Origin: Mesorhizobium sp. DCY119
GTDB taxonomy: Bacteria; Pseudomonadota; Alphaproteobacteria; Rhizobiales; Rhizobiaceae
NCBI RefSeq assembly: GCF_003590645.1
Contig: NZ_CP031834.1
Coordinates: 744,001 to 808,000, forward strand
Direction of reading: 5' to 3'
DNA: 64,000 nt
Shown here: positions 1-64,000 of the stretch, one piece after another
Position numbering within the stretch: position 1 is the stretch's first letter
Layout of the letters: each line of letters starts with the position of its first letter
Notes under the pieces: model-generated
Database searches by the model: none
Told to the model about the DNA's origin: nothing
What the model saw: only the letters and a program-made list of their open reading frames with translations
Made by a program: the position numbers and the translations under genes

Positions 1-1455
1 GCATTCACGCAGCCGATCATGTATCGCAACATCCGCACCCACAAGACGACGGTGCAGATCTATGGCGACAAGCTGATTGCCGAAGGCCATATCAGCCAGG
101 AAGAGTTCGACAAGATGAAGGCCGACTGGCGCGCCCATCTCGAATCCGAGTGGGAAGTCGGACAGCATTACAAGCCCAACAAGGCCGACTGGCTGGACGG
201 CGCATGGTCGGGCCTGCGCACGGCCGACAATGAGGACGAGCAGCGGCGCGGCAAGACGGCAATGCCGGTCAAGACGCTGAAGGAAATCGGCAAGAAGCTG
301 ACCGAGGTGCCGCAGGGCTTCGAGGCGCACAAGACCATCCAGCGCTTTCTCGAGACGCGGCGCAAGATGATCGATTCGGGTGAAGGCATCGACTGGTCGA
401 CGGCCGAGGCTCTGGCCTTCGGCTCGATCCTGCTCGACGGCAATCCGATCCGGCTTTCCGGCCAGGATTCGGAGCGCGGCACGTTTTCGCAGCGCCATTC
501 GGTGCTTTACGACCAGAAGGACGAAAACCGCTACATCCCGCTCAACAACCTCTCGGCTGCCCAGGCGAATTTCGAAGTCATCAACTCGATGCTTTCGGAA
601 GAGGCCGTGCTTGGTTTCGAATATGGCTACTCGCTGGCCGAGCCCAAGGCGCTGACGCTGTGGGAAGCGCAGTTCGGCGATTTCGCCAACGGCGCGCAGG
701 TGGTGTTCGACCAGTTCATCTCGTCGGGCGAGCGCAAGTGGCTGCGCATGTCGGGTCTCGTCTGCTTGCTGCCGCATGGCTATGAGGGGCAGGGGCCGGA
801 GCATTCGTCGGCAAGGCTGGAGCGTTTCCTGCAGCTCTGCGCTGAAGACAACATGCAGGTTGCCTACTGCACGACGCCGGCTAACTATTTCCACATCCTG
901 CGCCGCCAGCTCAAGCGCGACTTCCGCAAGCCGCTGATCCTGATGACGCCGAAGTCGCTTCTGCGTCACAAGCGGGCGGTGTCGACGATCTCAGAGATTT
1001 CCGGCGAAAGCGCCTTCCATCGCCTGCTGTGGGACGATGCGCAGATGCTGCCGGACCAGGCCATCAAGCTCACCAAGGACTCGAAGATCCGCCGCGTCGT
1101 GCTGTGCTCGGGCAAGGTCTATTACGACCTCTACGAGGAGCGCGAGAAGCGCGGCATCAACGACATCTATTTGCTGCGCGTCGAACAGCTCTACCCGTTC
1201 CCGGCCAAGGCGCTGATCAACGAGCTGTCGCGCTTCCGTGGCGCGGAGATGGTGTGGTGCCAGGAAGAGCCGAAGAACATGGGTGCGTGGTCGTTCATCG
1301 ACCCGTATCTGGAATGGGTGCTCGCCCATATCGACGCCAAGCATCAGCGCGTGCGCTATACGGGCCGCCCGGCGGCGGCATCGCCGGCAACGGGCCTGAT
1401 GTCGAAGCATCTGGCGCAGCTCCAGGCGTTCCTCGACGACGCGCTCGGCGAATAA
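1..1455 (+). CDS. sucA: 2-oxoglutarate dehydrogenase E1 component, C-terminal part (5' end outside window)
   Basis: The thiamine-diphosphate-dependent E1 subunit decarboxylates 2-oxoglutarate and passes the succinyl group to the lipoyl arm of SucB in the TCA cycle. The reading frame is open from base 1, so only about the last 484 residues of a roughly 990-residue protein are present; the in-frame ATG at 19 is internal. The part seen holds the pyrimidine-binding transketolase region ([17 protein letters not shown]) and the C-terminal transketolase domain ([14 protein letters not shown], then the [10 protein letters not shown] stretch). sucB follows after 31 bases, the usual operon order. The N-terminal half and promoter cannot be judged. 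Confidence 0.97.
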
Positions 1456-1486
1456 TCCCTCAGTTCCAAAAACGGATAGGCAAAAA

Positions 1487-2776
1487 ATGGCTACCGAAAT
1501 CCGCGTCCCGACCCTCGGCGAATCCGTCAGCGAGGCGACCATCGGCAAATGGTTCAAGAAGGTCGGCGACGCGATTGCTGCCGACGAACCGCTGGTCGAG
1601 CTCGAAACCGACAAGGTGACGATCGAAGTGCCGTCGCCGTCTGCCGGCACGCTGACCGAAATCGCAGCACCCGAAGGCGAGACCGTTGGCGTCGGCGCCA
1701 TTCTCGGCACGATTTCGGCAGGTGCTGGTGCGGCCGCCAAGCCCGCCGCGAAGGCCGAGGCTGCCAAGCCCGACGCGGTGGCGCAGGCAGCCGGTGCTGC
1801 AAGTGCTTCGACCACCAAGGAAGCTGCCGAAAAGACCGCCAAGATCGCTGGCGAAGGCGAGATCGAAGAGCGCAAGATGCCGCCGGCTCCGGCCGCCGCC
1901 AAGCTGCTTGCCGAGAGCAATGCATCCGTCGATCAGGTGACCGGAACCGGCAAGCGCGGCCAGGTGCTGAAGGGCGATGTGCTCGACGCCATCTCCAAGG
2001 GCTTCACCGCGCCGGCCGCTTCGGCACCGGCTGCCGCTCCGGTGGCAGCGCGCGCGCCATCGTCTGCCAGCGAGGAGGCACGCGAGGAGCGCGTGCGCAT
2101 GACCAAGCTGCGCCAGACCATTGCGCGCCGCCTGAAGGAAGCGCAGTCGACCGCCGCCATGCTGACGACCTTCAACGAGGTCGACATGAAGGCGGTGATG
2201 GACCTGCGCACGAAGTACAAGGACGTCTTCGAGAAGAAACACGGCGTGAAGCTCGGCTTCATGGGCTTCTTCACCAAGGCGGTGACGCATGCGCTGAAGG
2301 AAATCCCGGCGGTGAACGCCGAGATCGACGGCACCGACATCATCTACAAGAACTACGCCCATATCGGTGTCGCCGTAGGCACCGAAAAAGGCCTCGTCGT
2401 GCCGGTGGTGCGCGATGCCGACCAGATGTCGATCGCCGAGATCGAGAAGGAAATCGGCCGGCTCGGTCTGGCTGCCCGCGACGGCAAGCTGTCGGTCGCC
2501 GACATGCAGGGCGGCACCTTCACCATCTCCAATGGCGGAGTCTACGGCTCGCTGATGTCGACGCCGATCCTGAATGCGCCGCAGTCGGGCATTCTCGGCA
2601 TGCACAAGATCCAGGACCGTCCGGTGGTCGTCGGCGGGCAGATCGTCATCCGCCCGATGATGTATCTGGCGCTGTCCTACGATCACCGCATCGTCGACGG
2701 CAAGGAAGCCGTGACCTTCCTGGTACGCGTCAAGGAAAGCCTGGAGGATCCGGAACGGCTGGTGCTGGACCTCTGA
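1487..2776 (+). CDS. sucB: Dihydrolipoyllysine succinyltransferase, E2 of 2-oxoglutarate dehydrogenase
   Basis: This 429-residue E2 core transfers the succinyl group from its lipoyl arm to CoA. The N-terminal lipoyl domain carries the [11 protein letters not shown] motif with the lipoylated Lys at about residue 43. An Ala/Pro-rich linker leads to the peripheral-subunit-binding domain (about 125-165, [14 protein letters not shown]). The C-terminal acyltransferase domain ends with the catalytic YDHRIVDG motif. The length is normal for the family. It lies 31 bases after sucA and is the second gene of the operon. A palindromic repeat follows directly and three other genes separate it from lpd. 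Confidence 0.97.
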
Positions 2777-2795
2777 GGTCCAGCCGTTTGAATTG

Positions 2796-2841
2796 GCGCA
2801 TGATCCTTCCGGGAAATCTTCCGGTTCCAAGGGTCATGCGC
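2796..2841. repeat. 46-bp intergenic palindrome (rhizobial REP-like element)
   Basis: The ends GCGCATGA (2796-2803) and TCATGCGC (2834-2841) are perfect inverted repeats. Inner arms CCTT (2805-2808) and AAGG (2829-2832) continue the stem after one mismatch. This resembles the short GCGCATGATC palindromes common between genes in Mesorhizobium-type genomes, a recollection that was not searched. It sits between sucB and the VOC gene and could fold in the transcript. Confidence 0.7.
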
Positions 2842-2870
2842 TAGGCTTGCTGCCCCAAAGGAGCAGGACC

Positions 2871-3299
2871 ATGGCCTTCGAACCCAACATTCCGCCGATC
2901 CAGGTGCATCTCTGCGTCAAGGGCGGCAGGGAAGCGATCGCGTTCTACGAGAAAGCCTTTGACGCGGTCGAAACCTTCGAGCAGATGGCCGATGACGGCG
3001 TGCGGGTGCTGCACGCCAATCTGTCGATGTTCGGCTCCGAGGTCATGCTGCATGACGAATTCCCGGAATTCGGCGGTGATGTGCTGTCGCCGCTGAGCCG
3101 TGGCGGAGCGGGGCTGTCCATCAACATCAATTTGCCCACGCCGTCGGATGTGGATAGCGCAGTGGAACAGGCGGCGGCTGCAGGTGCTGTGATAACCATG
3201 GCGCCGGAAGATGCGTTCTGGGGCTCGCGCTATGCCAGGATCACCGATCCCTTCGGCCATGTCTGGGCCTTCAACGCGCCATTGGAGAAGCAATCGTGA
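2871..3299 (+). CDS. VOC-superfamily (PhnB-like glyoxalase/bleomycin-resistance fold) protein
   Basis: This 142-residue single-domain protein shows the PhnB-type pattern: IQVHLCVKGGREAIAFYEKAF at the start, HANLSMFGSEVMLHDEFPE in the middle, and DAFWGSRYARITDPFGHVW at the end, typical of the VOC half-barrel. The ATG at 2871 follows AGGAGCAGGACC, a good ribosome-binding site; an upstream in-frame ATG at 2793 lies before the palindromic repeat and is less likely. Substrate and metal dependence cannot be read from the sequence. It overlaps the next gene by four bases (GTGA), so translation is probably coupled. Confidence 0.85.
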   Translation: MAFEPNIPPIQVHLCVKGGREAIAFYEKAFDAVETFEQMADDGVRVLHANLSMFGSEVMLHDEFPEFGGDVLSPLSRGGAGLSININLPTPSDVDSAVEQAAAAGAVITMAPEDAFWGSRYARITDPFGHVWAFNAPLEKQS

Positions 3300-3820
3300 C
3301 GGGCGGCGGGCTGCGCCCTTCGCTGAATGGATTTGCGCGTGCCGCGCTGGCGGGGGCAATTGCCGCCCTGTCCTGCGGTTCCGCATACGCCGCCTGCCCG
3401 ATCGAGCTTTCGGTCTATGGCGATCGCGAGAAGGTGGCGTCGGTCGAATTTACGCCACGCGGCGAGGCGGCTGCCGTCACCAACCAGTTTCGCATGCTGC
3501 TCGACAATGACGTGGTGCTGGACGGCATCGTCATGTGGAGCGAGGGTGTGGCGCGGCCCAACGGCATGCTGATGTACAAATGCCCCGAGGGCGACGTCAC
3601 CGGCGAGGAGCTGGAAACCTGCACCGTCTGGCAGGGCGTCATCTACACGGCTGATGCGACGGGCACGATCGATCTCCTGCCGGCTCAAGGGGTGAGCGCA
3701 CCGGAGAAGCTCGTTTTCCCCGATCTCGCTCATTCGCTGCGTTATTCCTCCGCCTATGGCGAGAAGGGTTTTTCCAAGCTGCCCTGGGACGTTTTTTCCA
3801 TACAGGGGTGCCAGGAATGA
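3296..3820 (+). CDS. Secreted protein of unknown function
   Basis: I do not recognise this 174-residue protein. It starts with GTG at 3296 overlapping the stop of the VOC gene. The N-terminus has a hydrophobic signal peptide (about 15-32) ending SAYA-A, so the mature protein begins near ACPIELSVYG and is probably periplasmic. It has Cys residues near the mature start, in the middle (KCPEG, ETCTV) and at the end (IQGCQE), so disulfides are likely. It overlaps the following SDR gene by ATGA, placing it in a tightly coupled three-gene unit between sucB and lpd. Confidence 0.75.
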   Translation: MTGGGLRPSLNGFARAALAGAIAALSCGSAYAACPIELSVYGDREKVASVEFTPRGEAAAVTNQFRMLLDNDVVLDGIVMWSEGVARPNGMLMYKCPEGDVTGEELETCTVWQGVIYTADATGTIDLLPAQGVSAPEKLVFPDLAHSLRYSSAYGEKGFSKLPWDVFSIQGCQE

Positions 3821-4572
3821 CCGGCGTGGCAAAATCCGTCCTCGTCACCGGCGGCGGCCGGGGCATCGGTGCCGCGATCTGCCGGCTGGCGGCCGAGCGT
3901 GGATACCGGGTCGCGGTCAATTACGCGTCCAACGCCGATGCCGCCGAAAAGCTGGTTGCCGAGATCACGGCGAAGGGCGGCGAGGCCTTTGCGGTGAAGG
4001 GCGATGTCGGCAGCGAGAAGGACGTGCTGGCGATGTTTGCTGCGGTCGACGCCCGCTTCGGCTCGCTGGATGCGCTGGTCAACAATGCCGGGATCGTCGA
4101 TGTCAAAGCCCGCGTCGACGAAATGTCGCTGTCACGGCTGGAGCGCATGATGCGCATCAACGTCATAGGCTCGATGCTGTGCGCCCGCGAGGCGGTGAAG
4201 CGCATGTCGACGCGCCACGGCGGCAAGGGCGGCGCGATCGTCAACATATCGTCCGTCGCGGCCACCGTTGGTTCGCCGGGTGAATATGTCGACTATGCCG
4301 CGTCGAAAGGCGCTATCGACACCTTCACGGTGGGCCTTTCCAAGGAAGTGGCCCTGGAAGGCATACGGGTCAATGCCGTGCGGCCGGGCATCGTCGATAC
4401 CGAAATCCATGCGTCCGGCGGCCAGCCGGATCGCGTCGAACGGCTGAAGGGCATGATTCCCATGGGACGGGGCGGGACGGCCGAAGAAATTGCAAATACC
4501 GTGCTCTGGCTTCTATCGGATGAAGCGTCCTATGCGACGGGCGCGTTGGTGAACATTAGTGGTGGGCGCTAA
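3817..4572 (+). CDS. Short-chain dehydrogenase/reductase (SDR) family oxidoreductase
   Basis: This classical SDR of 251 residues contains the nucleotide-binding TGGGRGIG motif at about residue 10, the LVNNAG motif, and the catalytic YAASK (Tyr-x3-Lys) after an upstream Ser pair (NISS). The C-terminal SGGR end is typical of FabG-like members. The ATG at 3817 overlaps the previous stop (ATGA) and has AGGGG 8 bases upstream; a GTG at 3808 is possible but less likely. NAD(P)H-dependent carbonyl/alcohol interconversion is expected, but the substrate is unknown. lpd follows after 26 bases. Confidence 0.9.
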
Positions 4573-4598
4573 GTTGCCCGAGATTGAAGGATTTTATC

Positions 4599-6002
4599 AT
4601 GGCTTATGATGTGGTGGTGATTGGAACCGGCCCCGGCGGCTATGTGTGCGCCATCAAGGCGGCGCAGCTTGGCCTGAAGACCGCAGTGGTCGAGAAGCGG
4701 CCCACCCATGGCGGCACCTGCGTCAATGTCGGCTGCATTCCCTCCAAGGCGCTGCTGCACGCTTCCGAGATGTTTGCCGAGGTTTCGCATTTCGACGCGC
4801 TCGGTGTGGAGGTCGGCAAGCCGAAGCTGAACCTCAAGCAGATGCTTGCGCACAAGGACCAGACGGTCGACCAGAACGTCAAGGGCCTCGATTTCCTGAT
4901 GAAGAAGAACAAGATCGACGTGCTGCGCGGAACCGGCAAGATCGTTGCCGCCGGCAAGGTTTCGGTGACCGGCGATGACGGCAAGGTCCAGGACGTCGAG
5001 ACGAAGAACATCGTGATCGCCACAGGCTCGGATGTCGCCGGCATTCCCGGCGTCAAGGTCGATATCGACGAGAAGGTCATCGTGTCGTCCACCGGCGCGC
5101 TCGATTTCGCCAAGGTGCCTGCCACGATGATCGTGGTTGGCGGCGGCGTCATCGGGCTGGAGCTTGGCTCGGTCTGGTCACGTCTTGGTACCAAGGTGAC
5201 GGTGGTCGAATATCTCGACACCATCCTCGGCGGCATGGATGGCGAGGTGGCAAAGCAGTTCCAGCGCATGCTGGCCAAGCAGGGTTTCGAGTTCAAGCTG
5301 AGCTCGAAGGTCACCGGCGTGGTGAAATCGAAGAAGGGTGCAACCGTCACTTTCGAGCCGGTCAAGGGCGGCGACGCCGAGACGATCGAGGCCGATGTCG
5401 TGCTGATCGCGACGGGCCGCAAGCCCTATACGGAAGGGCTCGGCCTTGCCGAGGCCGGCGTCGAGCTCGACGAGCGCGGCCGGGTGAAGACCGACGGGCA
5501 TCTGAAAACCAATGTGCCGGGCATCTATGCCATCGGCGACGTGATCGCCGGCCCGATGCTGGCGCACAAGGCCGAGGACGAAGGCGTCGCGGTTGCCGAG
5601 ATCATCGCCGGGCAGGCCGGTCATGTGAATTACGATGTCATTCCCGGCGTCGTCTATACGAGCCCGGAAGTGGCTTCGGTCGGCAAGACCGAGGAAGAGC
5701 TGAAGAAGGCCGGCATCGACTACAAGGTTGGTAAGTTCCCGTTCACGGCCAATGGCCGCGCGCGCGCCATGCTGAAGACAGACGGTTTCGTGAAAATCCT
5801 CGCCGACAAGGCGACAGACCGCGTGCTGGGCGCGCATATCGTCGGCTTCGGCGCCGGCGAGATGATCCACGAGGCGGCGGTGCTGATGGAGTTCGGCGGC
5901 TCGTCGGAAGACCTCGCCCGCACCTGCCACGCGCACCCAACCATGTCGGAAGCCGTGAAGGAGGCAGCACTCGCGACCTTCTTCAAGCCGATCCATATCT
6001 GA
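4599..6002 (+). CDS. lpdA: Dihydrolipoyl dehydrogenase (E3)
   Basis: E3 re-oxidises dihydrolipoyl groups of the 2-oxoacid dehydrogenase complexes, passing electrons to FAD and then NAD. The 467-residue protein has the FAD-binding [10 protein letters not shown] motif at the N-terminus, the redox-active disulfide CVNVGC (Cys41/Cys46), the second Rossmann fold ([12 protein letters not shown]), the FAD site [20 protein letters not shown], and the active-site [13 protein letters not shown] near the C-terminus. The ATG at 4599 has GAAGGA eight bases upstream; a TTG at 4584 would place this ribosome-binding site inside the gene. It completes the suc cluster. Confidence 0.97.
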
Positions 6003-6013
6003 GGGCCGCCGGC

Positions 6014-6280
6014 ATGTGGGCGTGGCTGCGCACCAATTTCCTGAAACTTGGTGTCGTTGCTTTGGTCGTCGATGTGATCTCGCGTTTTTACGCGCAGATC
6101 GGCATGCAGTGGATATCAGAGGCCGCGTCCGGCTTGAACCTGACATTCGATCAAACGATCCGGTTCGCCTATCTGGTCACGGTGTTCGACATTGCCGCGA
6201 GCTTGTTGTGGGGACTGTTCTCACTCGGATTTGCGAGCAAGGTCTTGACGCTGCTCAGTCGCGATAACGAAACGCCGTAG
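6014..6280 (+). CDS. Small membrane protein of unknown function
   Basis: An 88-residue protein beginning 11 bases after lpd, with two probable membrane segments (about 10-25 and 48-75) and a short charged tail. I do not recognise a family. Its position between lpd and a strong terminator suggests it is the last gene of the suc-lpd transcript. Confidence 0.7.
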   Translation: MWAWLRTNFLKLGVVALVVDVISRFYAQIGMQWISEAASGLNLTFDQTIRFAYLVTVFDIAASLLWGLFSLGFASKVLTLLSRDNETP

Positions 6281-6299
6281 TATTCCAAGCATCTAAAAG

Positions 6300-6326
6300 A
6301 AACGGCCCGCGGAAAGCGGGCCGTTT
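6300..6326. terminator. Intrinsic terminator, probably bidirectional
   Basis: A perfect 11-bp stem (6300-6310 with 6316-6326, AAACGGCCCGC/GCGGGCCGTTT) with a five-base loop. There are A residues on the left and T residues on the right, so it can serve the suc-lpd transcript and the convergent gene at 6350-6799. Confidence 0.85.
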
Positions 6327-6349
6327 GCGTTTCAGGATGCTCTATCAGC

Positions 6350-6799
6350 TTACTGCGCGGGGGCGGCAGGGGCCGGAGCAGGGGTTGCCGGGGCGGGAGC
6401 CGGTTCAGCCGGAGCTGGGGCAGCAGGCGCGGTCGCATCAGGCGCCGGCGTTGCAGGCGTAGCTGGTGCGGCGGGAGCCGTTGCATCCGGGGCAGGCGTT
6501 GCAGGCGCCGGCGTTGCCGGTGCTGTTTCAGTCGCTGCCGGAGGCGTTGCCTGTTCCACAGGCGAGTTCGGCGTGGTCGGCACAAAAATGAAATAGGCGA
6601 TCACGGCTAGCACGAGAACGATCGCGGCGATCAGGATGCCGCTGCCGCCAGACCTCGATTGCACGACCGTGTTTTCGATCGGGCGGCTGCTGTTGGCCGC
6701 ATTAAGACGCGGATCGGCTTCCGCGCTGGAAGCCAGCGGCGGTATTGGGTTCATCGGGTCCGTTTCGCGCGGATCCGGAATGCGCTGAGGATTGGCCAT
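6350..6799 (-). CDS. Single-pass membrane protein with Ala/Pro-rich C-terminal tail
   Basis: A protein of 149 residues with a hydrophilic N-terminus of about 50 residues, one hydrophobic segment (ILIAAIVLVLAVIAYFIF), and a C-terminal tail of about 80 residues made almost only of Ala, Pro, Thr and Asp. The tail contains two copies of TPAPDATAPAAPA, a local tandem duplication. The ATG at 6799 has GGAG nine bases upstream; an ATG 33 bases further out has no clear site. The tail is low complexity, so homology-based naming would be unreliable; a periplasm-exposed flexible tail is an inference. Confidence 0.75.
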   Translation of the reverse strand: MANPQRIPDPRETDPMNPIPPLASSAEADPRLNAANSSRPIENTVVQSRSGGSGILIAAIVLVLAVIAYFIFVPTTPNSPVEQATPPAATETAPATPAPATPAPDATAPAAPATPATPAPDATAPAAPAPAEPAPAPATPAPAPAAPAQ

Positions 6800-6920
6800 G
6801 GTGGTGGTCTCCGTCGGTTGCACTGTCACCAAAACGCGCCATTACCGATTTGGTTTCATCCGGCAGAAATTCAGCCACGTGCCGATGAGACGGCGGCGTT
6901 ACGCCACGCGGCCGGCGCCG

Positions 6921-6940
6921 TTGAAACATGCTAGTTTCAA
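6921..6940. promoter_or_regulatory. Perfect inverted repeat upstream of the DUF2867 gene
   Basis: TTGAAAC (6921-6927) and GTTTCAA (6934-6940) form a 7+7 palindrome with a 6-base spacer, 29 bases before the chosen start at 6970. The size and symmetry suit a dimeric repressor operator; no regulator lies beside it. Confidence 0.4.
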
Positions 6941-6969
6941 GCGGGTTTGTAGAAACCGAGGTCGTTGAC

Positions 6970-7443
6970 ATGCCTGCGGTACAAAGCTTTTCAAACCCGG
7001 ACAAATTGCTGCCGGGTACGCGCTTCGCCGATCGTTATAGCGTTGTGGTCAAGGGACAATCGCTTGATGCAATCACGGCGTCCCAGCGGGTGTTCCTCAA
7101 AAGTCCGGCTTGGGTCGGACGGCTGATGGCGCTGCGCAACCTGCTGGTCAAACCGTTCGGGTTGAAAACCGGCGCTGGCGATCTTCCGCAACAGCAGAGA
7201 CGGATCGGGATGTTTCCGGTCCTGAGCCAGACCGCATCGCGTGTGGTGATGGGGCTGGACGATCGACATCTCGATTTCAGGCTGCTGGTCGATGTGAAAG
7301 ACCTTGGCGAGGGCAGGCAGGAGGTCAGCGCGTCGACGCTGGTCGCTCCGCACAACCGGTTTGGCCGGACCTACCTGGCGATAATCATGCCGTTCCACCG
7401 GATCATCGTACCGGCCATGCTGGCGCGAATTGGGAGAGGTTAA
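6970..7443 (+). CDS. DUF2867 family protein
   Basis: A 157-residue protein that looks like a DUF2867 member: it starts with a FADRYSV segment, has a central RNLLVKPFGLKTG stretch and ends with FGRTYLAIIMPFHRIIVPAML. The function of this family is unknown to me. The ATG at 6970 has GAGG eight bases upstream and is preferred to an ATG at 6928 that lies inside a palindrome. Its stop codon overlaps the stop of the convergent gene at 7440-8510, so no terminator separates them. Confidence 0.8.
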   Translation: MPAVQSFSNPDKLLPGTRFADRYSVVVKGQSLDAITASQRVFLKSPAWVGRLMALRNLLVKPFGLKTGAGDLPQQQRRIGMFPVLSQTASRVVMGLDDRHLDFRLLVDVKDLGEGRQEVSASTLVAPHNRFGRTYLAIIMPFHRIIVPAMLARIGRG

Positions 7444-8510
7444 CGGTCCACGGCAGTGACGGTAAAACCGTCCTTGCGGAAGAGTTCGACCAGGCCATTA
7501 TCACCCGGCAAATGCAGTGCGCCGACGGCGATGAAGGCATTGCCGCGTGCAAGAATGGGCTCGGCATGTTCGACCATCACGCGGTTGCGCGCGGTGACCA
7601 TGGTTTCCTCGAAATCGGCGTAGCCGGCATCGTCGCTTTCGCCACTCGGCAGAACGGCGCGGAACAGCGGCCAGAACATGCCGATCTCGCCCTTCTGGTA
7701 GAGCACGATCATGGTTTCGGTGACATCGTCCATACGGTCGCCGAGCTTCAGCGTCTCGACCAGACCCTTCATGTGGAAGTCGAGTGGTAGCGAAGCCATG
7801 GCGCGAAGCTGGTCGGCTATGGTCTCCAGCCCTTCGAGCGTCTTGCCGGAGGCCTCGGCGTCCTTGGCGAGCTTGATGTCGAGCACCGGCGCGCCTTGAG
7901 CCTTGCGGGCAAGTTCGCAAGCCGGCAGCGCAACGACTGCAGACAGCATCCACGGCTTCATCTTGGCGACGCTTGCCGGCGGAATGCCCCGCGCTTCCAG
8001 CGCCTTGTCGACGGTCGCGGCGTCTTCGGGTGACAGCAGCGAGGTCAAGGTCGTGCCGTCGGTGAACATTGTGAGGTCGGGTTCCTTCATGATCGCGGCC
8101 ATCATCTTGGCCTGATCGATAACCTCCGTCGTTTCGATGACGACCGTGTCGGCGGCATCGAAAGCCTTTTGCGCCGCCGGCGTCAGCGAGGTGACGCGCG
8201 GGTCGGTCATGTGCATGGTGCCGAACAGGAAGGACGGCTTTTCGCCGGGCTTTTCCAGCTTCCACAAAAGGCCCTGGCCGTTGACGGTCTGGGCGGCTTC
8301 CGCCTTGATCTTTTCCAGCAGTGCCGGGTCGCTTTTCTGGAGGGCCACCAGCATGTCGGTGCCCTTGCAGGCCGGTGCCTCGGCATGGGCCTTGCCGATG
8401 GCCAAGAACGTCACGACGACAAAGGAAATCAAAAACAGCACGTTGAGCGCAGCAAACGCGGCAAGTGCAGTGAGCGCGGTGCGGTCGGCAATGGCGGATA
8501 TGCGTTTCAT
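7440..8510 (-). CDS. TraB/GumN family protein
   Basis: A 356-residue protein with an N-terminal hydrophobic signal or anchor (about 10-40, then KAHAEA). A TraB/GumN domain follows: LWKLEKPGEKPSFLFGTMHM near residue 80 and a C-terminal GALHLPGDNGLVELF. The two His-containing motifs (GTMHM, GALHLPG) are the usual conserved blocks and have been linked to a metalloprotease-like fold. Export to the periplasm is likely. The role in this organism is unknown. It is convergent with the DUF2867 gene, sharing bases of the two stop codons. Confidence 0.85.
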   Translation of the reverse strand: MKRISAIADRTALTALAAFAALNVLFLISFVVVTFLAIGKAHAEAPACKGTDMLVALQKSDPALLEKIKAEAAQTVNGQGLLWKLEKPGEKPSFLFGTMHMTDPRVTSLTPAAQKAFDAADTVVIETTEVIDQAKMMAAIMKEPDLTMFTDGTTLTSLLSPEDAATVDKALEARGIPPASVAKMKPWMLSAVVALPACELARKAQGAPVLDIKLAKDAEASGKTLEGLETIADQLRAMASLPLDFHMKGLVETLKLGDRMDDVTETMIVLYQKGEIGMFWPLFRAVLPSGESDDAGYADFEETMVTARNRVMVEHAEPILARGNAFIAVGALHLPGDNGLVELFRKDGFTVTAVDR

Positions 8511-8577
8511 GCCCGAGATGTAGGCGCAAAAAACGGCGAAACGGTTAATCGCGATGCGAAAATTATCGCCTTTGCGC

Positions 8578-9519
8578 TCAGGCGCGCGGATGCGCGGCTT
8601 CGTAGATTTCAAGCAGCCGCGCGGTGTCGACGCCGGTGTAGACCTGGGTCGTCGACAGGCTGGCGTGGCCAAGCAGTTCCTGGATGGTGCGCAGGTCGCC
8701 GCCACGCCCGAGCAGATGGGTGGCGAAGGAATGGCGCAGCGCATGCGGCGTCGCCGTTTCGGGCAGGTTGAGGGCGGAGCGCAGCTTCTGCATTTCGCGC
8801 TGGATGATCGCCGGGTTGAGCGGCCCGCCGCGTGTGCCGCGAAACAGCGGCGTCTCCGGCCCTAGATGATAGGGGCAGAGCTTGCGGTATTCGGCCACCG
8901 CCTGAAGCGCCACCGGCAGGACGGGAACAAGCCGCGTCTTGCCGCCCTTGCCGGTGATGCGCAGGATCGTGTCCGAAGGGCTGGAAAGGTCCAGCCCGGT
9001 AAGGCCGAGCGCTTCGGAAATGCGCAGGCCCGAACCATAGAGCAGCGTCAGCACGGCGGCATTGCGGGCTGCGACCCACGGCTCTTCTGCAAGCTGGCCG
9101 TCTGCCGATACGACGCGCCTGGCGTCGATTGCGGTCAACGGCTTGGGCAGCGACTTCGGCTGTTTCGGCGCGCGCAAGGCTGCAGCACCCGCGGCATTGA
9201 CGAGGCCTTTTCGTTCCATGAACCGCAGGAGGGAACGGATGCCGGCAAGGCCGCGCCCAAGCGTGCGTGCGCCGGCGCCACCGCTGCGGCGCGAGGCCAG
9301 GAAGGCGCGCAGGTCGGCGGGGCGAAGGTCTTTTATATCGGAGATGCCGGGCGCGCCGCCACAATGGCCGGTGAGGAACTGGAAGAACTGGCGCGTGTCG
9401 CGCTCATAGGCATCGACCGTCAAAGCCGACAGCCGGCGTTCTCCAGCCAGCGCCTTCAGCCATTGCTCCCGCGCCGACTGGAGGTCGGGCCGGGCGGCGA
9501 TGAGGAATTCCTGCTGCAT
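8578..9519 (-). CDS. xerC: Site-specific tyrosine recombinase XerC
   Basis: A 313-residue tyrosine recombinase of the size of XerC/XerD. It has an N-terminal SAM-like core-binding domain (about 10-105) and a C-terminal catalytic domain with the expected residues: Arg in YGSGLRISEALGL, HALRHSFATHLL (H-x-x-R), His in ELLGHASL, and Tyr in TTQVYTGVD. It resolves chromosome dimers at dif together with XerD. The ATG at 9519 has GAGAAG seven bases upstream; a start at 9624 would add an unconserved extension. There is no linked integrase cargo, so this is the housekeeping enzyme. Confidence 0.9.
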   Translation of the reverse strand: MQQEFLIAARPDLQSAREQWLKALAGERRLSALTVDAYERDTRQFFQFLTGHCGGAPGISDIKDLRPADLRAFLASRRSGGAGARTLGRGLAGIRSLLRFMERKGLVNAAGAAALRAPKQPKSLPKPLTAIDARRVVSADGQLAEEPWVAARNAAVLTLLYGSGLRISEALGLTGLDLSSPSDTILRITGKGGKTRLVPVLPVALQAVAEYRKLCPYHLGPETPLFRGTRGGPLNPAIIQREMQKLRSALNLPETATPHALRHSFATHLLGRGGDLRTIQELLGHASLSTTQVYTGVDTARLLEIYEAAHPRA

Positions 9520-9638
9520 GGACTGTCTTCTCGATGAGTCGCCCGATGCTGAAGCAAGCGGGTTAGCAAGGCGTGAAGGCCGCCGAGATTGAAAAGCTAC
9601 GGTATGGGCGATAGAGACGGGCAAAGGATCGAAAACCC

Positions 9639-10253
9639 ATGCCCAAACCCAAGAATCCCATCCAGATGGCCGTGATCGGCGCCGCCCACGGCATCAAGGG
9701 CGAGCTGCGCGTGAAAACCTTCACCGGCGATCCGCTGGCGCTGGCCGACTACGGGCCGCTCTATACCAAGGATGGCAGGGCTTTCGAGATCGTCGATATC
9801 AGGCCGGCAAACACGGTCGTGGTTGTCCGCTTCAAGGGCGTTGGTGATCGCAATGCTGCGGAAGCACTGACGGGCACGGAGCTTTTCGTCGACCGCTCGG
9901 CGCTGCCGGACGACGGCGACGATGATGAGTTCTATCACGCCGACCTGGTCGGGCTCGCGGTGAAGGATGAGACCGGGGCCGCCGTCGGCAAGGTGAGTGC
10001 CGTGCAGAATTTCGGCGGCGGCGACATTCTTGAGGTCACCTATCAGGGCCGAAAGGGCGTGCTGGTTCCCTTTACCGAGGCAGCCGTGCCGGAAATCGAC
10101 ATCGATGGCGGCTTCGTGCGCATCGACACGGTGGCTGCCGGGCTGGTCGAAGACGGCGACGATGGCTCGGAAGAGCTTGCTGCCGAGAAGGCCGACAATT
10201 CCAGGGCAAAAAGCCGGCCGCGCGGGCCGAAGGATGCCGGGGGCAACCGGTGA
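9639..10253 (+). CDS. rimM: Ribosome maturation factor RimM
   Basis: RimM binds S19 and helps mature the 30S head. The 204-residue protein has the N-terminal RimM domain ([20 protein letters not shown]) and a PRC-barrel ([15 protein letters not shown] to [14 protein letters not shown]). A charged C-terminal extension of about 30 residues is typical of alphaproteobacteria. It overlaps trmD by GTGA and belongs to the conserved rimM-trmD-rplS block. Confidence 0.95.
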
Positions 10254-10978
10254 GCGGTTTTCGCGCCAGCGTGCTGACGCTTTACCCGGAGATGTTTCCG
10301 GGCGCGCTGGGCGTCTCGCTGGCGGGGCGTGCGCTGGAGCGAGGCGACTGGTCGCTGGAGGCGGTGCAGATCCGCGATTTCGCGACAGACAAGCACCGCA
10401 CGGTGGACGACACGCCGGCAGGCGGCGGTGCGGGCATGGTGATGCGGGCGGATATTCTGGCCAAGGCCATCGATGCCACGGCACCCGCCGCCGATCCGCG
10501 GCCAAAGCTGCTGATGAGCCCGCGCGGAAAACCGCTGACGCAGGCCCGGGTGCGCGAGCTGGCGGCAGGGCCGGGCGTGATGATCCTGTGCGGTCGTTTC
10601 GAGGGCGTCGACCAGCGGGTCATCGAGGCGCGGGCGCTGGAAGAGGTTTCGATCGGCGATTTTATCCTGTCCGGTGGCGAACCGGCGGCACTTGTGCTGC
10701 TGGACGCCGTTGTGCGGTTGCTGCCCGGCGTGATGGGCAATGAAGTGTCGGGCGACGAGGAAAGTTTTGAAAACGGGCTGCTGGAGCATCCGCATTACAC
10801 GCGGCCGCAGGAGTTCGAGGGTATTCCTGTTCCCGAGGTGCTGACCTCCGGTAATCATGGCAAGATCGCCGCGTGGCGGCGCGCTGAAGCCGAGAGACTG
10901 ACCGAGGAAAGGCGGCCCGACCTGTTTTCGGCCTATGAGCGGCCCAAAACCGGCAAAAAAGCTGCGACAAAGGCGTGA
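10250..10978 (+). CDS. trmD: tRNA (guanine37-N1)-methyltransferase
   Basis: TrmD methylates G37 of tRNAs that read CNN codons and so prevents frameshifts. The 242-residue protein contains the SPOUT knot: [12 protein letters not shown] near residue 60, [23 protein letters not shown], and the SAM-binding [16 protein letters not shown]. It starts with GTG at 10250 overlapping the rimM stop. The length agrees with the family. rplS follows after a structured 192-base gap. Confidence 0.96.
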
Positions 10979-11014
10979 CAATCGCCCGGGAAGCGTGTAT
11001 GTGCCCGCTCGCAA

Positions 11015-11094
11015 CCGGGAAAAATCTCCCGGACCCGTCAACGAAAGACGGTGAAATCGCCCCTGCCTCGGCTTCTCGCAGAGAAGATAAGGCA
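11015..11094 (+). promoter_or_regulatory. Three consecutive hairpins in the rplS leader
   Basis: The gap 10979-11170 contains three stems in a row. Stem 1 is 11015-11020/11027-11032 (CCGGGA/TCCCGG). Stem 2 is 11035-11039/11047-11051 (CCGTC/GACGG). Stem 3 is 11072-11077/11081-11086 (CTTCTC/GAGAAG), extended by 11064-11068/11090-11094 (TGCCT/AGGCA). No stem is followed by a T run, so these are not ordinary terminators. A leader RNA for L19 autocontrol, or an RNA-processing site, is an inference. Confidence 0.45.
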
Positions 11095-11170
11095 TAGCCA
11101 AGCGGTCTTTGAACTGGGTGGCAAGTGCAGGGCGCTCTGACTGTTGAGAACCAAGAAAGAGGTCATTGCG

Positions 11171-11725
11171 ATGGACATCATCCGTCAGATCGAGGCTGAA
11201 CAGGCCGCCAAAATCGAAGCGAAGCGCAAGCTTCCCGAATTCCAGTCGGGCGACACCGTCCGCGTGCTGGTCCGCGTCACCGAAGGTACGCGCACTCGCG
11301 TCCAGGCTTACGAAGGCGTCGTCATCGGGCGCTCGGGCTCGGGCTTCCAGGAAAATTTCACCGTTCGCAAGATCTCCTATGGCGAAGGCGTCGAGCGCGT
11401 TTTCCCGGTCTACTCGCCGATGGTCGAGGGCGTCGAGATCGTTCGTCGCGGTAAGGTCCGCCGCGCCAAGCTCTATTACCTGCGCGATCGTCGCGGCAAG
11501 TCGGCCCGTATTACGGAAAACACCGGCGTGCGCGCCCGCAAGCTGAACGACGCCGAGCGCGATGCGCTGAACGCCGAGAAGGCCCGCATCGAAGCCGAGA
11601 AGATCGCCGCCGCCGAGGCTCTGGCCGCCGAGAAGGCAGCGCAGGAAGCCGCCGAGAAGAAGGCCGCTGCCGAGGCAGCAGCAGCCGCTGAGGCCGCCGC
11701 TGCTGCTGAGCCGGCTGCAGAATAA
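11171..11725 (+). CDS. rplS: 50S ribosomal protein L19
   Basis: A 184-residue L19 whose first 115 or so residues match the conserved protein ([64 protein letters not shown]). L19 lies at the 30S-50S interface. The last 55 or so residues are an Ala/Glu/Lys-rich helical tail, a feature of rhizobial L19. The ATG at 11171 has AGAGG eight bases upstream; a start at 11144 would add unconserved residues. Confidence 0.97.
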
Positions 11726-11746
11726 TCTCTGCATCATATGGTTTCG

Positions 11747-11777
11747 AAAAGGCGGCTTCGGCCGCCTTTTTGTTTTT
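11747..11777 (+). terminator. Intrinsic terminator of rplS
   Basis: A 10-bp stem (11747-11756 with 11761-11770) with a TTCG tetraloop, followed by a T-rich tract. This is a textbook rho-independent terminator. Confidence 0.95.
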
Positions 11778-11820
11778 CGGATATTGAATTGCGATGTTGA
11801 ACCGAATGGAGCGCTGCGTC

Positions 11821-11849
11821 TTGACATATTAAATCGTACACGATTTAAT
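11821..11849 (+). promoter_or_regulatory. ohr promoter with embedded palindromic operator (probable OhrR box)
   Basis: A -35 TTGACA (11821-11826), a 17-base spacer and a -10 TTTAAT (11844-11849) form a near-consensus promoter. The palindrome ATTAAATCG-TACA-CGATTTAAT (11828-11849) covers the spacer and -10. A dimeric repressor bound there would block RNA polymerase. The MarR-type OhrR encoded just downstream is the obvious candidate. Confidence 0.75.
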
Positions 11850-11874
11850 CGTGAAAGATTTTAAGGAGATGATC

Positions 11875-12291
11875 ATGACTGCACTCTATACCACCAAGGC
11901 TCATGTCACCGGCGGCCGGGAAGGCCGCGCAACGACCGATGACGGGCTTCTCGATGTCGCGCTTGCCATGCCGAAGTCGCTTGGCGGGGCCGGCGGCGCC
12001 ACCAATCCCGAGCAGCTTTTCGCAGCCGGCTATGCCGCCTGCTTCGAAAGCGCGTTGCGCTTCATCGCGCGCAAGCAGAAGCTGCCGTTGGAAGATGCAG
12101 CGGTAACGGCCACCGTTTCGCTGCTGCCGAATGGCGAAGGGTTCCGGCTGGGCGTGGCGCTCGAGGCCGAAACGAAGGGGCTTGAGACGGGAGCCGCAGA
12201 GGCGCTGGTCGCCGCCGCGCACAAGGTCTGCCCTTATTCCAATGCCATCGCCGGCAATGTCGACGTGGCGCTGTCGGTGAAGGCTGGATGA
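11875..12291 (+). CDS. ohr: Organic hydroperoxide resistance protein (Ohr, OsmC/Ohr family)
   Basis: Ohr is a thiol peroxidase that reduces organic and lipid hydroperoxides using lipoyl or dihydrolipoamide reductants. The 138-residue protein has both catalytic cysteines: Cys56 in [10 protein letters not shown] and Cys119 in HKVCPYSNA, with the conserved N-terminal Arg region (GGREGRA). The ATG at 11875 has AAGGAG six bases upstream. It is preceded by a promoter with a palindromic operator and overlaps ohrR by ATGA, so both form one peroxide-responsive unit. Confidence 0.93.
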
Positions 12292-12782
12292 CGCAGGAAG
12301 ACATCAGGGAAACCAAGGCGCGGGATACGTCCCGCGCCGATACCGCGCTGAAGCTGGAGCGCCAGCTTTGCTTTGCGCTCTATTCGGCAAGCAGCCTGTT
12401 CACGCGGCTCTATCGTCCGCTGCTCGAGCCGCTCGGCCTGACCTATCCGCAATATCTCGTCATGCTGGTGCTGTGGGAACGCTCACCGCTGACGGTGAGC
12501 GAAATCGGTGCCGCACTCGGCCTCGATTCGGCGACGCTGACGCCGCTTCTCAAGCGGCTGGAAGCGGCGGGCTATGTCACGCGCCGGCGCGATACGGCCG
12601 ACGAACGCCGCGTGCTGGTGGAGCCGACCGAGCGCGGGGCGGCGTTGAAGGAAAACGCCCGGGACGTGCAGAAGGAATTGCTGTGCCGGCTGCCGCTGCC
12701 GGCTGCCGAACTCACTGCTTTGCACGAAACGCTGGGCCGGTTGAATCGCGGCATGCGCGGTGCCGGCGAAACGGAAAGCTGA
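12288..12782 (+). CDS. ohrR: MarR-family organic peroxide sensor OhrR
   Basis: A 164-residue MarR-type winged-helix repressor. Cys28 in [16 protein letters not shown] is at the position of the reactive OhrR cysteine, followed by the typical [12 protein letters not shown] helix and the wing ([16 protein letters not shown]). Oxidation of this cysteine releases the operator. It overlaps ohr by four bases, so it probably controls itself and ohr through the palindrome at 11828-11849. Confidence 0.92.
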
Positions 12783-12890
12783 GCAGCCAGCCTCGCCCGG
12801 TTTGCGCCTCCCGCGAAATGAAATCGCTGCGAGGACAGCGCGCCACGGAAATCTTGTGCCGTTGCATTGGGTGAAGCGACGGTCCCGCGC

Positions 12891-12918
12891 TTGCAAGGGA
12901 TCGCTGGTCGAGTACAGT
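12891..12918 (+). promoter_or_regulatory. Possible promoter of the amino-acid ABC transporter genes
   Basis: TTGCAA (12891-12896), a 16-base spacer and TACAGT (12913-12918) resemble a sigma-70-type promoter 50 bases before the start at 12969. The match is moderate and no operator is visible. Confidence 0.35.
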
Positions 12919-12968
12919 CTGCGGCGAAATTACCTTCGACCGCATGGCATCGTGACAGGAGCCAGACC

Positions 12969-13766
12969 ATGAACCGCTTCCAGCTTTCGCTCGCCGGCCT
13001 CCTGGCTGTGCTTCTTCTTCCCGTAGCCGCGTTTGCGCAGTCGCTGCCCGACCTCGGCGGCAAGACGGTGACGGTGGTGACGGAGAACGCCTACCCGCCG
13101 CTGCAATTCGTCGATCCCAAGTCCGGCCAGCAGATCGGCTGGGAATATGACGCCATGAACGAGATGGCCAAGCGCCTGAACTTCAAGGTGGAGTACCAGA
13201 ACACCTCCTGGGATGCGATGATACAGGCGGTGTCGGACGGGCAATATAACATAGGCATGACCGGCATCACCATCAAGGAAGACCGCAAGGAGAAGGTCGA
13301 TTTCTCCGCGCCCTACATGCATTCGGAGATGCGCATGCTGGTGCGCTCCGACGAAAGCCGCTTCACTGACGCCAAGAGTTTTGCAGCACTCAAGGATGGT
13401 CTGATCGCTGCGCAGCCGGGTACTACGCCTTTCTTCGTTTCCGTCTATGACGTGCTTGACGGCAATGAGCAGAACCCGCGCATAAAGCTGTTCGAGACCT
13501 TTGGCGCGACCGTGCAGGCTTTGAAGACGGGCGATGTCGACCTGGTGCTCACCGACGGTGTTGCGGCGCAAGGCTATGTCGATGCTTCGGATGGCAAGCT
13601 GAAGATCATCGGCGGCCCGCTCGGCAGCGAGGATTTTGGCTTCATCTTCAAGAAAGGCTCGGACCTCGTCGCGCCGATCAACGCGGCGATCGCGGCACTG
13701 AAGGCCGACGGCACGCTCGATACGCTGAACAAGAAGTGGTTTCTTGACTACAAGATGGGGCAGTGA
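12969..13766 (+). CDS. Amino-acid ABC transporter substrate-binding protein (family 3)
   Basis: A 265-residue periplasmic binding protein. A signal peptide (about 1-20, ending AAFAQ) is followed by a family-3 solute-binding domain: VVTENAYPPLQFVDPKSGQ, GWEYDAMNEMAKRL, and MTGITIKEDRKEKVDFSAPY, the family signature. Polar amino acids are the likely ligands; the exact one cannot be read. The ATG at 12969 has AGGAG seven bases upstream. The permease gene follows after a palindromic repeat. Confidence 0.92.
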   Translation: MNRFQLSLAGLLAVLLLPVAAFAQSLPDLGGKTVTVVTENAYPPLQFVDPKSGQQIGWEYDAMNEMAKRLNFKVEYQNTSWDAMIQAVSDGQYNIGMTGITIKEDRKEKVDFSAPYMHSEMRMLVRSDESRFTDAKSFAALKDGLIAAQPGTTPFFVSVYDVLDGNEQNPRIKLFETFGATVQALKTGDVDLVLTDGVAAQGYVDASDGKLKIIGGPLGSEDFGFIFKKGSDLVAPINAAIAALKADGTLDTLNKKWFLDYKMGQ

Positions 13767-13790
13767 GCGTTCGGTTGAAACGCTTATACC

Positions 13791-13904
13791 GCCCCTCATC
13801 CTCCTGCCGGGACCTTCTCCCCGTAAGAACGGGGAGAAGGAGGTTGGCCGCAACGTTGAAGCCCCCCTCTCCCCGTTTACGGGGAGAGGGTAAGGGTGAG
13901 GGGC
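13791..13904. repeat. 114-bp palindromic element with two hairpins
   Basis: The element is bounded by GCCCCTCA (13791-13798) and TGAGGGGC (13897-13904), a perfect inverted pair. Inside are two strong hairpins: 13813-13824/13829-13840 (12 bp, CCTTCTCCCCGT arm) and 13865-13876/13879-13890 (12 bp, CCCTCTCCCCGT arm). The CTTCTCCCCGT type of palindrome is frequent in rhizobial intergenic DNA, from memory. It lies between the binding-protein and permease genes and could weaken downstream expression. Confidence 0.8.
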
Positions 13905-13959
13905 AGCACTGGTTTGGCAAGTCTCTCTCCCTGTCCCTCACCACCGCAACCTTCTCCTG

Positions 13960-14769
13960 ATGCCGCCGCCCGCCACAAAACCCGACTTCCCCTATTGGCT
14001 GGTCGCCGCAGCGGCCATCGCCATTGCCGCTGCCGTTTCCATCGCCGCCAACGATCTCTACGCCCAAGTGTTTTCCGTTGTCGTCAAGGGCGTCGGCATC
14101 ACGGTCTTCGTCACCATCGTCGCCTACACGCTTGCCTCAGCGCTGGGGCTCGGTGTCGCGCTGATGGGTCTTTCAGGCTCGGTGTGGCTGCGCCAGGTCG
14201 CGCGCTTCTATGTCGAGATCATCCGCAGCGTGCCGATCCTGGTGCTGCTGTTCTGGGTCGCCTTCGTCGGTGCGCCGGCCATGGTGTGGCTGTGGAACTG
14301 GGCGACGGCGCCGTTGCAGGCGGCGGGCATTGTCGGGCCGATGCAGGTGCGTGATTTTTCGCTGCTGTGGCGGGCGATCATTGCGCTGACGGTTGCCTAT
14401 TCTTCCTTCATCGCCGAGATTTTCCGGGCGGGCATTCAGGCGGTCGATCCGGGCCAGATCGAGGCGGCCAAGGCGCTCGGCCTTTCCCGCTACCGGCGCT
14501 TTCGCCACATCGTCTGGCCGCAGGCGTTCAAGACCATCCTGCCGCCTTACGGCAACGACTTCATCGCCATGGTCAAGGATTCCTCGCTGGTCTCGGTGCT
14601 GGGCGTCGCCGACATCACGCAGATGGGCAAGGTCTATGCGTCGGGGTCGTTCCGTTTCTTCGAGACCTATTCGATCGTCGCCTATGTCTATCTGCTGCTG
14701 ACGGTCAGCCTGTCGCTGGCCTTGAGAGCGCTGGAGCGGCGATTGCGCAAAGGACAGGAATTTCGATGA
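13960..14769 (+). CDS. Amino-acid ABC transporter permease
   Basis: A 269-residue inner-membrane permease with about five membrane segments (first at about 15-32). It has the cytoplasmic EAA loop (EAAKALGLSRYRRFRHIVWPQ) that docks an ATPase, of the HisM/GltK family type. The chosen start has no clear ribosome-binding site, perhaps because the palindromic element sits close upstream. No ATP-binding gene follows, so an ATPase from elsewhere must be used. It overlaps the methyltransferase gene by ATGA. Confidence 0.9.
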   Translation: MPPPATKPDFPYWLVAAAAIAIAAAVSIAANDLYAQVFSVVVKGVGITVFVTIVAYTLASALGLGVALMGLSGSVWLRQVARFYVEIIRSVPILVLLFWVAFVGAPAMVWLWNWATAPLQAAGIVGPMQVRDFSLLWRAIIALTVAYSSFIAEIFRAGIQAVDPGQIEAAKALGLSRYRRFRHIVWPQAFKTILPPYGNDFIAMVKDSSLVSVLGVADITQMGKVYASGSFRFFETYSIVAYVYLLLTVSLSLALRALERRLRKGQEFR

Positions 14770-15401
14770 ACGAAAAGCGGCACAGCGAAGGGCTGGAACA
14801 GGTCTATTCCGCCAGGACCGATACGGAGCTCACGCAGGCCTATGCCTCGTGGTCGGGCGATTACGATCGCGAGACGGCAGCCTCCGGCTATTGCCTGCCT
14901 TTCATGATCGCCGCCTGGGTGGCGCGATATGTGCCGCGCGAAGCTGGGCCGCTGCTTGATGCCGGCTGCGGCACAGGGCTTTCCGGGCCCTATCTCCGGG
15001 CGCTCGGTTATGACGGCATCGAAGGTCTGGATTTTTCCGCCGACATGCTGGCAATCGCTCGCAGGCGCAATGCATATGGTGCGCTGACGCAGGCGGCTCT
15101 TGGCGGTCCGCTGCCGTGGGGCGATGAGCATTTCGCGGCGTTTTTCTCGACAGGGGTGTTCACCGAAGGGCATGCGCCCGCCTCCAGTCTTGACGAGTTG
15201 GTGCGGATCACGCGTGCCGGCGGACATGCCGTCTTCACCGTCCGCGATGTCGTTCTGGAGAGCGGCGGGTTTCGCGAAAAGTTTGCCGAACTGGAACAGG
15301 CGGGGCGCTGGCGTCTCCTCGAGGAAAGCCCGCCGTTCCGTGCCTTCGCCGTCGATGAGGCCGATGTGCTGGTGAAGGCGTTCGTCTTCAAAATTCTTTA
15401 G
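14766..15401 (+). CDS. SAM-dependent methyltransferase (class I)
   Basis: A 211-residue class I methyltransferase with the SAM-binding LLDAGCGTGLSGPYL motif near residue 60, an acidic loop IEGLDFSADML and the post-motif ITRAGGHAVFTVRD. It is a methyltransferase-11/25-type fold with no substrate signature. It overlaps the permease gene by ATGA, so the two are probably co-translated although a functional link is not obvious. Confidence 0.85.
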   Translation: MNEKRHSEGLEQVYSARTDTELTQAYASWSGDYDRETAASGYCLPFMIAAWVARYVPREAGPLLDAGCGTGLSGPYLRALGYDGIEGLDFSADMLAIARRRNAYGALTQAALGGPLPWGDEHFAAFFSTGVFTEGHAPASSLDELVRITRAGGHAVFTVRDVVLESGGFREKFAELEQAGRWRLLEESPPFRAFAVDEADVLVKAFVFKIL

Positions 15402-15468
15402 CTGGCAAGCTGCGCTGGAACCTGAATGACGGAGACACGTTAGCGGCCAACGTCAGCGAGGTGATTGC

Positions 15469-16011
15469 GTGGAACAGCTCATCGAAGAATTCGGCCATCC
15501 GACATACACGTCCTTTCCCGTGGTGGCGGCACGGCTGCTGCTGGCGACGGCCTTCGGCGCCGTCATCGGCTTCGAACGCGAATGGCGCAACAGCCCGGCC
15601 GGCTTGAGAACGCACATCCTCGTCTGCGTGGCGGCGGCCATGTTCGGCATCCTGACGATCGAGATCATCCATGCGCCGATGTTTGCCATCGACGCGGTCA
15701 AGGTCGATCCTATCCGCGTGGTCGAGGCGGTGACGGCGGGCGTGGCGTTCCTCGCAGCCGGCTCGATCCTGTTCTCGCGCGGCGAGGTGCATGGCCTGAC
15801 CACCGGCGCCGGCATGTGGCTCGCTGGCGCCATCGGCCTGGCCTGCGGATTGGGCTTCTGGCAGATTGCCGGCTTCGGCACGTTGCTTGTGCTGATCGTG
15901 CTCGGCCTGCTGCAGACGGTCCACGATCGCATGAACCTGAAAATGGACAATCAGGACAAGCCGCCAGCCGGTCCCAAGGGCAGCAAGTCGCCGGCTCGGC
16001 GGAAGGCGTGA
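15469..16011 (+). CDS. MgtC/SapB family membrane protein
   Basis: A 180-residue membrane protein with the MgtC/SapB core: RLLLATAFGAVIGFEREWRN and PAGLRTHILVCVAAAMF, then VTAGVAFLAAGSILF and GLTTGAGMWLAGAIGLACG, about four to five helices. It lacks the C-terminal ACT-like domain of Salmonella MgtC, and ends in a Lys/Pro-rich tail. Members affect Mg-limited growth or membrane potential. The start is GTG at 15469 with GAGGTG just upstream; no other start is better placed. Confidence 0.88.
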   Translation: MEQLIEEFGHPTYTSFPVVAARLLLATAFGAVIGFEREWRNSPAGLRTHILVCVAAAMFGILTIEIIHAPMFAIDAVKVDPIRVVEAVTAGVAFLAAGSILFSRGEVHGLTTGAGMWLAGAIGLACGLGFWQIAGFGTLLVLIVLGLLQTVHDRMNLKMDNQDKPPAGPKGSKSPARRKA

Positions 16012-16135
16012 ACCCGCTGATTGCGGCATCGGCCGACTGCTGGTCGTGAAGGCGAATGCGTTCCCGCCGGTGGCGCAACCGGCAACCCGAAGCCAGTGAT
16101 TGCCGAAATGCCAAAACATTGGTAAGAGCGCGGCT

Positions 16136-16252
16136 ATGGAAGAATTGTTTGGAGATCCGGCCTACAAGGGTTTCGTGCTGCAGGACCACAAGCGCCTGCC
16201 GAGCCGATTCTTTGCCCGGGTTTCAGGCGCGCGCACCAGCCGCCTATCGTGA
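16136..16252 (+). CDS. Possible 38-residue ORF in the leuC leader
   Basis: The 310-base gap 16012-16321 before leuC holds one small ORF starting MEELFGDPAYKGF. It has no clear ribosome-binding site. It contains four scattered Leu codons, not the run expected of a leucine attenuator peptide. A weak CCGGC/GCCGG hairpin follows it. It may be chance. I see nothing else in this gap except presumed leuC promoter DNA. Confidence 0.25.
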   Translation: MEELFGDPAYKGFVLQDHKRLPSRFFARVSGARTSRLS

Positions 16253-16321
16253 GCGGACGCGACCGCCGGCTCGCTTTGCCGGTTCATTCCAGAATTACCG
16301 CTCTATCCAAGGACATAGACA

Positions 16322-17734
16322 ATGAGCGCTCCGCGTACCCTCTACGACAAGATTTTTGACGACCACGTCGTCGACCGCCAGGATGACGGCACCTGCCTGC
16401 TCTATATCGATCGCCATCTCGTCCACGAAGTGACCAGCCCGCAGGCCTTCGAAGGCCTTCGCATGACCGGCCGCAAGGTGCGTCATCCCGAACGGACGCT
16501 GGCCGTCGTCGACCACAATGTGCCGACTTCGCCGGATCGCAAGCTCGGCATCAACCGCAACGAGGAAAGCCGCGTCCAGATCGCGGCGCTCGCCCAGAAC
16601 GCCAAGGATTTTGGCGTCGAATATTATTCGGAGAACGACGTTCGCCAGGGCATCGTCCACATCATCGGCCCGGAGCAGGGCTTTACCCTGCCCGGCATGA
16701 CCATCGTGTGCGGCGACAGCCACACTTCGACGCATGGCGCCTTCGGCGCGCTGGCGCATGGCATCGGCACGTCCGAGGTCGAGCATGTGCTGGCAACCCA
16801 GACGCTGATCCAGCGCAAGGCCAAGAACATGCTTGTGCAGGTCGACGGCAAGCTGCCTGAAGGCGTCACCGCCAAGGACATCGTGCTTGCCATCATCGGC
16901 GAGATCGGCACTGCCGGCGGCACCGGCTATGTCATCGAATATGCCGGCGAGGCGATCCGCACGCTGTCGATGGAAGGCCGCATGACGATCTGCAACATGT
17001 CGATCGAGGGCGGTGCCCGCGCCGGCATCATCGCGCCCGACGAGATCACCTATGCCTACGTCAAGGGCAAGCCGCGCGCGCCGAAAGGCGAGGCGTTGGA
17101 CATGGCGCTCGAATACTGGAAGACGCTGAAGACCGACGAAGGCGCGCATTTCGACAAGGTCGTGGTGCTCGACGCTGCCAAGCTGCCGCCGATCGTCACC
17201 TGGGGCTCGTCGCCCGAGGACGTCGTCGCCGTCACCGGCGTCGTGCCGGATGCGGACGTGATCGAGGACGAGAACAAGCGCAACTCCAAGAAGCGCGCGC
17301 TCGAATATATGGGCCTGACCGCGGGTACCAAGATCACCGACATCGGCATCGACCGCGTCTTCATCGGCTCCTGCACCAATGGCCGTATCGAGGATCTGCG
17401 CGCCGTCGCCAAGGTCGTAGAAGGCAAGACGGTCGCCTCGACCGTCAACGCCATGATCGTTCCGGGCTCGGGACTGGTGAAGGAAATGGCCGAGGCCGAA
17501 GGCCTCGACAAGATCTTCATCGCCGCCGGTTTCGACTGGCGTGAGCCGGGCTGCTCGATGTGCCTTGCCATGAATGACGACCGCCTGAAGCCGCATGAGC
17601 GCTGCGCATCGACCTCGAACCGCAATTTCGAAGGTCGCCAGGGCTTCAAGGGCCGCACGCATCTGGTCTCGCCGGCCATGGCTGCTGCTGCCGCGATCGC
17701 CGGGCACTTCGTCGACATCCGCGACTGGCACTAG
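16322..17734 (+). CDS. leuC: 3-isopropylmalate dehydratase large subunit
   Basis: LeuC with LeuD isomerises 2-isopropylmalate to 3-isopropylmalate in leucine synthesis, using a [4Fe-4S] cluster. The 470-residue protein has [22 protein letters not shown], the cluster Cys in [13 protein letters not shown] and the CxxC pair in [16 protein letters not shown] lies upstream of the ATG. leuD is not adjacent within this window; it is elsewhere, as is common in rhizobia. Confidence 0.97.
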
Positions 17735-17751
17735 CCGGCAGCTAAACCATC

Positions 17752-17783
17752 ATTTCACCGGGCAGGCAACTGTCCGGTGAAAT
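17752..17783 (+). terminator. Strong hairpin downstream of leuC
   Basis: A 14-bp stem including one G-T pair (17752-17765 with 17770-17783) closed by a GCAA loop. No T tract follows, so termination would be inefficient or rho-assisted; it may mainly protect the leuC mRNA end. Confidence 0.5.
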
Positions 17784-17833
17784 GCCGAGAGTTGTCACAA
17801 CCGACTTAACCGGTTGTTTGTGGGTTCGCCCTA

Positions 17834-19072
17834 GTGTTTGCCGCAACGGAAGCGGATCAGAGACACGGGCACTTGGGGGCTAACCTTTTCATAGCGCTGC
17901 TTACGCCAGCCTTGTCGCTGGTCTTTGCATCGGCGTTCTTTCTGCTTTGGACGTACCGAAGGCATGGCCATGTGATGGTGCTTTGCCTCTCCTACGTCGC
18001 TTACGCGGTCGGTTTCCTGCTGCAGAGCTTTGACCTGCCGATCGGTGTCGCGCCGACGAAGTTTCTCTCGAACGCACTTCTGCTTGTCGCCGCCGTCTCC
18101 CTGTCCACGGCCGCCGTTGCCCGCCATGACAGGCCCTCGCCAGCCAAACTTCTGTCGTTGCTTGGTTTTGCCGGCATTGCTGCGCTGAGCTGGTTTCTTT
18201 TCGTCCAGCCGAGCCTTGTCGGTCGCATCTTCGCCATCAACCTCGCCTGTTCCGGCATATGCATGGTGGTCGTCGCTGCCCTGAAACCGGTGCCCAATAA
18301 GAGCATAGTCGACCGCGTCCTGATCGCGGTGTGCACACTGGCCGCGATAGACTTCTTCATTCGTCCGCTGACGGCGATCGGGATTCGCGGCGAGAGCTAC
18401 GACGCCTACCATGCGTCGCTCTACTGGCTGCTGACGAATTTCTCCATGGTTCTCATTTCTGTGATGCTCGCGCTTTCGCTGACGACGGCTATCGCGCTCG
18501 ACGTCATGAAGGAGTTGCAGGCCGAATCCCATACCGATCCGCTTTCGGGCCTGCTCAACCGGCGCGGCTTCGAAGAGCGGTCGGCAGCTTGCGCAAAACG
18601 TCCGTCGGGAGCGTCCGTACCCCTGGCAATCGTGCTCGCCGATCTCGATCATTTCAAGTCGGTGAACGACACCTATGGGCACGCCGTTGGTGATGCCGTC
18701 ATCGCCGCCTTCGCCGCACATCTGCGCACTTCCTGCGGCAAGGATGCGATTGTCGGGCGCATCGGCGGCGAGGAGTTTGCCATCGTGCTTCCGGCCAGCG
18801 ACCTGATGACGGCGCGACTTTTTGCGGAAGGGCTGCGCGCCTCGTTCATGCAGCATCGCATCAAGGGCTTGCCCGCAGATGCCGAGAGGATCACCGCAAG
18901 CTTCGGTGTTGCCAGCCGCGCGGCAAACGAGGATTTCGAATCCCTCATGCATCGTGCGGACCAGGCGTTGTACCGTGCCAAGAACAATGGCCGTGACAGC
19001 GTGAAGCTGGCCGATCAGCTTCCAGCCGATGCCGACTGCTTTGCCGCAGGGTATTACGGCGGGCATATCTGA
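17834..19072 (+). CDS. Membrane-bound diguanylate cyclase (GGDEF), first of a tandem pair
   Basis: This protein makes cyclic di-GMP. The N-terminal half has about six membrane helices (about 17-225) with no recognised ligand domain. The C-terminal GGDEF domain (about 235-395) has DPLSGLLNRRGF, DLDHFKSVNDTYGHAVGD and the intact active site GRIGGEEFAIVLP. The inhibitory I-site RxxD upstream of GGEEF is absent. The GTG at 17834 has no clear ribosome-binding site; a TTG at 17873 giving MGANLF is an alternative. A paralogue follows on the same strand. Confidence 0.9.
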   Translation: MFAATEADQRHGHLGANLFIALLTPALSLVFASAFFLLWTYRRHGHVMVLCLSYVAYAVGFLLQSFDLPIGVAPTKFLSNALLLVAAVSLSTAAVARHDRPSPAKLLSLLGFAGIAALSWFLFVQPSLVGRIFAINLACSGICMVVVAALKPVPNKSIVDRVLIAVCTLAAIDFFIRPLTAIGIRGESYDAYHASLYWLLTNFSMVLISVMLALSLTTAIALDVMKELQAESHTDPLSGLLNRRGFEERSAACAKRPSGASVPLAIVLADLDHFKSVNDTYGHAVGDAVIAAFAAHLRTSCGKDAIVGRIGGEEFAIVLPASDLMTARLFAEGLRASFMQHRIKGLPADAERITASFGVASRAANEDFESLMHRADQALYRAKNNGRDSVKLADQLPADADCFAAGYYGGHI

Positions 19073-19181
19073 ACATCGACCAACGTATAATTGCCGGGAA
19101 TGTGATCCACCCCTGCTCCCACGTTAACGGGTTTTTCGGCTAAGTGTGGTTGTGTGCTCATACAAAAGGGGGCGCAACGGA

Positions 19182-20378
19182 ATGACTGGAGCAGGCGTTG
19201 TCCTGGCAATAAACCTGGCTGTTGCCGGCCTGCTCGGCGGGTCGTTTGCCATGGTTGCCGTCTATGACCGCAAGCAGGTGGCGGCGCGGTGGCTGGGCTT
19301 CACCTATGGTCTGGCGTTCGTCTATCTCCTGATCGAGTTCGCGATTTCGGTTTTCGGCGTGAATCCGCTGGTCGCAACCGTCTCCTTCGCCACATTCCTG
19401 GGCGCGATGGTGCTGTTCAATGTCGGCATGGCCCGCAAATACGAGGTGCCGGTGCCCTGGTGGCTGATGGGCTCGCTTTTCGTGGCGTCGGTCGTGTCGT
19501 GCTATCTCATACAGGACATGCCGCGGCAGTCATTCACCCGCATGATGTATTATCAGGCGCCTTATTTCATGATGCAGGCGATCGGCGCATGGATCGTGTT
19601 TGCGGCGCGCAGGCGCGGCAAGCTCGAACTCATCCTGATGGGCCTTCTTGCGGCAAGTTCGCTGCAGTTCCTGACCAAGCCATTCCTGTCGCAGGCACTC
19701 GGCGGTACGGGCCTTACTGCGCAGCAGTATCTGCAGACCAACTATGCAATGGTCTCGCAATCGATGGGGACGGTGTTTGCGCTGGCGATCGCGCTGCTCT
19801 TCCTGGTCATACTGGCCCGCGACATCCTTGCCGGTGTCACCGTGGCGTCGGAAACCGACTCACTCTCGGGGCTGCTCAATCGCGGCGGTTTCGAGCGCCA
19901 TGCCCGTGCGGCCCTGCGGGAGGCGAATCGCGGCAATACGCCCTTGGCCCTGGTCATCAGCGATCTCGATCATTTCAAGTCGATCAACGACAGTTACGGC
20001 CATGCCTCCGGTGATCGGGTGATCAAGGCCTTTGCGGGTTTCCTGCGTGACGCATCCTCCAACCATCATATCGCCGGCCGGATCGGTGGCGAGGAATTCG
20101 CCATCATCATGCCCGGCGCCAATCTGGTGTCGGCGCGGCTTTTCGCCGAAGGCGCCCGCAGCGCTTTTTCCGGCTTGCCGGTGGCGGGATTGCCCGAAAA
20201 CCTGCGGTTCACGGCAAGCTTCGGCGTTGCGGAACTCGCAGCCGGAGAGGATGTGTCGGAATTGCTGCTGCGCGCCGACAAGGCGCTCTACGAAGCCAAG
20301 AAGGGCGGCCGCGACTGCGTCAGGATTTCACTGGCATCGGAAAACGGCAGGCGCAGCCCGTCGACCCACAGGCGCTAA
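19182..20378 (+). CDS. Membrane-bound diguanylate cyclase (GGDEF), second of a tandem pair
   Basis: A 398-residue cyclic di-GMP synthase of the same layout as its upstream neighbour: about six membrane helices (about 5-225), then a GGDEF domain with DSLSGLLNRGGF, DLDHFKSINDSYGHASGD and GRIGGEEFAIIMP. The active site is intact and the RxxD inhibitory site is absent. The ATG at 19182 starts MTGAGVVLA and has AAGGGGG about ten bases upstream; a GTG at 19146 is less likely. The pair looks like an old tandem duplication with diverged sensor halves. Confidence 0.9.
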   Translation: MTGAGVVLAINLAVAGLLGGSFAMVAVYDRKQVAARWLGFTYGLAFVYLLIEFAISVFGVNPLVATVSFATFLGAMVLFNVGMARKYEVPVPWWLMGSLFVASVVSCYLIQDMPRQSFTRMMYYQAPYFMMQAIGAWIVFAARRRGKLELILMGLLAASSLQFLTKPFLSQALGGTGLTAQQYLQTNYAMVSQSMGTVFALAIALLFLVILARDILAGVTVASETDSLSGLLNRGGFERHARAALREANRGNTPLALVISDLDHFKSINDSYGHASGDRVIKAFAGFLRDASSNHHIAGRIGGEEFAIIMPGANLVSARLFAEGARSAFSGLPVAGLPENLRFTASFGVAELAAGEDVSELLLRADKALYEAKKGGRDCVRISLASENGRRSPSTHRR

Positions 20379-20402
20379 GTCCGAGCGGACTTTGATCATG
20401 AT

Positions 20403-20768
20403 CTAGCGGCAGGGGCCGCCCTGCAGTGGAATCTCGCCCTGGTCGAAGCCGTACATATAGCTGCGGCCCTTGACCAGAACAGGCGGGCGGAAGCAGCCGC
20501 GCTCGTAGGCGAACACGCCGCCGGGCCCCTCGACATGCACGACCTTCGGCCGACCGGCCTGGGTGTAGCTTGAGAGCTCGCGGGCCATATGGCCCTGACC
20601 AACGACGATCCGCTTGTAGCCCGCCGCAGTTTCAACGACGAGATTGCCGAAACTGTCGGCATAGACGCGGTCATGGTTGCCGCCGGCCAGTGCCGGCGAG
20701 GAAGCGCCCATGGCCGCGACGGCCAGAATCACCGGCAGGAAAAGCATCTTGCGGCCGTTCGAATGCAT
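20403..20768 (-). CDS. Secreted small protein of unknown function
   Basis: A 121-residue protein with a clear signal peptide (hydrophobic LFLPVILAVAAMGASSPALA). The mature part is Gly/Tyr-rich with two Cys (ERGCFRPP, GGPCR) that may pair. The ATG at 20768 has GGAG six bases upstream; an ATG at 20780 has no site. I do not recognise a family. It stands alone, convergent to the second diguanylate cyclase. Confidence 0.75.
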   Translation of the reverse strand: MHSNGRKMLFLPVILAVAAMGASSPALAGGNHDRVYADSFGNLVVETAAGYKRIVVGQGHMARELSSYTQAGRPKVVHVEGPGGVFAYERGCFRPPVLVKGRSYMYGFDQGEIPLQGGPCR

Positions 20769-20993
20769 GGCTTTCTCCATCGAGCGAGGTCGACCCCCGA
20801 CGGCATAACGTTAACGCTTTATTAACCTTTGTTAAGAGCCTCGCGCGTTTGCAGCGAAATGAATTAATAAACGTGGTTAATTTTCAGTGTTTGCGCCGCC
20901 TTGGCTGCCAGCCGGGCTGATCACGGGATCCGCGGGTGCGGTCCGCAGTCCCATGGTTGATCTTTCGGTGGCAAACCGGGTAGCTTGCGCGGC

Positions 20994-21362
20994 ATGTCAG
21001 ACAGAAAATCGAGCGGCGGCGCGTTCCTCATTGCCGCATTCGCCATGATCCCGCTGTTGCTGGTCGCCTCCTGCGTTTCGGAAGGACATGCCGGCAGTGC
21101 TGCCGCCAAGGCGGCGGGCACGGAAACGACCAGTCAACCAAGCCACGCGACATACAGCTGCGGCCCGAGAGGCACGCTGACGGTCGACAATTTCCGCACC
21201 TCGGTGAAGCTGGTCGATCCCGAAGGCGAAAGCGTCGATCTACCCGCTTCGCCCGCCACGCAGCAGTCGCGCTACGGCGAAACGCCCTATGCGCTGGTGC
21301 TGGACGGCAAGGAGGCGCTCTACATGAAAAGCGGCAAGGAACCGGTGACCTGCAATCGCTGA
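20994..21362 (+). CDS. MliC-like lipoprotein (possible lysozyme inhibitor)
   Basis: A 122-residue protein with a lipobox-type signal (LLLVASC), so probably lipid-anchored. The mature domain follows the MliC/PliC pattern: a Cys near the start (TYSCGPRGTLTVDNF), a central SRYGETPYALVLDG and EALYMKSGKEPVTC with the closing Cys. MliC proteins block c-type lysozyme from the host. The match is by pattern only, and the Ser-containing inhibitory loop is not clear-cut. The ATG at 20994 is preferred over a TTG at 20985. Confidence 0.7.
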   Translation: MSDRKSSGGAFLIAAFAMIPLLLVASCVSEGHAGSAAAKAAGTETTSQPSHATYSCGPRGTLTVDNFRTSVKLVDPEGESVDLPASPATQQSRYGETPYALVLDGKEALYMKSGKEPVTCNR

Positions 21363-21541
21363 TTCGCCGTTCTGGTTGCGCTGCAACACAGCGCGATCCG
21401 AAAGCGGCGCCCCTGCTCTTGTCGCCGATGGTTCAATTCACCGTGTTTTGTCATGCAGGCTTCAATCGATTGAAGCGGAAACAGTGACTTGACCCTCTCG
21501 CGCTTTTGACGAAATAGCTCTTCCGAAACGCTTTTCCGGCT

Positions 21542-21570
21542 TTGACGCGGTGCAAAAAGCGCATTAGAAC
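21542..21570 (+). promoter_or_regulatory. Probable promoter of the sdhCDAB operon
   Basis: TTGACG (21542-21547), a 17-base spacer and TAGAAC (21565-21570) match an alphaproteobacterial housekeeping promoter about 90 bases before sdhC. No operator is recognised. Confidence 0.5.
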
Positions 21571-21658
21571 GCGGCTGTCCGAAGTCGCATTCCGAGAAGG
21601 CCACGCCGCATTCCCGCATCGGCACCTTCGGAATATTTCGGGCGACGAAAGGGGAGCC

Positions 21659-22063
21659 ATGAGCAAATCACCAGCCACCCAAGCAAGGCCTCTGTCGCCG
21701 CATCTGACGATCTATAAACCGCTGATCACGATGACGATGTCGATCATCCATCGTATCACCGGCGGGGCGCTTTATTTTGGCACGCTGCTGGTCGCCTGGT
21801 GGCTGATCGCGGCAGCGACATCAGAGCAGTATTTCGACTTCGTCAGCTGGGTTCTTGGAAGCTGGATCGGCCGTCTCGTGCTGTTCGGCTACACCTGGGC
21901 GCTGATGCAGCACCTGATGGGCGGCATCCGCCACCTGATCTGGGATACAGGCGCCGGGCTTGAAAAGCGCACCGCCTCCAAGATCGCCTGGGCAACGGTG
22001 ATCGCGTCGGTCGTGCTGACCGTGCTCATCTGGGTCGCCGGCTACATGGCGCGGGGGATGTGA
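21659..22063 (+). CDS. sdhC: Succinate dehydrogenase cytochrome b556 subunit
   Basis: A 134-residue membrane anchor of complex II. It has the SdhC signature RPLSPHLTIYKP and SIIHRITGG near the N-terminus, three membrane helices, and the haem-ligand region HLMGGIRHLIWD. The ATG at 21659 has AGGGGAG upstream. It opens the sdhCDAB operon; sdhD starts three bases after its stop. Confidence 0.95.
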   Translation: MSKSPATQARPLSPHLTIYKPLITMTMSIIHRITGGALYFGTLLVAWWLIAAATSEQYFDFVSWVLGSWIGRLVLFGYTWALMQHLMGGIRHLIWDTGAGLEKRTASKIAWATVIASVVLTVLIWVAGYMARGM

Positions 22064-22065
22064 TC

Positions 22066-22449
22066 ATGGCTGATATGCGCACACCTCTCAAAAAAGTCCG
22101 CGGCTTGGGCTCGGCCCGCGAAGGCACCGAGCATTTCTGGCGCCAACGGCTGACCGCCATCGCCAACATTCCGCTCACCCTGTTCTTCATCGGCCTGCTG
22201 GTCTCGCTCAACGGCGCCAGCTACGCCGAAGTGCGGGCAGTGCTTGCCAATCCCTTCGTGGCGCTGATCCTGGCGATGTTCCTGATCTCCGGCCTCTATC
22301 ACATGCGGCTCGGCATGCAGGTCATCATCGAGGACTATGTGCATGGCGAGGGCGGCAAGCTGGCGCTCATCGTGCTCAACACGTTTTTCACCATCGCGGT
22401 CGGCGTTGCTTCGCTCTTCGCCCTGCTCAAAATCGCATTCGGGGGCTGA
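22066..22449 (+). CDS. sdhD: Succinate dehydrogenase membrane anchor subunit
   Basis: A 127-residue three-helix anchor that with SdhC binds haem b and ubiquinone. The haem-ligand and quinone region is [20 protein letters not shown]. The ATG at 22066 has GGGGGA seven bases upstream; a GTG at 22060 overlapping the sdhC stop is possible. sdhA follows two bases after the stop. Confidence 0.94.
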
Positions 22450-22451
22450 CC

Positions 22452-24299
22452 ATGGCCAAGGATCAAAAAGGCAATGGCGCGGCACCGGCCGGTGACGGTT
22501 ACACCTATGTCGACCACAAGTTCGACGTGGTGGTGGTTGGAGCCGGCGGCTCGGGCCTGCGCGCCACGCTCGGCATGGCCGAGCAGGGGCTGAAGACCGC
22601 CTGCATCACCAAGGTTTTCCCGACGCGCTCGCACACAGTTGCGGCACAGGGCGGCATTGCCGCCTCGCTGTCCAACATGGGGCCGGATTCCTGGCAGTGG
22701 CATATGTATGACACCGTCAAGGGCTCCGACTGGCTCGGCGACATGGACGCCATGGAATACATGGTCAAGCAGGCGCCTGCGGCCGTCTACGAGCTCGAGC
22801 ATTACGGCGTGCCGTTCTCGCGCACCGAGGAAGGCAAGATCTACCAGCGGCCATTCGGCGGCCACATGATGAACTATGGCGACGGCCCGCCCGTGCAGCG
22901 CACCTGCGCTGCCGCAGACCGCACCGGCCACGCCATATTGCACACGCTTTACGGCCAGTCGCTGAAGCATAATGCGCAGTTCTTCATCGAGTATTTCGCG
23001 CTCGACCTGATCATGTCGGACGATGGCGTCTGCACCGGCGTCGTCGCCTGGAACCTCGACGACGGCACCATCCACCGCTTCTCGGCCAAGATGGTGGTGC
23101 TGGCCACTGGCGGCTATGGCCGCGCCTATTTCTCGGCGACCTCGGCCCATACCTGCACCGGCGACGGTGGCGGCATGGTTGCCCGTGCCGGCCTGCCGCT
23201 GCAGGACATGGAGTTCGTGCAGTTCCACCCGACCGGCATCTACGGCTCGGGCTGCCTGATCACCGAGGGTGCGCGCGGCGAAGGCGGCTATCTCGTCAAC
23301 TCCGAGGGCGAGCGCTTCATGGAGCGCTATGCGCCGTCGGCCAAGGACTTGGCCTCGCGCGACGTGGTTTCACGCTGCATGACGCTGGAAATCCGCGAGG
23401 GCCGCGGCGTCGGCAAGAACAAGGACCACATCTTCCTGCACCTCGACCATCTCGATCCGGCCGTGCTGCATGAGCGCCTGCCGGGCATTTCGGAATCGGC
23501 AAAGATTTTTGCCGGCGTCGACGTGACCCGCGAGCCGATCCCGGTTCTGCCGACCGTGCATTACAATATGGGCGGCATTCCCACGAATTACTGGGGCGAG
23601 GTGCTGAACCCGACCAAGGACAATCCCGACCGCGTGTCGCCCGGCCTGATGGCTGTCGGCGAGGCCGGCTGTGCCTCGGTGCACGGTGCGAACCGCCTCG
23701 GCTCCAATTCGCTGATCGATCTGGTGGTGTTCGGCCGCGCTGCCGCCATCCGCGCCGGCGAGGTGATCGACCGGGCGGCACCCATTCCGCCGATCAACGA
23801 GAAGTCGGTCGAGAAGATCATGGCCCGCTTCGACCGCCTGCGTAACGCCAATGGCAGCACGCCGACGGCTGTTCTTCGCGAGAAGATGCAGAAGATCATG
23901 CAGGAAGACGCCGCCGTGTTCCGCACCCAGGAATCGCTGGCGCAGGGCTGCAAGCGCATGTCGGCGCTGTGGAGCGAGCTCAAGGACGTCAAGGTGTTCG
24001 ACCGCTCGATGATCTGGAATTCCGATCTCGTCGAGACGCTGGAACTGGAAAACCTGATGGCCAATGCCATACCTACCGTCTACGGCGCGGAAGCGCGCAA
24101 AGAGAGCCGCGGCGCGCATGCGCGCGAGGATTTCGACAAGCGCGACGACGCCGGCTGGCGCAAGCACACGCTGGCCCATGTCGCCGAGGACGGCAAGGTG
24201 ACGCTCTCCTACCGGCCGGTTCACACCGAGCCGCTGGTCAGGGAAGAAGACGGCGGCATCAGCCTGGCAAAGATCGCGCCCAAGGCGCGGGTCTATTGA
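22452..24299 (+). CDS. sdhA: Succinate dehydrogenase flavoprotein subunit
   Basis: A 615-residue flavoprotein that oxidises succinate to fumarate. It has the FAD-binding [13 protein letters not shown], the covalent-flavin His in [14 protein letters not shown], the catalytic region [20 protein letters not shown], and [20 protein letters not shown]. The length is normal. It is third in sdhCDAB. Confidence 0.97.
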
Positions 24300-24315
24300 T
24301 CGAGGGATAATCGAG

Positions 24316-25095
24316 ATGGTCGAACTTACCCTTCCCAAGAACTCCCAGATCAGACAGGGCAAGACCTGGCCGAAGCCGGAGGGCGCCACCAATCTGCGCG
24401 AATACCGCATCTATCGCTGGTCGCCGGACGATGGCGAGAACCCGAGCATCGACACCTATTTCGTCGACATGGACGATTGCGGGCCGATGGTTCTCGACGC
24501 GTTGTTGTGGATCAAGAACAACATCGACCCGACGCTGACCTTGCGCCGTTCCTGCCGCGAGGGCATCTGCGGCTCCTGTGCCATGAACATCGACGGCTCG
24601 AACACGCTGGCCTGCACCAAGGGCTGCGACGATATTTCGGGCGCGATCAAGATCTATCCGCTGCCGCATATGCAGGTGGTCAAGGATTTGGTGCCGGACC
24701 TGACAAATTTCTACGCCCAGCACCGCTCGATCGAGCCCTGGCTGAAGACCGTCTCGCCGGAGCCGGCCAAGGAATGGCTGCAGAGCCATGACGACCGCGC
24801 CAAGCTCGACGGGCTCTACGAGTGCATCCTGTGCGCCTGCTGCTCGACCTCGTGCCCGAGCTACTGGTGGAACGGCGACCGCTATCTCGGCCCGGCAACG
24901 CTGCTGCAGGCCTATCGCTGGCTGATCGACAGTCGCGATGAGGCAACCGGCGAGCGGCTCGACAATCTCGAAGACCCGTTCCGGCTCTACCGCTGCCACA
25001 CCATCATGAACTGCGCGCAGACTTGCCCCAAGGGTCTCAACCCGGCCAAGGCGATTGCGGAGATCAAGAAGATGATGGTGGAGCGGCGGGTTTAG
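24316..25095 (+). CDS. sdhB: Succinate dehydrogenase iron-sulfur subunit
   Basis: A 259-residue subunit that carries electrons from FAD to quinone. The ligands are present for all three clusters: [16 protein letters not shown] and LAC for [2Fe-2S], [16 protein letters not shown] for [4Fe-4S], and [14 protein letters not shown] for [3Fe-4S]. It is the last gene of sdhCDAB; a repeat region follows 10 bases after the stop. Confidence 0.97.
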
Positions 25096-25105
25096 GCGCC
25101 GTTGG

Positions 25106-25345
25106 TGCGTCCTTCGAGGCTCGCCGTTTGGAGTTTGCTCCTAACAGCATAGGGGCGTGCGGGCTCGCACCTCAGGATGAGGGGCGTTTTGCCCCGGTTG
25201 GAAGCTCTAAAGGGTTCCGGTGTTCTTGGCACGCTGGCGGTAGATCGATATTAAAGCTTGCGCGACCTTCCTCATCCTGAGGTGCGAGCCTGTTTGAAAT
25301 GTCCGCGCTTGATGCGGCGTTTGATGGCGAGCCTCGAAGGACGCA
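25106..25345. repeat. 240-bp nested inverted repeat between sdhB and yceH
   Basis: The outer arms 25106-25125 and 25326-25345 are a perfect 20-bp inverted repeat beginning TGCGTCCTTCG. The inner arms 25162-25182 and 25269-25289 are a perfect 21-bp inverted repeat containing CTCAGGATGAGG. Two head-to-head copies of a short element of about 75 bp would give this layout. Such GAGGCTCGC/CCTCAGGATGAGG palindromes are, from memory, abundant in Mesorhizobium-type genomes. The 86-bp centre carries no ORF. Confidence 0.85.
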
Positions 25346-25373
25346 CGATCAGCCACATAGCGAGTTCATGAAC

Positions 25374-26012
25374 ATGTCAGATGGCGCCACAGACCTCCCC
25401 GTCCTCAATCCCTCAGAAGCCCGCGTACTCGGTTGCCTGATCGAGAAGAAGGAGCTGACGCCGGATGTCTATCCGCTGACGCTCAATGCGGCCCATGCCG
25501 CCGCCAACCAGAAAACGGCGCGCGAGCCGGTCATGGCGCTGGAGCAGGGGGAGGTGCACCGGGCGCTGAAGCTGCTTGAGCAGAAGGGGCTGGTTCGCCA
25601 GGTTTTCGGCTCGCGCGTCGAGCGCTACGAGCATCTTGCCACGCAGCGCTTTTCGATGACTTCGCCGCAGATCGCCATTGTCGGCCTGCTCCTGCTGCGC
25701 GGGCCGCAGACGGTGAACGAGCTTCTGGCGCGCAGCGAGCGCATGGCGCGGTTCCCGTCGGTAGACGAACTGCGCGAAGAACTCGACATGCTGATCGGCA
25801 AGCGCCCGGCGCTGGTGCAGGAAATCGGTCGTGGCCCCGGCCAGCGCGAGGACCGCTACGCCCATCTTCTGAGCGGGCCGGTCGATGTTGCCGCATTTGC
25901 AGCGCAGCGCAGCGTGTCATCCGTGCCGGCGTCTGATCTCGAGGTGCGGATACAGGCGCTGGAAGAAGAGGTCGCTGCCTTGCGTGCCCGCCTCGACGCG
26001 CTGGGCGCCTGA
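25374..26012 (+). CDS. DUF480 (YceH) family protein
   Basis: A 212-residue YceH-type protein made of tandem winged-helix domains: [36 protein letters not shown], then [19 protein letters not shown]. The C-terminus has a coiled-coil ([19 protein letters not shown]). The function is unclear; it may be DNA-binding or a cell-surface-linked regulator. The ATG at 25374 sits nine bases after GCGAG; an ATG at 25368 is also in frame. The upstream repeat ends 28 bases before it. Confidence 0.88.
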
Positions 26013-26133
26013 GCCGGCGACCGAAGATCGGCCCGGAACCAGTCCGTCACCTGAATAATCACGCCAGCGTGTTTCAGCTTGATTTTGAAACCTCTTGCGG
26101 TTCGGCTACGTCTTTACCGCAGGAGGATGTTTC

Positions 26134-26748
26134 ATGGTGCGCAGAGCTTTCGCAGTAACCTGTCTTGCACTTGCTGCCGCGCTGTCAGCGCCGGCAGGTG
26201 CTGCATTCGCCAAGACGCAGACGGCGATCTTTGCCGGCGGCTGCTTCTGGTGCGTAGAATCGGACTTCGACCATGTGCCGGGCGTGACTTCAACCACCTC
26301 CGGCTATATCGGCGGCACGAACGACAATCCCACCTATGAGGATCACACCGCCGCCGGACACCGCGAGGCCGTGAAAATAGAATTCGACGATACCAAGACC
26401 AGCTACGACAAACTGCTCGACGCCTTCTGGCATTCGGTCGACCCGACGGATGGCGGCGGCCAGTTCTGCGACCGAGGCCACAGCTATACGACCGCGATCT
26501 ATGCGGTCGGCGCGGAGCAACTGGCCGAGGCGGAGAAATCGAAGGAAGCGATCGCGGAGGTGCTGAAGCAGCCGATTGCCACGGAAATCGTGGCCGCACC
26601 GACCTTCTGGCCGGCCGAGGATTACCATCAGGATTACTACAAGAAAAACCCGGTCCGCTACAAATACTACCGCTATTCCTGCGGGCGCGACGACCGCATC
26701 GATGCCGTGTGGGGTAAGGCCGCGCATCAGGGCATCGCCGCGCACTGA
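26134..26748 (+). CDS. msrA: Peptide-methionine (S)-S-oxide reductase, exported
   Basis: MsrA reduces methionine-S-sulfoxide in proteins. The 204-residue protein has the catalytic FAGGCFWCVESDF (Cys37), the GYIGGTNDNPTYEDHTAAGHREA substrate block (shown in part), and a resolving Cys in YSCGRDD. A signal peptide (about 1-26, ending AAFAK) points to periplasmic repair, unlike the cytoplasmic form. The ATG at 26134 has AGGAGG seven bases upstream. A terminator follows. Confidence 0.93.
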   Translation: MVRRAFAVTCLALAAALSAPAGAAFAKTQTAIFAGGCFWCVESDFDHVPGVTSTTSGYIGGTNDNPTYEDHTAAGHREAVKIEFDDTKTSYDKLLDAFWHSVDPTDGGGQFCDRGHSYTTAIYAVGAEQLAEAEKSKEAIAEVLKQPIATEIVAAPTFWPAEDYHQDYYKKNPVRYKYYRYSCGRDDRIDAVWGKAAHQGIAAH

Positions 26749-26767
26749 GCGCGAGCTGCCGGAACGA

Positions 26768-26794
26768 AAAACGGGCGCACAGGGCGCCCGTTTT
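26768..26794. terminator. Bidirectional intrinsic terminator
   Basis: An 11-bp stem (26768-26778 with 26784-26794, AAAACGGGCGC/GCGCCCGTTTT) with a five-base loop, lying between the convergent msrA and OsmC genes. The A and T flanks let it work in both directions. Confidence 0.88.
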
Positions 26795-26808
26795 CATTTA
26801 ACGAAAGA

Positions 26809-27234
26809 TCAGGCGAGGCTGGCGTTCAGCGTGACCTTGATTGCGCCGAGCGCCTTGGAGACCGGGCATTCGGCTTTGGCCTTCTCGGTCAGTTCCTTGA
26901 ATTTGGCGGCGTCGATGCCGGGCACCTTGCCGGTGAGCGTGATGGCGCTTTCGGTGATGCCGGTGCCGGGAATGAGGGTGACCACCGCCTTGGCATTCAG
27001 TTCGTCGGCGGGCGTGCCGTTTTCGGCCAGGAAATGCGACAGCTGCATGGCAAAGCAGCCGGCATGGGCGGCGGCGATCAGCTCTTCCGGATTGGTGCCG
27101 GATTTGCCGCTCTCGTCCTCGAAACGCATCTTGAAGGAGTAGGGCGCGGCCTTGAGGGCGCCGCTCTGGGTGTCGAGCGTGCCGGTACCCTCGGTGAGCG
27201 TTCCCTTCCAGATGGCGGTGGCGTGACGGTTCAT
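26809..27234 (-). CDS. OsmC family peroxiredoxin
   Basis: A 141-residue OsmC-type thiol peroxidase. The two catalytic cysteines lie in AAAHAGCFAMQLSH and in KAECPVSKAL. It is closer to OsmC than to the Ohr at 11875-12291, since it has the N-terminal WKGTLTEGTGTL block and the GTNPEELIAAAHAGC motif. GGAG precedes the ATG. It points toward msrA, so oxidative-damage repair genes sit end to end here. Confidence 0.92.
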   Translation of the reverse strand: MNRHATAIWKGTLTEGTGTLDTQSGALKAAPYSFKMRFEDESGKSGTNPEELIAAAHAGCFAMQLSHFLAENGTPADELNAKAVVTLIPGTGITESAITLTGKVPGIDAAKFKELTEKAKAECPVSKALGAIKVTLNASLA

Positions 27235-27391
27235 GAGGTTCTCCCATTTGATTTTGCAGGCCGATGATGCGGCGACGGGTTGAATATAGCGCGCCTTTCC
27301 GCATCTGCCATGTGTGACGGCTTTCGGGGCATGCGAAAAAAGTCGATGTCAAAAATGTCGGGAAGCCGGAGCGCCTGTCGTCCTAGGGGCG

Positions 27392-27412
27392 GCCACGGAA
27401 TGTTTCCGTGGC
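27392..27412 (+). promoter_or_regulatory. Perfect hairpin just before the ribosome-binding site of the gene at 27430
   Basis: GCCACGGAA (27392-27400) and TTCCGTGGC (27404-27412) form a 9-bp stem with a three-base TGT loop. The AGGAGG site starts 6 bases later (27419). There is no T tract, so it is not a normal terminator; control of translation is a guess. Confidence 0.35.
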
Positions 27413-27429
27413 GTGTGCAGGAGGTTCGA

Positions 27430-27651
27430 ATGTATTCGCTGCTTCACGCCGATCTTGGAAAGATCGTCCCCAAACCCGGTCAGGTGACTGCCGGCGGCTT
27501 TTGTATCCCGTCATCTGGCGTTGCGCGCCTGCTGGTCATGCTGACCGTCATATTTTCTGCCGTGCATGTTCTCGATGTCGCATCGTCCTATGCTCCGGAC
27601 AGGCAGCCGGACCTTCTTGCGCAGGCAGATGTCACCTATGAGAGGAGATAG
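27430..27651 (+). CDS. Small membrane protein of unknown function
   Basis: A 73-residue protein with one hydrophobic segment (about 32-52, GVARLLVMLTVIFSAVHVLDV). The ATG at 27430 has AGGAGG five bases upstream, a strong site; the in-frame starts further upstream lack one. It lies three bases before the DGPF/YCII gene, so the two are co-transcribed. I do not recognise a family. Confidence 0.6.
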   Translation: MYSLLHADLGKIVPKPGQVTAGGFCIPSSGVARLLVMLTVIFSAVHVLDVASSYAPDRQPDLLAQADVTYERR

Positions 27652-27654
27652 ATC

Positions 27655-28011
27655 ATGAAATATGTTTGCCTCGTCCATGGAGCAGAAGCCAAGCTCCATG
27701 CCATGTCGCCCGCCGAAATGAAGGCGCTCGACCACGACTCCGGTGCCTATGACGACGCGCTCACCGCCAGCGGCCATCTGATCGTCGCGCAGGCGCTGCA
27801 ACCGGTTAAGGTCACGAAAACCGTCAGGAGCCGGAAGGGCAAGGCGCTGGTGACGGACGGTCCCTTCGCCGAGACCAAGGAGCAGCTTCTCGGGTTCATC
27901 ATGATCGAGGCCAGGGATTTCGAAGAGGCGGTGGAAATCGCCGGCAAGATCCCGCTGGCAAAGCTGGGCGCGATCGAGGTGCGGCCTGTCTATAATTTTC
28001 GCGGAGACTAG
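27655..28011 (+). CDS. YCII-related (DGPF domain) protein
   Basis: A 118-residue ferredoxin-like fold protein with the family signature TDGPFAETKEQLLGF and the EIAGKIPLA...GAIEVRPV end. Such proteins often accompany ECF sigma factors, but none is seen here. The catalytic role is unknown. GGAG precedes the ATG. Confidence 0.9.
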   Translation: MKYVCLVHGAEAKLHAMSPAEMKALDHDSGAYDDALTASGHLIVAQALQPVKVTKTVRSRKGKALVTDGPFAETKEQLLGFIMIEARDFEEAVEIAGKIPLAKLGAIEVRPVYNFRGD

Positions 28012-28106
28012 CCCGAGGCTCGTGCAAATCGTCGAGCGTGCAACTTTTGCGTGTTGAAAGGAGGAATTAGTTTCCTTATCCTGCCGCCGTTTTCGGGGGA
28101 TTTGGC

Positions 28107-28634
28107 ATGCATATCCTGATTGCTGCGATCGGCCTTATGGGGGCTGCCGCCTTCTGGTGGTACCGGGTCAAATATATGAGCGAGGCGGCAAGTGAGGTCG
28201 CCGATGCGGTTGGCCGCGTGCGCGGCTCGGTGCGGCGCAAGAAGCTGCGCAAGCAGGCCGCACTTTCGCCGCTCACGGCCATCGACGATCCCGTCGTGGC
28301 GGCGGCGACGCTGATCACGGCGATCGTCTCGGAAGACACCCCGCTGACGCCGGCGCACGAAACCGCCATTCGGGAGGCCGTTTCCGGCATCACTGATGCG
28401 AAGAAAACCGATGAGGCCGTCATCTATGGCAAATGGGCTGCGTCGCAGATCGATGATGCGAATGTGGTGATCGACAAGCTTGCGCCGTTTCTGCGCGAGC
28501 GCCTGGATGCGGATGAGCGGGAAGAACTGGTCACGATGGTCGAGGGCGTCGCGCGGGCGTCAGGCGAGCGCTCTTCGGCCCATGATCAGCGCGTGCGACG
28601 CCTGCGCCAGAAGCTCGGCTTCGAGATCCACTAA
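28107..28634 (+). CDS. Membrane-anchored helical protein, TerB-like fold possible
   Basis: A 175-residue protein with one N-terminal membrane segment (IAAIGLMGAAAFWWY) and a helical cytoplasmic part with repeated acidic helices (AALSPLTAIDDPVVAAATL, ERLDADEREELVTMVEGV). The length and spacing recall TerB-like tellurite-resistance domains, but no clear motif proves it. It is monocistronic. Confidence 0.6.
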   Translation: MHILIAAIGLMGAAAFWWYRVKYMSEAASEVADAVGRVRGSVRRKKLRKQAALSPLTAIDDPVVAAATLITAIVSEDTPLTPAHETAIREAVSGITDAKKTDEAVIYGKWAASQIDDANVVIDKLAPFLRERLDADEREELVTMVEGVARASGERSSAHDQRVRRLRQKLGFEIH

Positions 28635-28685
28635 TCGATCCCTGGACGCAATTCCGGATGCTGCGTAGTTTTCCCGGAATTGTTT

Positions 28686-29933
28686 TCAGATCGACTCGCC
28701 CCGCAAAAGCCGCGGCGTGTTGCCGGTCAGGCCGGACGCCTGCCTTATGAAGAAAGACTTCATGCGCGGCATGCGGTCGACGAGGCCGAGGCCGATGTCG
28801 CGGGCAGCGCGCAGCGGGCCGAAATCATTGGAGAACAGGCGGTTCAGCACGTCGGTGGTGACGCCCATCTGCACCGTGTCGAAACGGCGCCAACGCTCGT
28901 AGCGCTGCAGCACGTCGAGCGCGCCGATGTCCTGGCCGAGCCGGTCGGCCTCGACGACTGTTTCTGCCAGCGCTGCCGAATCCTTGAAGCCGAGATTGAG
29001 CCCCTGGCCGGCGATGGGGTGGATGCCGTGGGCGGCATCGCCGGCGAGCGCGAAGCGTGGCGCGACGAAGGCGCGGGCAAGGGTGAGTCCCAGCGGCCAG
29101 GCGCGGGGCTTGCCCTCGACGCGCAATTCTCCGAGCTTCAGGCCGAAGCGCTGTTCCAGTTCGCTTTCGAAGACGAGTTCGTCGCTGGCGACCAGCCGCT
29201 CGGCGTCGGCGGTGCGCTCGGTCCAGACGATGGAGGAGCGGTTGCCGGTCAACGGCAGGATGGCGAAGGGGCCAGCTGGCAGGAAATGCTCTTCGGCACG
29301 GCCATTGTGCGGGCGTTCATGAGCGATGGTGCAGACGATGCCGGACTGGCCATATTCCCATTTCACCGTCTTGATGCCGGCCATGTCGCGCAGCCGCGAA
29401 TTGACGCCATCGGCGGCGACCAGCAGCTTGGCTCCCAGCGACGTGCCGTCGGCAAGATGGATGGCGATGCCGGCAACGCCGGTCTCGAATGAGCTGACGG
29501 CGACGCCTTCTATGATGTCGATACCGAGTTCACCAGCGCGGCGGCGCAGCGCGCCGTTCAGCACCTTATTGGCGACCATGTGGGCGAAGGGTTCGCCGGG
29601 CGCAACTTCGCCGTCGAAGGTCAGGTAGATCGGCCGGACGGGATCAGCAGTGCGCGAATCGGTGACGATCATGTCGGTGATCGGCTGGGCCTGCGGCAGG
29701 ATTTCGTCCCAGCAACCGAGGCGGCCGAGCATGCGGCAGGCGGCGGCGGCGATTGCCGAGGCGCGGGTGTCGCGCTGCCACACGCCTTCGGGTGCGGCGT
29801 CGACCACGGCGATGGCGAGATTGGGACGCGCCTGCTTCATCGAGACGGCAGCGGCAAGACCGACATAGCCCGCGCCCGCAATCAGCACGTCGAGCGTCGG
29901 TTCCTTGCGGTGTGTGCCTGCGTTTCCAGCCAT
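28686..29933 (-). CDS. UbiH/UbiF/VisC-type FAD-dependent hydroxylase (probable ubiquinone biosynthesis)
   Basis: A 415-residue flavin monooxygenase with the FAD-binding VLIAGAGYVGLAAAVSMKQ, the DG motif LLVAADGVNSRLRDMAG, and the second FAD motif FALAGDAAHGIHPIAGQG, the signature of ring hydroxylases in ubiquinone synthesis. The exact ring position cannot be told. The ATG at 29933 has GGAGGA seven bases upstream. It is divergent from tesB. Confidence 0.88.
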   Translation of the reverse strand: MAGNAGTHRKEPTLDVLIAGAGYVGLAAAVSMKQARPNLAIAVVDAAPEGVWQRDTRASAIAAAACRMLGRLGCWDEILPQAQPITDMIVTDSRTADPVRPIYLTFDGEVAPGEPFAHMVANKVLNGALRRRAGELGIDIIEGVAVSSFETGVAGIAIHLADGTSLGAKLLVAADGVNSRLRDMAGIKTVKWEYGQSGIVCTIAHERPHNGRAEEHFLPAGPFAILPLTGNRSSIVWTERTADAERLVASDELVFESELEQRFGLKLGELRVEGKPRAWPLGLTLARAFVAPRFALAGDAAHGIHPIAGQGLNLGFKDSAALAETVVEADRLGQDIGALDVLQRYERWRRFDTVQMGVTTDVLNRLFSNDFGPLRAARDIGLGLVDRMPRMKSFFIRQASGLTGNTPRLLRGESI

Positions 29934-30029
29934 CGCTCTATCCTCCGTCACTTTCGCTTCGCCTTGACTTGGGCGAATGTTCCTGTTGGAAACCGTGCCA
30001 ATTCCTTCGCTTCGAAAAGGGTTCGAAAA

Positions 30030-30893
30030 ATGTCGGCGGCCATGCAGGAACTTCTCGCCATTCTCGACCTCGAGAAGCTCGAACACAACCTGTATCGTGG
30101 TCGCAGCCCGAAACTCGACTGGCAGCGCGTGTTCGGCGGGCAGACCATCGCGCAGGCGCTGGTCGCGGCGCAGCGCACAGTCGCGCCCGACCGTTATGTG
30201 CATTCGCTGCACGGCTATTTCATGCGTCCCGGCGATACGCAGGTTCCGATCATTTATGAAGTCGACCGCATCCGCGACGGCAAGAGTTTCACCACGCGGC
30301 GCGTCGTTGCCATCCAGCACGGCCATGCCATTTTTTCGCTGGAAGCCTCGTTCCAGCTTGACGAGCCGGGGTTGGAGCATCAGGTGCCGATGCCTCTCGG
30401 CGTGCCGGCGCCCGAGACGCTCGGCACGCAGAACGACCTGATCAAGGAATTCGGCGAGACGGTGCCGGAAGGTATTCGCCGCTATTGGGAGCGCGACAGG
30501 CCGGTGGAAATGAAGCCAGTGATGCTCAAGCACTATACCAGCCGCGAAAAGCTGGACCCGGAGCAGAACATCTGGATTCGCACCACTGGACCCGTGCCGG
30601 CAGATCGCGCCACCCAAGCCGCAGTGCTTGCCTACCTCTCGGACATGACGCTGCTCGACACCTCCACCTTCGCCCACGGACGCGCGGTCTTTGATCGCGA
30701 CATCCAGGCGGCGAGCCTTGACCACGCCATGTGGTTCCACAGGCAGCATCCGCTTGACGGGTGGCTGCTCTATACGCAGGACAGCCCCTCGACGATCGGT
30801 GCTCGGGGCTTCACCCGCGGTACACTTTACGGGCAGGACGGCACGCTGATCGCCTCGGTGGCGCAGGAAGGGCTTATCCGCGTGAAGCGATAG
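30030..30893 (+). CDS. tesB: Acyl-CoA thioesterase II
   Basis: TesB hydrolyses medium- and long-chain acyl-CoA. The 287-residue protein is a double hotdog: N-terminal GGQTIAQALVAAQRTV, HSLHGYFMRPGDTQVP and DGKSFTTRRVVAIQHG, then the C-terminal DMTLLDTS, SLDHAMWFHR and DGWLLY. The Asp, Thr and Gln residues of the E. coli active site appear conserved. AAGG lies upstream of the ATG at 30030. Confidence 0.93.
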   Translation: MSAAMQELLAILDLEKLEHNLYRGRSPKLDWQRVFGGQTIAQALVAAQRTVAPDRYVHSLHGYFMRPGDTQVPIIYEVDRIRDGKSFTTRRVVAIQHGHAIFSLEASFQLDEPGLEHQVPMPLGVPAPETLGTQNDLIKEFGETVPEGIRRYWERDRPVEMKPVMLKHYTSREKLDPEQNIWIRTTGPVPADRATQAAVLAYLSDMTLLDTSTFAHGRAVFDRDIQAASLDHAMWFHRQHPLDGWLLYTQDSPSTIGARGFTRGTLYGQDGTLIASVAQEGLIRVKR

Positions 30894-30913
30894 CCTGCGG
30901 AATGTGCAAAATC

Positions 30914-30939
30914 TATAAATTGCCTAATTTATAGGCAAT
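30914..30939. promoter_or_regulatory. Two overlapping palindromes upstream of glnK
   Basis: TATAAATT (30914-30921) pairs with AATTTATA (30926-30933). ATTGCCTA (30919-30926) pairs with TAGGCAAT (30932-30939). The two share bases and are mutually exclusive folds. They lie just after tesB with no T tract and 85 bases before the glnK sigma-54-like promoter; a regulator-binding site or an mRNA end structure are both possible. Confidence 0.35.
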
Positions 30940-31023
30940 CATATAGTCGCTAAAGCGGTGACTTATACTGCGCTGCAGCAAAAACCCCTTGATTTACAAC
31001 GCTTTAATGCCGGTTCTGCGAAC

Positions 31024-31038
31024 TGGCACGGAGCTTGA
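31024..31038 (+). promoter_or_regulatory. Sigma-54-type promoter of glnK-amtB
   Basis: TGGCAC (31024-31029), five bases and TTGA (31035-31038) match the -24/-12 pattern except for A in place of C at the -12 GC. Nitrogen control through RpoN and NtrC is the usual scheme for glnK-amtB. I see no clear TGCACC-type NtrC site. The start would lie near 31049, about 78 bases before glnK. Confidence 0.65.
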
Positions 31039-31108
31039 TTTACCCTGATCACTCTCCGGCTGCTCTCGGCAACCCGGCGAAGTCATGCAATCGCGGGTTC
31101 CCGCATAA

Positions 31109-31465
<357 letters not shown>

Positions 31466-31496
31466 GCGGGCCAATCGTATTCTCATGGAGATTTCA

Positions 31497-32882
31497 ATGA
31501 ATATTCCCACCACCTTGAAGAAGGCGGCCAAAACCGCGCTTCTGGGCTCGCTTGCCCTCGGCGCACTTGGCACGCTCGCAGCCTTCGCCCAGGAAACCGC
31601 GCCTGCTGCCGCGGACGCTGCTGCAGCCGCAGCACCCGCCGTTGCCGTGCCCGACAAGGGCGACACGACCTGGATGATGATCTCGACCATCCTCGTCCTG
31701 TTCATGGCCCTGCCGGGCCTCGCTTTGTTCTATGGCGGCCTCGTGCGCACCAAGAACATGCTTTCCGTCCTCATGCAGTGCACGATGATCGTGGCTGTCG
31801 TCATCATCATCTGGGTCGTCTACGGCTACTCCTTCGCCTTCGGTGGCGGCACCAGCCCGTATTGGGGCGGTCTCGGCAAGCTGTTCCTGTCGGGCGTCAC
31901 GCCTGAGAGCACGGTAGCGACCTTCTCGGATGGCGTCGTCATCCCCGAACTGGTCTTCATCTGCTTCCAGATGACCTTCGCCTGCATCACGCCGGCCCTG
32001 ATCGTCGGCGCCTTCGCCGAGCGCATCAAGTTCTCGGCCGTGATCCTGTTCGTGGCGCTGTGGGTCACCTTCGTCTACTTCCCGATCGCCCACATGGTCT
32101 GGGATTCGAGCGGCATGATCTTCAACTGGGGCGCTCTCGACTTCGCCGGCGGCACGGTCGTCCACATCAATGCCGGCATCGCCGCATTGGTCGGTGCGAT
32201 CCTGGTCGGCAAGCGCAACGGCTACGGACGCGACAACATGGCTCCGCACTCGATGACGCTGACCATGGTCGGTGCCTCGATCCTGTGGGTGGGCTGGTTC
32301 GGCTTCAATGCCGGCTCCAACCTTGAAGCCACCGGCGGTGCAGCTCTTGCTATGATCAACACCTTCACCGCAACTGCCGGCGCAATCATCGCCTGGGTGG
32401 CGGTGGAATCGCTGGCCCGCAAGAAGGCCTCGATGCTCGGTGCTGCCTCCGGCATGATCGCCGGCCTGGTCGCCGTCACGCCCGCTGCCGGCATCGTCGG
32501 CCCGATCGGCGCGATCGTGCTCGGCGCCATCGCCAGCATCATCTGCTACTATTTCGTCACCGTGGTGAAGATCAAGGCCGGCTACGACGACTCGCTCGAC
32601 GTGTTCGGCGTGCACGGCATCGGCGGTATCGTCGGCGCCATCGGCACCGGCATCTTCGCCTCGTCGGCGCTGGGTGGCATCGGCTATGCCGACGGCGTGA
32701 CCATGGGCGCGCAGGTCTGGGTGCAGATCAAGGCGGTTCTCGTCACCATCGTCTGGTGCGGTGTCGGCTCTGCCATCCTCTACAAGATCGTCGATGTGAT
32801 CGTCGGGCTGCGTCCGACCGTCGAAGCCGAATCGCAGGGCCTCGACCTCACCTCGCACGGCGAAGTGGCCTACCACTCGTAA
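31497..32882 (+). CDS. amtB: Ammonium transporter
   Basis: A 461-residue ammonium channel. A signal peptide (about 1-26, ending AAFAQ) and an Ala-rich segment precede 11 membrane helices. The twin-His pore residues are in FPIAHMVWDSSG and FGVHGIGGIVGAI, with Phe gate residues typical of AmtB. The ATG at 31497 has GGAG six bases upstream; an ATG at 31485 is less likely. It forms the glnK-amtB operon. Confidence 0.96.
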   Translation: MNIPTTLKKAAKTALLGSLALGALGTLAAFAQETAPAAADAAAAAAPAVAVPDKGDTTWMMISTILVLFMALPGLALFYGGLVRTKNMLSVLMQCTMIVAVVIIIWVVYGYSFAFGGGTSPYWGGLGKLFLSGVTPESTVATFSDGVVIPELVFICFQMTFACITPALIVGAFAERIKFSAVILFVALWVTFVYFPIAHMVWDSSGMIFNWGALDFAGGTVVHINAGIAALVGAILVGKRNGYGRDNMAPHSMTLTMVGASILWVGWFGFNAGSNLEATGGAALAMINTFTATAGAIIAWVAVESLARKKASMLGAASGMIAGLVAVTPAAGIVGPIGAIVLGAIASIICYYFVTVVKIKAGYDDSLDVFGVHGIGGIVGAIGTGIFASSALGGIGYADGVTMGAQVWVQIKAVLVTIVWCGVGSAILYKIVDVIVGLRPTVEAESQGLDLTSHGEVAYHS

Positions 32883-32890
32883 GCTTCCAA

Positions 32891-32991
32891 CCCGGCGACG
32901 CATGCCGTCGCCGGGTGAAAATCCCGTCGTGACCGGTTTGAAGGAGCCGTGTCACGCCTTTGAGGCCCGGTTCGTCCGGGCCTCTTTTTTT
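32891..32991 (+). terminator. Hairpin plus intrinsic terminator of glnK-amtB
   Basis: First an 11-bp stem (32891-32901/32907-32917) without a T tract, then the true terminator: GAGGCCCGG (32962-32970), loop TTCGT, CCGGGCCTC (32976-32984) and seven T residues. The rest of the gap up to 33194 shows no gene; it must hold the promoter of the kinase-like gene. Confidence 0.9.
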
Positions 32992-33194
32992 GACCGCCGG
33001 CAACATGTTCCGGTGGCTGCGGCGTGGTCTGGCGGACTGCGACCGAACTGCAACAGGGAGTGGGTTTCAGAAGCTCTCTTCACGAAAAAAATCACACCGT
33101 TATATAGACAGCTAATGAAAGCCGCCTATCTTGAGCGACTGAGGACACAAATCAGTTTGCGGCAGGCTCCATATTGTCGAAGCATTCACCGGAC

Positions 33195-34013
33195 ATGATG
33201 ATGCAGGCCGATCCGGCGACGCTCAGCGCGGTCGCGCGCATCGCTGAAGCGCCCAAGGCTCCGCGGCTTCACGTCACGGCGGTCAGGGGCCAGCGGATTT
33301 GGTTCAAGCATTTCGGCGCCGAGCGGACGGCTTGGGGCAAGCGCCTGCACGCGCTGGTCTCGCCGCTGATGTATCCGCGGTTCATCAGGTCATCACTGCC
33401 GGCGAGCCCGGAAGGCAAGGCCGCGCGGGAACTGCGCAAGATCAAGGCCTTTCGCGGAGCTGGTTTTCGGGCGCCGGAAGTCTTCTATCAGCGCGGCGAC
33501 GTTCTGGCCCTGTCCGACATGGGCGAGACGATGCAGGCGCAGATGATACAGCTGCGACAAGCAGGAGACATGGCAGCCCATGACAGCCTCCTGATAAGTG
33601 CAGCCAAGGCTCTGGGCGAGGTGCATGCGGCCGGCCTCTGCCACGGCCGCCCGCATCCGCGCGATTTCGTCGTCGACGATAATGGGCAGTTCGGCTTTCT
33701 AGACTTCGAGGAGGAACCGGAAGCAGTGATGCCATTGGCTGACGCGCAGGCGCGCGACGTCTGGCTGCTCTTTTTCCAGATCACTTATCGTGCCCGGCAA
33801 CCCCAGACACCGACGCTGGCGCTGCAGGCCTACAAGGCTTCGGCCCCGAAGCCTACGCTGGAAGCGCTTTCGCAGCTGCTTCATTTCTTCCGGGTATTGA
33901 TCCCGCTCGGCCGGGTCGCGGCGAAATTCCATCTCGGCGGCGACCTCGAGCGCTTCATGACGGCGATGGACTTTTTTCGCGACGCCGAAAAGGACGCCGC
34001 CGAGAAACGGTAG
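33195..34013 (+). CDS. Kinase-like (lipopolysaccharide kinase/APH-type fold) protein
   Basis: A 272-residue protein with a shortened protein-kinase-like fold: WFKHFGAERTAWGK near the start (possible ATP-binding Lys), DVLALSDMGETM hinge, the catalytic loop HGRPHPRDFVVDDNG and the metal-binding FLDFEEEP. This order resembles LPS core kinases and APH-type phosphotransferases, with Arg-Asp in the catalytic loop. Substrate unknown. ATG codons at 33195, 33198 and 33201 compete; a TTG at 33174 adds seven residues. Confidence 0.75.
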   Translation: MMMQADPATLSAVARIAEAPKAPRLHVTAVRGQRIWFKHFGAERTAWGKRLHALVSPLMYPRFIRSSLPASPEGKAARELRKIKAFRGAGFRAPEVFYQRGDVLALSDMGETMQAQMIQLRQAGDMAAHDSLLISAAKALGEVHAAGLCHGRPHPRDFVVDDNGQFGFLDFEEEPEAVMPLADAQARDVWLLFFQITYRARQPQTPTLALQAYKASAPKPTLEALSQLLHFFRVLIPLGRVAAKFHLGGDLERFMTAMDFFRDAEKDAAEKR

Positions 34014-34148
34014 GCGAGCCTGTTTCATGTGCCGCGAAGTGCTGCATGGTTAATGCGGCCTTAACCTTCCCCCCGATAATCTGATCCTCGACTCTGCCCA
34101 AGGCGCGTTCGTGCCGAGGCAACACCATTTTTGGACGGGGAAAGAGGC

Positions 34149-36788
34149 ATGCGTTCAGCCACACAACTCGCGCTGACCGATTCGGGACACGGCCTGCAGG
34201 CGTTTGCACGCAGGCAGGTGGGGCGGATTACCGGCCTTGCGTGTTTCGCGACGGTTGCCTTCGCGCTGGCCAGCCTTGGCACCTGGAACGTCGCCGACCC
34301 GAGCTTCAGCCATGCCACCGACAACCCGATCACCAACGCGATGGGCTATCCGGGCGCGGTGTTTTCCGATCTCGCCATGCAGTTCTACGGGTTGTCTTCC
34401 GTGGCTGCTCTCGTTCCTGCCGTGATCTGGGGCTTTTTCCTGGCGACCGCGCGTGGTGTCGACCGCATGCCGCGCCGGGCGCTGGCCTGGTTCGGCGCTT
34501 CGCTTTTATTTGCGGCCATTGCCGGCTGCACCACGCCACCCGCAACCTGGCCGCTGCCGACCGGGCTTGGCGGCGTCTTCGGCGACATGGTGCTGAAGGT
34601 TCCGGGCATGGCCACCGGTGGCTATCCGACCGGCTGGGTGGCAAGCCTGATCGCCGTGGTTCTGGCAGGGCCGGCGCTCTGGCTATTCGCTTTCGGTGCA
34701 GGGCTGATTTCGCGTCCCAACGGCTTTGCCGTCGTCGATCCCGACGAAAAGGACATGCGCGAGCAGGACCTGTCGTCCTCCTTCGACGATGACGACGAGG
34801 ATGAAGGCATATTGGCGCTGGGCGCGATCACCCATTGGTGGCTGTCGTTCCGTGCCTTCCTGCGCCGCCGGGCTGCGCGCCGGAAGGAGCATGACGAATA
34901 TCGCGACGTCGAGGTGCGCCCCGAAAGCGCATGGCGCCGTGCGGCCGAGCGCGTCGAATTTGCCGAGCAGGCCGAGGCGAAGGTCAGCGCCAAGGGCAGG
35001 GCGCGCGTCGAGCCGGAATTCTTCGCCGCCATGGTGTCCGACGGCCGCGTTCCCCACCACGAACTCGACGACGATATCGACGCGGAAGACGATCTCGACT
35101 TCATGCCGGGCGAGGCGGCGGAGCCGCGTTCGCCTGCAGCCCAGGTCCAGAATTTCAGGACGCCTGCAGCAGCATCCGCCCGCGTGGAGGCGCCCGCGCC
35201 GCGCCCAGTTCCCGGTGCGCGGGTCCAGCGCGAAGCCCAAACGTCGCTGATCGGTTCGAACAGCTTCGAAATGCCGTCGCTGCACTTCCTGACCGAGCCG
35301 AAGAATGTCGTGCGCGACGCCAGCCTGTCGAAGGACGCGCTGGAGCAGAATGCGCGCCTGCTCGAAGGCGTGCTGGAAGACTTCGGCGTCAAGGGCGAGA
35401 TCATCCATGTCAGGCCCGGCCCGGTCGTCACGCTCTATGAACTGGAGCCGGCCCCTGGCATCAAGTCGTCTCGCGTCATCGGCCTTGCCGACGACATCGC
35501 ACGCTCGATGAGCGCGATTGCCGCCCGCGTCGCCGTCGTTCCCGGCCGCAACGCCATCGGCATCGAACTGCCCAACGCCAAGCGCGAGACCGTTTATCTG
35601 CGCGAGATCATGGCGAGCCGCGATTTCGAGACGACCAAGGCCAAGCTGGCACTGGCGCTCGGCAAGACGATCAATGGCGAGGCCGTCATCGTCGACATCG
35701 CCAAGATGCCGCACGTTCTCGTTGCCGGCACCACCGGCTCGGGCAAGTCTGTCGCCATCAACACCATGATCCTGTCGCTGCTCTACCGCATGACGCCGCA
35801 GGAATGCCGCCTGATCATGATCGACCCGAAGATGCTCGAACTGTCGGTCTATGACGGCATCCCGCATCTGCTGACGCCCGTCGTGACCGACCCGAAGAAG
35901 GCGGTCGTGGCGCTGAAATGGACGGTGCGGGAGATGGAGGACCGCTACCGCAAGATGTCCAAGGTCGGCGTGCGCAACATCGACGGTTTCAATGCGCGCG
36001 TCGCGCAGGCGGAGAAGAAGGGCGAGCGCATTTCACGTACGGTGCAGACCGGCTTCGACCGCCAGACCGGCGAGGCGATCTACGAGACCGAAAACCTCGA
36101 CCTCGAGCCGCTGCCCTACATCGTCGTCATCATCGACGAAATGGCCGACCTGATGATGGTCGCCGGCAAGGACATCGAAGGCGCGGTGCAGCGTCTGGCG
36201 CAGATGGCGCGTGCCGCCGGCATCCATGTCATCATGGCAACGCAGCGTCCGTCGGTCGACGTCATCACCGGAACGATCAAGGCCAATTTCCCGACCCGCA
36301 TCTCCTTCCAGGTGACGTCGAAGATCGACAGCCGCACCATCCTGGGCGAGCAGGGCGCCGAGCAGCTGCTCGGCATGGGCGACATGCTCTATATGGCCGG
36401 CGGCGGGCGCATCCAGCGCGTGCACGGACCGTTCGTCTCCGACGACGAGGTCGAGAAGATCGTCGGCCATCTCAAGCTGCAGGGCGTGCCCGAATATCTC
36501 GATGCCATCACCGAGGATGACGGCGAGGACGACGATGACGCACCGTCCGGCAAGGGCGGCGGTGGCGGCGGCAATTTCGAGGATTCCGACGATCCTTACG
36601 ATCAGGCGGTCGCGGTGGTCCTGCGCGATGGCAAGGCCTCGACCAGCTACATCCAGCGCCGCCTCGGTATCGGTTACAACCGAGCCGCCTCGATCATCGA
36701 GAAAATGGAGCAGGAAGGCATCGTTGGCCCCGCCAACCACGCCGGAAAGCGCGAAATTCTGGTGCCGACGGAGGATGATAAGTTTTAG
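34149..36788 (+). CDS. ftsK: DNA translocase FtsK
   Basis: FtsK anchors at the septum and pumps DNA toward dif, where XerCD acts. The 879-residue protein has four N-terminal membrane helices (about 30-195), a charged linker (200-390), the ATPase with Walker [16 protein letters not shown] and Walker [14 protein letters not shown], and the C-terminal gamma winged-helix ([22 protein letters not shown]). The ATG at 34149 has GGGGA seven bases upstream. lolA follows. Confidence 0.95.
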
Positions 36789-36899
36789 ACGGTGTGAGTT
36801 TAAAATGACGCAGGCGTGATGGTTTGCCTCTTGCCGCCGACAAACTTCAGCCCAAGTAGAAGCCTATAGATCAAAGCTCATTTGACGCATTCGAGAGTG

Positions 36900-37598
36900 A
36901 TGACCCGCATGAACAAAAACGCTTCGACCCTGACCCCGCGACTGCAGATGGCCCGCCGCGGCTTCCTTGGGCTGGCGGTTGCGGCTTTCGGCGTGGTTGG
37001 GCTGCAGGCGATGCCGGGTTTCGACATGATCGCGGCGGCGCAGGCCGCCCCGACGGATGCCGCGCAGAAGATCGCCGATCATTTCGCCAGCGTTCGCACC
37101 ATGACCGGCGAGTTCGTGCAGTTCGGCCCGCGCGGCGAGCAGACCGGCGGCAAGTTCTTCATCGAGCGTCCGGGCAAGATCCGCTTCGACTATGACGGCG
37201 CGTCGCGCTTCCAGGTGGTCTCGGACGGCCAGTCGGTCGTGCTCGACAACAGGAAGATGAACACGGTCGATCTCTACCCGCTGTCGAAGACGCCGCTGAA
37301 GCTTTTGCTCGATGAGCGCATCGATCTCTCCGGCAACAAGGTCCGGAGCGTCAAGGAAGAGGACGACCTCACCACGATCCAGCTTGCCGACAAATCGGTG
37401 TTCGGCAACTCGACCATCACCATGATGTTCGATCCGAAATCCTACGAGCTGCGCCAATGGACGATCAAGGACGCGCAGGGCAAGGACACGACGGTGATGA
37501 TCTTCAACGTCAAGCAGGGCGTGAAGTTCGATCAGGACCTGTTCAAGATCGACTACAAGCGCAATCTCGACGTCAACAAGAAGAAAAACAACCGTTAG
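36900..37598 (+). CDS. lolA: Outer-membrane lipoprotein carrier protein LolA
   Basis: LolA shuttles lipoproteins across the periplasm. The 232-residue protein has the LolA domain (ADHFASVRTMTGEFVQF, GGKFFIERPGKIRFDYD, ELRQWTIKDAQGKDTTVMIF). The signal region reads MARRGFLGLAVAAFG, which has a twin-arginine-like RRGFLGL motif followed by a long hydrophobic stretch and AAQAA. Use of the Tat path is possible but unproven. The start is uncertain between 36900 and 36909; the order ftsK-lolA-xth is conserved in rhizobia. Confidence 0.88.
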   Translation: MTRMNKNASTLTPRLQMARRGFLGLAVAAFGVVGLQAMPGFDMIAAAQAAPTDAAQKIADHFASVRTMTGEFVQFGPRGEQTGGKFFIERPGKIRFDYDGASRFQVVSDGQSVVLDNRKMNTVDLYPLSKTPLKLLLDERIDLSGNKVRSVKEEDDLTTIQLADKSVFGNSTITMMFDPKSYELRQWTIKDAQGKDTTVMIFNVKQGVKFDQDLFKIDYKRNLDVNKKKNNR

Positions 37599-37728
37599 GC
37601 CAGGCGCTGCCTGCGCTTTAACTGTGGACAGGGTTCGCAGCCGGGGTCGAGGCTGCGCTCGACCTTGTAATTGATGCCTTGCGCTGCCACTTTCCGGCCT
37701 TCTTTTTCGCAAGTGCCGGATTTCCCCA

Positions 37729-38535
37729 ATGCCTTTCTCGATTGCCACCTGGAACATCAATTCCGTGCGGCTGCGCATGCCGCTGGTGGAGCGCCTCCTC
37801 CTTGAAAACGCACCCGACGTGCTGTGCCTGCAGGAGACGAAATGCCCGGACGACCAGTTTCCGTCTGCGGCCTTCCGCAAGCTCGGCTACGAGCATATCG
37901 CGATCAGCGGCCAGAAGGGCTATCACGGCGTCGCGACGGTGGCGCGGCGGCCGCTCGAAATCGTCGAGAAGCGCGAGTTCTGCCAGAAGGGCGATTGCCG
38001 GCATCTTTCGGTGCGGGTGAATGCCGGCGGCAAGCAGCTTCTCGTGCACAATTTCTACGTTCCGGCTGGCGGCGACGAGCCGGACCCGGAGATCAACCCG
38101 AAATTCCGCCACAAGCTCGATTTCGTCGCCGAGATGAATGCCATCCGCGCCGACCATGACGACAATTCGGGGTCGGTGCTGGTCGGCGATCTCAACATAG
38201 CGCCGCTGGAGCACGATGTCTGGTCGCACAAGCAGCTGCTGAAAGTGGTCAGCCACACGCCGATCGAGACGGAGAATTTCGAGGCGATGCGCAAGGCCGG
38301 CGACTGGGTCGACCTGATGCGGCTAAACGTGCCCGACGAGCAGAAGATCTACACCTGGTGGAGCTACCGCGCCCAGGATTGGGAAACCTCCGACCGCGGC
38401 CGGCGTCTCGACCATGTCTGGTCTTCGTCCAATCTGGTTCCGAGCTTCGGCGGCTACGAAATCCTGCGCGCTGCGCGCGGCTGGGACAGGCCGTCGGACC
38501 ATGTGCCGGTGATTGCGCGTTTCGATCTCGACTAG
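37729..38535 (+). CDS. xth: Exodeoxyribonuclease III
   Basis: A 268-residue exonuclease/AP endonuclease of base-excision repair. It has the ATWNINSVRLR and LQETKCPDDQF metal-binding motifs, the VGDLNIAPLEHDVWSHK catalytic Asn/Asp region and the C-terminal SDHVPVIA with the general-base His. The ATG at 37729 is well placed. Convergent with the cNMP-binding gene. Confidence 0.94.
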   Translation: MPFSIATWNINSVRLRMPLVERLLLENAPDVLCLQETKCPDDQFPSAAFRKLGYEHIAISGQKGYHGVATVARRPLEIVEKREFCQKGDCRHLSVRVNAGGKQLLVHNFYVPAGGDEPDPEINPKFRHKLDFVAEMNAIRADHDDNSGSVLVGDLNIAPLEHDVWSHKQLLKVVSHTPIETENFEAMRKAGDWVDLMRLNVPDEQKIYTWWSYRAQDWETSDRGRRLDHVWSSSNLVPSFGGYEILRAARGWDRPSDHVPVIARFDLD

Positions 38536-38561
38536 AGATAACCCGCTCTCGCGTTTTCGCC

Positions 38562-39017
38562 CTACGGTAGCAGCCGGGGCGCGACTTCCTCGATGCGGCG
38601 GATGAGCGCCTGAAGCTCTTCGACGATGCGCTGGTGAAGTGCTATGGCGAGGTCGGGATATTCCCCGAGGATGCGGTGGAACATTTTCCGATTCAGCCGC
38701 AGCACTTCCGAATCGGTGGCGGCGGCTGCACTGGTCAGGCGCCTGGTGTCGGCGATCAGCGCCAGCTCGCCAAGTATGGAGCCCGGCTTGACGACCGCGA
38801 TCGGCGTGCGCTTGGGGTCGTCTTCGCGAAACAGGACGATGCTGCCCTTGACGACGATATAGGCCGAATCGGCCTCGTCCTCCTCCAGAAACAGCTTGCG
38901 CTCCGCCGGCAGCCGCATCGGTTCTGCCCCGAAGGCGAGCAGGCGCAGCTGTTCCTGGCTGAAGCCCTCGAAAAGCCCCACGCCGGACAGAATGCGGATG
39001 TCATCATCCAGCGCCAT
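38562..39017 (-). CDS. Cyclic-nucleotide-binding-domain protein (Crp-like, no HTH)
   Basis: A 151-residue protein with only the cNMP-binding beta-roll (SAYIVVKGSIVLF, PGSILGELALIADTRRLTSAAA) and a C-terminal helix. The DNA-binding domain of Crp/Fnr is absent, so it is not a transcription factor on its own. The ELAL-TRR phosphate-cassette pattern is present, so it could bind a nucleotide. It lies downstream of the response regulator on the same strand. Confidence 0.88.
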   Translation of the reverse strand: MALDDDIRILSGVGLFEGFSQEQLRLLAFGAEPMRLPAERKLFLEEDEADSAYIVVKGSIVLFREDDPKRTPIAVVKPGSILGELALIADTRRLTSAAAATDSEVLRLNRKMFHRILGEYPDLAIALHQRIVEELQALIRRIEEVAPRLLP

Positions 39018-39081
39018 TGCGTCCCCGAATTCCTGGCCTGGTCAGTCCTCCCGTTCGTGCGGCCCCCCGACCGCAAACCGG

Positions 39082-39765
39082 TCAGGGAACCAGCTTGTAT
39101 CCGCCGCTTTCTGTCACAAGAATTTCAGCATTGGAAGGATCGCGCTCTATCTTCTGGCGCAGGCGATAGACATGGGTTTCCAGCGTGTGCGTGGTGACAC
39201 CCGAATTATAGCCCCAGACCTCCTCCAGGAGGACGTCGCGGGTAACGACTTTCTGGTCTGCACGATAGAGATATTTGATGATGGACGCCTCCTTTTCGGT
39301 CAGGCGCACCTTGGCGCCGCGCTGGTCGAGAAGCAGTTTCTGGCTGGGTTTGAACGTATAGGGACCAATCGAAAAGGTTGCGTCCTCACTTTGCTCATGC
39401 TGGCGCAGCTGCGCGCGGATGCGGGCGAGCAGGACGGCGAAGCGGAACGGCTTCGTCACATAGTCGTTGGCGCCGGCTTCCAGCCCGAGGATGGTGTCGG
39501 AATCGGTGTCATGCCCGGTCAGCATGATGATCGGCGCCTTGTAGCCGCCCTTGCGCAGCAGCTTGACGGCTTCGCGGCCGTCCATGTCCGGCAGGCCGAC
39601 ATCCATGATCAGGAGATCGATCAGGCCGCCGCGTGCAACCGATACGCCCTTGGCGGCAGTGGCTTCCTGCAACACGTCGAATTCCTCGTAGAGCGAAAGT
39701 TGCTCGACAAGGGTCGTGCGCAGGTCTTCGTCATCGTCGACAATCAGGATGGTGCGGGAGGTCAT
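39082..39765 (-). CDS. OmpR-family response regulator, CenR-like
   Basis: A 227-residue two-component regulator. The receiver (1-120) has the acidic DDD pair near residue 11, phospho-acceptor Asp55 (LLIMDVGLPDMDG) and Lys in YVTKPF. The C-terminal winged-helix has VRLTEKEASIIKYLY and TTHTLETHVYRLRQKI. Its wording resembles the essential rhizobial envelope and cell-cycle regulator CenR, which is a recollection not a search. No kinase is adjacent. It is divergent from the L,D-transpeptidase. Confidence 0.9.
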   Translation of the reverse strand: MTSRTILIVDDDEDLRTTLVEQLSLYEEFDVLQEATAAKGVSVARGGLIDLLIMDVGLPDMDGREAVKLLRKGGYKAPIIMLTGHDTDSDTILGLEAGANDYVTKPFRFAVLLARIRAQLRQHEQSEDATFSIGPYTFKPSQKLLLDQRGAKVRLTEKEASIIKYLYRADQKVVTRDVLLEEVWGYNSGVTTHTLETHVYRLRQKIERDPSNAEILVTESGGYKLVP

Positions 39766-39866
39766 GGATCAATCCGTTGTTTTGAAATGTATAATTCTGT
39801 TGACCAGTGATCGTTTATGCGGAACCTGATCTTCAGAACAGGCCAGTCACGGTGATTTGCTTCCGT

Positions 39867-40445
39867 ATGCAATCATACTCCAAAAAACGTGAGCGCAATG
39901 GGGCAGGTGCAAAAAACCGACATGGGATCAAAACCTTGGTGGTTCGCGCACGCCCCGGGCACCCTTCGCAAGGGTTGCTGAATGCCGGCGGCACGGTGTT
40001 TTCCTGTGCGCTGGGGCGCGGCGGCATAACCGCCAACAAGCGCGAGGGCGATGGCGGCACGCCGCTGGCGGCGATGCGCATTCTTTCAGGTTATTTCCGG
40101 CAGGATCATTTTTTCGGGCGGCATACACGGCTGAAGATGACGCCGATCGATTCAGCACTTGGCTGGTGCGAGGTGCCGCAGGACCGCAACTACAATCGGC
40201 CCGTCAGGCTGCCTTACGCGGCGAGCCACGAGCATATGCTGCGCGACGACAGGCTCTACGATGCCTGCCTGGTGCTCGACTGGAATATTTCGCCGCGCCT
40301 GCGCGGGCGCGGCAGCGCCATATTTTTCCATCTGGCGCGGCCCGGTTTCACGCCGACGCAAGGCTGCGTGGCGGTGACGGCCAAGGTGATGGCGCGGCTG
40401 CTGCCGCTTCTGTCGGATCGGACCGTGCTGAAGGTGGTGCGCTAG
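39867..40445 (+). CDS. L,D-transpeptidase (YkuD) family protein
   Basis: A 192-residue YkuD-type protein. The domain runs from GGTVFSCALGRGGI to the catalytic block FHLARPGFTPTQGCVAVT, which holds the His and nucleophilic Cys. It lacks an obvious signal peptide, so either the start is further upstream (39807) or export is unusual. It would cross-link or modify peptidoglycan. Its stop overlaps that of the convergent DUF1127 gene. Confidence 0.82.
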   Translation: MQSYSKKRERNGAGAKNRHGIKTLVVRARPGHPSQGLLNAGGTVFSCALGRGGITANKREGDGGTPLAAMRILSGYFRQDHFFGRHTRLKMTPIDSALGWCEVPQDRNYNRPVRLPYAASHEHMLRDDRLYDACLVLDWNISPRLRGRGSAIFFHLARPGFTPTQGCVAVTAKVMARLLPLLSDRTVLKVVR

Positions 40446-40681
40446 CCGCGCGAACGGAACTCGTCGACCGGCAGCTTGCTCATCGCGCGATCGACTGCGG
40501 CAGCAATGTCGTGCCTGTCGACGCCGATATCGTGCAAATAGCGCTCCGGGAGCGTCTTCAGCTCGTCGGCTGCCTTGAACCTTGTCAACCAGTTGCGAAG
40601 TGTCGCGCGGATGCGAAGGCTCAGCAAAGGAGCCGGCCGTGCCGAAGCGGTGAAGCCCAAATCGTCTGTGTAGTAGGCCAT
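40442..40681 (-). CDS. DUF1127 small protein
   Basis: A 79-residue protein with the conserved C-terminal DUF1127 pattern LKTLPERYLHDIGVDRHDI. These small Arg-rich proteins are frequent in alphaproteobacteria, and some bind RNA or affect phosphate and stress responses. It is divergent from the LysR regulator; the 120-base space between them probably holds both promoters. Confidence 0.9.
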   Translation of the reverse strand: MAYYTDDLGFTASARPAPLLSLRIRATLRNWLTRFKAADELKTLPERYLHDIGVDRHDIAAAVDRAMSKLPVDEFRSRG

Positions 40682-40801
40682 GATCGTCTTCTTTCAAGAA
40701 GGATTTTAAACGCTTGTCTGATGTTCATAGTATTGGATTGAAGCTGCTGCGAAAAACGAGTAGTTTTCACCGTATCTGATAATTCAGTTTGAAGATCGAT
40801 C

Positions 40802-41749
40802 ATGTCTGGCCATCTCCCGGGAATTCGCGCGCTGAAGACGCTGGAGGCGGCCGGCCGGCATCTCAATTTCAGCCGGGCTGCTGCCGAGCTGGGCCTGACG
40901 CCGGCTGCGGTCAGCCACCAGATCAAGGAATTCGAAGAACAGCTGGGAATCAGCCTGTTCCTGCGCACAAGCCGGATGATGGAGCTGACGCAGGCCGGCG
41001 AGATCCTCCACGCAGCCGTCACCGAAGCGCTCACTGGCCTGACGCGCGCGGCGGTGCGCGTGCAGAAGATACGGTCCAACATGCGGCTGCGGGTCAGCGC
41101 ATCGACGTCGATCGCCGCCAAATGGCTGGTGCCGCGCCTGGAAAAGTTCATGCAGCAATGGCCCGATGTCGACATAAGGCTCGACGTTTCGACCAGCCTG
41201 CGCGATTTCACCCGCGACGACATCGACGTCGCCTTTCGCTGGGGGCGCGGCCAGTATCCCGGCGCGCGGGCCGATCGGATGTTCGAGCACTCGATTATCC
41301 CGGTCTGCAGCCCGGCCCTGCTTGAAGCCAAGGGGCCTCTGACGGAGCCGCGCGACCTGCTGAAATGCCGGCTGATCCACGTTTCGTGGAGCGGTCTCGG
41401 CGTAACCTGGCCAGACTGGCGCATGTGGATGCTGGCTGCCGGCATCGGGGATTTCGATGACAGCCCTGGCCTGCATTTCGCCGAGACCGGGCCGGCGATA
41501 CAGGCGGCAATCGACGGTCACGGCATTGCGCTCGGCGATGCCTGGATGGTAGCCGACGATCTCGCCGCTGGCCGGCTGGTAAAACCCTTCGCGCTGTCGA
41601 TCGACGGTCCGCCGCAGTTTGCCTACTATATCGTCACGCCCCTCGAAGCGGCGGACGACCCGCTGATCAGGACTTTTCGCGAATGGGTTCTGGAGCAGGC
41701 AGCCGACACGCCACGCATGCCGGAGGCTGCACGCCCCACCAGCCTATGA
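40802..41749 (+). CDS. LysR-family transcriptional regulator (GcvA-like)
   Basis: A 315-residue LTTR. The N-terminal HTH (ALKTLEAAGRHLNFSRAAAELGLTPAAVSHQIK, shown by ends only: ALKTLEAAGRHLN and TPAAVSHQIKEFEEQ) is followed by a periplasmic-binding-like effector domain with the RTSRMMELTQAG and MRLRVSAST blocks of the GcvA group. It is divergent from the DUF1127 gene and may control it. The effector is unknown. Confidence 0.92.
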   Translation: MSGHLPGIRALKTLEAAGRHLNFSRAAAELGLTPAAVSHQIKEFEEQLGISLFLRTSRMMELTQAGEILHAAVTEALTGLTRAAVRVQKIRSNMRLRVSASTSIAAKWLVPRLEKFMQQWPDVDIRLDVSTSLRDFTRDDIDVAFRWGRGQYPGARADRMFEHSIIPVCSPALLEAKGPLTEPRDLLKCRLIHVSWSGLGVTWPDWRMWMLAAGIGDFDDSPGLHFAETGPAIQAAIDGHGIALGDAWMVADDLAAGRLVKPFALSIDGPPQFAYYIVTPLEAADDPLIRTFREWVLEQAADTPRMPEAARPTSL

Positions 41750-41782
41750 TCGCGCCCGCTCTTCCAGTGCGCGCAAACGCCG

Positions 41783-42430
41783 TCAAGCGTAGCGCCAGAC
41801 CGTCGTGCGCTTGACCTCGGCGTCCTCCAGAGCGCGGGTGACCGGCACCTGATAGACGGCCAGCGCCTGCATCCGCTCCTTCGGCAGATAGGCACGGCCG
41901 GGATCGCCGATGAGGATTTCGGTGCCGCGCCGGCTGAGTTCGGAAAACCATGGGATCAGCCGGTCGGCGAAGGGCTTTTCGTAGAAGACGTCGCCGGCGA
42001 GGATGACGTCCCAGCCTTCATCTGCACCCACGAGATCGGCGCCGGAAAACACGGCGGAAACACCATTGGCCTGCGTGTTGAGCGCGATCGCCGCTTCGCA
42101 GAAAGGGTCTATGTCGGCGGCAGTCACTTCGCCAGCGCCGGCTTTCATGGCCGCGATTGCGACGAGACCGGAGCCGGAGGCGAAATCGAGCACGCGCTTG
42201 CCGCACACCGTCTCGGGGTGGTCGAGAATGTAACGCGCCAGCCCCTGCCCGCCGGCCCAGGCAAAGGCCCAGAAGGGCGGCGGCAGGCCGATCTCGGCAA
42301 GCTCTTCTTCCGTCTTCTTCCAGAGGTCATGCGCCTCGTCGGCGAGATGAAGCAGAACCTCCGGCACATGCGGCGGGGTCATCAGCGCCGTGTTGGCGCG
42401 GATGAAGCTTTCGGCCTCCGCTGGCGTCAC
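41783..42430 (-). CDS. Class I SAM-dependent methyltransferase (ETFB-lysine-methyltransferase-like)
   Basis: A 215-residue methyltransferase with VLDFASGSGLVAIAAMKAGAG (SAM site), EVTAADIDPF and the DVILAGDVFYEKPF block. The WAFAWAGGQGLARYI motif places it near bacterial homologues of the lysine methyltransferase acting on the electron-transfer flavoprotein beta subunit. The GTG at 42430 overlaps the stop of the EVE gene (GTGA), so translation is coupled. It ends a five-gene operon led by tsaD. Confidence 0.82.
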   Translation of the reverse strand: MTPAEAESFIRANTALMTPPHVPEVLLHLADEAHDLWKKTEEELAEIGLPPPFWAFAWAGGQGLARYILDHPETVCGKRVLDFASGSGLVAIAAMKAGAGEVTAADIDPFCEAAIALNTQANGVSAVFSGADLVGADEGWDVILAGDVFYEKPFADRLIPWFSELSRRGTEILIGDPGRAYLPKERMQALAVYQVPVTRALEDAEVKRTTVWRYA

Positions 42431-42852
42431 GGTGCGGGGTCGAGGCCGCCCATGCGGCAGACTTCGCGCCATTCGTCCGATGTCACCGGCTGCACCGACA
42501 GGCGCATGGAGGTGACGAGCGCCATTTTGGCGAGCTTCGGATTGGCCTTCACGTCGACCAGCGTCACCGGCTTGGGCACGTCGCGCACGGCGCGGATATC
42601 GACGCATTCCCAGCGCGGGTCTTCGGTCGTGGTATCGTGATGGGCAAGCGCGCAGACCTCGGCGATGCCGACAACTTCCAGCCCCTCATTGGAGTGGTAG
42701 AAGAAGCCGAGATCGCCGATCTGCATGGCGCGCATGTTGTTGCGCGCCAGATAATTGCGCACGCCGTCCCACTGCGTGCCTTCCTTGCCCTTCGCCTTCA
42801 GCATGTCGAAGGAGAATTTGAACGGCTCGGATTTGAACAGCCAGTAGTTCAT
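42427..42852 (-). CDS. EVE domain protein
   Basis: A 141-residue single EVE domain: NYWLFKSEPFKFSFD, WDGVRNYLARNNMRAM, GDLGFFYHSNEG and the conserved DPRWECVDIRAV. EVE is a PUA-like fold that binds modified bases in DNA or RNA. It starts at 42852 with GGGAG seven bases upstream, and lies between the YciI and methyltransferase genes. Confidence 0.93.
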   Translation of the reverse strand: MNYWLFKSEPFKFSFDMLKAKGKEGTQWDGVRNYLARNNMRAMQIGDLGFFYHSNEGLEVVGIAEVCALAHHDTTTEDPRWECVDIRAVRDVPKPVTLVDVKANPKLAKMALVTSMRLSVQPVTSDEWREVCRMGGLDPAP

Positions 42853-42892
42853 CTTTTTGCTCCCTGTCGTGCCTTCGGCCGCCTCTTGTGGT

Positions 42893-43189
42893 TCAGGCGC
42901 TCGCCGGGTTGTTGAAGACCCAGTTCCAGGGTTGCACCTCGACGCTTTCGAACAGGCCCGCCTTGGCGAAGGGGTCGTTGCCCGAAATCTCCGTTGCCGC
43001 TGCCTTGTCGGCAGCTTCGACGACGACGAGGCTGCCGCAGGGCTTGCCGTCATCGTCGAGAAACGGGCCGGCGAATTTCAGCGTGCCGGCGTCGTTGAGG
43101 CCGTTGAGGAAGGTGACGTGTTCCGGGCGCGTGTCGAGGCGCAGTTGCAGATGACCCGGCTTGTCCTTGCAGATGAACGCAAACAGCAT
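42893..43189 (-). CDS. YciI-like protein
   Basis: A 98-residue YCII-fold protein: MLFAFICKDKPGHLQLRL, AGPFLDDDGKPCGSLVVVEA and NDPFAKAGLFE, with the family's conserved His-Asp region. The catalytic role is unproven. GGAG precedes the ATG. It lies 17 bases after gpsA. Confidence 0.9.
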   Translation of the reverse strand: MLFAFICKDKPGHLQLRLDTRPEHVTFLNGLNDAGTLKFAGPFLDDDGKPCGSLVVVEAADKAAATEISGNDPFAKAGLFESVEVQPWNWVFNNPASA

Positions 43190-43206
43190 GTTTTCAGCTC
43201 CTGTTT

Positions 43207-44190
43207 CTATTCGGCTTCGTGGCGAAGCGGGCGCGACATCAGCGCCGAGACCGCTTCCTGGATGGTGATGGCGCCGGCAAGGATGCCGGCGACGGCGGTG
43301 ATGATCGGCGCGTCGACGCCGCGCTCTTTGGCGATGCGGGCGGCAATGCCGGCGGTGGCGACGCCTTCGGCCAGCGGGCGGCCTGCGAGCGGTTCGCCGC
43401 GTCCCAGCGCCAGCCCGTAGGTGAAATTGCGTGACTGCGCCGACGAACATGTCAGCAGCAGGTCGCCGAGGCCAGAAAGGCCCATCAGCGTTTCAGGCTC
43501 GGCGCCGAAGGCAGCGCCGATGCGGCGCAGTTCGACGAAGCCGCGCGTGACCATCGCGGCTTGCGCGCTGGCGCCAAGGCCGGCGCCGGTGACGGCGCCT
43601 GCTGCGATGGCAAAGACATTCTTCAGCGCGCCGCCGATTTCGACGCCGACAAGATCGCCGGTCGAATAGCAGCGGAAGCCGGCGGTGGAAAAGCGCAATG
43701 CGAGCGCTGCGGCGCGCGCCTCGTCCTGCGCGCCCACCACGACGGCCGTCGGCAAGCTTCTCGCCACATCCGAGGCGAAGCTAGGGCCGGACAGAGCCGC
43801 GACGGGGTTTTGCGGCAGGATTTCGCCAGCGATCTGCGACAGAAGCGTGCCGGTGGTGCTTTCGATGCCCTTGGCGCAGAGAACCAGCGGCACATGTGCC
43901 GGAATTTTTCCCTTCACCTCGCCGAGCACCGCGCGCAACACCTGCGCCGGGGTGACGACGAGCACGCAGTCCACGCCCTCCAGTGCCGCATTGAGGTCGG
44001 TGGTTGCTTCAAGTGCCGGGTCGAGGCGGATGCCGGGGAGATAGCGCGGATTCTCGCCCTGGCCGATCGCCGTCACCATGGCTTCGTCACGCGCCCACAG
44101 CCGCACTGCATTGCCCGCGCGGGCCATGGTCAGCGCAAGGGCCGTGCCCCAGGCGCCGCCGCCCAGCACGGTGATGCGATAGTTGCTCAT
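43207..44190 (-). CDS. gpsA: Glycerol-3-phosphate dehydrogenase [NAD(P)+]
   Basis: A 327-residue enzyme that makes sn-glycerol-3-phosphate for phospholipids. It has the N-terminal Rossmann motif [34 protein letters not shown] and the catalytic Lys in [14 protein letters not shown]. The start overlaps the tsaD stop (ATGA). The order tsaD-gpsA is conserved in rhizobia. Confidence 0.95.
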
Positions 44191-45275
44191 GCCTTGGCTC
44201 CCCGCCGGCCCGAGCCGATCATGGGCGCGGAAATGCTGTCGAGCGGCCAGCGCGAGCGCGGCACGAAATCCATCGCGTCGGGCTCGACCAGCCCGGCGCG
44301 GATGCGCTCGATGCCGGCCCAGGCGATCATCGCGGCATTGTCGGTGCACAGCACATGCGGCGGCGCGATGAAGCTGAAGCCGTGACCGGCGCATAATGTC
44401 TCAAGCGTCGAGCGAATCTGGCGATTGGCCGCGACGCCACCGGCAACGACCAGCGCCGGCGTCTTCACATCGGGATATTCCTCGCGGAAGCGGGCGAGGC
44501 TGCGGTCGACGCGGTCGCCGAGCGCGTCCGACACGGCCAACTGGAACGAGGCGCAGATATCAGCGACATCCTGCTCGCTGAGCGGGGCGATGGCCGTTGC
44601 CGCCTGCCGCACGGCGGTCTTGAGGCCGGAGAAGGAGAAATCCGGGCGGGCCTCACCCTTCATCGGGCGGGGGAAAGCAAAGCGTTTTGCGTTGCCGCTC
44701 GCTGCTGCCTTCTCGACATTCGGGCCGCCGGGATAGGGCAGGCCGAGCATCTTGGCCGTCTTGTCGAAGGCTTCGCCGAGTGCGTCGTCTATTGTGGTCG
44801 CCCAACGCTGGTAGTCACCGACGCCTCGCACCAGCACGATCTGCGTATGACCGCCGGAAACGAGCAGCAGCAGGTAGGGAAAGGCCAGCCCGTCGGTGAG
44901 CCGCGCCGTCAGCGCATGGCCTTCGAGATGGTTGACCGCGATCAGCGGCTTGCCGGTGGCGGCAGCGATCGCCTTGGCCGTCATCAGGCCGACGATTAGC
45001 CCGCCGACGAGGCCGGGTCCGGCGGTGGCGGCGATGGCGTCGATCTCGGAAAGCGTCACATCCGAATCGGCAAGGGCTGCCTCGATGATGCCGTCCAGCG
45101 CCTCGACATGGGCGCGCGCGGCGATCTCCGGTACGACGCCGCCGAAGGCTGCGTGCTCCTCGATCTGGCTCAGCACGACATTCGACAGGATCTCAGGTGC
45201 AGCACCCTCGCGCAGGCCGACCACGCTGGCCGCTGTCTCATCGCAGCTCGTTTCGATGCCGAGCACGCGGATCAT
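44187..45275 (-). CDS. tsaD: tRNA N6-adenosine threonylcarbamoyltransferase
   Basis: TsaD transfers threonylcarbamoyl to A37 of ANN-decoding tRNAs (t6A). The 362-residue protein has [14 protein letters not shown], the metal site [16 protein letters not shown] and [10 protein letters not shown]. The ATG at 45275 (MIRVLGIE) is chosen; an ATG at 45293 adds six residues, and neither has a strong ribosome-binding site. It leads a five-gene minus-strand operon and is divergent from hemC across 96 bases. Confidence 0.95.
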
Positions 45276-45371
45276 GGCGTCATTTCGTTGCATTGCCCGA
45301 CCGTGATTTCCCCGATAGGAGATGCGGGGCGAAAACCCCATTCGCCGGGTGGGTATCACGGACCGAGCGTC

Positions 45372-46301
45372 ATGCAAACTAGAGCGTTGAAAATCGGAAC
45401 TCGCGGCAGTCCGCTGGCGCTGGCGCAAGCCGTGGAAACGCGCGCGCGGCTGGTTGCGGCGCACAGCCTTCCCGAAGACGCCTTCGAGATCGTGCCGCTT
45501 TCGACCAGCGGCGACCGCATCCAGGACCGGCCGCTTTCGGAAGTGGGCGGCAAGGGGCTTTTCACCAAGGAACTCGAGGATGCGCTGTATGACGGGCGCA
45601 TCGACATCGCCGTGCATTCCTCGAAAGACATGGCGACCGTGCTGCCGGAAGGGCTCGAGGTCTCCACCTTCCTGCCGCGCGAAGACCCGCGCGACGCCTT
45701 CATCGGCAAGCTGGCGCCGTCGATTGCAGAGTTGCCGCACGGCGCGACCGTCGGCTCGTCATCGCTGCGGCGGCAGGCGCTGATCCGGCGCATGCGGCCC
45801 GACCTGAAGGTGGTGATGTTTCGCGGCAATGTGCAGACGCGGCTGCGCAAGCTGGAAGAAGGCATTGCAGCCGGCACCATCCTCGCCAATGCCGGGCTGC
45901 GTCGTCTCGGGCTGGAAAGCGTCATCACCGATCTGATGCCGCTCGAAAAATTTCCGCCGGCTCCCGGCCAAGGTGCGATCGGCATCGAGCACCGCTCCAG
46001 CGATAGCGAGGTGCGCGATCTGCTCGCCGCCATTCACGATGCGCCGACGGGTCATGCGCTGGCCTGCGAGCGGGCCTATCTCGCCGCGCTTGACGGCTCG
46101 TGCCGCACGCCGATTGCCGGTCATGCCGTGATCGAGGGCGATCATCTGTCGTTCAGCGGCGTCATCCTTTCGCCGGATGGAACCGAGGCGCATGAGGTGC
46201 GGGGCGAGGGCAAGGCGACCGATGCGGCGCAAATCGGCCGCGCGGCGGGCGAAGACGTTCGTGCACGCGCCGGAACGCGCTTTTTCGAGGGCTGGAGCTG
46301 A
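45372..46301 (+). CDS. hemC: Hydroxymethylbilane synthase (porphobilinogen deaminase)
   Basis: HemC joins four porphobilinogens in haem and cobalamin synthesis. The 309-residue protein has [30 protein letters not shown] and RGNVQTRL, and the dipyrromethane-cofactor Cys in LDGSCRTPI. hemD starts directly after the stop. The start is divergent from tsaD. Confidence 0.96.
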
Positions 46302-47023
46302 ATGCGGCCCCGCGTGCTGGTGACACGGCCGGAACCCGGCGCGTCGGCCACCGCACGCCGGCTTGAAGAAGTGGGGTTTTCGCCTGTTATTATGCCGCTA
46401 TCGGAAACGCTGGCGCTGCCGGTCGATGTGTCTGCGATCCCGCACGACATGGATGCAGTTGTCGTCACCAGCGCCAACGCGATACGCCATGCTTCAGACG
46501 ATCTGATTGCATCTCTGGCAGGCCGGCGCTTGTTCGCGGTTGGCAGGAAAACGGCGAAGGCCGCGCGGGAAGCCGGTTTTGCCAGTGTCATTGAAGGTTC
46601 CGGCGACGCGGTGGGCCTTGCGGACAAGATCGTGGCCGAACTGCCGGCGGGTTCCAGAATCCTGTATTTGACCGGGCGAGTCCGGCTCGACCATTTCGAA
46701 CGCAGCGTCGCCGAATCGGGATTGCGCATTTTTGTGACGGAGACCTACGACACACGCAGGATCGACTATCCGGAGGAAGCCGTCGCCTCGTTGCTGGCGG
46801 GGGTCAAATCGACGCGGTTCTGCTCTATTCGGCCAAGGCCGCGGAAGCGTTGTCCAGCCTCGCCGGGCAACCCGGGATGCATTCCCTTTTCGCGACAGCG
46901 CGCTATTTTTGTCTGTCCGACCGTGTTGCAGCTTCCCTGAACGCGGCGGAAAAGGACCGGATTTCGATAGCGGCCGAGCCGACAGAGGATGCATTGTTGT
47001 CGCTGCTGAAGGCCGACCGCTGA
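46302..47023 (+). pseudogene. hemD: Uroporphyrinogen-III synthase with a -1 frameshift
   Basis: The gene starts MRPRVLVTRPEPGA and codes normally up to about residue 166 (EEAVASLLAG). There the G run 46799-46803 has five G; with six, the frame continues as GQIDAVLLYSAKAAEALS to LLSLLKADR and stops at 47021-47023, giving about 240 residues, the normal HemD size. As written, the frame ends at 46940 with 46 unrelated residues. Uroporphyrinogen-III synthase is needed for haem, so a sequencing or assembly error in the homopolymer is most likely; a true mutation or programmed shift is the alternative. It lies between hemC and the mitofilin-like gene. Confidence 0.85.
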
Positions 47024-47133
47024 ACGCGCCATCACCCGGCCCCTTTTCACGTCATGCTGGTGTGGTACTGATCTTTTTGCTGGTTCCTGCGTTGCGGGAT
47101 TATTGAAAACGACATTCATTGCGGAGTTCTCAC

Positions 47134-48576
47134 ATGGTCAAGACGCCGAAGACCCGGCATTCGAAGACGCATCGGGAACCGGTGACGATCGAGCTGGAGC
47201 CGGGCGCCGTTTCGCGCATCAAGGAGGCGGAAGCGCAGGCAGCCGCAGCTCAGGAGACCAGCGCAGCACAGGCCGAAACGCCGAAAGCGGAAGCAACTCA
47301 ATCCGGCGGGCAGAATTTCACCATGGTCGACACGACTGCCGAGGCCCCGGCCAGTTCCGCATTGGGACCCGAGCAGGATCAGGCCGAGGCCAAGCCGGCG
47401 CGCGAGGGCTTCGATTATGATTTTTCGGCGCAGGAGCCGAAGTCGGACGAGGCCGGCAAGAGCGACGTGAAGGAAGAGACTTCGCGGCCTGCGCAGCCGG
47501 AAAAACCGGTCTACACCCAGCCTGAGCAGCGCCGCAGCGGGTTTCCGCCGCTGGCCGCCGGCATCGTCGGCGGGTTGATCGCGCTGGCGGGTGCCGGCGC
47601 GCTGCAATATGCCGGGCTGCTGCCCTCGCCCGGCTCCGATGGTTCTGCGGTGGGCTCGCTGCAATCCGAGATAACGCAGGTTCGCCAGGAGATCGCCTCG
47701 CTGAAGGACAATGCCGGCGGGCCGGATGTCGAACTAACCGGCCGCGTCGATGCGCTGACCCAATCGGTCAATCAGGCCAAGACCGATCTTGCCAATCTGC
47801 AGCAGGCCGCACCCGCGACCGGCGGGGACGATAGCGCCGTTCAGGCGCTCGATGGCCGGATCAAGGAACTTGAGACGTCGATCGCTTCGCTGCGCGAGCA
47901 GGGAAGTGGACAGGCGGCGGCAAGCGACCTGACGGCCATAGGCGAGCGCGTGAGCGGCGTCGAGACGCTGGCCAGGACCGCCAGCGAGGCGGTGACGGCA
48001 AGCGATGGCCGGCTCTCTGCGGTGGAGCAGAAGGTGACGGACCTTTCCGGCAAGGTCGAGGCGCAGGCGGGACAGCCGAAGGTGGCGCTGGCGATCGCGG
48101 CGACCGCGTTGAAGGCGGCGCTTGATCGTGGCGCGCCGTTCCAGGCCGAGCTCGAGACGTTCGCCGCGATCTCGCCCGATGCGCCGGAAGTCGCAGGCCT
48201 GCGTCCGTTTGCCGAAAAGGGCGTGCCGTCGACTGCCGAAATCACCGGTGAGACCGAGGCTGCCGTGAAGGCGATGCTCGCCGTCGCCAAGCCGGTCGAC
48301 GAGCAGGCGAGTTTCGTCAGCCGTTTGATGAGCAGCGCGGAAGCCCTGGTTTCGGTGCGGCCGGTCGGCCCGGTCGAAGGCACGGGCGTTCCGGAAACGG
48401 TGGCGCGCATGGAATTCGCGCTGAAGTCCGGCGAACTGGACAAGGCGCTTGCCGAGTATGACACTTTGCCGGAAGCCGCCAAGGCGGCTGGCAGCGCGTT
48501 TGCCGAAAAGCTGAGGGCGCGGGTGGAAGCACAGAAACTGGTCGATCAGGCGGTTGCCGGCGCGATGAAGGCGTGA
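47134..48576 (+). CDS. Mitofilin-like inner-membrane protein (COG4223)
   Basis: A 480-residue protein with a charged, Ala/Glu/Pro-rich cytoplasmic N-terminus, one membrane helix (about 137-160, LAAGIVGGLIALAGAGALQ), a long periplasmic coiled-coil (VGSLQSEITQVRQEIASL to about 330) and a C-terminal mitofilin-type helical domain. Alphaproteobacterial members are related to mitochondrial Mic60 and shape membranes. It sits between hemD and hemY as in other alphaproteobacteria. The ATG at 47134 has GGAG eight bases upstream. Confidence 0.9.
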   Translation: MVKTPKTRHSKTHREPVTIELEPGAVSRIKEAEAQAAAAQETSAAQAETPKAEATQSGGQNFTMVDTTAEAPASSALGPEQDQAEAKPAREGFDYDFSAQEPKSDEAGKSDVKEETSRPAQPEKPVYTQPEQRRSGFPPLAAGIVGGLIALAGAGALQYAGLLPSPGSDGSAVGSLQSEITQVRQEIASLKDNAGGPDVELTGRVDALTQSVNQAKTDLANLQQAAPATGGDDSAVQALDGRIKELETSIASLREQGSGQAAASDLTAIGERVSGVETLARTASEAVTASDGRLSAVEQKVTDLSGKVEAQAGQPKVALAIAATALKAALDRGAPFQAELETFAAISPDAPEVAGLRPFAEKGVPSTAEITGETEAAVKAMLAVAKPVDEQASFVSRLMSSAEALVSVRPVGPVEGTGVPETVARMEFALKSGELDKALAEYDTLPEAAKAAGSAFAEKLRARVEAQKLVDQAVAGAMKA

Positions 48577-48592
48577 GGACAGGAACAGACCG

Positions 48593-50263
48593 ATGATCCG
48601 TATCCTCTTTTTCCTCGTTGTCGTTTTCGCGCTGGGCCTGGGCTTTGCCTGGCTCGCCGACCGCCCCGGCGACATGATCGTCACCTTCAACGGCTACCAG
48701 TATGGCGTGAGCCTGATGGTGGCGGCTGTCGCGGTGACGGCGATCGTCGCGGCGGTGATGATCCTGTGGTGGCTGACCAAGTCGATCTGGAACAGCCCCT
48801 ATACGATCGCACGCTATTTTCGCGTGCGCCGCCGGGATCGCGGTTACCAGGCGCTGTCGACCGGCATGATCGCGGCGGGTGCCGGCGACGGCGCGCTGGC
48901 GCGCAAGATGAACAAGCAGGCAGCCAAGCTGATCCGCTCCGACCAGGAGCCGTTGATCCATCTGCTGGACGCGCAGACCTCGCTGCTCGAGGGCGATCAT
49001 GAGGCAGCGCGCGGCAAGTTCGAGGCGATGCTCGACGATCCCGAGATGCGGTTGCTCGGCCTGCGCGGGCTCTATCTCGAGGCCGAGCGCCTCGGCGACA
49101 AGGCGGTGGCGCGGCACTATGCCGGACGGGCTGCCGACATCGCGCCGCAGCTCACCTGGGCGGCGGATTCGACCATCGAGGAGAAGGTCGAGCGCGGCGA
49201 CTGGGACGATGCCCTGAAGCTTGTCGATGCGCAGAAGTCGACGCGGCGGGTCGAGCCGGCGGATGCCAATCGCCGTCGCTCCGTTCTTCTGACGGCCAAG
49301 GCGATGTCGATCCTCGACACGGACCTAGCCGGTGCAAAGGCTGCGGCAATCGAGGCCAACCGCCTGCGGCCCGATTTCGCGCCGGCAGCGCTCGTTGCAG
49401 CCAAGGTGCTGTTCCGGCAGGACGACATCCGCAAGGGTTCGAAGATGCTGGAAACCGCCTGGAAGGCTGAGCCGCATCCGGAAATCGCCGAGCTTTACGT
49501 TCATGCCCGTCCGGGCGATGCGGTGCTCGACCGGCTGACGCGGGCGAAGAAACTGCAATCGCTGAAGCAGAACCATCCTGAATCATCGCTCGCCGTGGCG
49601 CGTGCGGCCCTCGATGCCGGCGAATACAGGCTGGCGCGCGAGGAAGCGGAAGCTGCGATCCGCATGCAGCCGCGCGAGGGCGCTTATCTGGTGCTTGCCG
49701 ATATCGAGGAAGCCGAGACAGGCGACCAGGGCAAGGTGCGTCAGCTTCTGTCGAAAGCGGTGCGCGCGCCGCGCGATCCTGCCTGGGTGGCGGACGGTTT
49801 TGTCTCGGAGCATTGGGCGCCGGCCTCGCCGGTCACCGGCAGGCTAGACGCTTTCGAATGGCGCGTGCCGATGGAACGGCTTGGCCAGATGATCGAGCAG
49901 GATGAGCCGTCTTCGGCGCGGCCGTCGATCGCCGCCCCCGAAATGCCGGTCTCTGACCTGGTGGAAGACGAAGATGTCGTCGATGTAGTGCCGGAGCCGG
50001 TGGAACGCGCGGATGTCTCCGCGAGCAGTGCTCCGGTGGATACAAAGCCGAAAGCTGAGAAAAAGGCCAAACCGGCTGTGGTGCATGACGAGAAGAGCGC
50101 CGCAGCTGATTTGGACAAGGTGCCTTCCGCTGCCATAATTGCGCCTGACGTCGACGTCGTGCCGGAGCCAGACGAAGAGCAACTGCCGCGCTTGCCGGAC
50201 GATCCCGGTGTCGAGCCGGACGAGACCGCGGAACAAACCCAGCGCCGTTTCCGTTTATTCTGA
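48593..50263 (+). CDS. hemY: Haem biosynthesis protein HemY (TPR)
   Basis: A 556-residue membrane protein. The N-terminus has two membrane helices (about 3-25 and 43-65) and the HemY domain (SPYTIARYFRVRRRDRGYQALSTG, shown by its core RVRRRDRGYQAL). TPR-type helices follow up to about 410, and an acidic Pro/Glu-rich tail ends the protein. It is the proteobacterial HemY of unknown exact role in porphyrin synthesis, not the oxidase HemY of Bacillus. It closes hemC-hemD-mitofilin-hemY. Confidence 0.93.
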   Translation: MIRILFFLVVVFALGLGFAWLADRPGDMIVTFNGYQYGVSLMVAAVAVTAIVAAVMILWWLTKSIWNSPYTIARYFRVRRRDRGYQALSTGMIAAGAGDGALARKMNKQAAKLIRSDQEPLIHLLDAQTSLLEGDHEAARGKFEAMLDDPEMRLLGLRGLYLEAERLGDKAVARHYAGRAADIAPQLTWAADSTIEEKVERGDWDDALKLVDAQKSTRRVEPADANRRRSVLLTAKAMSILDTDLAGAKAAAIEANRLRPDFAPAALVAAKVLFRQDDIRKGSKMLETAWKAEPHPEIAELYVHARPGDAVLDRLTRAKKLQSLKQNHPESSLAVARAALDAGEYRLAREEAEAAIRMQPREGAYLVLADIEEAETGDQGKVRQLLSKAVRAPRDPAWVADGFVSEHWAPASPVTGRLDAFEWRVPMERLGQMIEQDEPSSARPSIAAPEMPVSDLVEDEDVVDVVPEPVERADVSASSAPVDTKPKAEKKAKPAVVHDEKSAAADLDKVPSAAIIAPDVDVVPEPDEEQLPRLPDDPGVEPDETAEQTQRRFRLF

Positions 50264-50425
50264 GTGTGACGCGGTTCACGCCATTACGGCTTGAATCGCG
50301 GTACATATCGAGCGGCTCCGCCCAAAACGGCTGTGCCAACAAGTTTTACGGAAAGTTGTCCCTGCCGTGAGTGGACATTCGCGGCGGAGGAAGGATAGCT
50401 TTCTCCCATGGCCAAGGACAGCAGC

Positions 50426-50911
50426 ATGTTCGAGCGCGTATTGTCGTTTCTGAAGGATTTGCCGGGCGGCTTGCCTGGTGCCGATGCTGCACGCGAGGAC
50501 GATCCGCGCGTGGCTGCCGCAGCCCTTCTCTATCACGCCATGGATGCCGACGGCGTTCGCCAGGACGTGGAATGGGAGCGGCTGAAGCAGCTTCTTTCCG
50601 AAGCCTATGGCGTGACCGGTAGCGAGCTTGCCGCCCTTGTTGCTGCCGGCGAAAAGGCCGACAACGAGGCAGTCGACCTCTATGCTTTCACCAGTGTGCT
50701 CAAGCGCCATCTCGATGAGCCGGCAAGGATCGATTTCATCCGGCTGATGTGGGAAATCGTCTATGCCGACGGTGAGCTTCACGAACTGGAAGACAACACG
50801 CTCTGGCGCGTCGCCGAACTGATTGGTGTCGACCGGCGTGACCGCATCGCCATGCGGCAGGCGGTTGCCCGCGGCATGCCGGATGCGAAGGGTGGTTCTT
50901 CGGATGAATAG
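50426..50911 (+). CDS. TerB-family protein
   Basis: A 161-residue protein with a TerB domain: VAAAALLYHAMDADGVRQDVEW, a central helix pair, and FIRLMWEIVYADGELHELEDNTL, the metal-linked acidic helices. TerB proteins take part in tellurite resistance and stress. The ATG at 50426 has AAGGA seven bases upstream; an ATG at 50408 has a more distant site. No other ter genes are present. Confidence 0.85.
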   Translation: MFERVLSFLKDLPGGLPGADAAREDDPRVAAAALLYHAMDADGVRQDVEWERLKQLLSEAYGVTGSELAALVAAGEKADNEAVDLYAFTSVLKRHLDEPARIDFIRLMWEIVYADGELHELEDNTLWRVAELIGVDRRDRIAMRQAVARGMPDAKGGSSDE

Positions 50912-50929
50912 AGGGTTTTGATCGGATTC

Positions 50930-51640
50930 ATGCCGCCACGCCAACGGCCCAAGATACTCGTCGTCCTGCATCAGGAAAGTTCCAGCGCTGGACGTGTCGG
51001 TCATGTTCTTCTGGAAAACGGTTTCGACCTCGACATAAGGCGGCCGCCGCTTGGCGATGCCCTGCCTGAGACGCTTTCGCATCATGCGGGTGCCGTGGTT
51101 TTCGGCGGACCGATGAGCGCCAATGACGAGGATGATTTCGTCAAGCGCGAGACCGACTGGCTTTCTGTTCCCCTGAAGGAAAACCGTCCCTTTCTCGGCA
51201 TCTGCCTCGGCGCGCAGATGTTGGTCAATCATCTCGGCGGCAAGGTCGAGGGCCATGGCGAGGGACTGGTGGAGATCGGCTGGTATCCGCTGAAGGCGAC
51301 TGAGGCCGGCAAGAGCCTGATGCACTGGCCGGAAATGGTCTACCAGTTCCACCGCGAGGGTTTTTCGCTCCCGTCAGGCGCGACCTTGCTGGCGACAGCC
51401 GAGACTTATCCGAATCAGGCCTTCCGCTATGGCGAGAACGCCTGGGGCATCCAGTTCCATGCCGAACTGACCCGCGTGATGATGCATCGCTGGGTGGTGC
51501 GCGGCGCGCATCGCTTCGAGCTTCCCGGCGCCCAGCCCGGCCGCGACCATCTCGGCGGCCGGATGATCTGGGACATGCACCTCAAGCGCTGGCTGATGGA
51601 ATTCCTGCAGACGATTTTTGGCAAGCCCGTGCAGGGCTGA
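50930..51640 (+). CDS. Class I glutamine amidotransferase-like protein
   Basis: A 236-residue protein with a GATase-1 fold: GAVVFGGPMSAND, the nucleophile region LGICLGAQMLVNHLGG with Cys in GICLGAQ, and the catalytic His in GIQFHAE. It lacks a fused synthetase, so a partner or a gamma-glutamyl hydrolase role is possible. A TTG start at 50918 would add four residues. It lies 18 bases after terB. Confidence 0.88.
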   Translation: MPPRQRPKILVVLHQESSSAGRVGHVLLENGFDLDIRRPPLGDALPETLSHHAGAVVFGGPMSANDEDDFVKRETDWLSVPLKENRPFLGICLGAQMLVNHLGGKVEGHGEGLVEIGWYPLKATEAGKSLMHWPEMVYQFHREGFSLPSGATLLATAETYPNQAFRYGENAWGIQFHAELTRVMMHRWVVRGAHRFELPGAQPGRDHLGGRMIWDMHLKRWLMEFLQTIFGKPVQG

Positions 51641-51644
51641 ATGG

Positions 51645-52886
51645 TTAGTGCCTGCCGCCGAGATGGCGGATCTTGCGTAGTTCCGGGAACAGGAACGCCC
51701 AGATGCCGGCAACCGCGACCGCGCCGACGCCGCCGAACACCACCGCCGGCACCGTGCCGATGAGTGCGGCCATCGTGCCGGCGCGGAATTCGCCGAGTTC
51801 GTTAGAGGCGCCGACGAACACCATGTTGACGGCGTTGACGCGCCCGCGCACATGGTCGGGGGTCCATAGCTGGATCAGCGTTTCGCGGACATAGACGCTG
51901 ATCATGTCGGTGGCACCGAGTATGGCCAAGGCGACGATCGACAGCCACGTGATGGTCGACAGGCCGAACACGACGGTGAAGACGCCGAAGAGCGCAACGA
52001 AGATGAACATCAGGAGGCCGGCGTGGTCGCGGATGGGATGGCCGGCAAGCCATACGGCAACGCTGAGTGCGCCGATGCCGGGTGCCGCGCGCAGCAGGCC
52101 GAGCCCCCATGGGCCGAGATCGAGAATGTCGCGGGCATAGACCGGCAGCAGCGCTGCTGCGCCCGAAAGCAGCACCGCGAACAGATCGAGTGAGATCGCG
52201 CCGAGCACGACCTTCTCGCTCCAGATGTAGCGAAACCCGGCGAACAGCGTTTCGAGCGATGGCCTGTCGGTTTCGGTTCTTTGCGCCGGTTTGGGAATGC
52301 TGAGCACCAGAAGGCCGCCGGCCAGCATGAAGGCCGCGGCAATGCCGTAGGCGGCCTCAGCCGACAGGCCGTAGAGCAAGCCGCCGGCGACCGGACCGAC
52401 AATGGTTGCCGTCTGCCATGCCGAGGAGTTCCAGGCGACAGCGTTGGCGAAATCTTCCTGGGGCACGAGGTTGGCGACCAGCGAGGCGGAAGCGGGGCCG
52501 AAGAAGGCGCGCGCCACGCCGAATACCGCAAGCACGCAAAAGACCGGCGCCGGGCTGACGAGACCGTGCCAGCTGAGCAGCAGCAGGGCTAGTGCGCATA
52601 TCGCTTCCAGAAAGGCTGAAAGCCCCATGATCAGGCGGCGGCCGAACCTGTCGGCGACGACGCCGGTGACCAGCACCAGAAGCAGCGATGGCGCAAACTG
52701 GATGACGCCGACAAGGCCGAGATCGAAGGGATCGCGGGTCAGGTCATAGATCTGCCAACCGACTGCCACGGAGATGATCTGGGTGGCGAATGTGGCGAGG
52801 AAACGGGCCGCCCAGAAGCGCAGGAAGGCGCTGTGGCGAAAGGCGGCGTAACGCTGGTAGGGGACGGAATCTGCTTGCGGGGTCAT
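51645..52886 (-). CDS. MFS transporter (EntS-like exporter)
   Basis: A 413-residue 12-helix MFS protein with the cytoplasmic motif VADRFGRRLIMG between helices 2 and 3. It resembles the EntS/DHA3 group (RFWAARFLATFATQIISVAVGWQIYDLT, represented by SVAVGWQIYDLT). Siderophore or drug export is typical, but no siderophore genes are near. Convergent with the amidotransferase gene. Confidence 0.9.
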   Translation of the reverse strand: MTPQADSVPYQRYAAFRHSAFLRFWAARFLATFATQIISVAVGWQIYDLTRDPFDLGLVGVIQFAPSLLLVLVTGVVADRFGRRLIMGLSAFLEAICALALLLLSWHGLVSPAPVFCVLAVFGVARAFFGPASASLVANLVPQEDFANAVAWNSSAWQTATIVGPVAGGLLYGLSAEAAYGIAAAFMLAGGLLVLSIPKPAQRTETDRPSLETLFAGFRYIWSEKVVLGAISLDLFAVLLSGAAALLPVYARDILDLGPWGLGLLRAAPGIGALSVAVWLAGHPIRDHAGLLMFIFVALFGVFTVVFGLSTITWLSIVALAILGATDMISVYVRETLIQLWTPDHVRGRVNAVNMVFVGASNELGEFRAGTMAALIGTVPAVVFGGVGAVAVAGIWAFLFPELRKIRHLGGRH

Positions 52887-53034
52887 CAGGAATTTCGGCT
52901 AGTGGCGCATGCGTAGATGTTTTCGCGCCGTGTCGTGCGGCGCGCACCATAGAACAGTTTCTTGCAACATGCGCGGGCTTAGCTTCTGGCCCAGCATTTT
53001 TATTGGCCACGCGAAAGCGAGTTCACGGCAGTCG

Positions 53035-53196
53035 TCAGGTCGTCTTGTCGTCAAGCATGATGAAGACGCTGGCGATCGCCGCACCCGCCGCCAGCCCTGT
53101 GGCGAAACCGGAACCGGCCTGGCCAATCATCGCTCCGATGATGGTTCCGAGCAGAGCACAGGCCGCAAGACAAAGTGCCAGCTGAAACGGTTTCAA
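53035..53196 (-). CDS. Tiny membrane protein, third of a cluster (53 aa)
   Basis: A frame starting with TTG at 53196 codes for 53 residues: MKPFQLALCLAACALLG, then IIGAMIGQAG and AAGAAIASVFIMLDDKTT. It has two hydrophobic segments. GGGG lies nine bases upstream, and the start is two bases after the stop of the gene at 53199-53333. The TTG start lowers confidence. I do not recognise it. Confidence 0.45.
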   Translation of the reverse strand: MKPFQLALCLAACALLGTIIGAMIGQAGSGFATGLAAGAAIASVFIMLDDKTT

Positions 53197-53198
53197 GG

Positions 53199-53333
53199 CT
53201 ACGAACCCCAGCTGGAATCCGGCATGAGCGGAGGACGTGCAGGCTGCAGGCGCCTGGTAAGTACGGGCGGCCGATTTTCCTCGATGATGCGGTGGACGGC
53301 GTAGCCGGCGAGCAGCAGGAAAAGAATTCTCAT
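53199..53333 (-). CDS. Tiny membrane protein, second of a cluster (44 aa)
   Basis: A 44-residue protein MRILFLLLAGYAVHRIIEEN with one N-terminal hydrophobic segment and a basic, Pro-rich C-terminus. GAGG lies nine bases upstream. Its ATG overlaps the stop of the gene at 53330-53440 (ATGA), which supports real translation. Family unknown. Confidence 0.5.
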   Translation of the reverse strand: MRILFLLLAGYAVHRIIEENRPPVLTRRLQPARPPLMPDSSWGS

Positions 53334-53440
53334 CGCTTGGCGCCTCTTTTCAGTGGCGAGAAATCGGCGGGCTCGGCGGGCCAATCTCGCATCCAATTCA
53401 GTACGGCAAAGGAAAGCAGTACGTTGAAAAACTTGTACAT
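53330..53440 (-). CDS. Tiny membrane protein, first of a cluster (36 aa)
   Basis: A 36-residue protein MYKFFNVLLSFAVLNWMRDW with a hydrophobic N-terminal half and a charged end KRGAKR. GGAAG lies six bases upstream. The stop overlaps the next ATG. It lies back to back with the NCS2 gene region; the DNA between 53441 and 53672 has two hairpins (53587-53591/53597-53601 and 53619-53624/53638-53643). Confidence 0.5.
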   Translation of the reverse strand: MYKFFNVLLSFAVLNWMRDWPAEPADFSPLKRGAKR

Positions 53441-53672
53441 GGCAGGCTTCCGGCTTTATTCATGTCAATAAGACTCAAGCCCGCAATGAGTTCCCTTGGC
53501 CTGCGCTTTCACGCGAATTGTCCATTGGCTTTCCAGGTCTTCATTCAACAAATTTCATAAACAGCTTCGCTTCAGACCGGGATATTCCGGCCTTGTGCCG
53601 GCAAACCAACAGGCAGAAGGTGCCGTCGTTTTGTGCAGGCACCGCATGTGCCCTGCGCCTGATCGACAGGGA

Positions 53673-53728
53673 CCAGCGAAAGTCGAGGAGCGAAAAGGCG
53701 CCTGTTGCGCCTTGGAAACTCTCGCTGG
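53673..53728 (+). ncRNA. Folded leader RNA before the NCS2 permease gene (candidate purine riboswitch)
   Basis: Outer stem CCAGCGA (53673-53679) with TCGCTGG (53722-53728); inner pairs GAG (53685-53687) with CTC (53719-53721), leaving AAGTC bulged; an internal loop GAGCGAA/GGAAA; and a 7-bp hairpin AAGGCGC (53695-53701)/GCGCCTT (53707-53713). The SD GGGAGG begins 16 bases later. Shape and position before a purine permease suggest a purine-sensing element such as the NMT1/xanthine class, which I could not confirm. Confidence 0.5.
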
Positions 53729-53755
53729 CCCGATCAAAATTCCTGGGAGGGAAGC

Positions 53756-55048
53756 GTGCTGGAAAGACTGTTCAACCTGAAGGAAAACGGGACTTCGGTC
53801 CGGACCGAAGTGATCGCAGGCATCACGACGTTCCTGACGATGTCCTACATCATCTTCGTCAATCCCGAGATCCTGTCGTCGACGGGCATGGATCGCAACG
53901 CGGTGTTCGTGGCGACCTGCCTTGCGGCGGCCCTTGGCACGCTGGTCATGGCGTTTGTCGCCAAATGGCCGATCGGCATGGCGCCGGGCATGGGGCTCAA
54001 CGCCTTCTTCGCCTTCACCGTCGTCGGCGCCATGGGCTTTTCCTGGCAGCAGGCGCTGGGCGCGGTGTTCATCTCCGGTGTAATCTTCCTGATCCTGACC
54101 GTCAGCGGTATACGAGGCTGGCTCATCGCCGGCATACCGCAATCGATGCGCAGCGCCATCGCCGCCGGTATCGGCCTGTTCCTGGCGATCATCGCGCTGA
54201 AGAATTCCGGCATCGTGGCGGCCAGCGACGCGACCTTCGTGACGCTCGGCGACATCACCCAGACCGGGCCGCTGCTTGCCATTCTCGGCTTCTTCATCAT
54301 CGCGGCACTGGATGCGCTGAAGGTACGCGGGGCGATCCTGATCGGCATTCTCGTGGTGACCGTGCTGTCGATGCTGCTCGGCGTCAGCCAGTTCAACGGC
54401 GTGGTCTCCGCGCCGCCCAGCCTGCTGCCGACCTTCCTGCAGCTCGACATTCCGGGTGCCCTGCACAGCGGTCTGGTGCATGTCATCCTTGTCTTCGTGC
54501 TGGTCGAAGTCTTCGATGCCACTGGCACGCTGATCGGCGTCGCCAAGCGCGCCGGCCTGATCCAGGAAGGCAAGCCCAACCGGCTCGGCAAGGCGCTGCT
54601 GGCCGACAGCACGGCCATCGTTGCCGGCTCGCTGCTCGGCACGTCCAGCACGACCGCCTATGTCGAAAGCGCCTCCGGCGTGCAGGCAGGCGGGCGCACC
54701 GGCCTGACCGCGCTGGTGATTGCGCTGCTGTTTCTGGCCGCGCTGTTCTTCTCGCCGCTGGCGGGCTCGGTGCCTGCCTATGCGACGGCGCCGGCACTTC
54801 TCTATGTCGCCGGCCTGATGATGCGGGAGCTGGTCGAGATCAAGTGGGAAGACGTGACGGAAGCAGCACCGGCGGCCCTTACCGCGCTGATGATGCCCTT
54901 CACCTATTCCATCGCCAACGGTCTGGCTTTCGGCTTCATCAGCTATGCCGTGCTGAAGACGCTGACCGGCCGTCCCGGTGAAGTGCACCCGGCAACGTGG
55001 ATCGTGGCGGCACTCTTCGTGATCCGCTTTGCTTTCTTCGTGGGATAA
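53756..55048 (+). CDS. NCS2-family purine permease (AzgA-like)
   Basis: A 430-residue membrane protein with about 12-14 helices. It belongs to the AzgA/AdeP branch of NCS2: ERLFNLKENGTSVRTEVIAG, FLTMSYIIFVNPEIL, PGMGLNAFFAF, and the conserved LVEVFDATGTLIGVA and TSSTTAYVESASGV. Adenine, guanine or hypoxanthine is the expected substrate. The start is GTG at 53756 with GGGAGG five bases upstream. It is preceded by a folded leader. Confidence 0.92.
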   Translation: MLERLFNLKENGTSVRTEVIAGITTFLTMSYIIFVNPEILSSTGMDRNAVFVATCLAAALGTLVMAFVAKWPIGMAPGMGLNAFFAFTVVGAMGFSWQQALGAVFISGVIFLILTVSGIRGWLIAGIPQSMRSAIAAGIGLFLAIIALKNSGIVAASDATFVTLGDITQTGPLLAILGFFIIAALDALKVRGAILIGILVVTVLSMLLGVSQFNGVVSAPPSLLPTFLQLDIPGALHSGLVHVILVFVLVEVFDATGTLIGVAKRAGLIQEGKPNRLGKALLADSTAIVAGSLLGTSSTTAYVESASGVQAGGRTGLTALVIALLFLAALFFSPLAGSVPAYATAPALLYVAGLMMRELVEIKWEDVTEAAPAALTALMMPFTYSIANGLAFGFISYAVLKTLTGRPGEVHPATWIVAALFVIRFAFFVG

Positions 55049-55062
55049 CCCGAAAAACGCTT

Positions 55063-55087
55063 GCGGCCTCGCTTACAGCGGGGCCGC
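55063..55087. terminator. Hairpin between the convergent NCS2 and cytochrome oxidase genes
   Basis: GCGGCC (55063-55068) pairs with GGCCGC (55082-55087), and CGC (55070-55072) with GCG (55078-55080). The T tract is weak. It probably ends both convergent transcripts. Confidence 0.45.
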
Positions 55088-55099
55088 TTCTCGGAAGAC

Positions 55100-55495
55100 C
55101 TACGGCCCGTTGCCGAAATAGACCAGGCGCGTGAACAGCGTGTAATCGGCCTCGAACACCATCATAAGCGTGAACACAAGCACCAGCACCGGCGGCAATA
55201 TGATCGCATAGGCCAGCGCCAAGCGCTCCCAGGCCATGTGCATGAAGACGGCGACGATGAGCCCGGCCTTCAGCATCATGAAGATCAGGATCAGCGTCCA
55301 TCTGAGATAGCCGTGGACGCCGAAATAATCGACCATGTAGGAGCAGGCGCTGAGGATGAACAGCCACGCCCAGACCACCAGATAGAGCTTTATCGGGTGT
55401 TCCTGGTGAGCGTCGGCTGGCACTGCCGCTCCGTCATGCGTGTGTACGGCGTGCAGCCCATGCTGTCCTTGGCCGTGTGCGGTTGCTTCAGCCAT
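55100..55495 (-). CDS. Cytochrome c oxidase subunit IV family protein
   Basis: A 131-residue three-helix protein. A His-rich N-terminus (HGQGQHGLHAVHTHDG) leads to HPIKLYLVVWAWLFILSACSY, LILIFMMLKAGLIVAVFMH and AIILPPVLVLVFTLMMV (segments are approximate). This matches the small subunit IV/CyoD-like family. It is the last gene of the oxidase operon, 9 bases after the subunit III gene. Confidence 0.88.
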   Translation of the reverse strand: MAEATAHGQGQHGLHAVHTHDGAAVPADAHQEHPIKLYLVVWAWLFILSACSYMVDYFGVHGYLRWTLILIFMMLKAGLIVAVFMHMAWERLALAYAIILPPVLVLVFTLMMVFEADYTLFTRLVYFGNGP

Positions 55496-55504
55496 GTCTC
55501 GTCC

Positions 55505-56227
55505 TCACCAGAGATAGAAGAATGCGAAGATGAACACCCACACCAGATCGACGAAGTGCCAGTAGAGTCCCATGATCTCGACGCTCTCGTAATTGCCCTT
55601 GCGACTGGTGAAAAAGCCCTTTCGGGCGGTGTCGTAGTCGCCTCGCCAGACTTTTCGCGCCGTTATGATCAGGAAGATCACGCCGATGGTGACGTGGGTG
55701 CCGTGGAAGCCGGTGATCATGAAGAAGCAGGAGCCGAACTGTGCCGCGCCCCATGGATTGCCCCATGGGCGCACGCCTTCGGTGATAAGCTTGGTCCACT
55801 CGAAGGCCTGCATGCCGACGAAGGTAGCGCCGAGCGCTGCGGTCAGAAGCATGAGGATGGCGGTCTTGCGGCGGTCGTGGCGGTAGCCGAAATTCACCGC
55901 CATCGCCATGGTGCCGCTGGATGAGATCAGCACGAAGGTCATGATCGCGATCAGGATCAGCGGAACCTCGGTGCCGCCGATGTTCAGCGCGAACACCTCG
56001 CTCGGATTTGGCCACGGCACGCGCGTCGAGATGCGCGCGGTCATGTAGGAGAGCAGGAAGCAGCCGAAGATGAAGGTGTCGGAGAGCAGGAAGATCCACA
56101 TCATGGCCTTCCCCCAGGAGACGTTCTTGAACGCCCGCTGATCGGAGGCCCAGTCGGCCGCAATGCCCTGCCAGCCCTCCGGCCGCTGCGCTGTGGGGTT
56201 GATCTGCGTCACTGTTGTTTCTGCCAT
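55505..56227 (-). CDS. Cytochrome c oxidase subunit III (second copy)
   Basis: A 240-residue subunit III homologue with seven helices: WIFLLSDTFIFGCFLLSY, VLISSSGTMAMAV, ATFVGMQAFEWTKLI, GFHGTHVTIGVIFL and GLYWHFVDLVWVFIF. The conserved Glu in FEW and the His residues are present. It lies four bases after the other subunit III gene; the two are about equally long but diverged, so they are different subunits, not a recent duplicate. Confidence 0.92.
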   Translation of the reverse strand: MAETTVTQINPTAQRPEGWQGIAADWASDQRAFKNVSWGKAMMWIFLLSDTFIFGCFLLSYMTARISTRVPWPNPSEVFALNIGGTEVPLILIAIMTFVLISSSGTMAMAVNFGYRHDRRKTAILMLLTAALGATFVGMQAFEWTKLITEGVRPWGNPWGAAQFGSCFFMITGFHGTHVTIGVIFLIITARKVWRGDYDTARKGFFTSRKGNYESVEIMGLYWHFVDLVWVFIFAFFYLW

Positions 56228-56231
56228 GGCC

Positions 56232-56942
56232 CTAGCTCAGCAATTGGCGGCAAATGTCGATGAAATTGGCTGCCCACCCGGCCAGAAGCACGAAGATGGC
56301 GAGCCAGATGAACAGCAGGAAGTGCCAGTACATGGCACATAGCTCGACGCTCAGGTTCAGGCGCTGCCGGTCGTTCGGTGCGTCGCTCCAGGCCTTGGCG
56401 GTCGTGCGACCCAATCCGAACAGGCCGCCCAGAATATGCAGGCCATGCATGCCGGTGATCAGGTAGAAGAAGCTGTTGGCCGGGTTGCTCGACAGGTAAT
56501 AGCCGTCGGCAACGAGGTCGCGCCACGCCTGGAGCTGGCCGATCAGGAAGGCCAGTGCGGTCAGGCCGCCGGTGATGAGGCCGAGCCGGACCATGCGGAT
56601 GTCCTTGCGGCGGGCCGCAACCAGCGCGCATTGCAGCGCCACGCTGCTCAGCACCAGCATGCCGGTGTTCAGCCACAGCAGCTTCGGCACCGGCATGGGC
56701 CGCCAGTCCGACAGCCCCATGCGCATGAAATAGGCGCTGGTGAACAGGGCAAAGAGAGCGCCGACGACGGCAAGGAAGACACCGAGCCCGACCTTCGCCG
56801 GTGGCATAGAGCCGGATTCGGTTCCGGGGAATGCTCCGGCAGAGCCCTGCTCAAGCCACGGCTTGGACATCAGCCGCTGATGTGACAGCCACCAGCCGGA
56901 GATGCCGACGATAACGGCCAGGAAGACCAGGATCACGCTCAT
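56232..56942 (-). CDS. Cytochrome c oxidase subunit III family protein (first copy)
   Basis: A 236-residue protein with about seven helices: VGLGVFLAVVGALFALFTSAY, LNTGMLVLSSVALQ, FLIGQLQAWRDLV, ITGMHGLHILGGLFGL and AMYWHFLLFIWLAIF. It is the heme-copper oxidase subunit III fold; the usual FEW is replaced by LQAW, so the conserved acidic residue is missing. Its ATG overlaps the subunit I stop (ATGA). The arrangement recalls coxMNOP of Bradyrhizobium, where two subunit III genes follow subunits II and I (recalled, not searched). Confidence 0.88.
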   Translation of the reverse strand: MSVILVFLAVIVGISGWWLSHQRLMSKPWLEQGSAGAFPGTESGSMPPAKVGLGVFLAVVGALFALFTSAYFMRMGLSDWRPMPVPKLLWLNTGMLVLSSVALQCALVAARRKDIRMVRLGLITGGLTALAFLIGQLQAWRDLVADGYYLSSNPANSFFYLITGMHGLHILGGLFGLGRTTAKAWSDAPNDRQRLNLSVELCAMYWHFLLFIWLAIFVLLAGWAANFIDICRQLLS

Positions 56943-58714
56943 GCCGGCTCCCTCGAGGGGCCGAACGAACCCGGCTCGTTTTGCGGGATGAAGTCCTGCG
57001 GCGCTCCCGGCACGCTGTAATCATAGGCCCAGCGATAGACGATCGGCAGTTCCTTGCCGAAATTGCCGTGGGTCGGCGGGGTATGAGCCGTCTGCCATTC
57101 GAGCGTGGTGGCACGCCATGGATTGCCGCCGGCCTCCTTGCCGTTACGGATGCTCCAGATCAGGTTGAACAGGAACACCAGCTGCGCGAAGCCGACGATG
57201 AAGGCCATGATGCTGATGAAGGCATTCAGGTGGTGCGCCGACTCTCCGATGAGCCCCATGTCGCTCAGCTCGTTGTAGCGGCGCGGCACGCCCATCAGGC
57301 CGAGATAGTGCATCGGGAAGAAGATCAGATAGGCGCCGACGAAGGTGACCCAGAAGTGGAACATGCCCATGGCGTGGTTGAGCATGCGGCCGGTGACCTT
57401 CGGGTACCAGTGATAGATCGCGCCGAAGATCACCATGATTGGCGCTACGCCCATGACCATGTGGAAATGGGCGACCACGAACATGGTGTCCGATAGCGGC
57501 ACGTCGACCACGACATTGCCCAGGAACAGGCCGGTCAGCCCGCCATTGACGAAGGTGACGATGAAGCCCAGCGCAAACAGCATCGGGATGGTCAAATGGA
57601 TGTCACCGCGCCACAGCGTCAGCACCCAATTGTAGACCTTGATGGCTGTCGGGATGGCGATGATCAGCGTGGTGGTGGCGAAGAAGAAGCCGAAATAGGG
57701 GTGCATGCCCGAGACATACATATGGTGCGCCCAGACCACGAAGGAGAGCGCGCCGATACCGACGATCGCCCAGACCATCATGCGGTAGCCAAAGATGTTC
57801 TTGCGCGCATGGGTGCTGATCAGGTCCGACACGATGCCGAAAGCGGGCAGGGCGACGATGTAGACTTCCGGGTGGCCGAAGAACCAGAACAGATGCTGGA
57901 ACAGGATCGGGCTGCCGCCTGAGTGCTGCAGCTGCTCGCCCATCTCGACGATTGCCGGCATGAAGAAGCTGGTGCCGAGAACGCGGTCGAGCAGCATCAT
58001 GACGCAGGCGACGAACAGCGCCGGGAAGGCCAGCAGCGCCATGACGGTGGCGGTGAAGATGCCCCAGACGGTCAGCGGCATGCGCATCAGGGTCATGCCG
58101 CGCGTGCGGCCCTGCAGCACGGTCACGACGTAGTTGAGGCCGCCCATGGTGAAGCCGATGATGAACAGGATGAGCGAGGAAAGCATCACGATGATGCCCC
58201 AGTCCTCGCCGCCGGGCGTGCCAGCCATGATGGCCTGCGGCGGATAGAGCGTCCAGCCGGCGCCGGTCGGGCCGCCGGGGGCGAAGAAGCCCGCGACCAG
58301 CAGCAGGACGGCGAGCAGGTAAATCCAGTAGCTCAGCATGTTGACATAGGGGAAGACCATGTCGCGCGCGCCGACCATCAGCGGGATCAGGTAGTTGCCG
58401 AAACCGCCAAGGAAGAGCGCTGTGAGCAGGTAGATCACCATGATCATGCCGTGCATGGTGATGAACTGGTAATAGGCTTCGGGGGTAATGAAGTCGAAGG
58501 TGCCGGGAAAGCCGAGCTGGAGCCGCATCAGCCAGGACAGCACGAGTGCTACCAGGCCGATCGCCAGCGCCGTGCACGAATACTGGATAGCGATGACCTT
58601 GGCGTCCTGCGAGAAGACGTATTTCGTCCACCAGCTGTGCGGATGATAGAGTTCCATCTCCGCGACTTCGGCCGGCGGTATAGGACCGACCGAGCCAGGC
58701 GTGACATCGACCAT
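56939..58714 (-). CDS. Cytochrome c oxidase subunit I
   Basis: The catalytic subunit, 591 residues, with 12 or more helices. It has the haem a ligand region FITMHGMIMVIYLL, the D-channel motif GARDMVFPYVNMLSYW, the Cu-B/K-channel GHPEVYIVALP, the HHMYVSGMHP and the haem pair VVAHFHMVMG. The chosen ATG at 58714 has AGGAGG seven bases upstream; a GTG at 58771 adds 19 residues and lacks such a site. Typical of an aa3-type oxidase. Confidence 0.94.
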   Translation of the reverse strand: MVDVTPGSVGPIPPAEVAEMELYHPHSWWTKYVFSQDAKVIAIQYSCTALAIGLVALVLSWLMRLQLGFPGTFDFITPEAYYQFITMHGMIMVIYLLTALFLGGFGNYLIPLMVGARDMVFPYVNMLSYWIYLLAVLLLVAGFFAPGGPTGAGWTLYPPQAIMAGTPGGEDWGIIVMLSSLILFIIGFTMGGLNYVVTVLQGRTRGMTLMRMPLTVWGIFTATVMALLAFPALFVACVMMLLDRVLGTSFFMPAIVEMGEQLQHSGGSPILFQHLFWFFGHPEVYIVALPAFGIVSDLISTHARKNIFGYRMMVWAIVGIGALSFVVWAHHMYVSGMHPYFGFFFATTTLIIAIPTAIKVYNWVLTLWRGDIHLTIPMLFALGFIVTFVNGGLTGLFLGNVVVDVPLSDTMFVVAHFHMVMGVAPIMVIFGAIYHWYPKVTGRMLNHAMGMFHFWVTFVGAYLIFFPMHYLGLMGVPRRYNELSDMGLIGESAHHLNAFISIMAFIVGFAQLVFLFNLIWSIRNGKEAGGNPWRATTLEWQTAHTPPTHGNFGKELPIVYRWAYDYSVPGAPQDFIPQNEPGSFGPSREPA

Positions 58715-58796
58715 AGGAACACCTCCTTGTTCCTGTTCGGCAGCATCCGGTTGTTCGAATGCCGTCGTCACCCAATCCGCCTGAATGCCTCCCTGA

Positions 58797-59624
58797 TCAG
58801 TGGCCGGCGGGCTCCACTGAACTCGTCTGCTGCGGCGGCATCAGCTGCGCGAATGTCTGCTGCTGGCCGAGCCATGCCGTATAATCTTCCTCGGTGTCGA
58901 CCATGACGACGCCGCGCATGAAGGGATGTCCCTGGCCGCAAAGCTCGGCGCAGAGCACCTCGAAGGTTCCGGTGCGGGTCGGCGTGAACCAGAAATAGGT
59001 GACGGAGCCGGGGATCATGTCCATCTTGGCTCGGAACTCCGGCACGTAGAAATCGTGCAGCACGTCGATCGAGCGCAGGAGCATCTTCACCGGCTTGCCG
59101 ATGGGCAGGTGCAGGTCGGCGGCCTGCACGATCACGTCGTCCTGGCCGTTGGGATCGTCGGTCTTCAGGCCGAGCGGGTTATCGGTGGTGACAAGGCTCG
59201 TCTCGGCGAGGCCGAGCTTGCCGTCCTTGCCGGGGAGCCGGAAACTCCATTGCCATTGCTGGCCGAGCACTTCCACTTCGGTGGCGTCTGCCGGCACGGT
59301 GACGAAGCGGTGCCAGACGAACAGGCCTGGAACCAGCATGGCGGCGACGCCGAAGCCGGTGACGACTGTGAGCCACCATTCGAGGCGTTTGTTCTCGGGC
59401 TCGTAATGCGCCTTCTGTCCTTCCTTGTGGCGGAAGCGGTAGACGCAATAGGCCATGAATAGGACGACGGCGGCGAAGACCACGCCGGTGATCCAGAAGG
59501 TGATGATGATGGTGTTGTCGATATAGTTCCAGTTTGAAGCGATGGGCGTCCACCACCATGGGCTCACGAGGTGAAACACCACCGAACCTACGACAACAAG
59601 AACGAGTACAAGCACTACGGCCAT
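58797..59624 (-). CDS. Cytochrome c oxidase subunit II
   Basis: A 275-residue protein with an N-terminal hydrophobic anchor (about 2-18), a second and third helix (about 38-62 and 84-105), and a periplasmic cupredoxin domain. The CuA ligands are present in CAELCGQGHPFM (Cys, Cys, His, Met) with an upstream His in DVLHDFYVPEF. So the electron donor is cytochrome c. GGAGGA precedes the ATG at 59624. It leads the operon II-I-III-III-IV. Confidence 0.94.
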   Translation of the reverse strand: MAVVLVLVLVVVGSVVFHLVSPWWWTPIASNWNYIDNTIIITFWITGVVFAAVVLFMAYCVYRFRHKEGQKAHYEPENKRLEWWLTVVTGFGVAAMLVPGLFVWHRFVTVPADATEVEVLGQQWQWSFRLPGKDGKLGLAETSLVTTDNPLGLKTDDPNGQDDVIVQAADLHLPIGKPVKMLLRSIDVLHDFYVPEFRAKMDMIPGSVTYFWFTPTRTGTFEVLCAELCGQGHPFMRGVVMVDTEEDYTAWLGQQQTFAQLMPPQQTSSVEPAGH

Positions 59625-59637
59625 GCCTCAGTCCTCC

Positions 59638-59675
59638 CGGTGCCTCGATGAGTGCAATAGGACTCAGAAGCACCG
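59638..59675 (-). promoter_or_regulatory. Stem-loop next to the ribosome-binding site of the oxidase operon
   Basis: On the minus-strand transcript, CGGTGC (bases 59670-59675 read on the minus strand) pairs with GCACCG (59638-59643), and TGAGT with ACTCA (59662-59666/59649-59653). The ribosome-binding site (59632-59637) touches the stem. The region 59676-59957 shows no gene that I can support. Confidence 0.35.
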
Positions 59676-59957
59676 AGGTCATCATAACTTGATTTCTGGT
59701 TGTAATTCTAGGGTGTGCTGAAATTCACGCCATGACGGCCTGCAAATGGCGTTTTTCTGCGCTTTCCCAGAACCCGCTGCGCGTCCTGCTGACTGTCATG
59801 GTGATGTGATCCGAGGCGGTTAACGTCTCTTTCCGATGCAACCGCCGGCTATGGAAATCTTGTGTTGCAATTTGTGCGATTGTCGGGCGGGACGGTTTTT
59901 GGTAAGCGCTTTGTAGGACTCCAGGACTGCCCCCGCCTGGTGACACGGCCATTGGCA

Positions 59958-59977
59958 GAACAAGATCTATCTTGTTC
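59958..59977. promoter_or_regulatory. Perfect palindrome before the short-ORF chain
   Basis: GAACAAGAT (59958-59966) and ATCTTGTTC (59969-59977) form a 9+9 inverted repeat with a two-base loop. A strong AGGAGG site starts 3 bases later. It can be an operator or an RNA hairpin next to the ribosome-binding site. Confidence 0.4.
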
Positions 59978-59992
59978 CGGAGGAGGCAGAAC

Positions 59993-60147
59993 ATGTCGAT
60001 CAATCTTCAGAAGCACGCGAGATCGCTGGCAGCTTGGCTGAGCCAGGCCGACATCGGCTGATGTCGGGACGGCCGTGCCTGCCGGCCTTTCCGGCCCAGG
60101 ACAATCATCGTTTCGTGGCGAGGATGCGGAGACAATTTTCATGCTGA
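59993..60147 (+). CDS. Two overlapping short ORFs (22 and 28 aa), possible translated leader
   Basis: ORF A (59993-60061) codes for MSINLQKHARSLAAWLSQAD plus two residues, with AGGAGG before its ATG. Its stop overlaps the ATG of ORF B (60061-60147, TGATG), 28 residues starting MSGRPCLPAF. ORF B runs 7 bases past the ATG of the secreted protein at 60141. This chain could couple translation, or be chance. Confidence 0.35.
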
Positions 60148-60644
60148 AATTTTCGTTGGGCTGTTGCGTAGGCCTTGCAGCATCTCTTCTCGTCGGCACC
60201 GCTGCATGGGCCGAGGATGCAGCCCCGCGCCTGACGATCGAGGCCCGGCTTTTCGGCAGCACGACGGGGCAATTGTCCGAAAATGTTCTGGGGCCGGATG
60301 GTCCCGAACTCGGCAATGTCGTGATGGGGGAGAACGCCTCCACGTCGACATTCGTCACGGTTCACATCACCGCCGAGCCGCCCCTCACGGCTGGCGCCAA
60401 GGTAAGGCTTCTCGCCGTCGAGCTCGCTGGCGAAGGCCAGACGGAAACGTCGCCATCAGGCGGCGCCTTGCTGGACAGCGCCGTCGATGTTCCACCCACG
60501 GCCGCGGGCAACAAGGACACCTATGTGGGCTTCTGGCTGGCCGATACCGGCTGCACGCCAATAGCACTCAAAGCGGAGTTGGTGGCGCCGGAAGCTCCAA
60601 CGGCTTCCGCCGACGCCACGCTGGATTTCACCTGTCACGAATAA
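60141..60644 (+). CDS. Secreted protein of unknown function
   Basis: A 167-residue protein with a signal peptide (about 1-24, ending AAWAED). The mature part is rich in Ala, Thr, Glu and Gly, with predicted beta strands (TFVTVHITAEPP, KVRLLAVELAG, YVGFWLADTGC, ADATLDFTCHE) and a likely disulfide between two Cys. I do not recognise it. It precedes the M15 peptidase gene by 24 bases and is probably co-transcribed. Confidence 0.72.
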   Translation: MLKFSLGCCVGLAASLLVGTAAWAEDAAPRLTIEARLFGSTTGQLSENVLGPDGPELGNVVMGENASTSTFVTVHITAEPPLTAGAKVRLLAVELAGEGQTETSPSGGALLDSAVDVPPTAAGNKDTYVGFWLADTGCTPIALKAELVAPEAPTASADATLDFTCHE

Positions 60645-60668
60645 TTCGACCGATCGAGGAGGTTCAAA

Positions 60669-61835
60669 ATGCAGGCAATAGCTGGGTCCGTCGGCGAGGG
60701 CGGCACGAATACCGGTTCCGATGTGGCACTCATTCAGGTCATGCTGATGAAGGTTCAGCAGCCGGCGGGGAGAGGCCCATACCTGACCTCCTATGACGGC
60801 GCCAGCGGGGCCGGTACCATTGCCGCGATCCGGCAGTTCAAGATCGACCAGAATGTCGAGCCGCAGACGCCGGCGGCAGCGGTCCGAGGCGTGATCCAGC
60901 CCAATGATGCGGCGTGGCGGCGCCTGGTGGCGGCGGTGCCGCAGGCTTTCCAGGGCTTGAGGGTGCTGCCCGCGGGCAGGACCGTCTATCTGGAAGCGAC
61001 CGCCCAGCAGCGGGACGCCAAGATAGCGAATGCCGCCACCTACACTTTCGCACCGGCATTTCGCGTGAAGGTCAACAGGCTGATCAACCGCATGCATGCC
61101 GTTCACGGCATAGCGATCGGCGTCTGCCCGCAGGGCGGCCGACGCAACTTCCAGGAACAGTATGAGCTGTTCACCAGCGGCCGCGGCGTGACCAATGCGG
61201 GTCCGGGCGAAAGCAATCATAATTTCGGCATGGCCGCCGACATCGGTTTTGCCGGCCTGCGCTGGTTGCGCAGCGATGGCACCGTAGTGGAAAACGAAGG
61301 CCACTGGCTCGGCCAGATACACCGCGCCTCGGCCGAACAGGAGCTGAAATTCTGGGATGCGTTGCGCACGGTCGGAACCAGCAACGAGGTCGGCGCCTAT
61401 CGCGGCCCGGCCGGCGATCGGCCACATCTCCAGAACTGGAGCGACGCCGGCGTGTCGATGGCGCGCAGCCTTGCCGCCCACCTGACCCGCTCCGGCACCA
61501 TGCATTGGGAGCGCGCCGGCCGCGTCTATCAAAGCGATCTCGGTTTTGGCGGTGCGCTTTATCCCGTCGGCACGGCAGCACAGATATGGGCGGGCAATGC
61601 GACCATCGACGCGCCCACACTGACGCGTGCGCGCGCCGCCGCCCGGCCCCGCGCGGCGGCATTGCCGGTGGCTGCCAGGCAAATGGCAGGCGCTGCGGCT
61701 CGTCCGGGCGCTGCACCAGCCGTTGCAGGACAGCCCGCTCAGGCGACGGCGGCGGATGTAGCCGCGATGCGCAGGGCGTTGCGGGCAGAATTCGAGCGGG
61801 CCGACCGCAACTGGAGCGCCTGGTTGCCCTCATAA
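60669..61835 (+). CDS. M15-type peptidase with an N-terminal peptidoglycan-binding-like region
   Basis: A 388-residue protein. Residues 1-100 resemble a peptidoglycan-binding repeat (GGTNTGSDVALIQVMLMKV, DGASGAGTIAAIRQF). A central M15/VanY-type zinc peptidase domain has VCPQGGRRNFQEQYELF, the metal motif SNHNFGMAADIGF (SxHxxxxAxD) and a likely third ligand in HLQNW. An Ala/Pro-rich tail follows. There is no signal peptide, so export by another route, a phage-like or type VI role, or lysis on cell death are possible. Confidence 0.8.
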   Translation: MQAIAGSVGEGGTNTGSDVALIQVMLMKVQQPAGRGPYLTSYDGASGAGTIAAIRQFKIDQNVEPQTPAAAVRGVIQPNDAAWRRLVAAVPQAFQGLRVLPAGRTVYLEATAQQRDAKIANAATYTFAPAFRVKVNRLINRMHAVHGIAIGVCPQGGRRNFQEQYELFTSGRGVTNAGPGESNHNFGMAADIGFAGLRWLRSDGTVVENEGHWLGQIHRASAEQELKFWDALRTVGTSNEVGAYRGPAGDRPHLQNWSDAGVSMARSLAAHLTRSGTMHWERAGRVYQSDLGFGGALYPVGTAAQIWAGNATIDAPTLTRARAAARPRAAALPVAARQMAGAAARPGAAPAVAGQPAQATAADVAAMRRALRAEFERADRNWSAWLPS

Positions 61836-61910
61836 AGACGAGCCTGTGGAACCGGGGCGCTGGATAGGCAAGCCATGCCGCCGGGGCAACGGAGTTCAGG
61901 AGGAGCGGAA

Positions 61911-61970
61911 ATGGTGTCGATGCCGGTGACTGCCAGCCGGCAATCCACAGCCAATCGGAAGGCGGCTTAG
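61911..61970 (+). CDS. Possible 19-residue ORF with a strong ribosome-binding site
   Basis: ATG at 61911 preceded by AGGAGGAG (61898-61905) codes for MVSMPVTASRQSTANRKAA. It is followed by the hairpin 61984-61990/61994-62000 (GGAAAAA/TTTTTCC). It lies between the M15 and nucleoside-permease genes. The site is strong but the peptide shows no features; it may be chance. Confidence 0.25.
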   Translation: MVSMPVTASRQSTANRKAA

Positions 61971-62057
61971 AGTTTTCTTGCCAGGAAAAATGATTTTTCC
62001 CATGGTTGGCATGCTCAAGGCAGCGCTTCTCAATCTCCATTTCAGGAACCTCGCATA

Positions 62058-63080
62058 ATGCTGAAAATGTTATCCGCCTCATCGCTCGCTGCCATTGCAG
62101 CTCTGATAAGCGCGACGCCGCAGGCCAAGGCGGAAACGATGACGCCGAAGGTTCTGGTCATCACCATGTTCGGCGGCGAAACGAAGCCGTGGCTGGAGGG
62201 AGAGAAGCTCGACCGGAAAATAGCGGTCCCGGGCTTTTCCAAGGAGTATCCAGACGTTGCCTGCGACGACAAAGGCCTTTGCGTGATGACCACGGCCATG
62301 GGCTATGCCAATGCCGCAAGTTCGGTGTCGGCGCTGGTCTATAGTAACCTTTTCGATCTCAAGCAGAGTTACATCCTGATAGCCGGCATCGCTGGCGTCG
62401 ACCCGGACGAAGGCACGCTGGGCTCGGCCCACTGGGCACGCTACGCCATCGACGGCGGGCTTCGCCACGACATCGACCCGCGGCAGATCGCGGCGGATTG
62501 GCCTAGTGGCATCGTCGCGCTGGGCGCGAGCAAGCCGGGCGAAAAGCCGAAATGGGCGGCCGGCACCGAAGTCTATCAGCTCGATGAGGCATTGCTGCAG
62601 AAAGCTTTCGCACTGAGCAAGGACGTTGAACTGGCCGACAACGACGATGCGAAAGCCTACAGGGCGTCCTATCCATCGGCACCGGGCAATGCGGCTCCGG
62701 CCGTCAGCATTTGCGACACAGTGTCGATCGACACCTATTGGCACGGTTCGAAGATAGCCGAAGGAATGGGCGCGTGGTCGACCATGATGACGGATGGCAA
62801 GGCAAATTATTGCACGACGCAGATGGAGGACAACGCCTCGCTCACCGCGTTGCGCCGCGCCGCCGATGCCGGACTTTTGAACTTCGACCGCATAGCCTTG
62901 CTGCGGACCGCTTCCAATTTCGACCGTGAGGCGCCGAACCAGACCCCCGCGCAGTCATTGTCAGCCAAGTCCGGCGGCTTTGGTCCTGCCACCGCCAATG
63001 CCTATCGTGTCGGCGCGAAGGTCGCCCATTCGATCATCGAAGATTGGGATGGCTGGGAAAAGGGCGTGCCGAACCAGTAG
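62058..63080 (+). CDS. Purine nucleoside permease (NUP family)
   Basis: A 340-residue protein with a signal peptide (about 1-25, ending AKAET). The NUP domain shows PKVLVITMFGGETKPWL, LIAGIAGVDPDEGTLGSAHWA, and SICDTVSIDTYWHG, as in fungal purine nucleoside permeases and their bacterial relatives. The fold is phosphorylase-like, so transport is questionable; binding or cleaving nucleosides in the periplasm fits better. Along with the NCS2 permease it suggests purine scavenging. Confidence 0.85.
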   Translation: MLKMLSASSLAAIAALISATPQAKAETMTPKVLVITMFGGETKPWLEGEKLDRKIAVPGFSKEYPDVACDDKGLCVMTTAMGYANAASSVSALVYSNLFDLKQSYILIAGIAGVDPDEGTLGSAHWARYAIDGGLRHDIDPRQIAADWPSGIVALGASKPGEKPKWAAGTEVYQLDEALLQKAFALSKDVELADNDDAKAYRASYPSAPGNAAPAVSICDTVSIDTYWHGSKIAEGMGAWSTMMTDGKANYCTTQMEDNASLTALRRAADAGLLNFDRIALLRTASNFDREAPNQTPAQSLSAKSGGFGPATANAYRVGAKVAHSIIEDWDGWEKGVPNQ

Positions 63081-63190
63081 GCGCAGACTTGTCGTCGGCG
63101 CTCCTCGTCAGGGGGGCGTCGAGGACCGCAATCCCGTAGCGGGTAAGGCCCTTGGACCAGTCGATCCTGCTTTTTCGGAAATATATCCGT

Positions 63191-63266
<76 letters not shown>

Positions 63267-63415
63267 GTCCAACGGATGGCGATATTTATGGTTTCGCGGC
63301 CCGCCGTGTCAAGCAAGCAGATCGGCGGTCGGATAGCCGGGCTGCGACGTAGGGCTCCAGGTCTTGCCGCACCGGCGTGCAGTCGTTACATGTCGGAAAT
63401 TCAATGGAGAACGGC

Positions 63416-63709
63416 ATGCTCGCCCTCATTCAGACCCTGGTCCTGGCGCTGGACATCTACTGGTGGATACTCATCGCCTCGGCCATCTTCTCATGGCTCT
63501 ATGCGTTCAACGTGGTCAATTCCCGCAACCAGTTCGTCGGGGCGATCGGAAGCTTTCTTTTCAAGGCTACCGAGCCGGTTCTGGCGCCCATACGCCGCAT
63601 CCTGCCGGACCTCGGTGGCATCGATATTTCCCCGATCATCGTTCTTTTGATCATCTTCTTCCTGCGGCAGTTCATCTTGACCACCATCGCGCCGATCCTG
63701 CTCGCGTAA
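63416..63709 (+). CDS. YggT family membrane protein
   Basis: A 97-residue protein with two YggT helical regions: [21 protein letters not shown] and [20 protein letters not shown], and the conserved [20 protein letters not shown] between them. The ATG at 63416 has GGAGA five bases upstream; an ATG at 63404 is also in frame. YggT proteins are linked to cell division and osmotic stress. The next gene starts 5 bases later. Confidence 0.9.
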
Positions 63710-63714
63710 GATTC

Positions 63715-64000
63715 GTGGCCGACTTCTTCCGGGCGCATGAGCATGGCGTGGATGTTTTTGTCCGGCTGACGCCGCGCTCTTCCCGGGATGCCGTTGAGGG
63801 CGTTGCGGCGGGTGCGGACGATCGCGCGCATCTGAATGCCCGTGTTCGGGCCGTGCCGGAAAAGGGTGCCGCCAATGCAGCGCTTGAAAAGCTTCTCGCC
63901 CCGGTCCTCGGCGTGGCGCGCGGCGATGTCTCCGTTGTTGCGGGCGGCACGTCGCGGCTGAAGACGGTTCGCGTCACCGGCGATCCGGCAGCGCTTGTGC
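63715..64000 (+). CDS. DUF167 (YggU) family protein, 3' end outside window
   Basis: The GTG at 63715 begins VADFFRAHEHGVDVFVRLTP. The seen 95 residues cover the DUF167 core: LNARVRAVPEKGAANAAL, LEKLLAPVLGVARGDVSVV, and AGGTSRLKTVRV. The function is unknown. The YggT-DUF167 pair is a conserved neighbour set in bacteria. The stop codon lies beyond 64000. Confidence 0.9.
   Translation, partial: MADFFRAHEHGVDVFVRLTPRSSRDAVEGVAAGADDRAHLNARVRAVPEKGAANAALEKLLAPVLGVARGDVSVVAGGTSRLKTVRVTGDPAALV

Follow-up and report, generated by a model that had tools for sequence, protein, structure and literature searches.

A one-base loss in a G run splits hemD of Mesorhizobium sp. DCY119, most probably through a homopolymer undercall

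The hemD gene of Mesorhizobium sp. DCY119, which occupies positions 46302-47023 on the forward strand of the window (the whole 64,000-nucleotide stretch of DNA analyzed here), is split over two reading frames, with a shift at about codon 167 that is apparent both from the reading of the open reading frames (ORFs) and from profile matches. We consider it very probable that this frameshift is a homopolymer undercall introduced in sequencing or assembly and that the gene is ordinary and intact in the organism. The G run of the true, intact hemD would have been called one base short, and the deposited sequence would thereby have lost its frame. The step that we infer is that the missing G is an error rather than a mutation; an assembly error appears the most likely origin because other genes of the assembly are broken alike and the copy of a close relative is intact. 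The features concerned are as follows.

45372 to 46301, forward strand: hemC, hydroxymethylbilane synthase, intact, 309 aa (TIGR00212, 346 bits over residues 6-298, cut-off 164)
46302 to 46802, forward strand: first part of hemD, about codons 1-167, in the frame of the ATG (NF006621 positions 2-167, 185 bits; PF02602 positions 2-163)
46799 to 46803, forward strand: GGGGG run, one base short with respect to the intact frame (one-base gap against the same-genus hemD; sequence)
46802 to 47023, forward strand: second part of hemD, about codons 168-240, in the -1 frame up to the stop (NF006621 positions 168-238, 63.5 bits; PF02602 positions 167-230; 67 of 71 residues identical to the same-genus copy)
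46803 to 46940, forward strand: out-of-frame tail of the ORF, 45 unrelated residues followed by TGA (ORF and translation)

As it stands, the hemD ORF runs from the ATG at 46302 to the TGA at 46938-46940 and encodes 212 aa, residues 1-167 of which are HemD-like, while the remaining part of HemD sits in the -1 frame, which is open as far as the stop at 47023. The site of the frame change is the stretch of five G at bases 46799-46803. The initial annotation had described a frame that is normal to about residue 166 and changes at this run, as the ORF reading and the profile matches bear out, and had proposed that one added G would restore a continuous HemD-like frame to 47023, in agreement with the -1 frame carrying the end of the model and stopping at that position. 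In particular, NF006621, the alphaproteobacterial uroporphyrinogen-III synthase model (240 positions), is matched over positions 2-167 by the N-terminal part (185 bits) and over positions 168-238 by the C-terminal part (63.5 bits), with nothing absent between the two pieces, and Pfam HEM4 (PF02602) is matched over positions 2-163 and 167-230, respectively. Neither model finds a full-length match in a single frame, the split falling at model position 167/168; when frame is disregarded, all parts of the domain are present and in order (model positions 2-167 followed by 168-238). Judging from the NF006621 and HEM4 matches, hemD has lost only its frame. The locus thus resembles known HemD (NF006621/PRK09189; PF02602) in that its two halves match neighboring parts of the model in the right order, and in its location directly 3' of hemC, and differs from it in being one base short at the junction and in encoding, in the given sequence, only about 70% of the protein. 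A search of solved structures returned no match.

The end of hemC at 46301 abuts the start of hemD at 46302, and the region is collinear with the corresponding contig of the single other same-genus genome compared, hereafter the sister. Both hemC and hemY had initially been described as intact flanking genes. This holds for hemC, and hemY, encoding a HemY_N/TPR protein at 48593-50263, is open, but it is not the direct neighbor of hemD, since a 480-aa protein (47134-48576) intervenes. The latter matches no NCBIfam model and reaches the cut-off of no Pfam family; from its position, it may be the mitofilin-like protein usual in Rhizobiales.

Comparison with related strains, which had been suggested as a check on the initial annotation, places the defect in hemD at a single base. 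The sister gene is intact and encodes 240 aa, with 84% identity in the N-terminal part (138 of 164 residues ahead of the break). At the DNA level, a whole-gene alignment yields 89% identity and a single one-base gap, at the G-run site, where the sister reads GCAGGCGGT, without the long run, and the window reads GCGGGGGT. A split hemD that is collinear with a same-genus genome save for a single gap is far beyond chance. Moreover, the loci of 30 relatives, the sister being counted among them, were read, and each has both HemD parts in one frame. Past the break, the shifted frame retains 67 of 71 residues identical to the sister, and 9 of 13 substitutions fall at third codon positions. The second half of hemD is therefore free of decay, with a substitution pattern as expected for a gene still in use; in the organism, the base would thus still be present, unless its loss was very recent.

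A search of the whole 4.84-Mb single-contig genome with the HEM4 profile matches only the two hemD pieces, ruling out the second hemD elsewhere in the genome that the initial annotation had left open. The same result bears on the proposal that hemD is a real pseudogene whose function has been taken over by another uroporphyrinogen-III synthase encoded elsewhere, for which we found no supporting evidence and which we regard as extremely improbable: the profile search recovers hemD in 60 of 61 genomes, mostly at one place each, and, on the strength of these sequence matches, the proposal is largely refuted, as only a non-homologous enzyme would be expected to escape the profile search. Loss of the haem pathway as a whole can be rejected, given that hemE and the uroporphyrinogen-III methyltransferase gene cobA (two matches above the family cut-off), whose enzymes use the product of HemD, and hemH (ferrochelatase), likewise downstream of HemD, are all present and open; HemD is therefore still required. 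As a separate observation, a CysG (siroheme-synthase-like) protein outside the window (contig positions 325846-326265) has a methyltransferase domain aligned to no more than about 140 of the 238 positions of the model, and a TGA close to its end; besides this partial protein, complete methyltransferases are found elsewhere in the genome.

In order to place the hemD frameshift in the context of the assembly, about 0.62 Mb of the genome was aligned to syntenic stretches of the sister and mid-gene frame changes were sought in genes with good coding scores, the comparison covering about 562 genes and about 0.56 Mb of coding sequence, or roughly one eighth of the genome. This assembly shows three clear losses of one base in mid-gene position (hemD, htpX and the gene of a substrate-binding protein), all of them in or beside G/C runs. 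In htpX, which encodes a zinc metalloprotease and lies outside the window at about contig position 840052, one base is missing beside a GGGGG run, although the loss can alternatively be read as one A gone from the AAA adjoining that run; the sister encodes a typical, intact HtpX of 337 aa. The third gene, assigned to an ABC-type substrate-binding protein from its sequence alone, is also outside the window (contig position about 2346809); its frame is broken by the loss of a single base within eight consecutive C, while the sister copy is intact (496 aa). A fourth candidate, at 735137, corresponds to a diverged 3' end and was left out of the count. In the same set of about 562 genes the sister presents no single-base losses at G/C runs, its frame differences being confined to gene ends that have diverged, in ORFs that are small or score poorly; three losses against none is a small count. 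A reference-free scan for frame switches in 20 scattered stretches picked up hemD and htpX in the control region, but its noise, with about as many candidates in the sister, precluded a count of further cases.

The traits of a homopolymer error are thus found here: a one-base indel at a homopolymer breaks the conserved frame of hemD, and like breaks occur in other conserved genes of the assembly (htpX and the substrate-binding protein gene) and are absent in the sister. In a 0.51-Mb aligned region, no G/C run of 7 occurs in this assembly against four in the sister, but long G/C runs are not generally scarce, since those of length 5 (243 in this assembly, 225 in the sister) and 6 (23 in each) are not depleted. 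Runs of 5-6 being about equally frequent in both genomes, undercalling, if it is the cause, would therefore be sparse rather than general. Short indels in homopolymers have been reported to make up most long-read errors, and one study found deletions to be most frequent following runs of 4-5 (PMC12007338). Like such errors, the losses seen here remove one base in or beside a G/C run and interrupt conserved genes of a single-contig assembly; they differ in their number, about three in 0.56 Mb of coding sequence, which is well below that of unpolished drafts. So sparse a pattern would be compatible with a long-read assembly that retained some homopolymer errors after polishing. The approximately 20 frameshifted genes per genome extrapolated from these figures are no proof of error by themselves, because a short-read assembly may carry about 25 (PMC12007338).

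The initial annotation had also considered a programmed shift. Recoding, by -1 ribosomal frameshifting or by transcriptional slippage at the G run, would allow full-length HemD to be made from the deposited sequence without any correction, and it is compatible with a -1 frame that is open to the normal HemD end and with the ability of GGG to re-pair after a one-base slip. Nevertheless, no conserved slippery heptamer is found at the frame change: the sister and the other relatives read need no shift, and G GGG GTC re-pairs poorly in the A site, the zero-frame GGG GTC making a poor X XXY YYZ heptamer in which the GTC-reading tRNA must re-pair with GGT. Nor is there a stable stimulatory structure downstream, the RNA fold being unremarkable (z -1.3, with 20 of 200 shuffles folding as well), and a run of five G is short for polymerase slippage. 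The same mechanism would further be required for htpX and the transporter gene. Accordingly, we attach next to no credence to recoding in hemD, and it seems hardly conceivable that the five G are real and that full-length HemD is made by slippage at a lineage-specific run, with similar slippage in the other two genes.

A genuine mutation deserves more weight, but still seems unlikely. It would consist of a very recent one-base slippage deletion in the hemD G run, either fixed in the sequenced culture, which would then be auxotrophic for haem or grow slowly, or present in a mixture with intact cells. Replication slippage also acts at homopolymers, and hemD frameshift mutants are viable, as illustrated by the haem-auxotrophic small colony variant hemD Q107fs of Staphylococcus aureus (PMC5478891). 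That variant shares with the present case a frameshift within hemD, but it belongs to selected mutants with a known phenotype, whereas here there is a genome sequence only, and one with other frameshifts of the same kind. Against a real deletion stand the single copy of the gene, the intact enzymes downstream of HemD and the lack of decay in its second half; two further unrelated conserved genes would also need to have mutated, and a mutator strain is not indicated, mutS and mutL being intact and open. If real, the deletion would define a viable bacterium devoid of its sole uroporphyrinogen-III synthase.

Hence, an undercall is favored because this is the only hemD of the genome, the downstream enzymes are open, the C-terminal part is conserved and the gene lies in one frame in all 30 relatives read, including the sister. 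The likelihood of a base-calling or assembly error, already advanced in the initial annotation, gains support from the sole copy and the in-frame relatives as well as from the losses in htpX and the substrate-binding protein gene. If this reading is correct, the consequences concern annotation alone: hemD, a key haem gene, would be recorded in error as a pseudogene, and the G/C runs in other genes of this assembly should be checked before any of these genes is considered to have lost its function.
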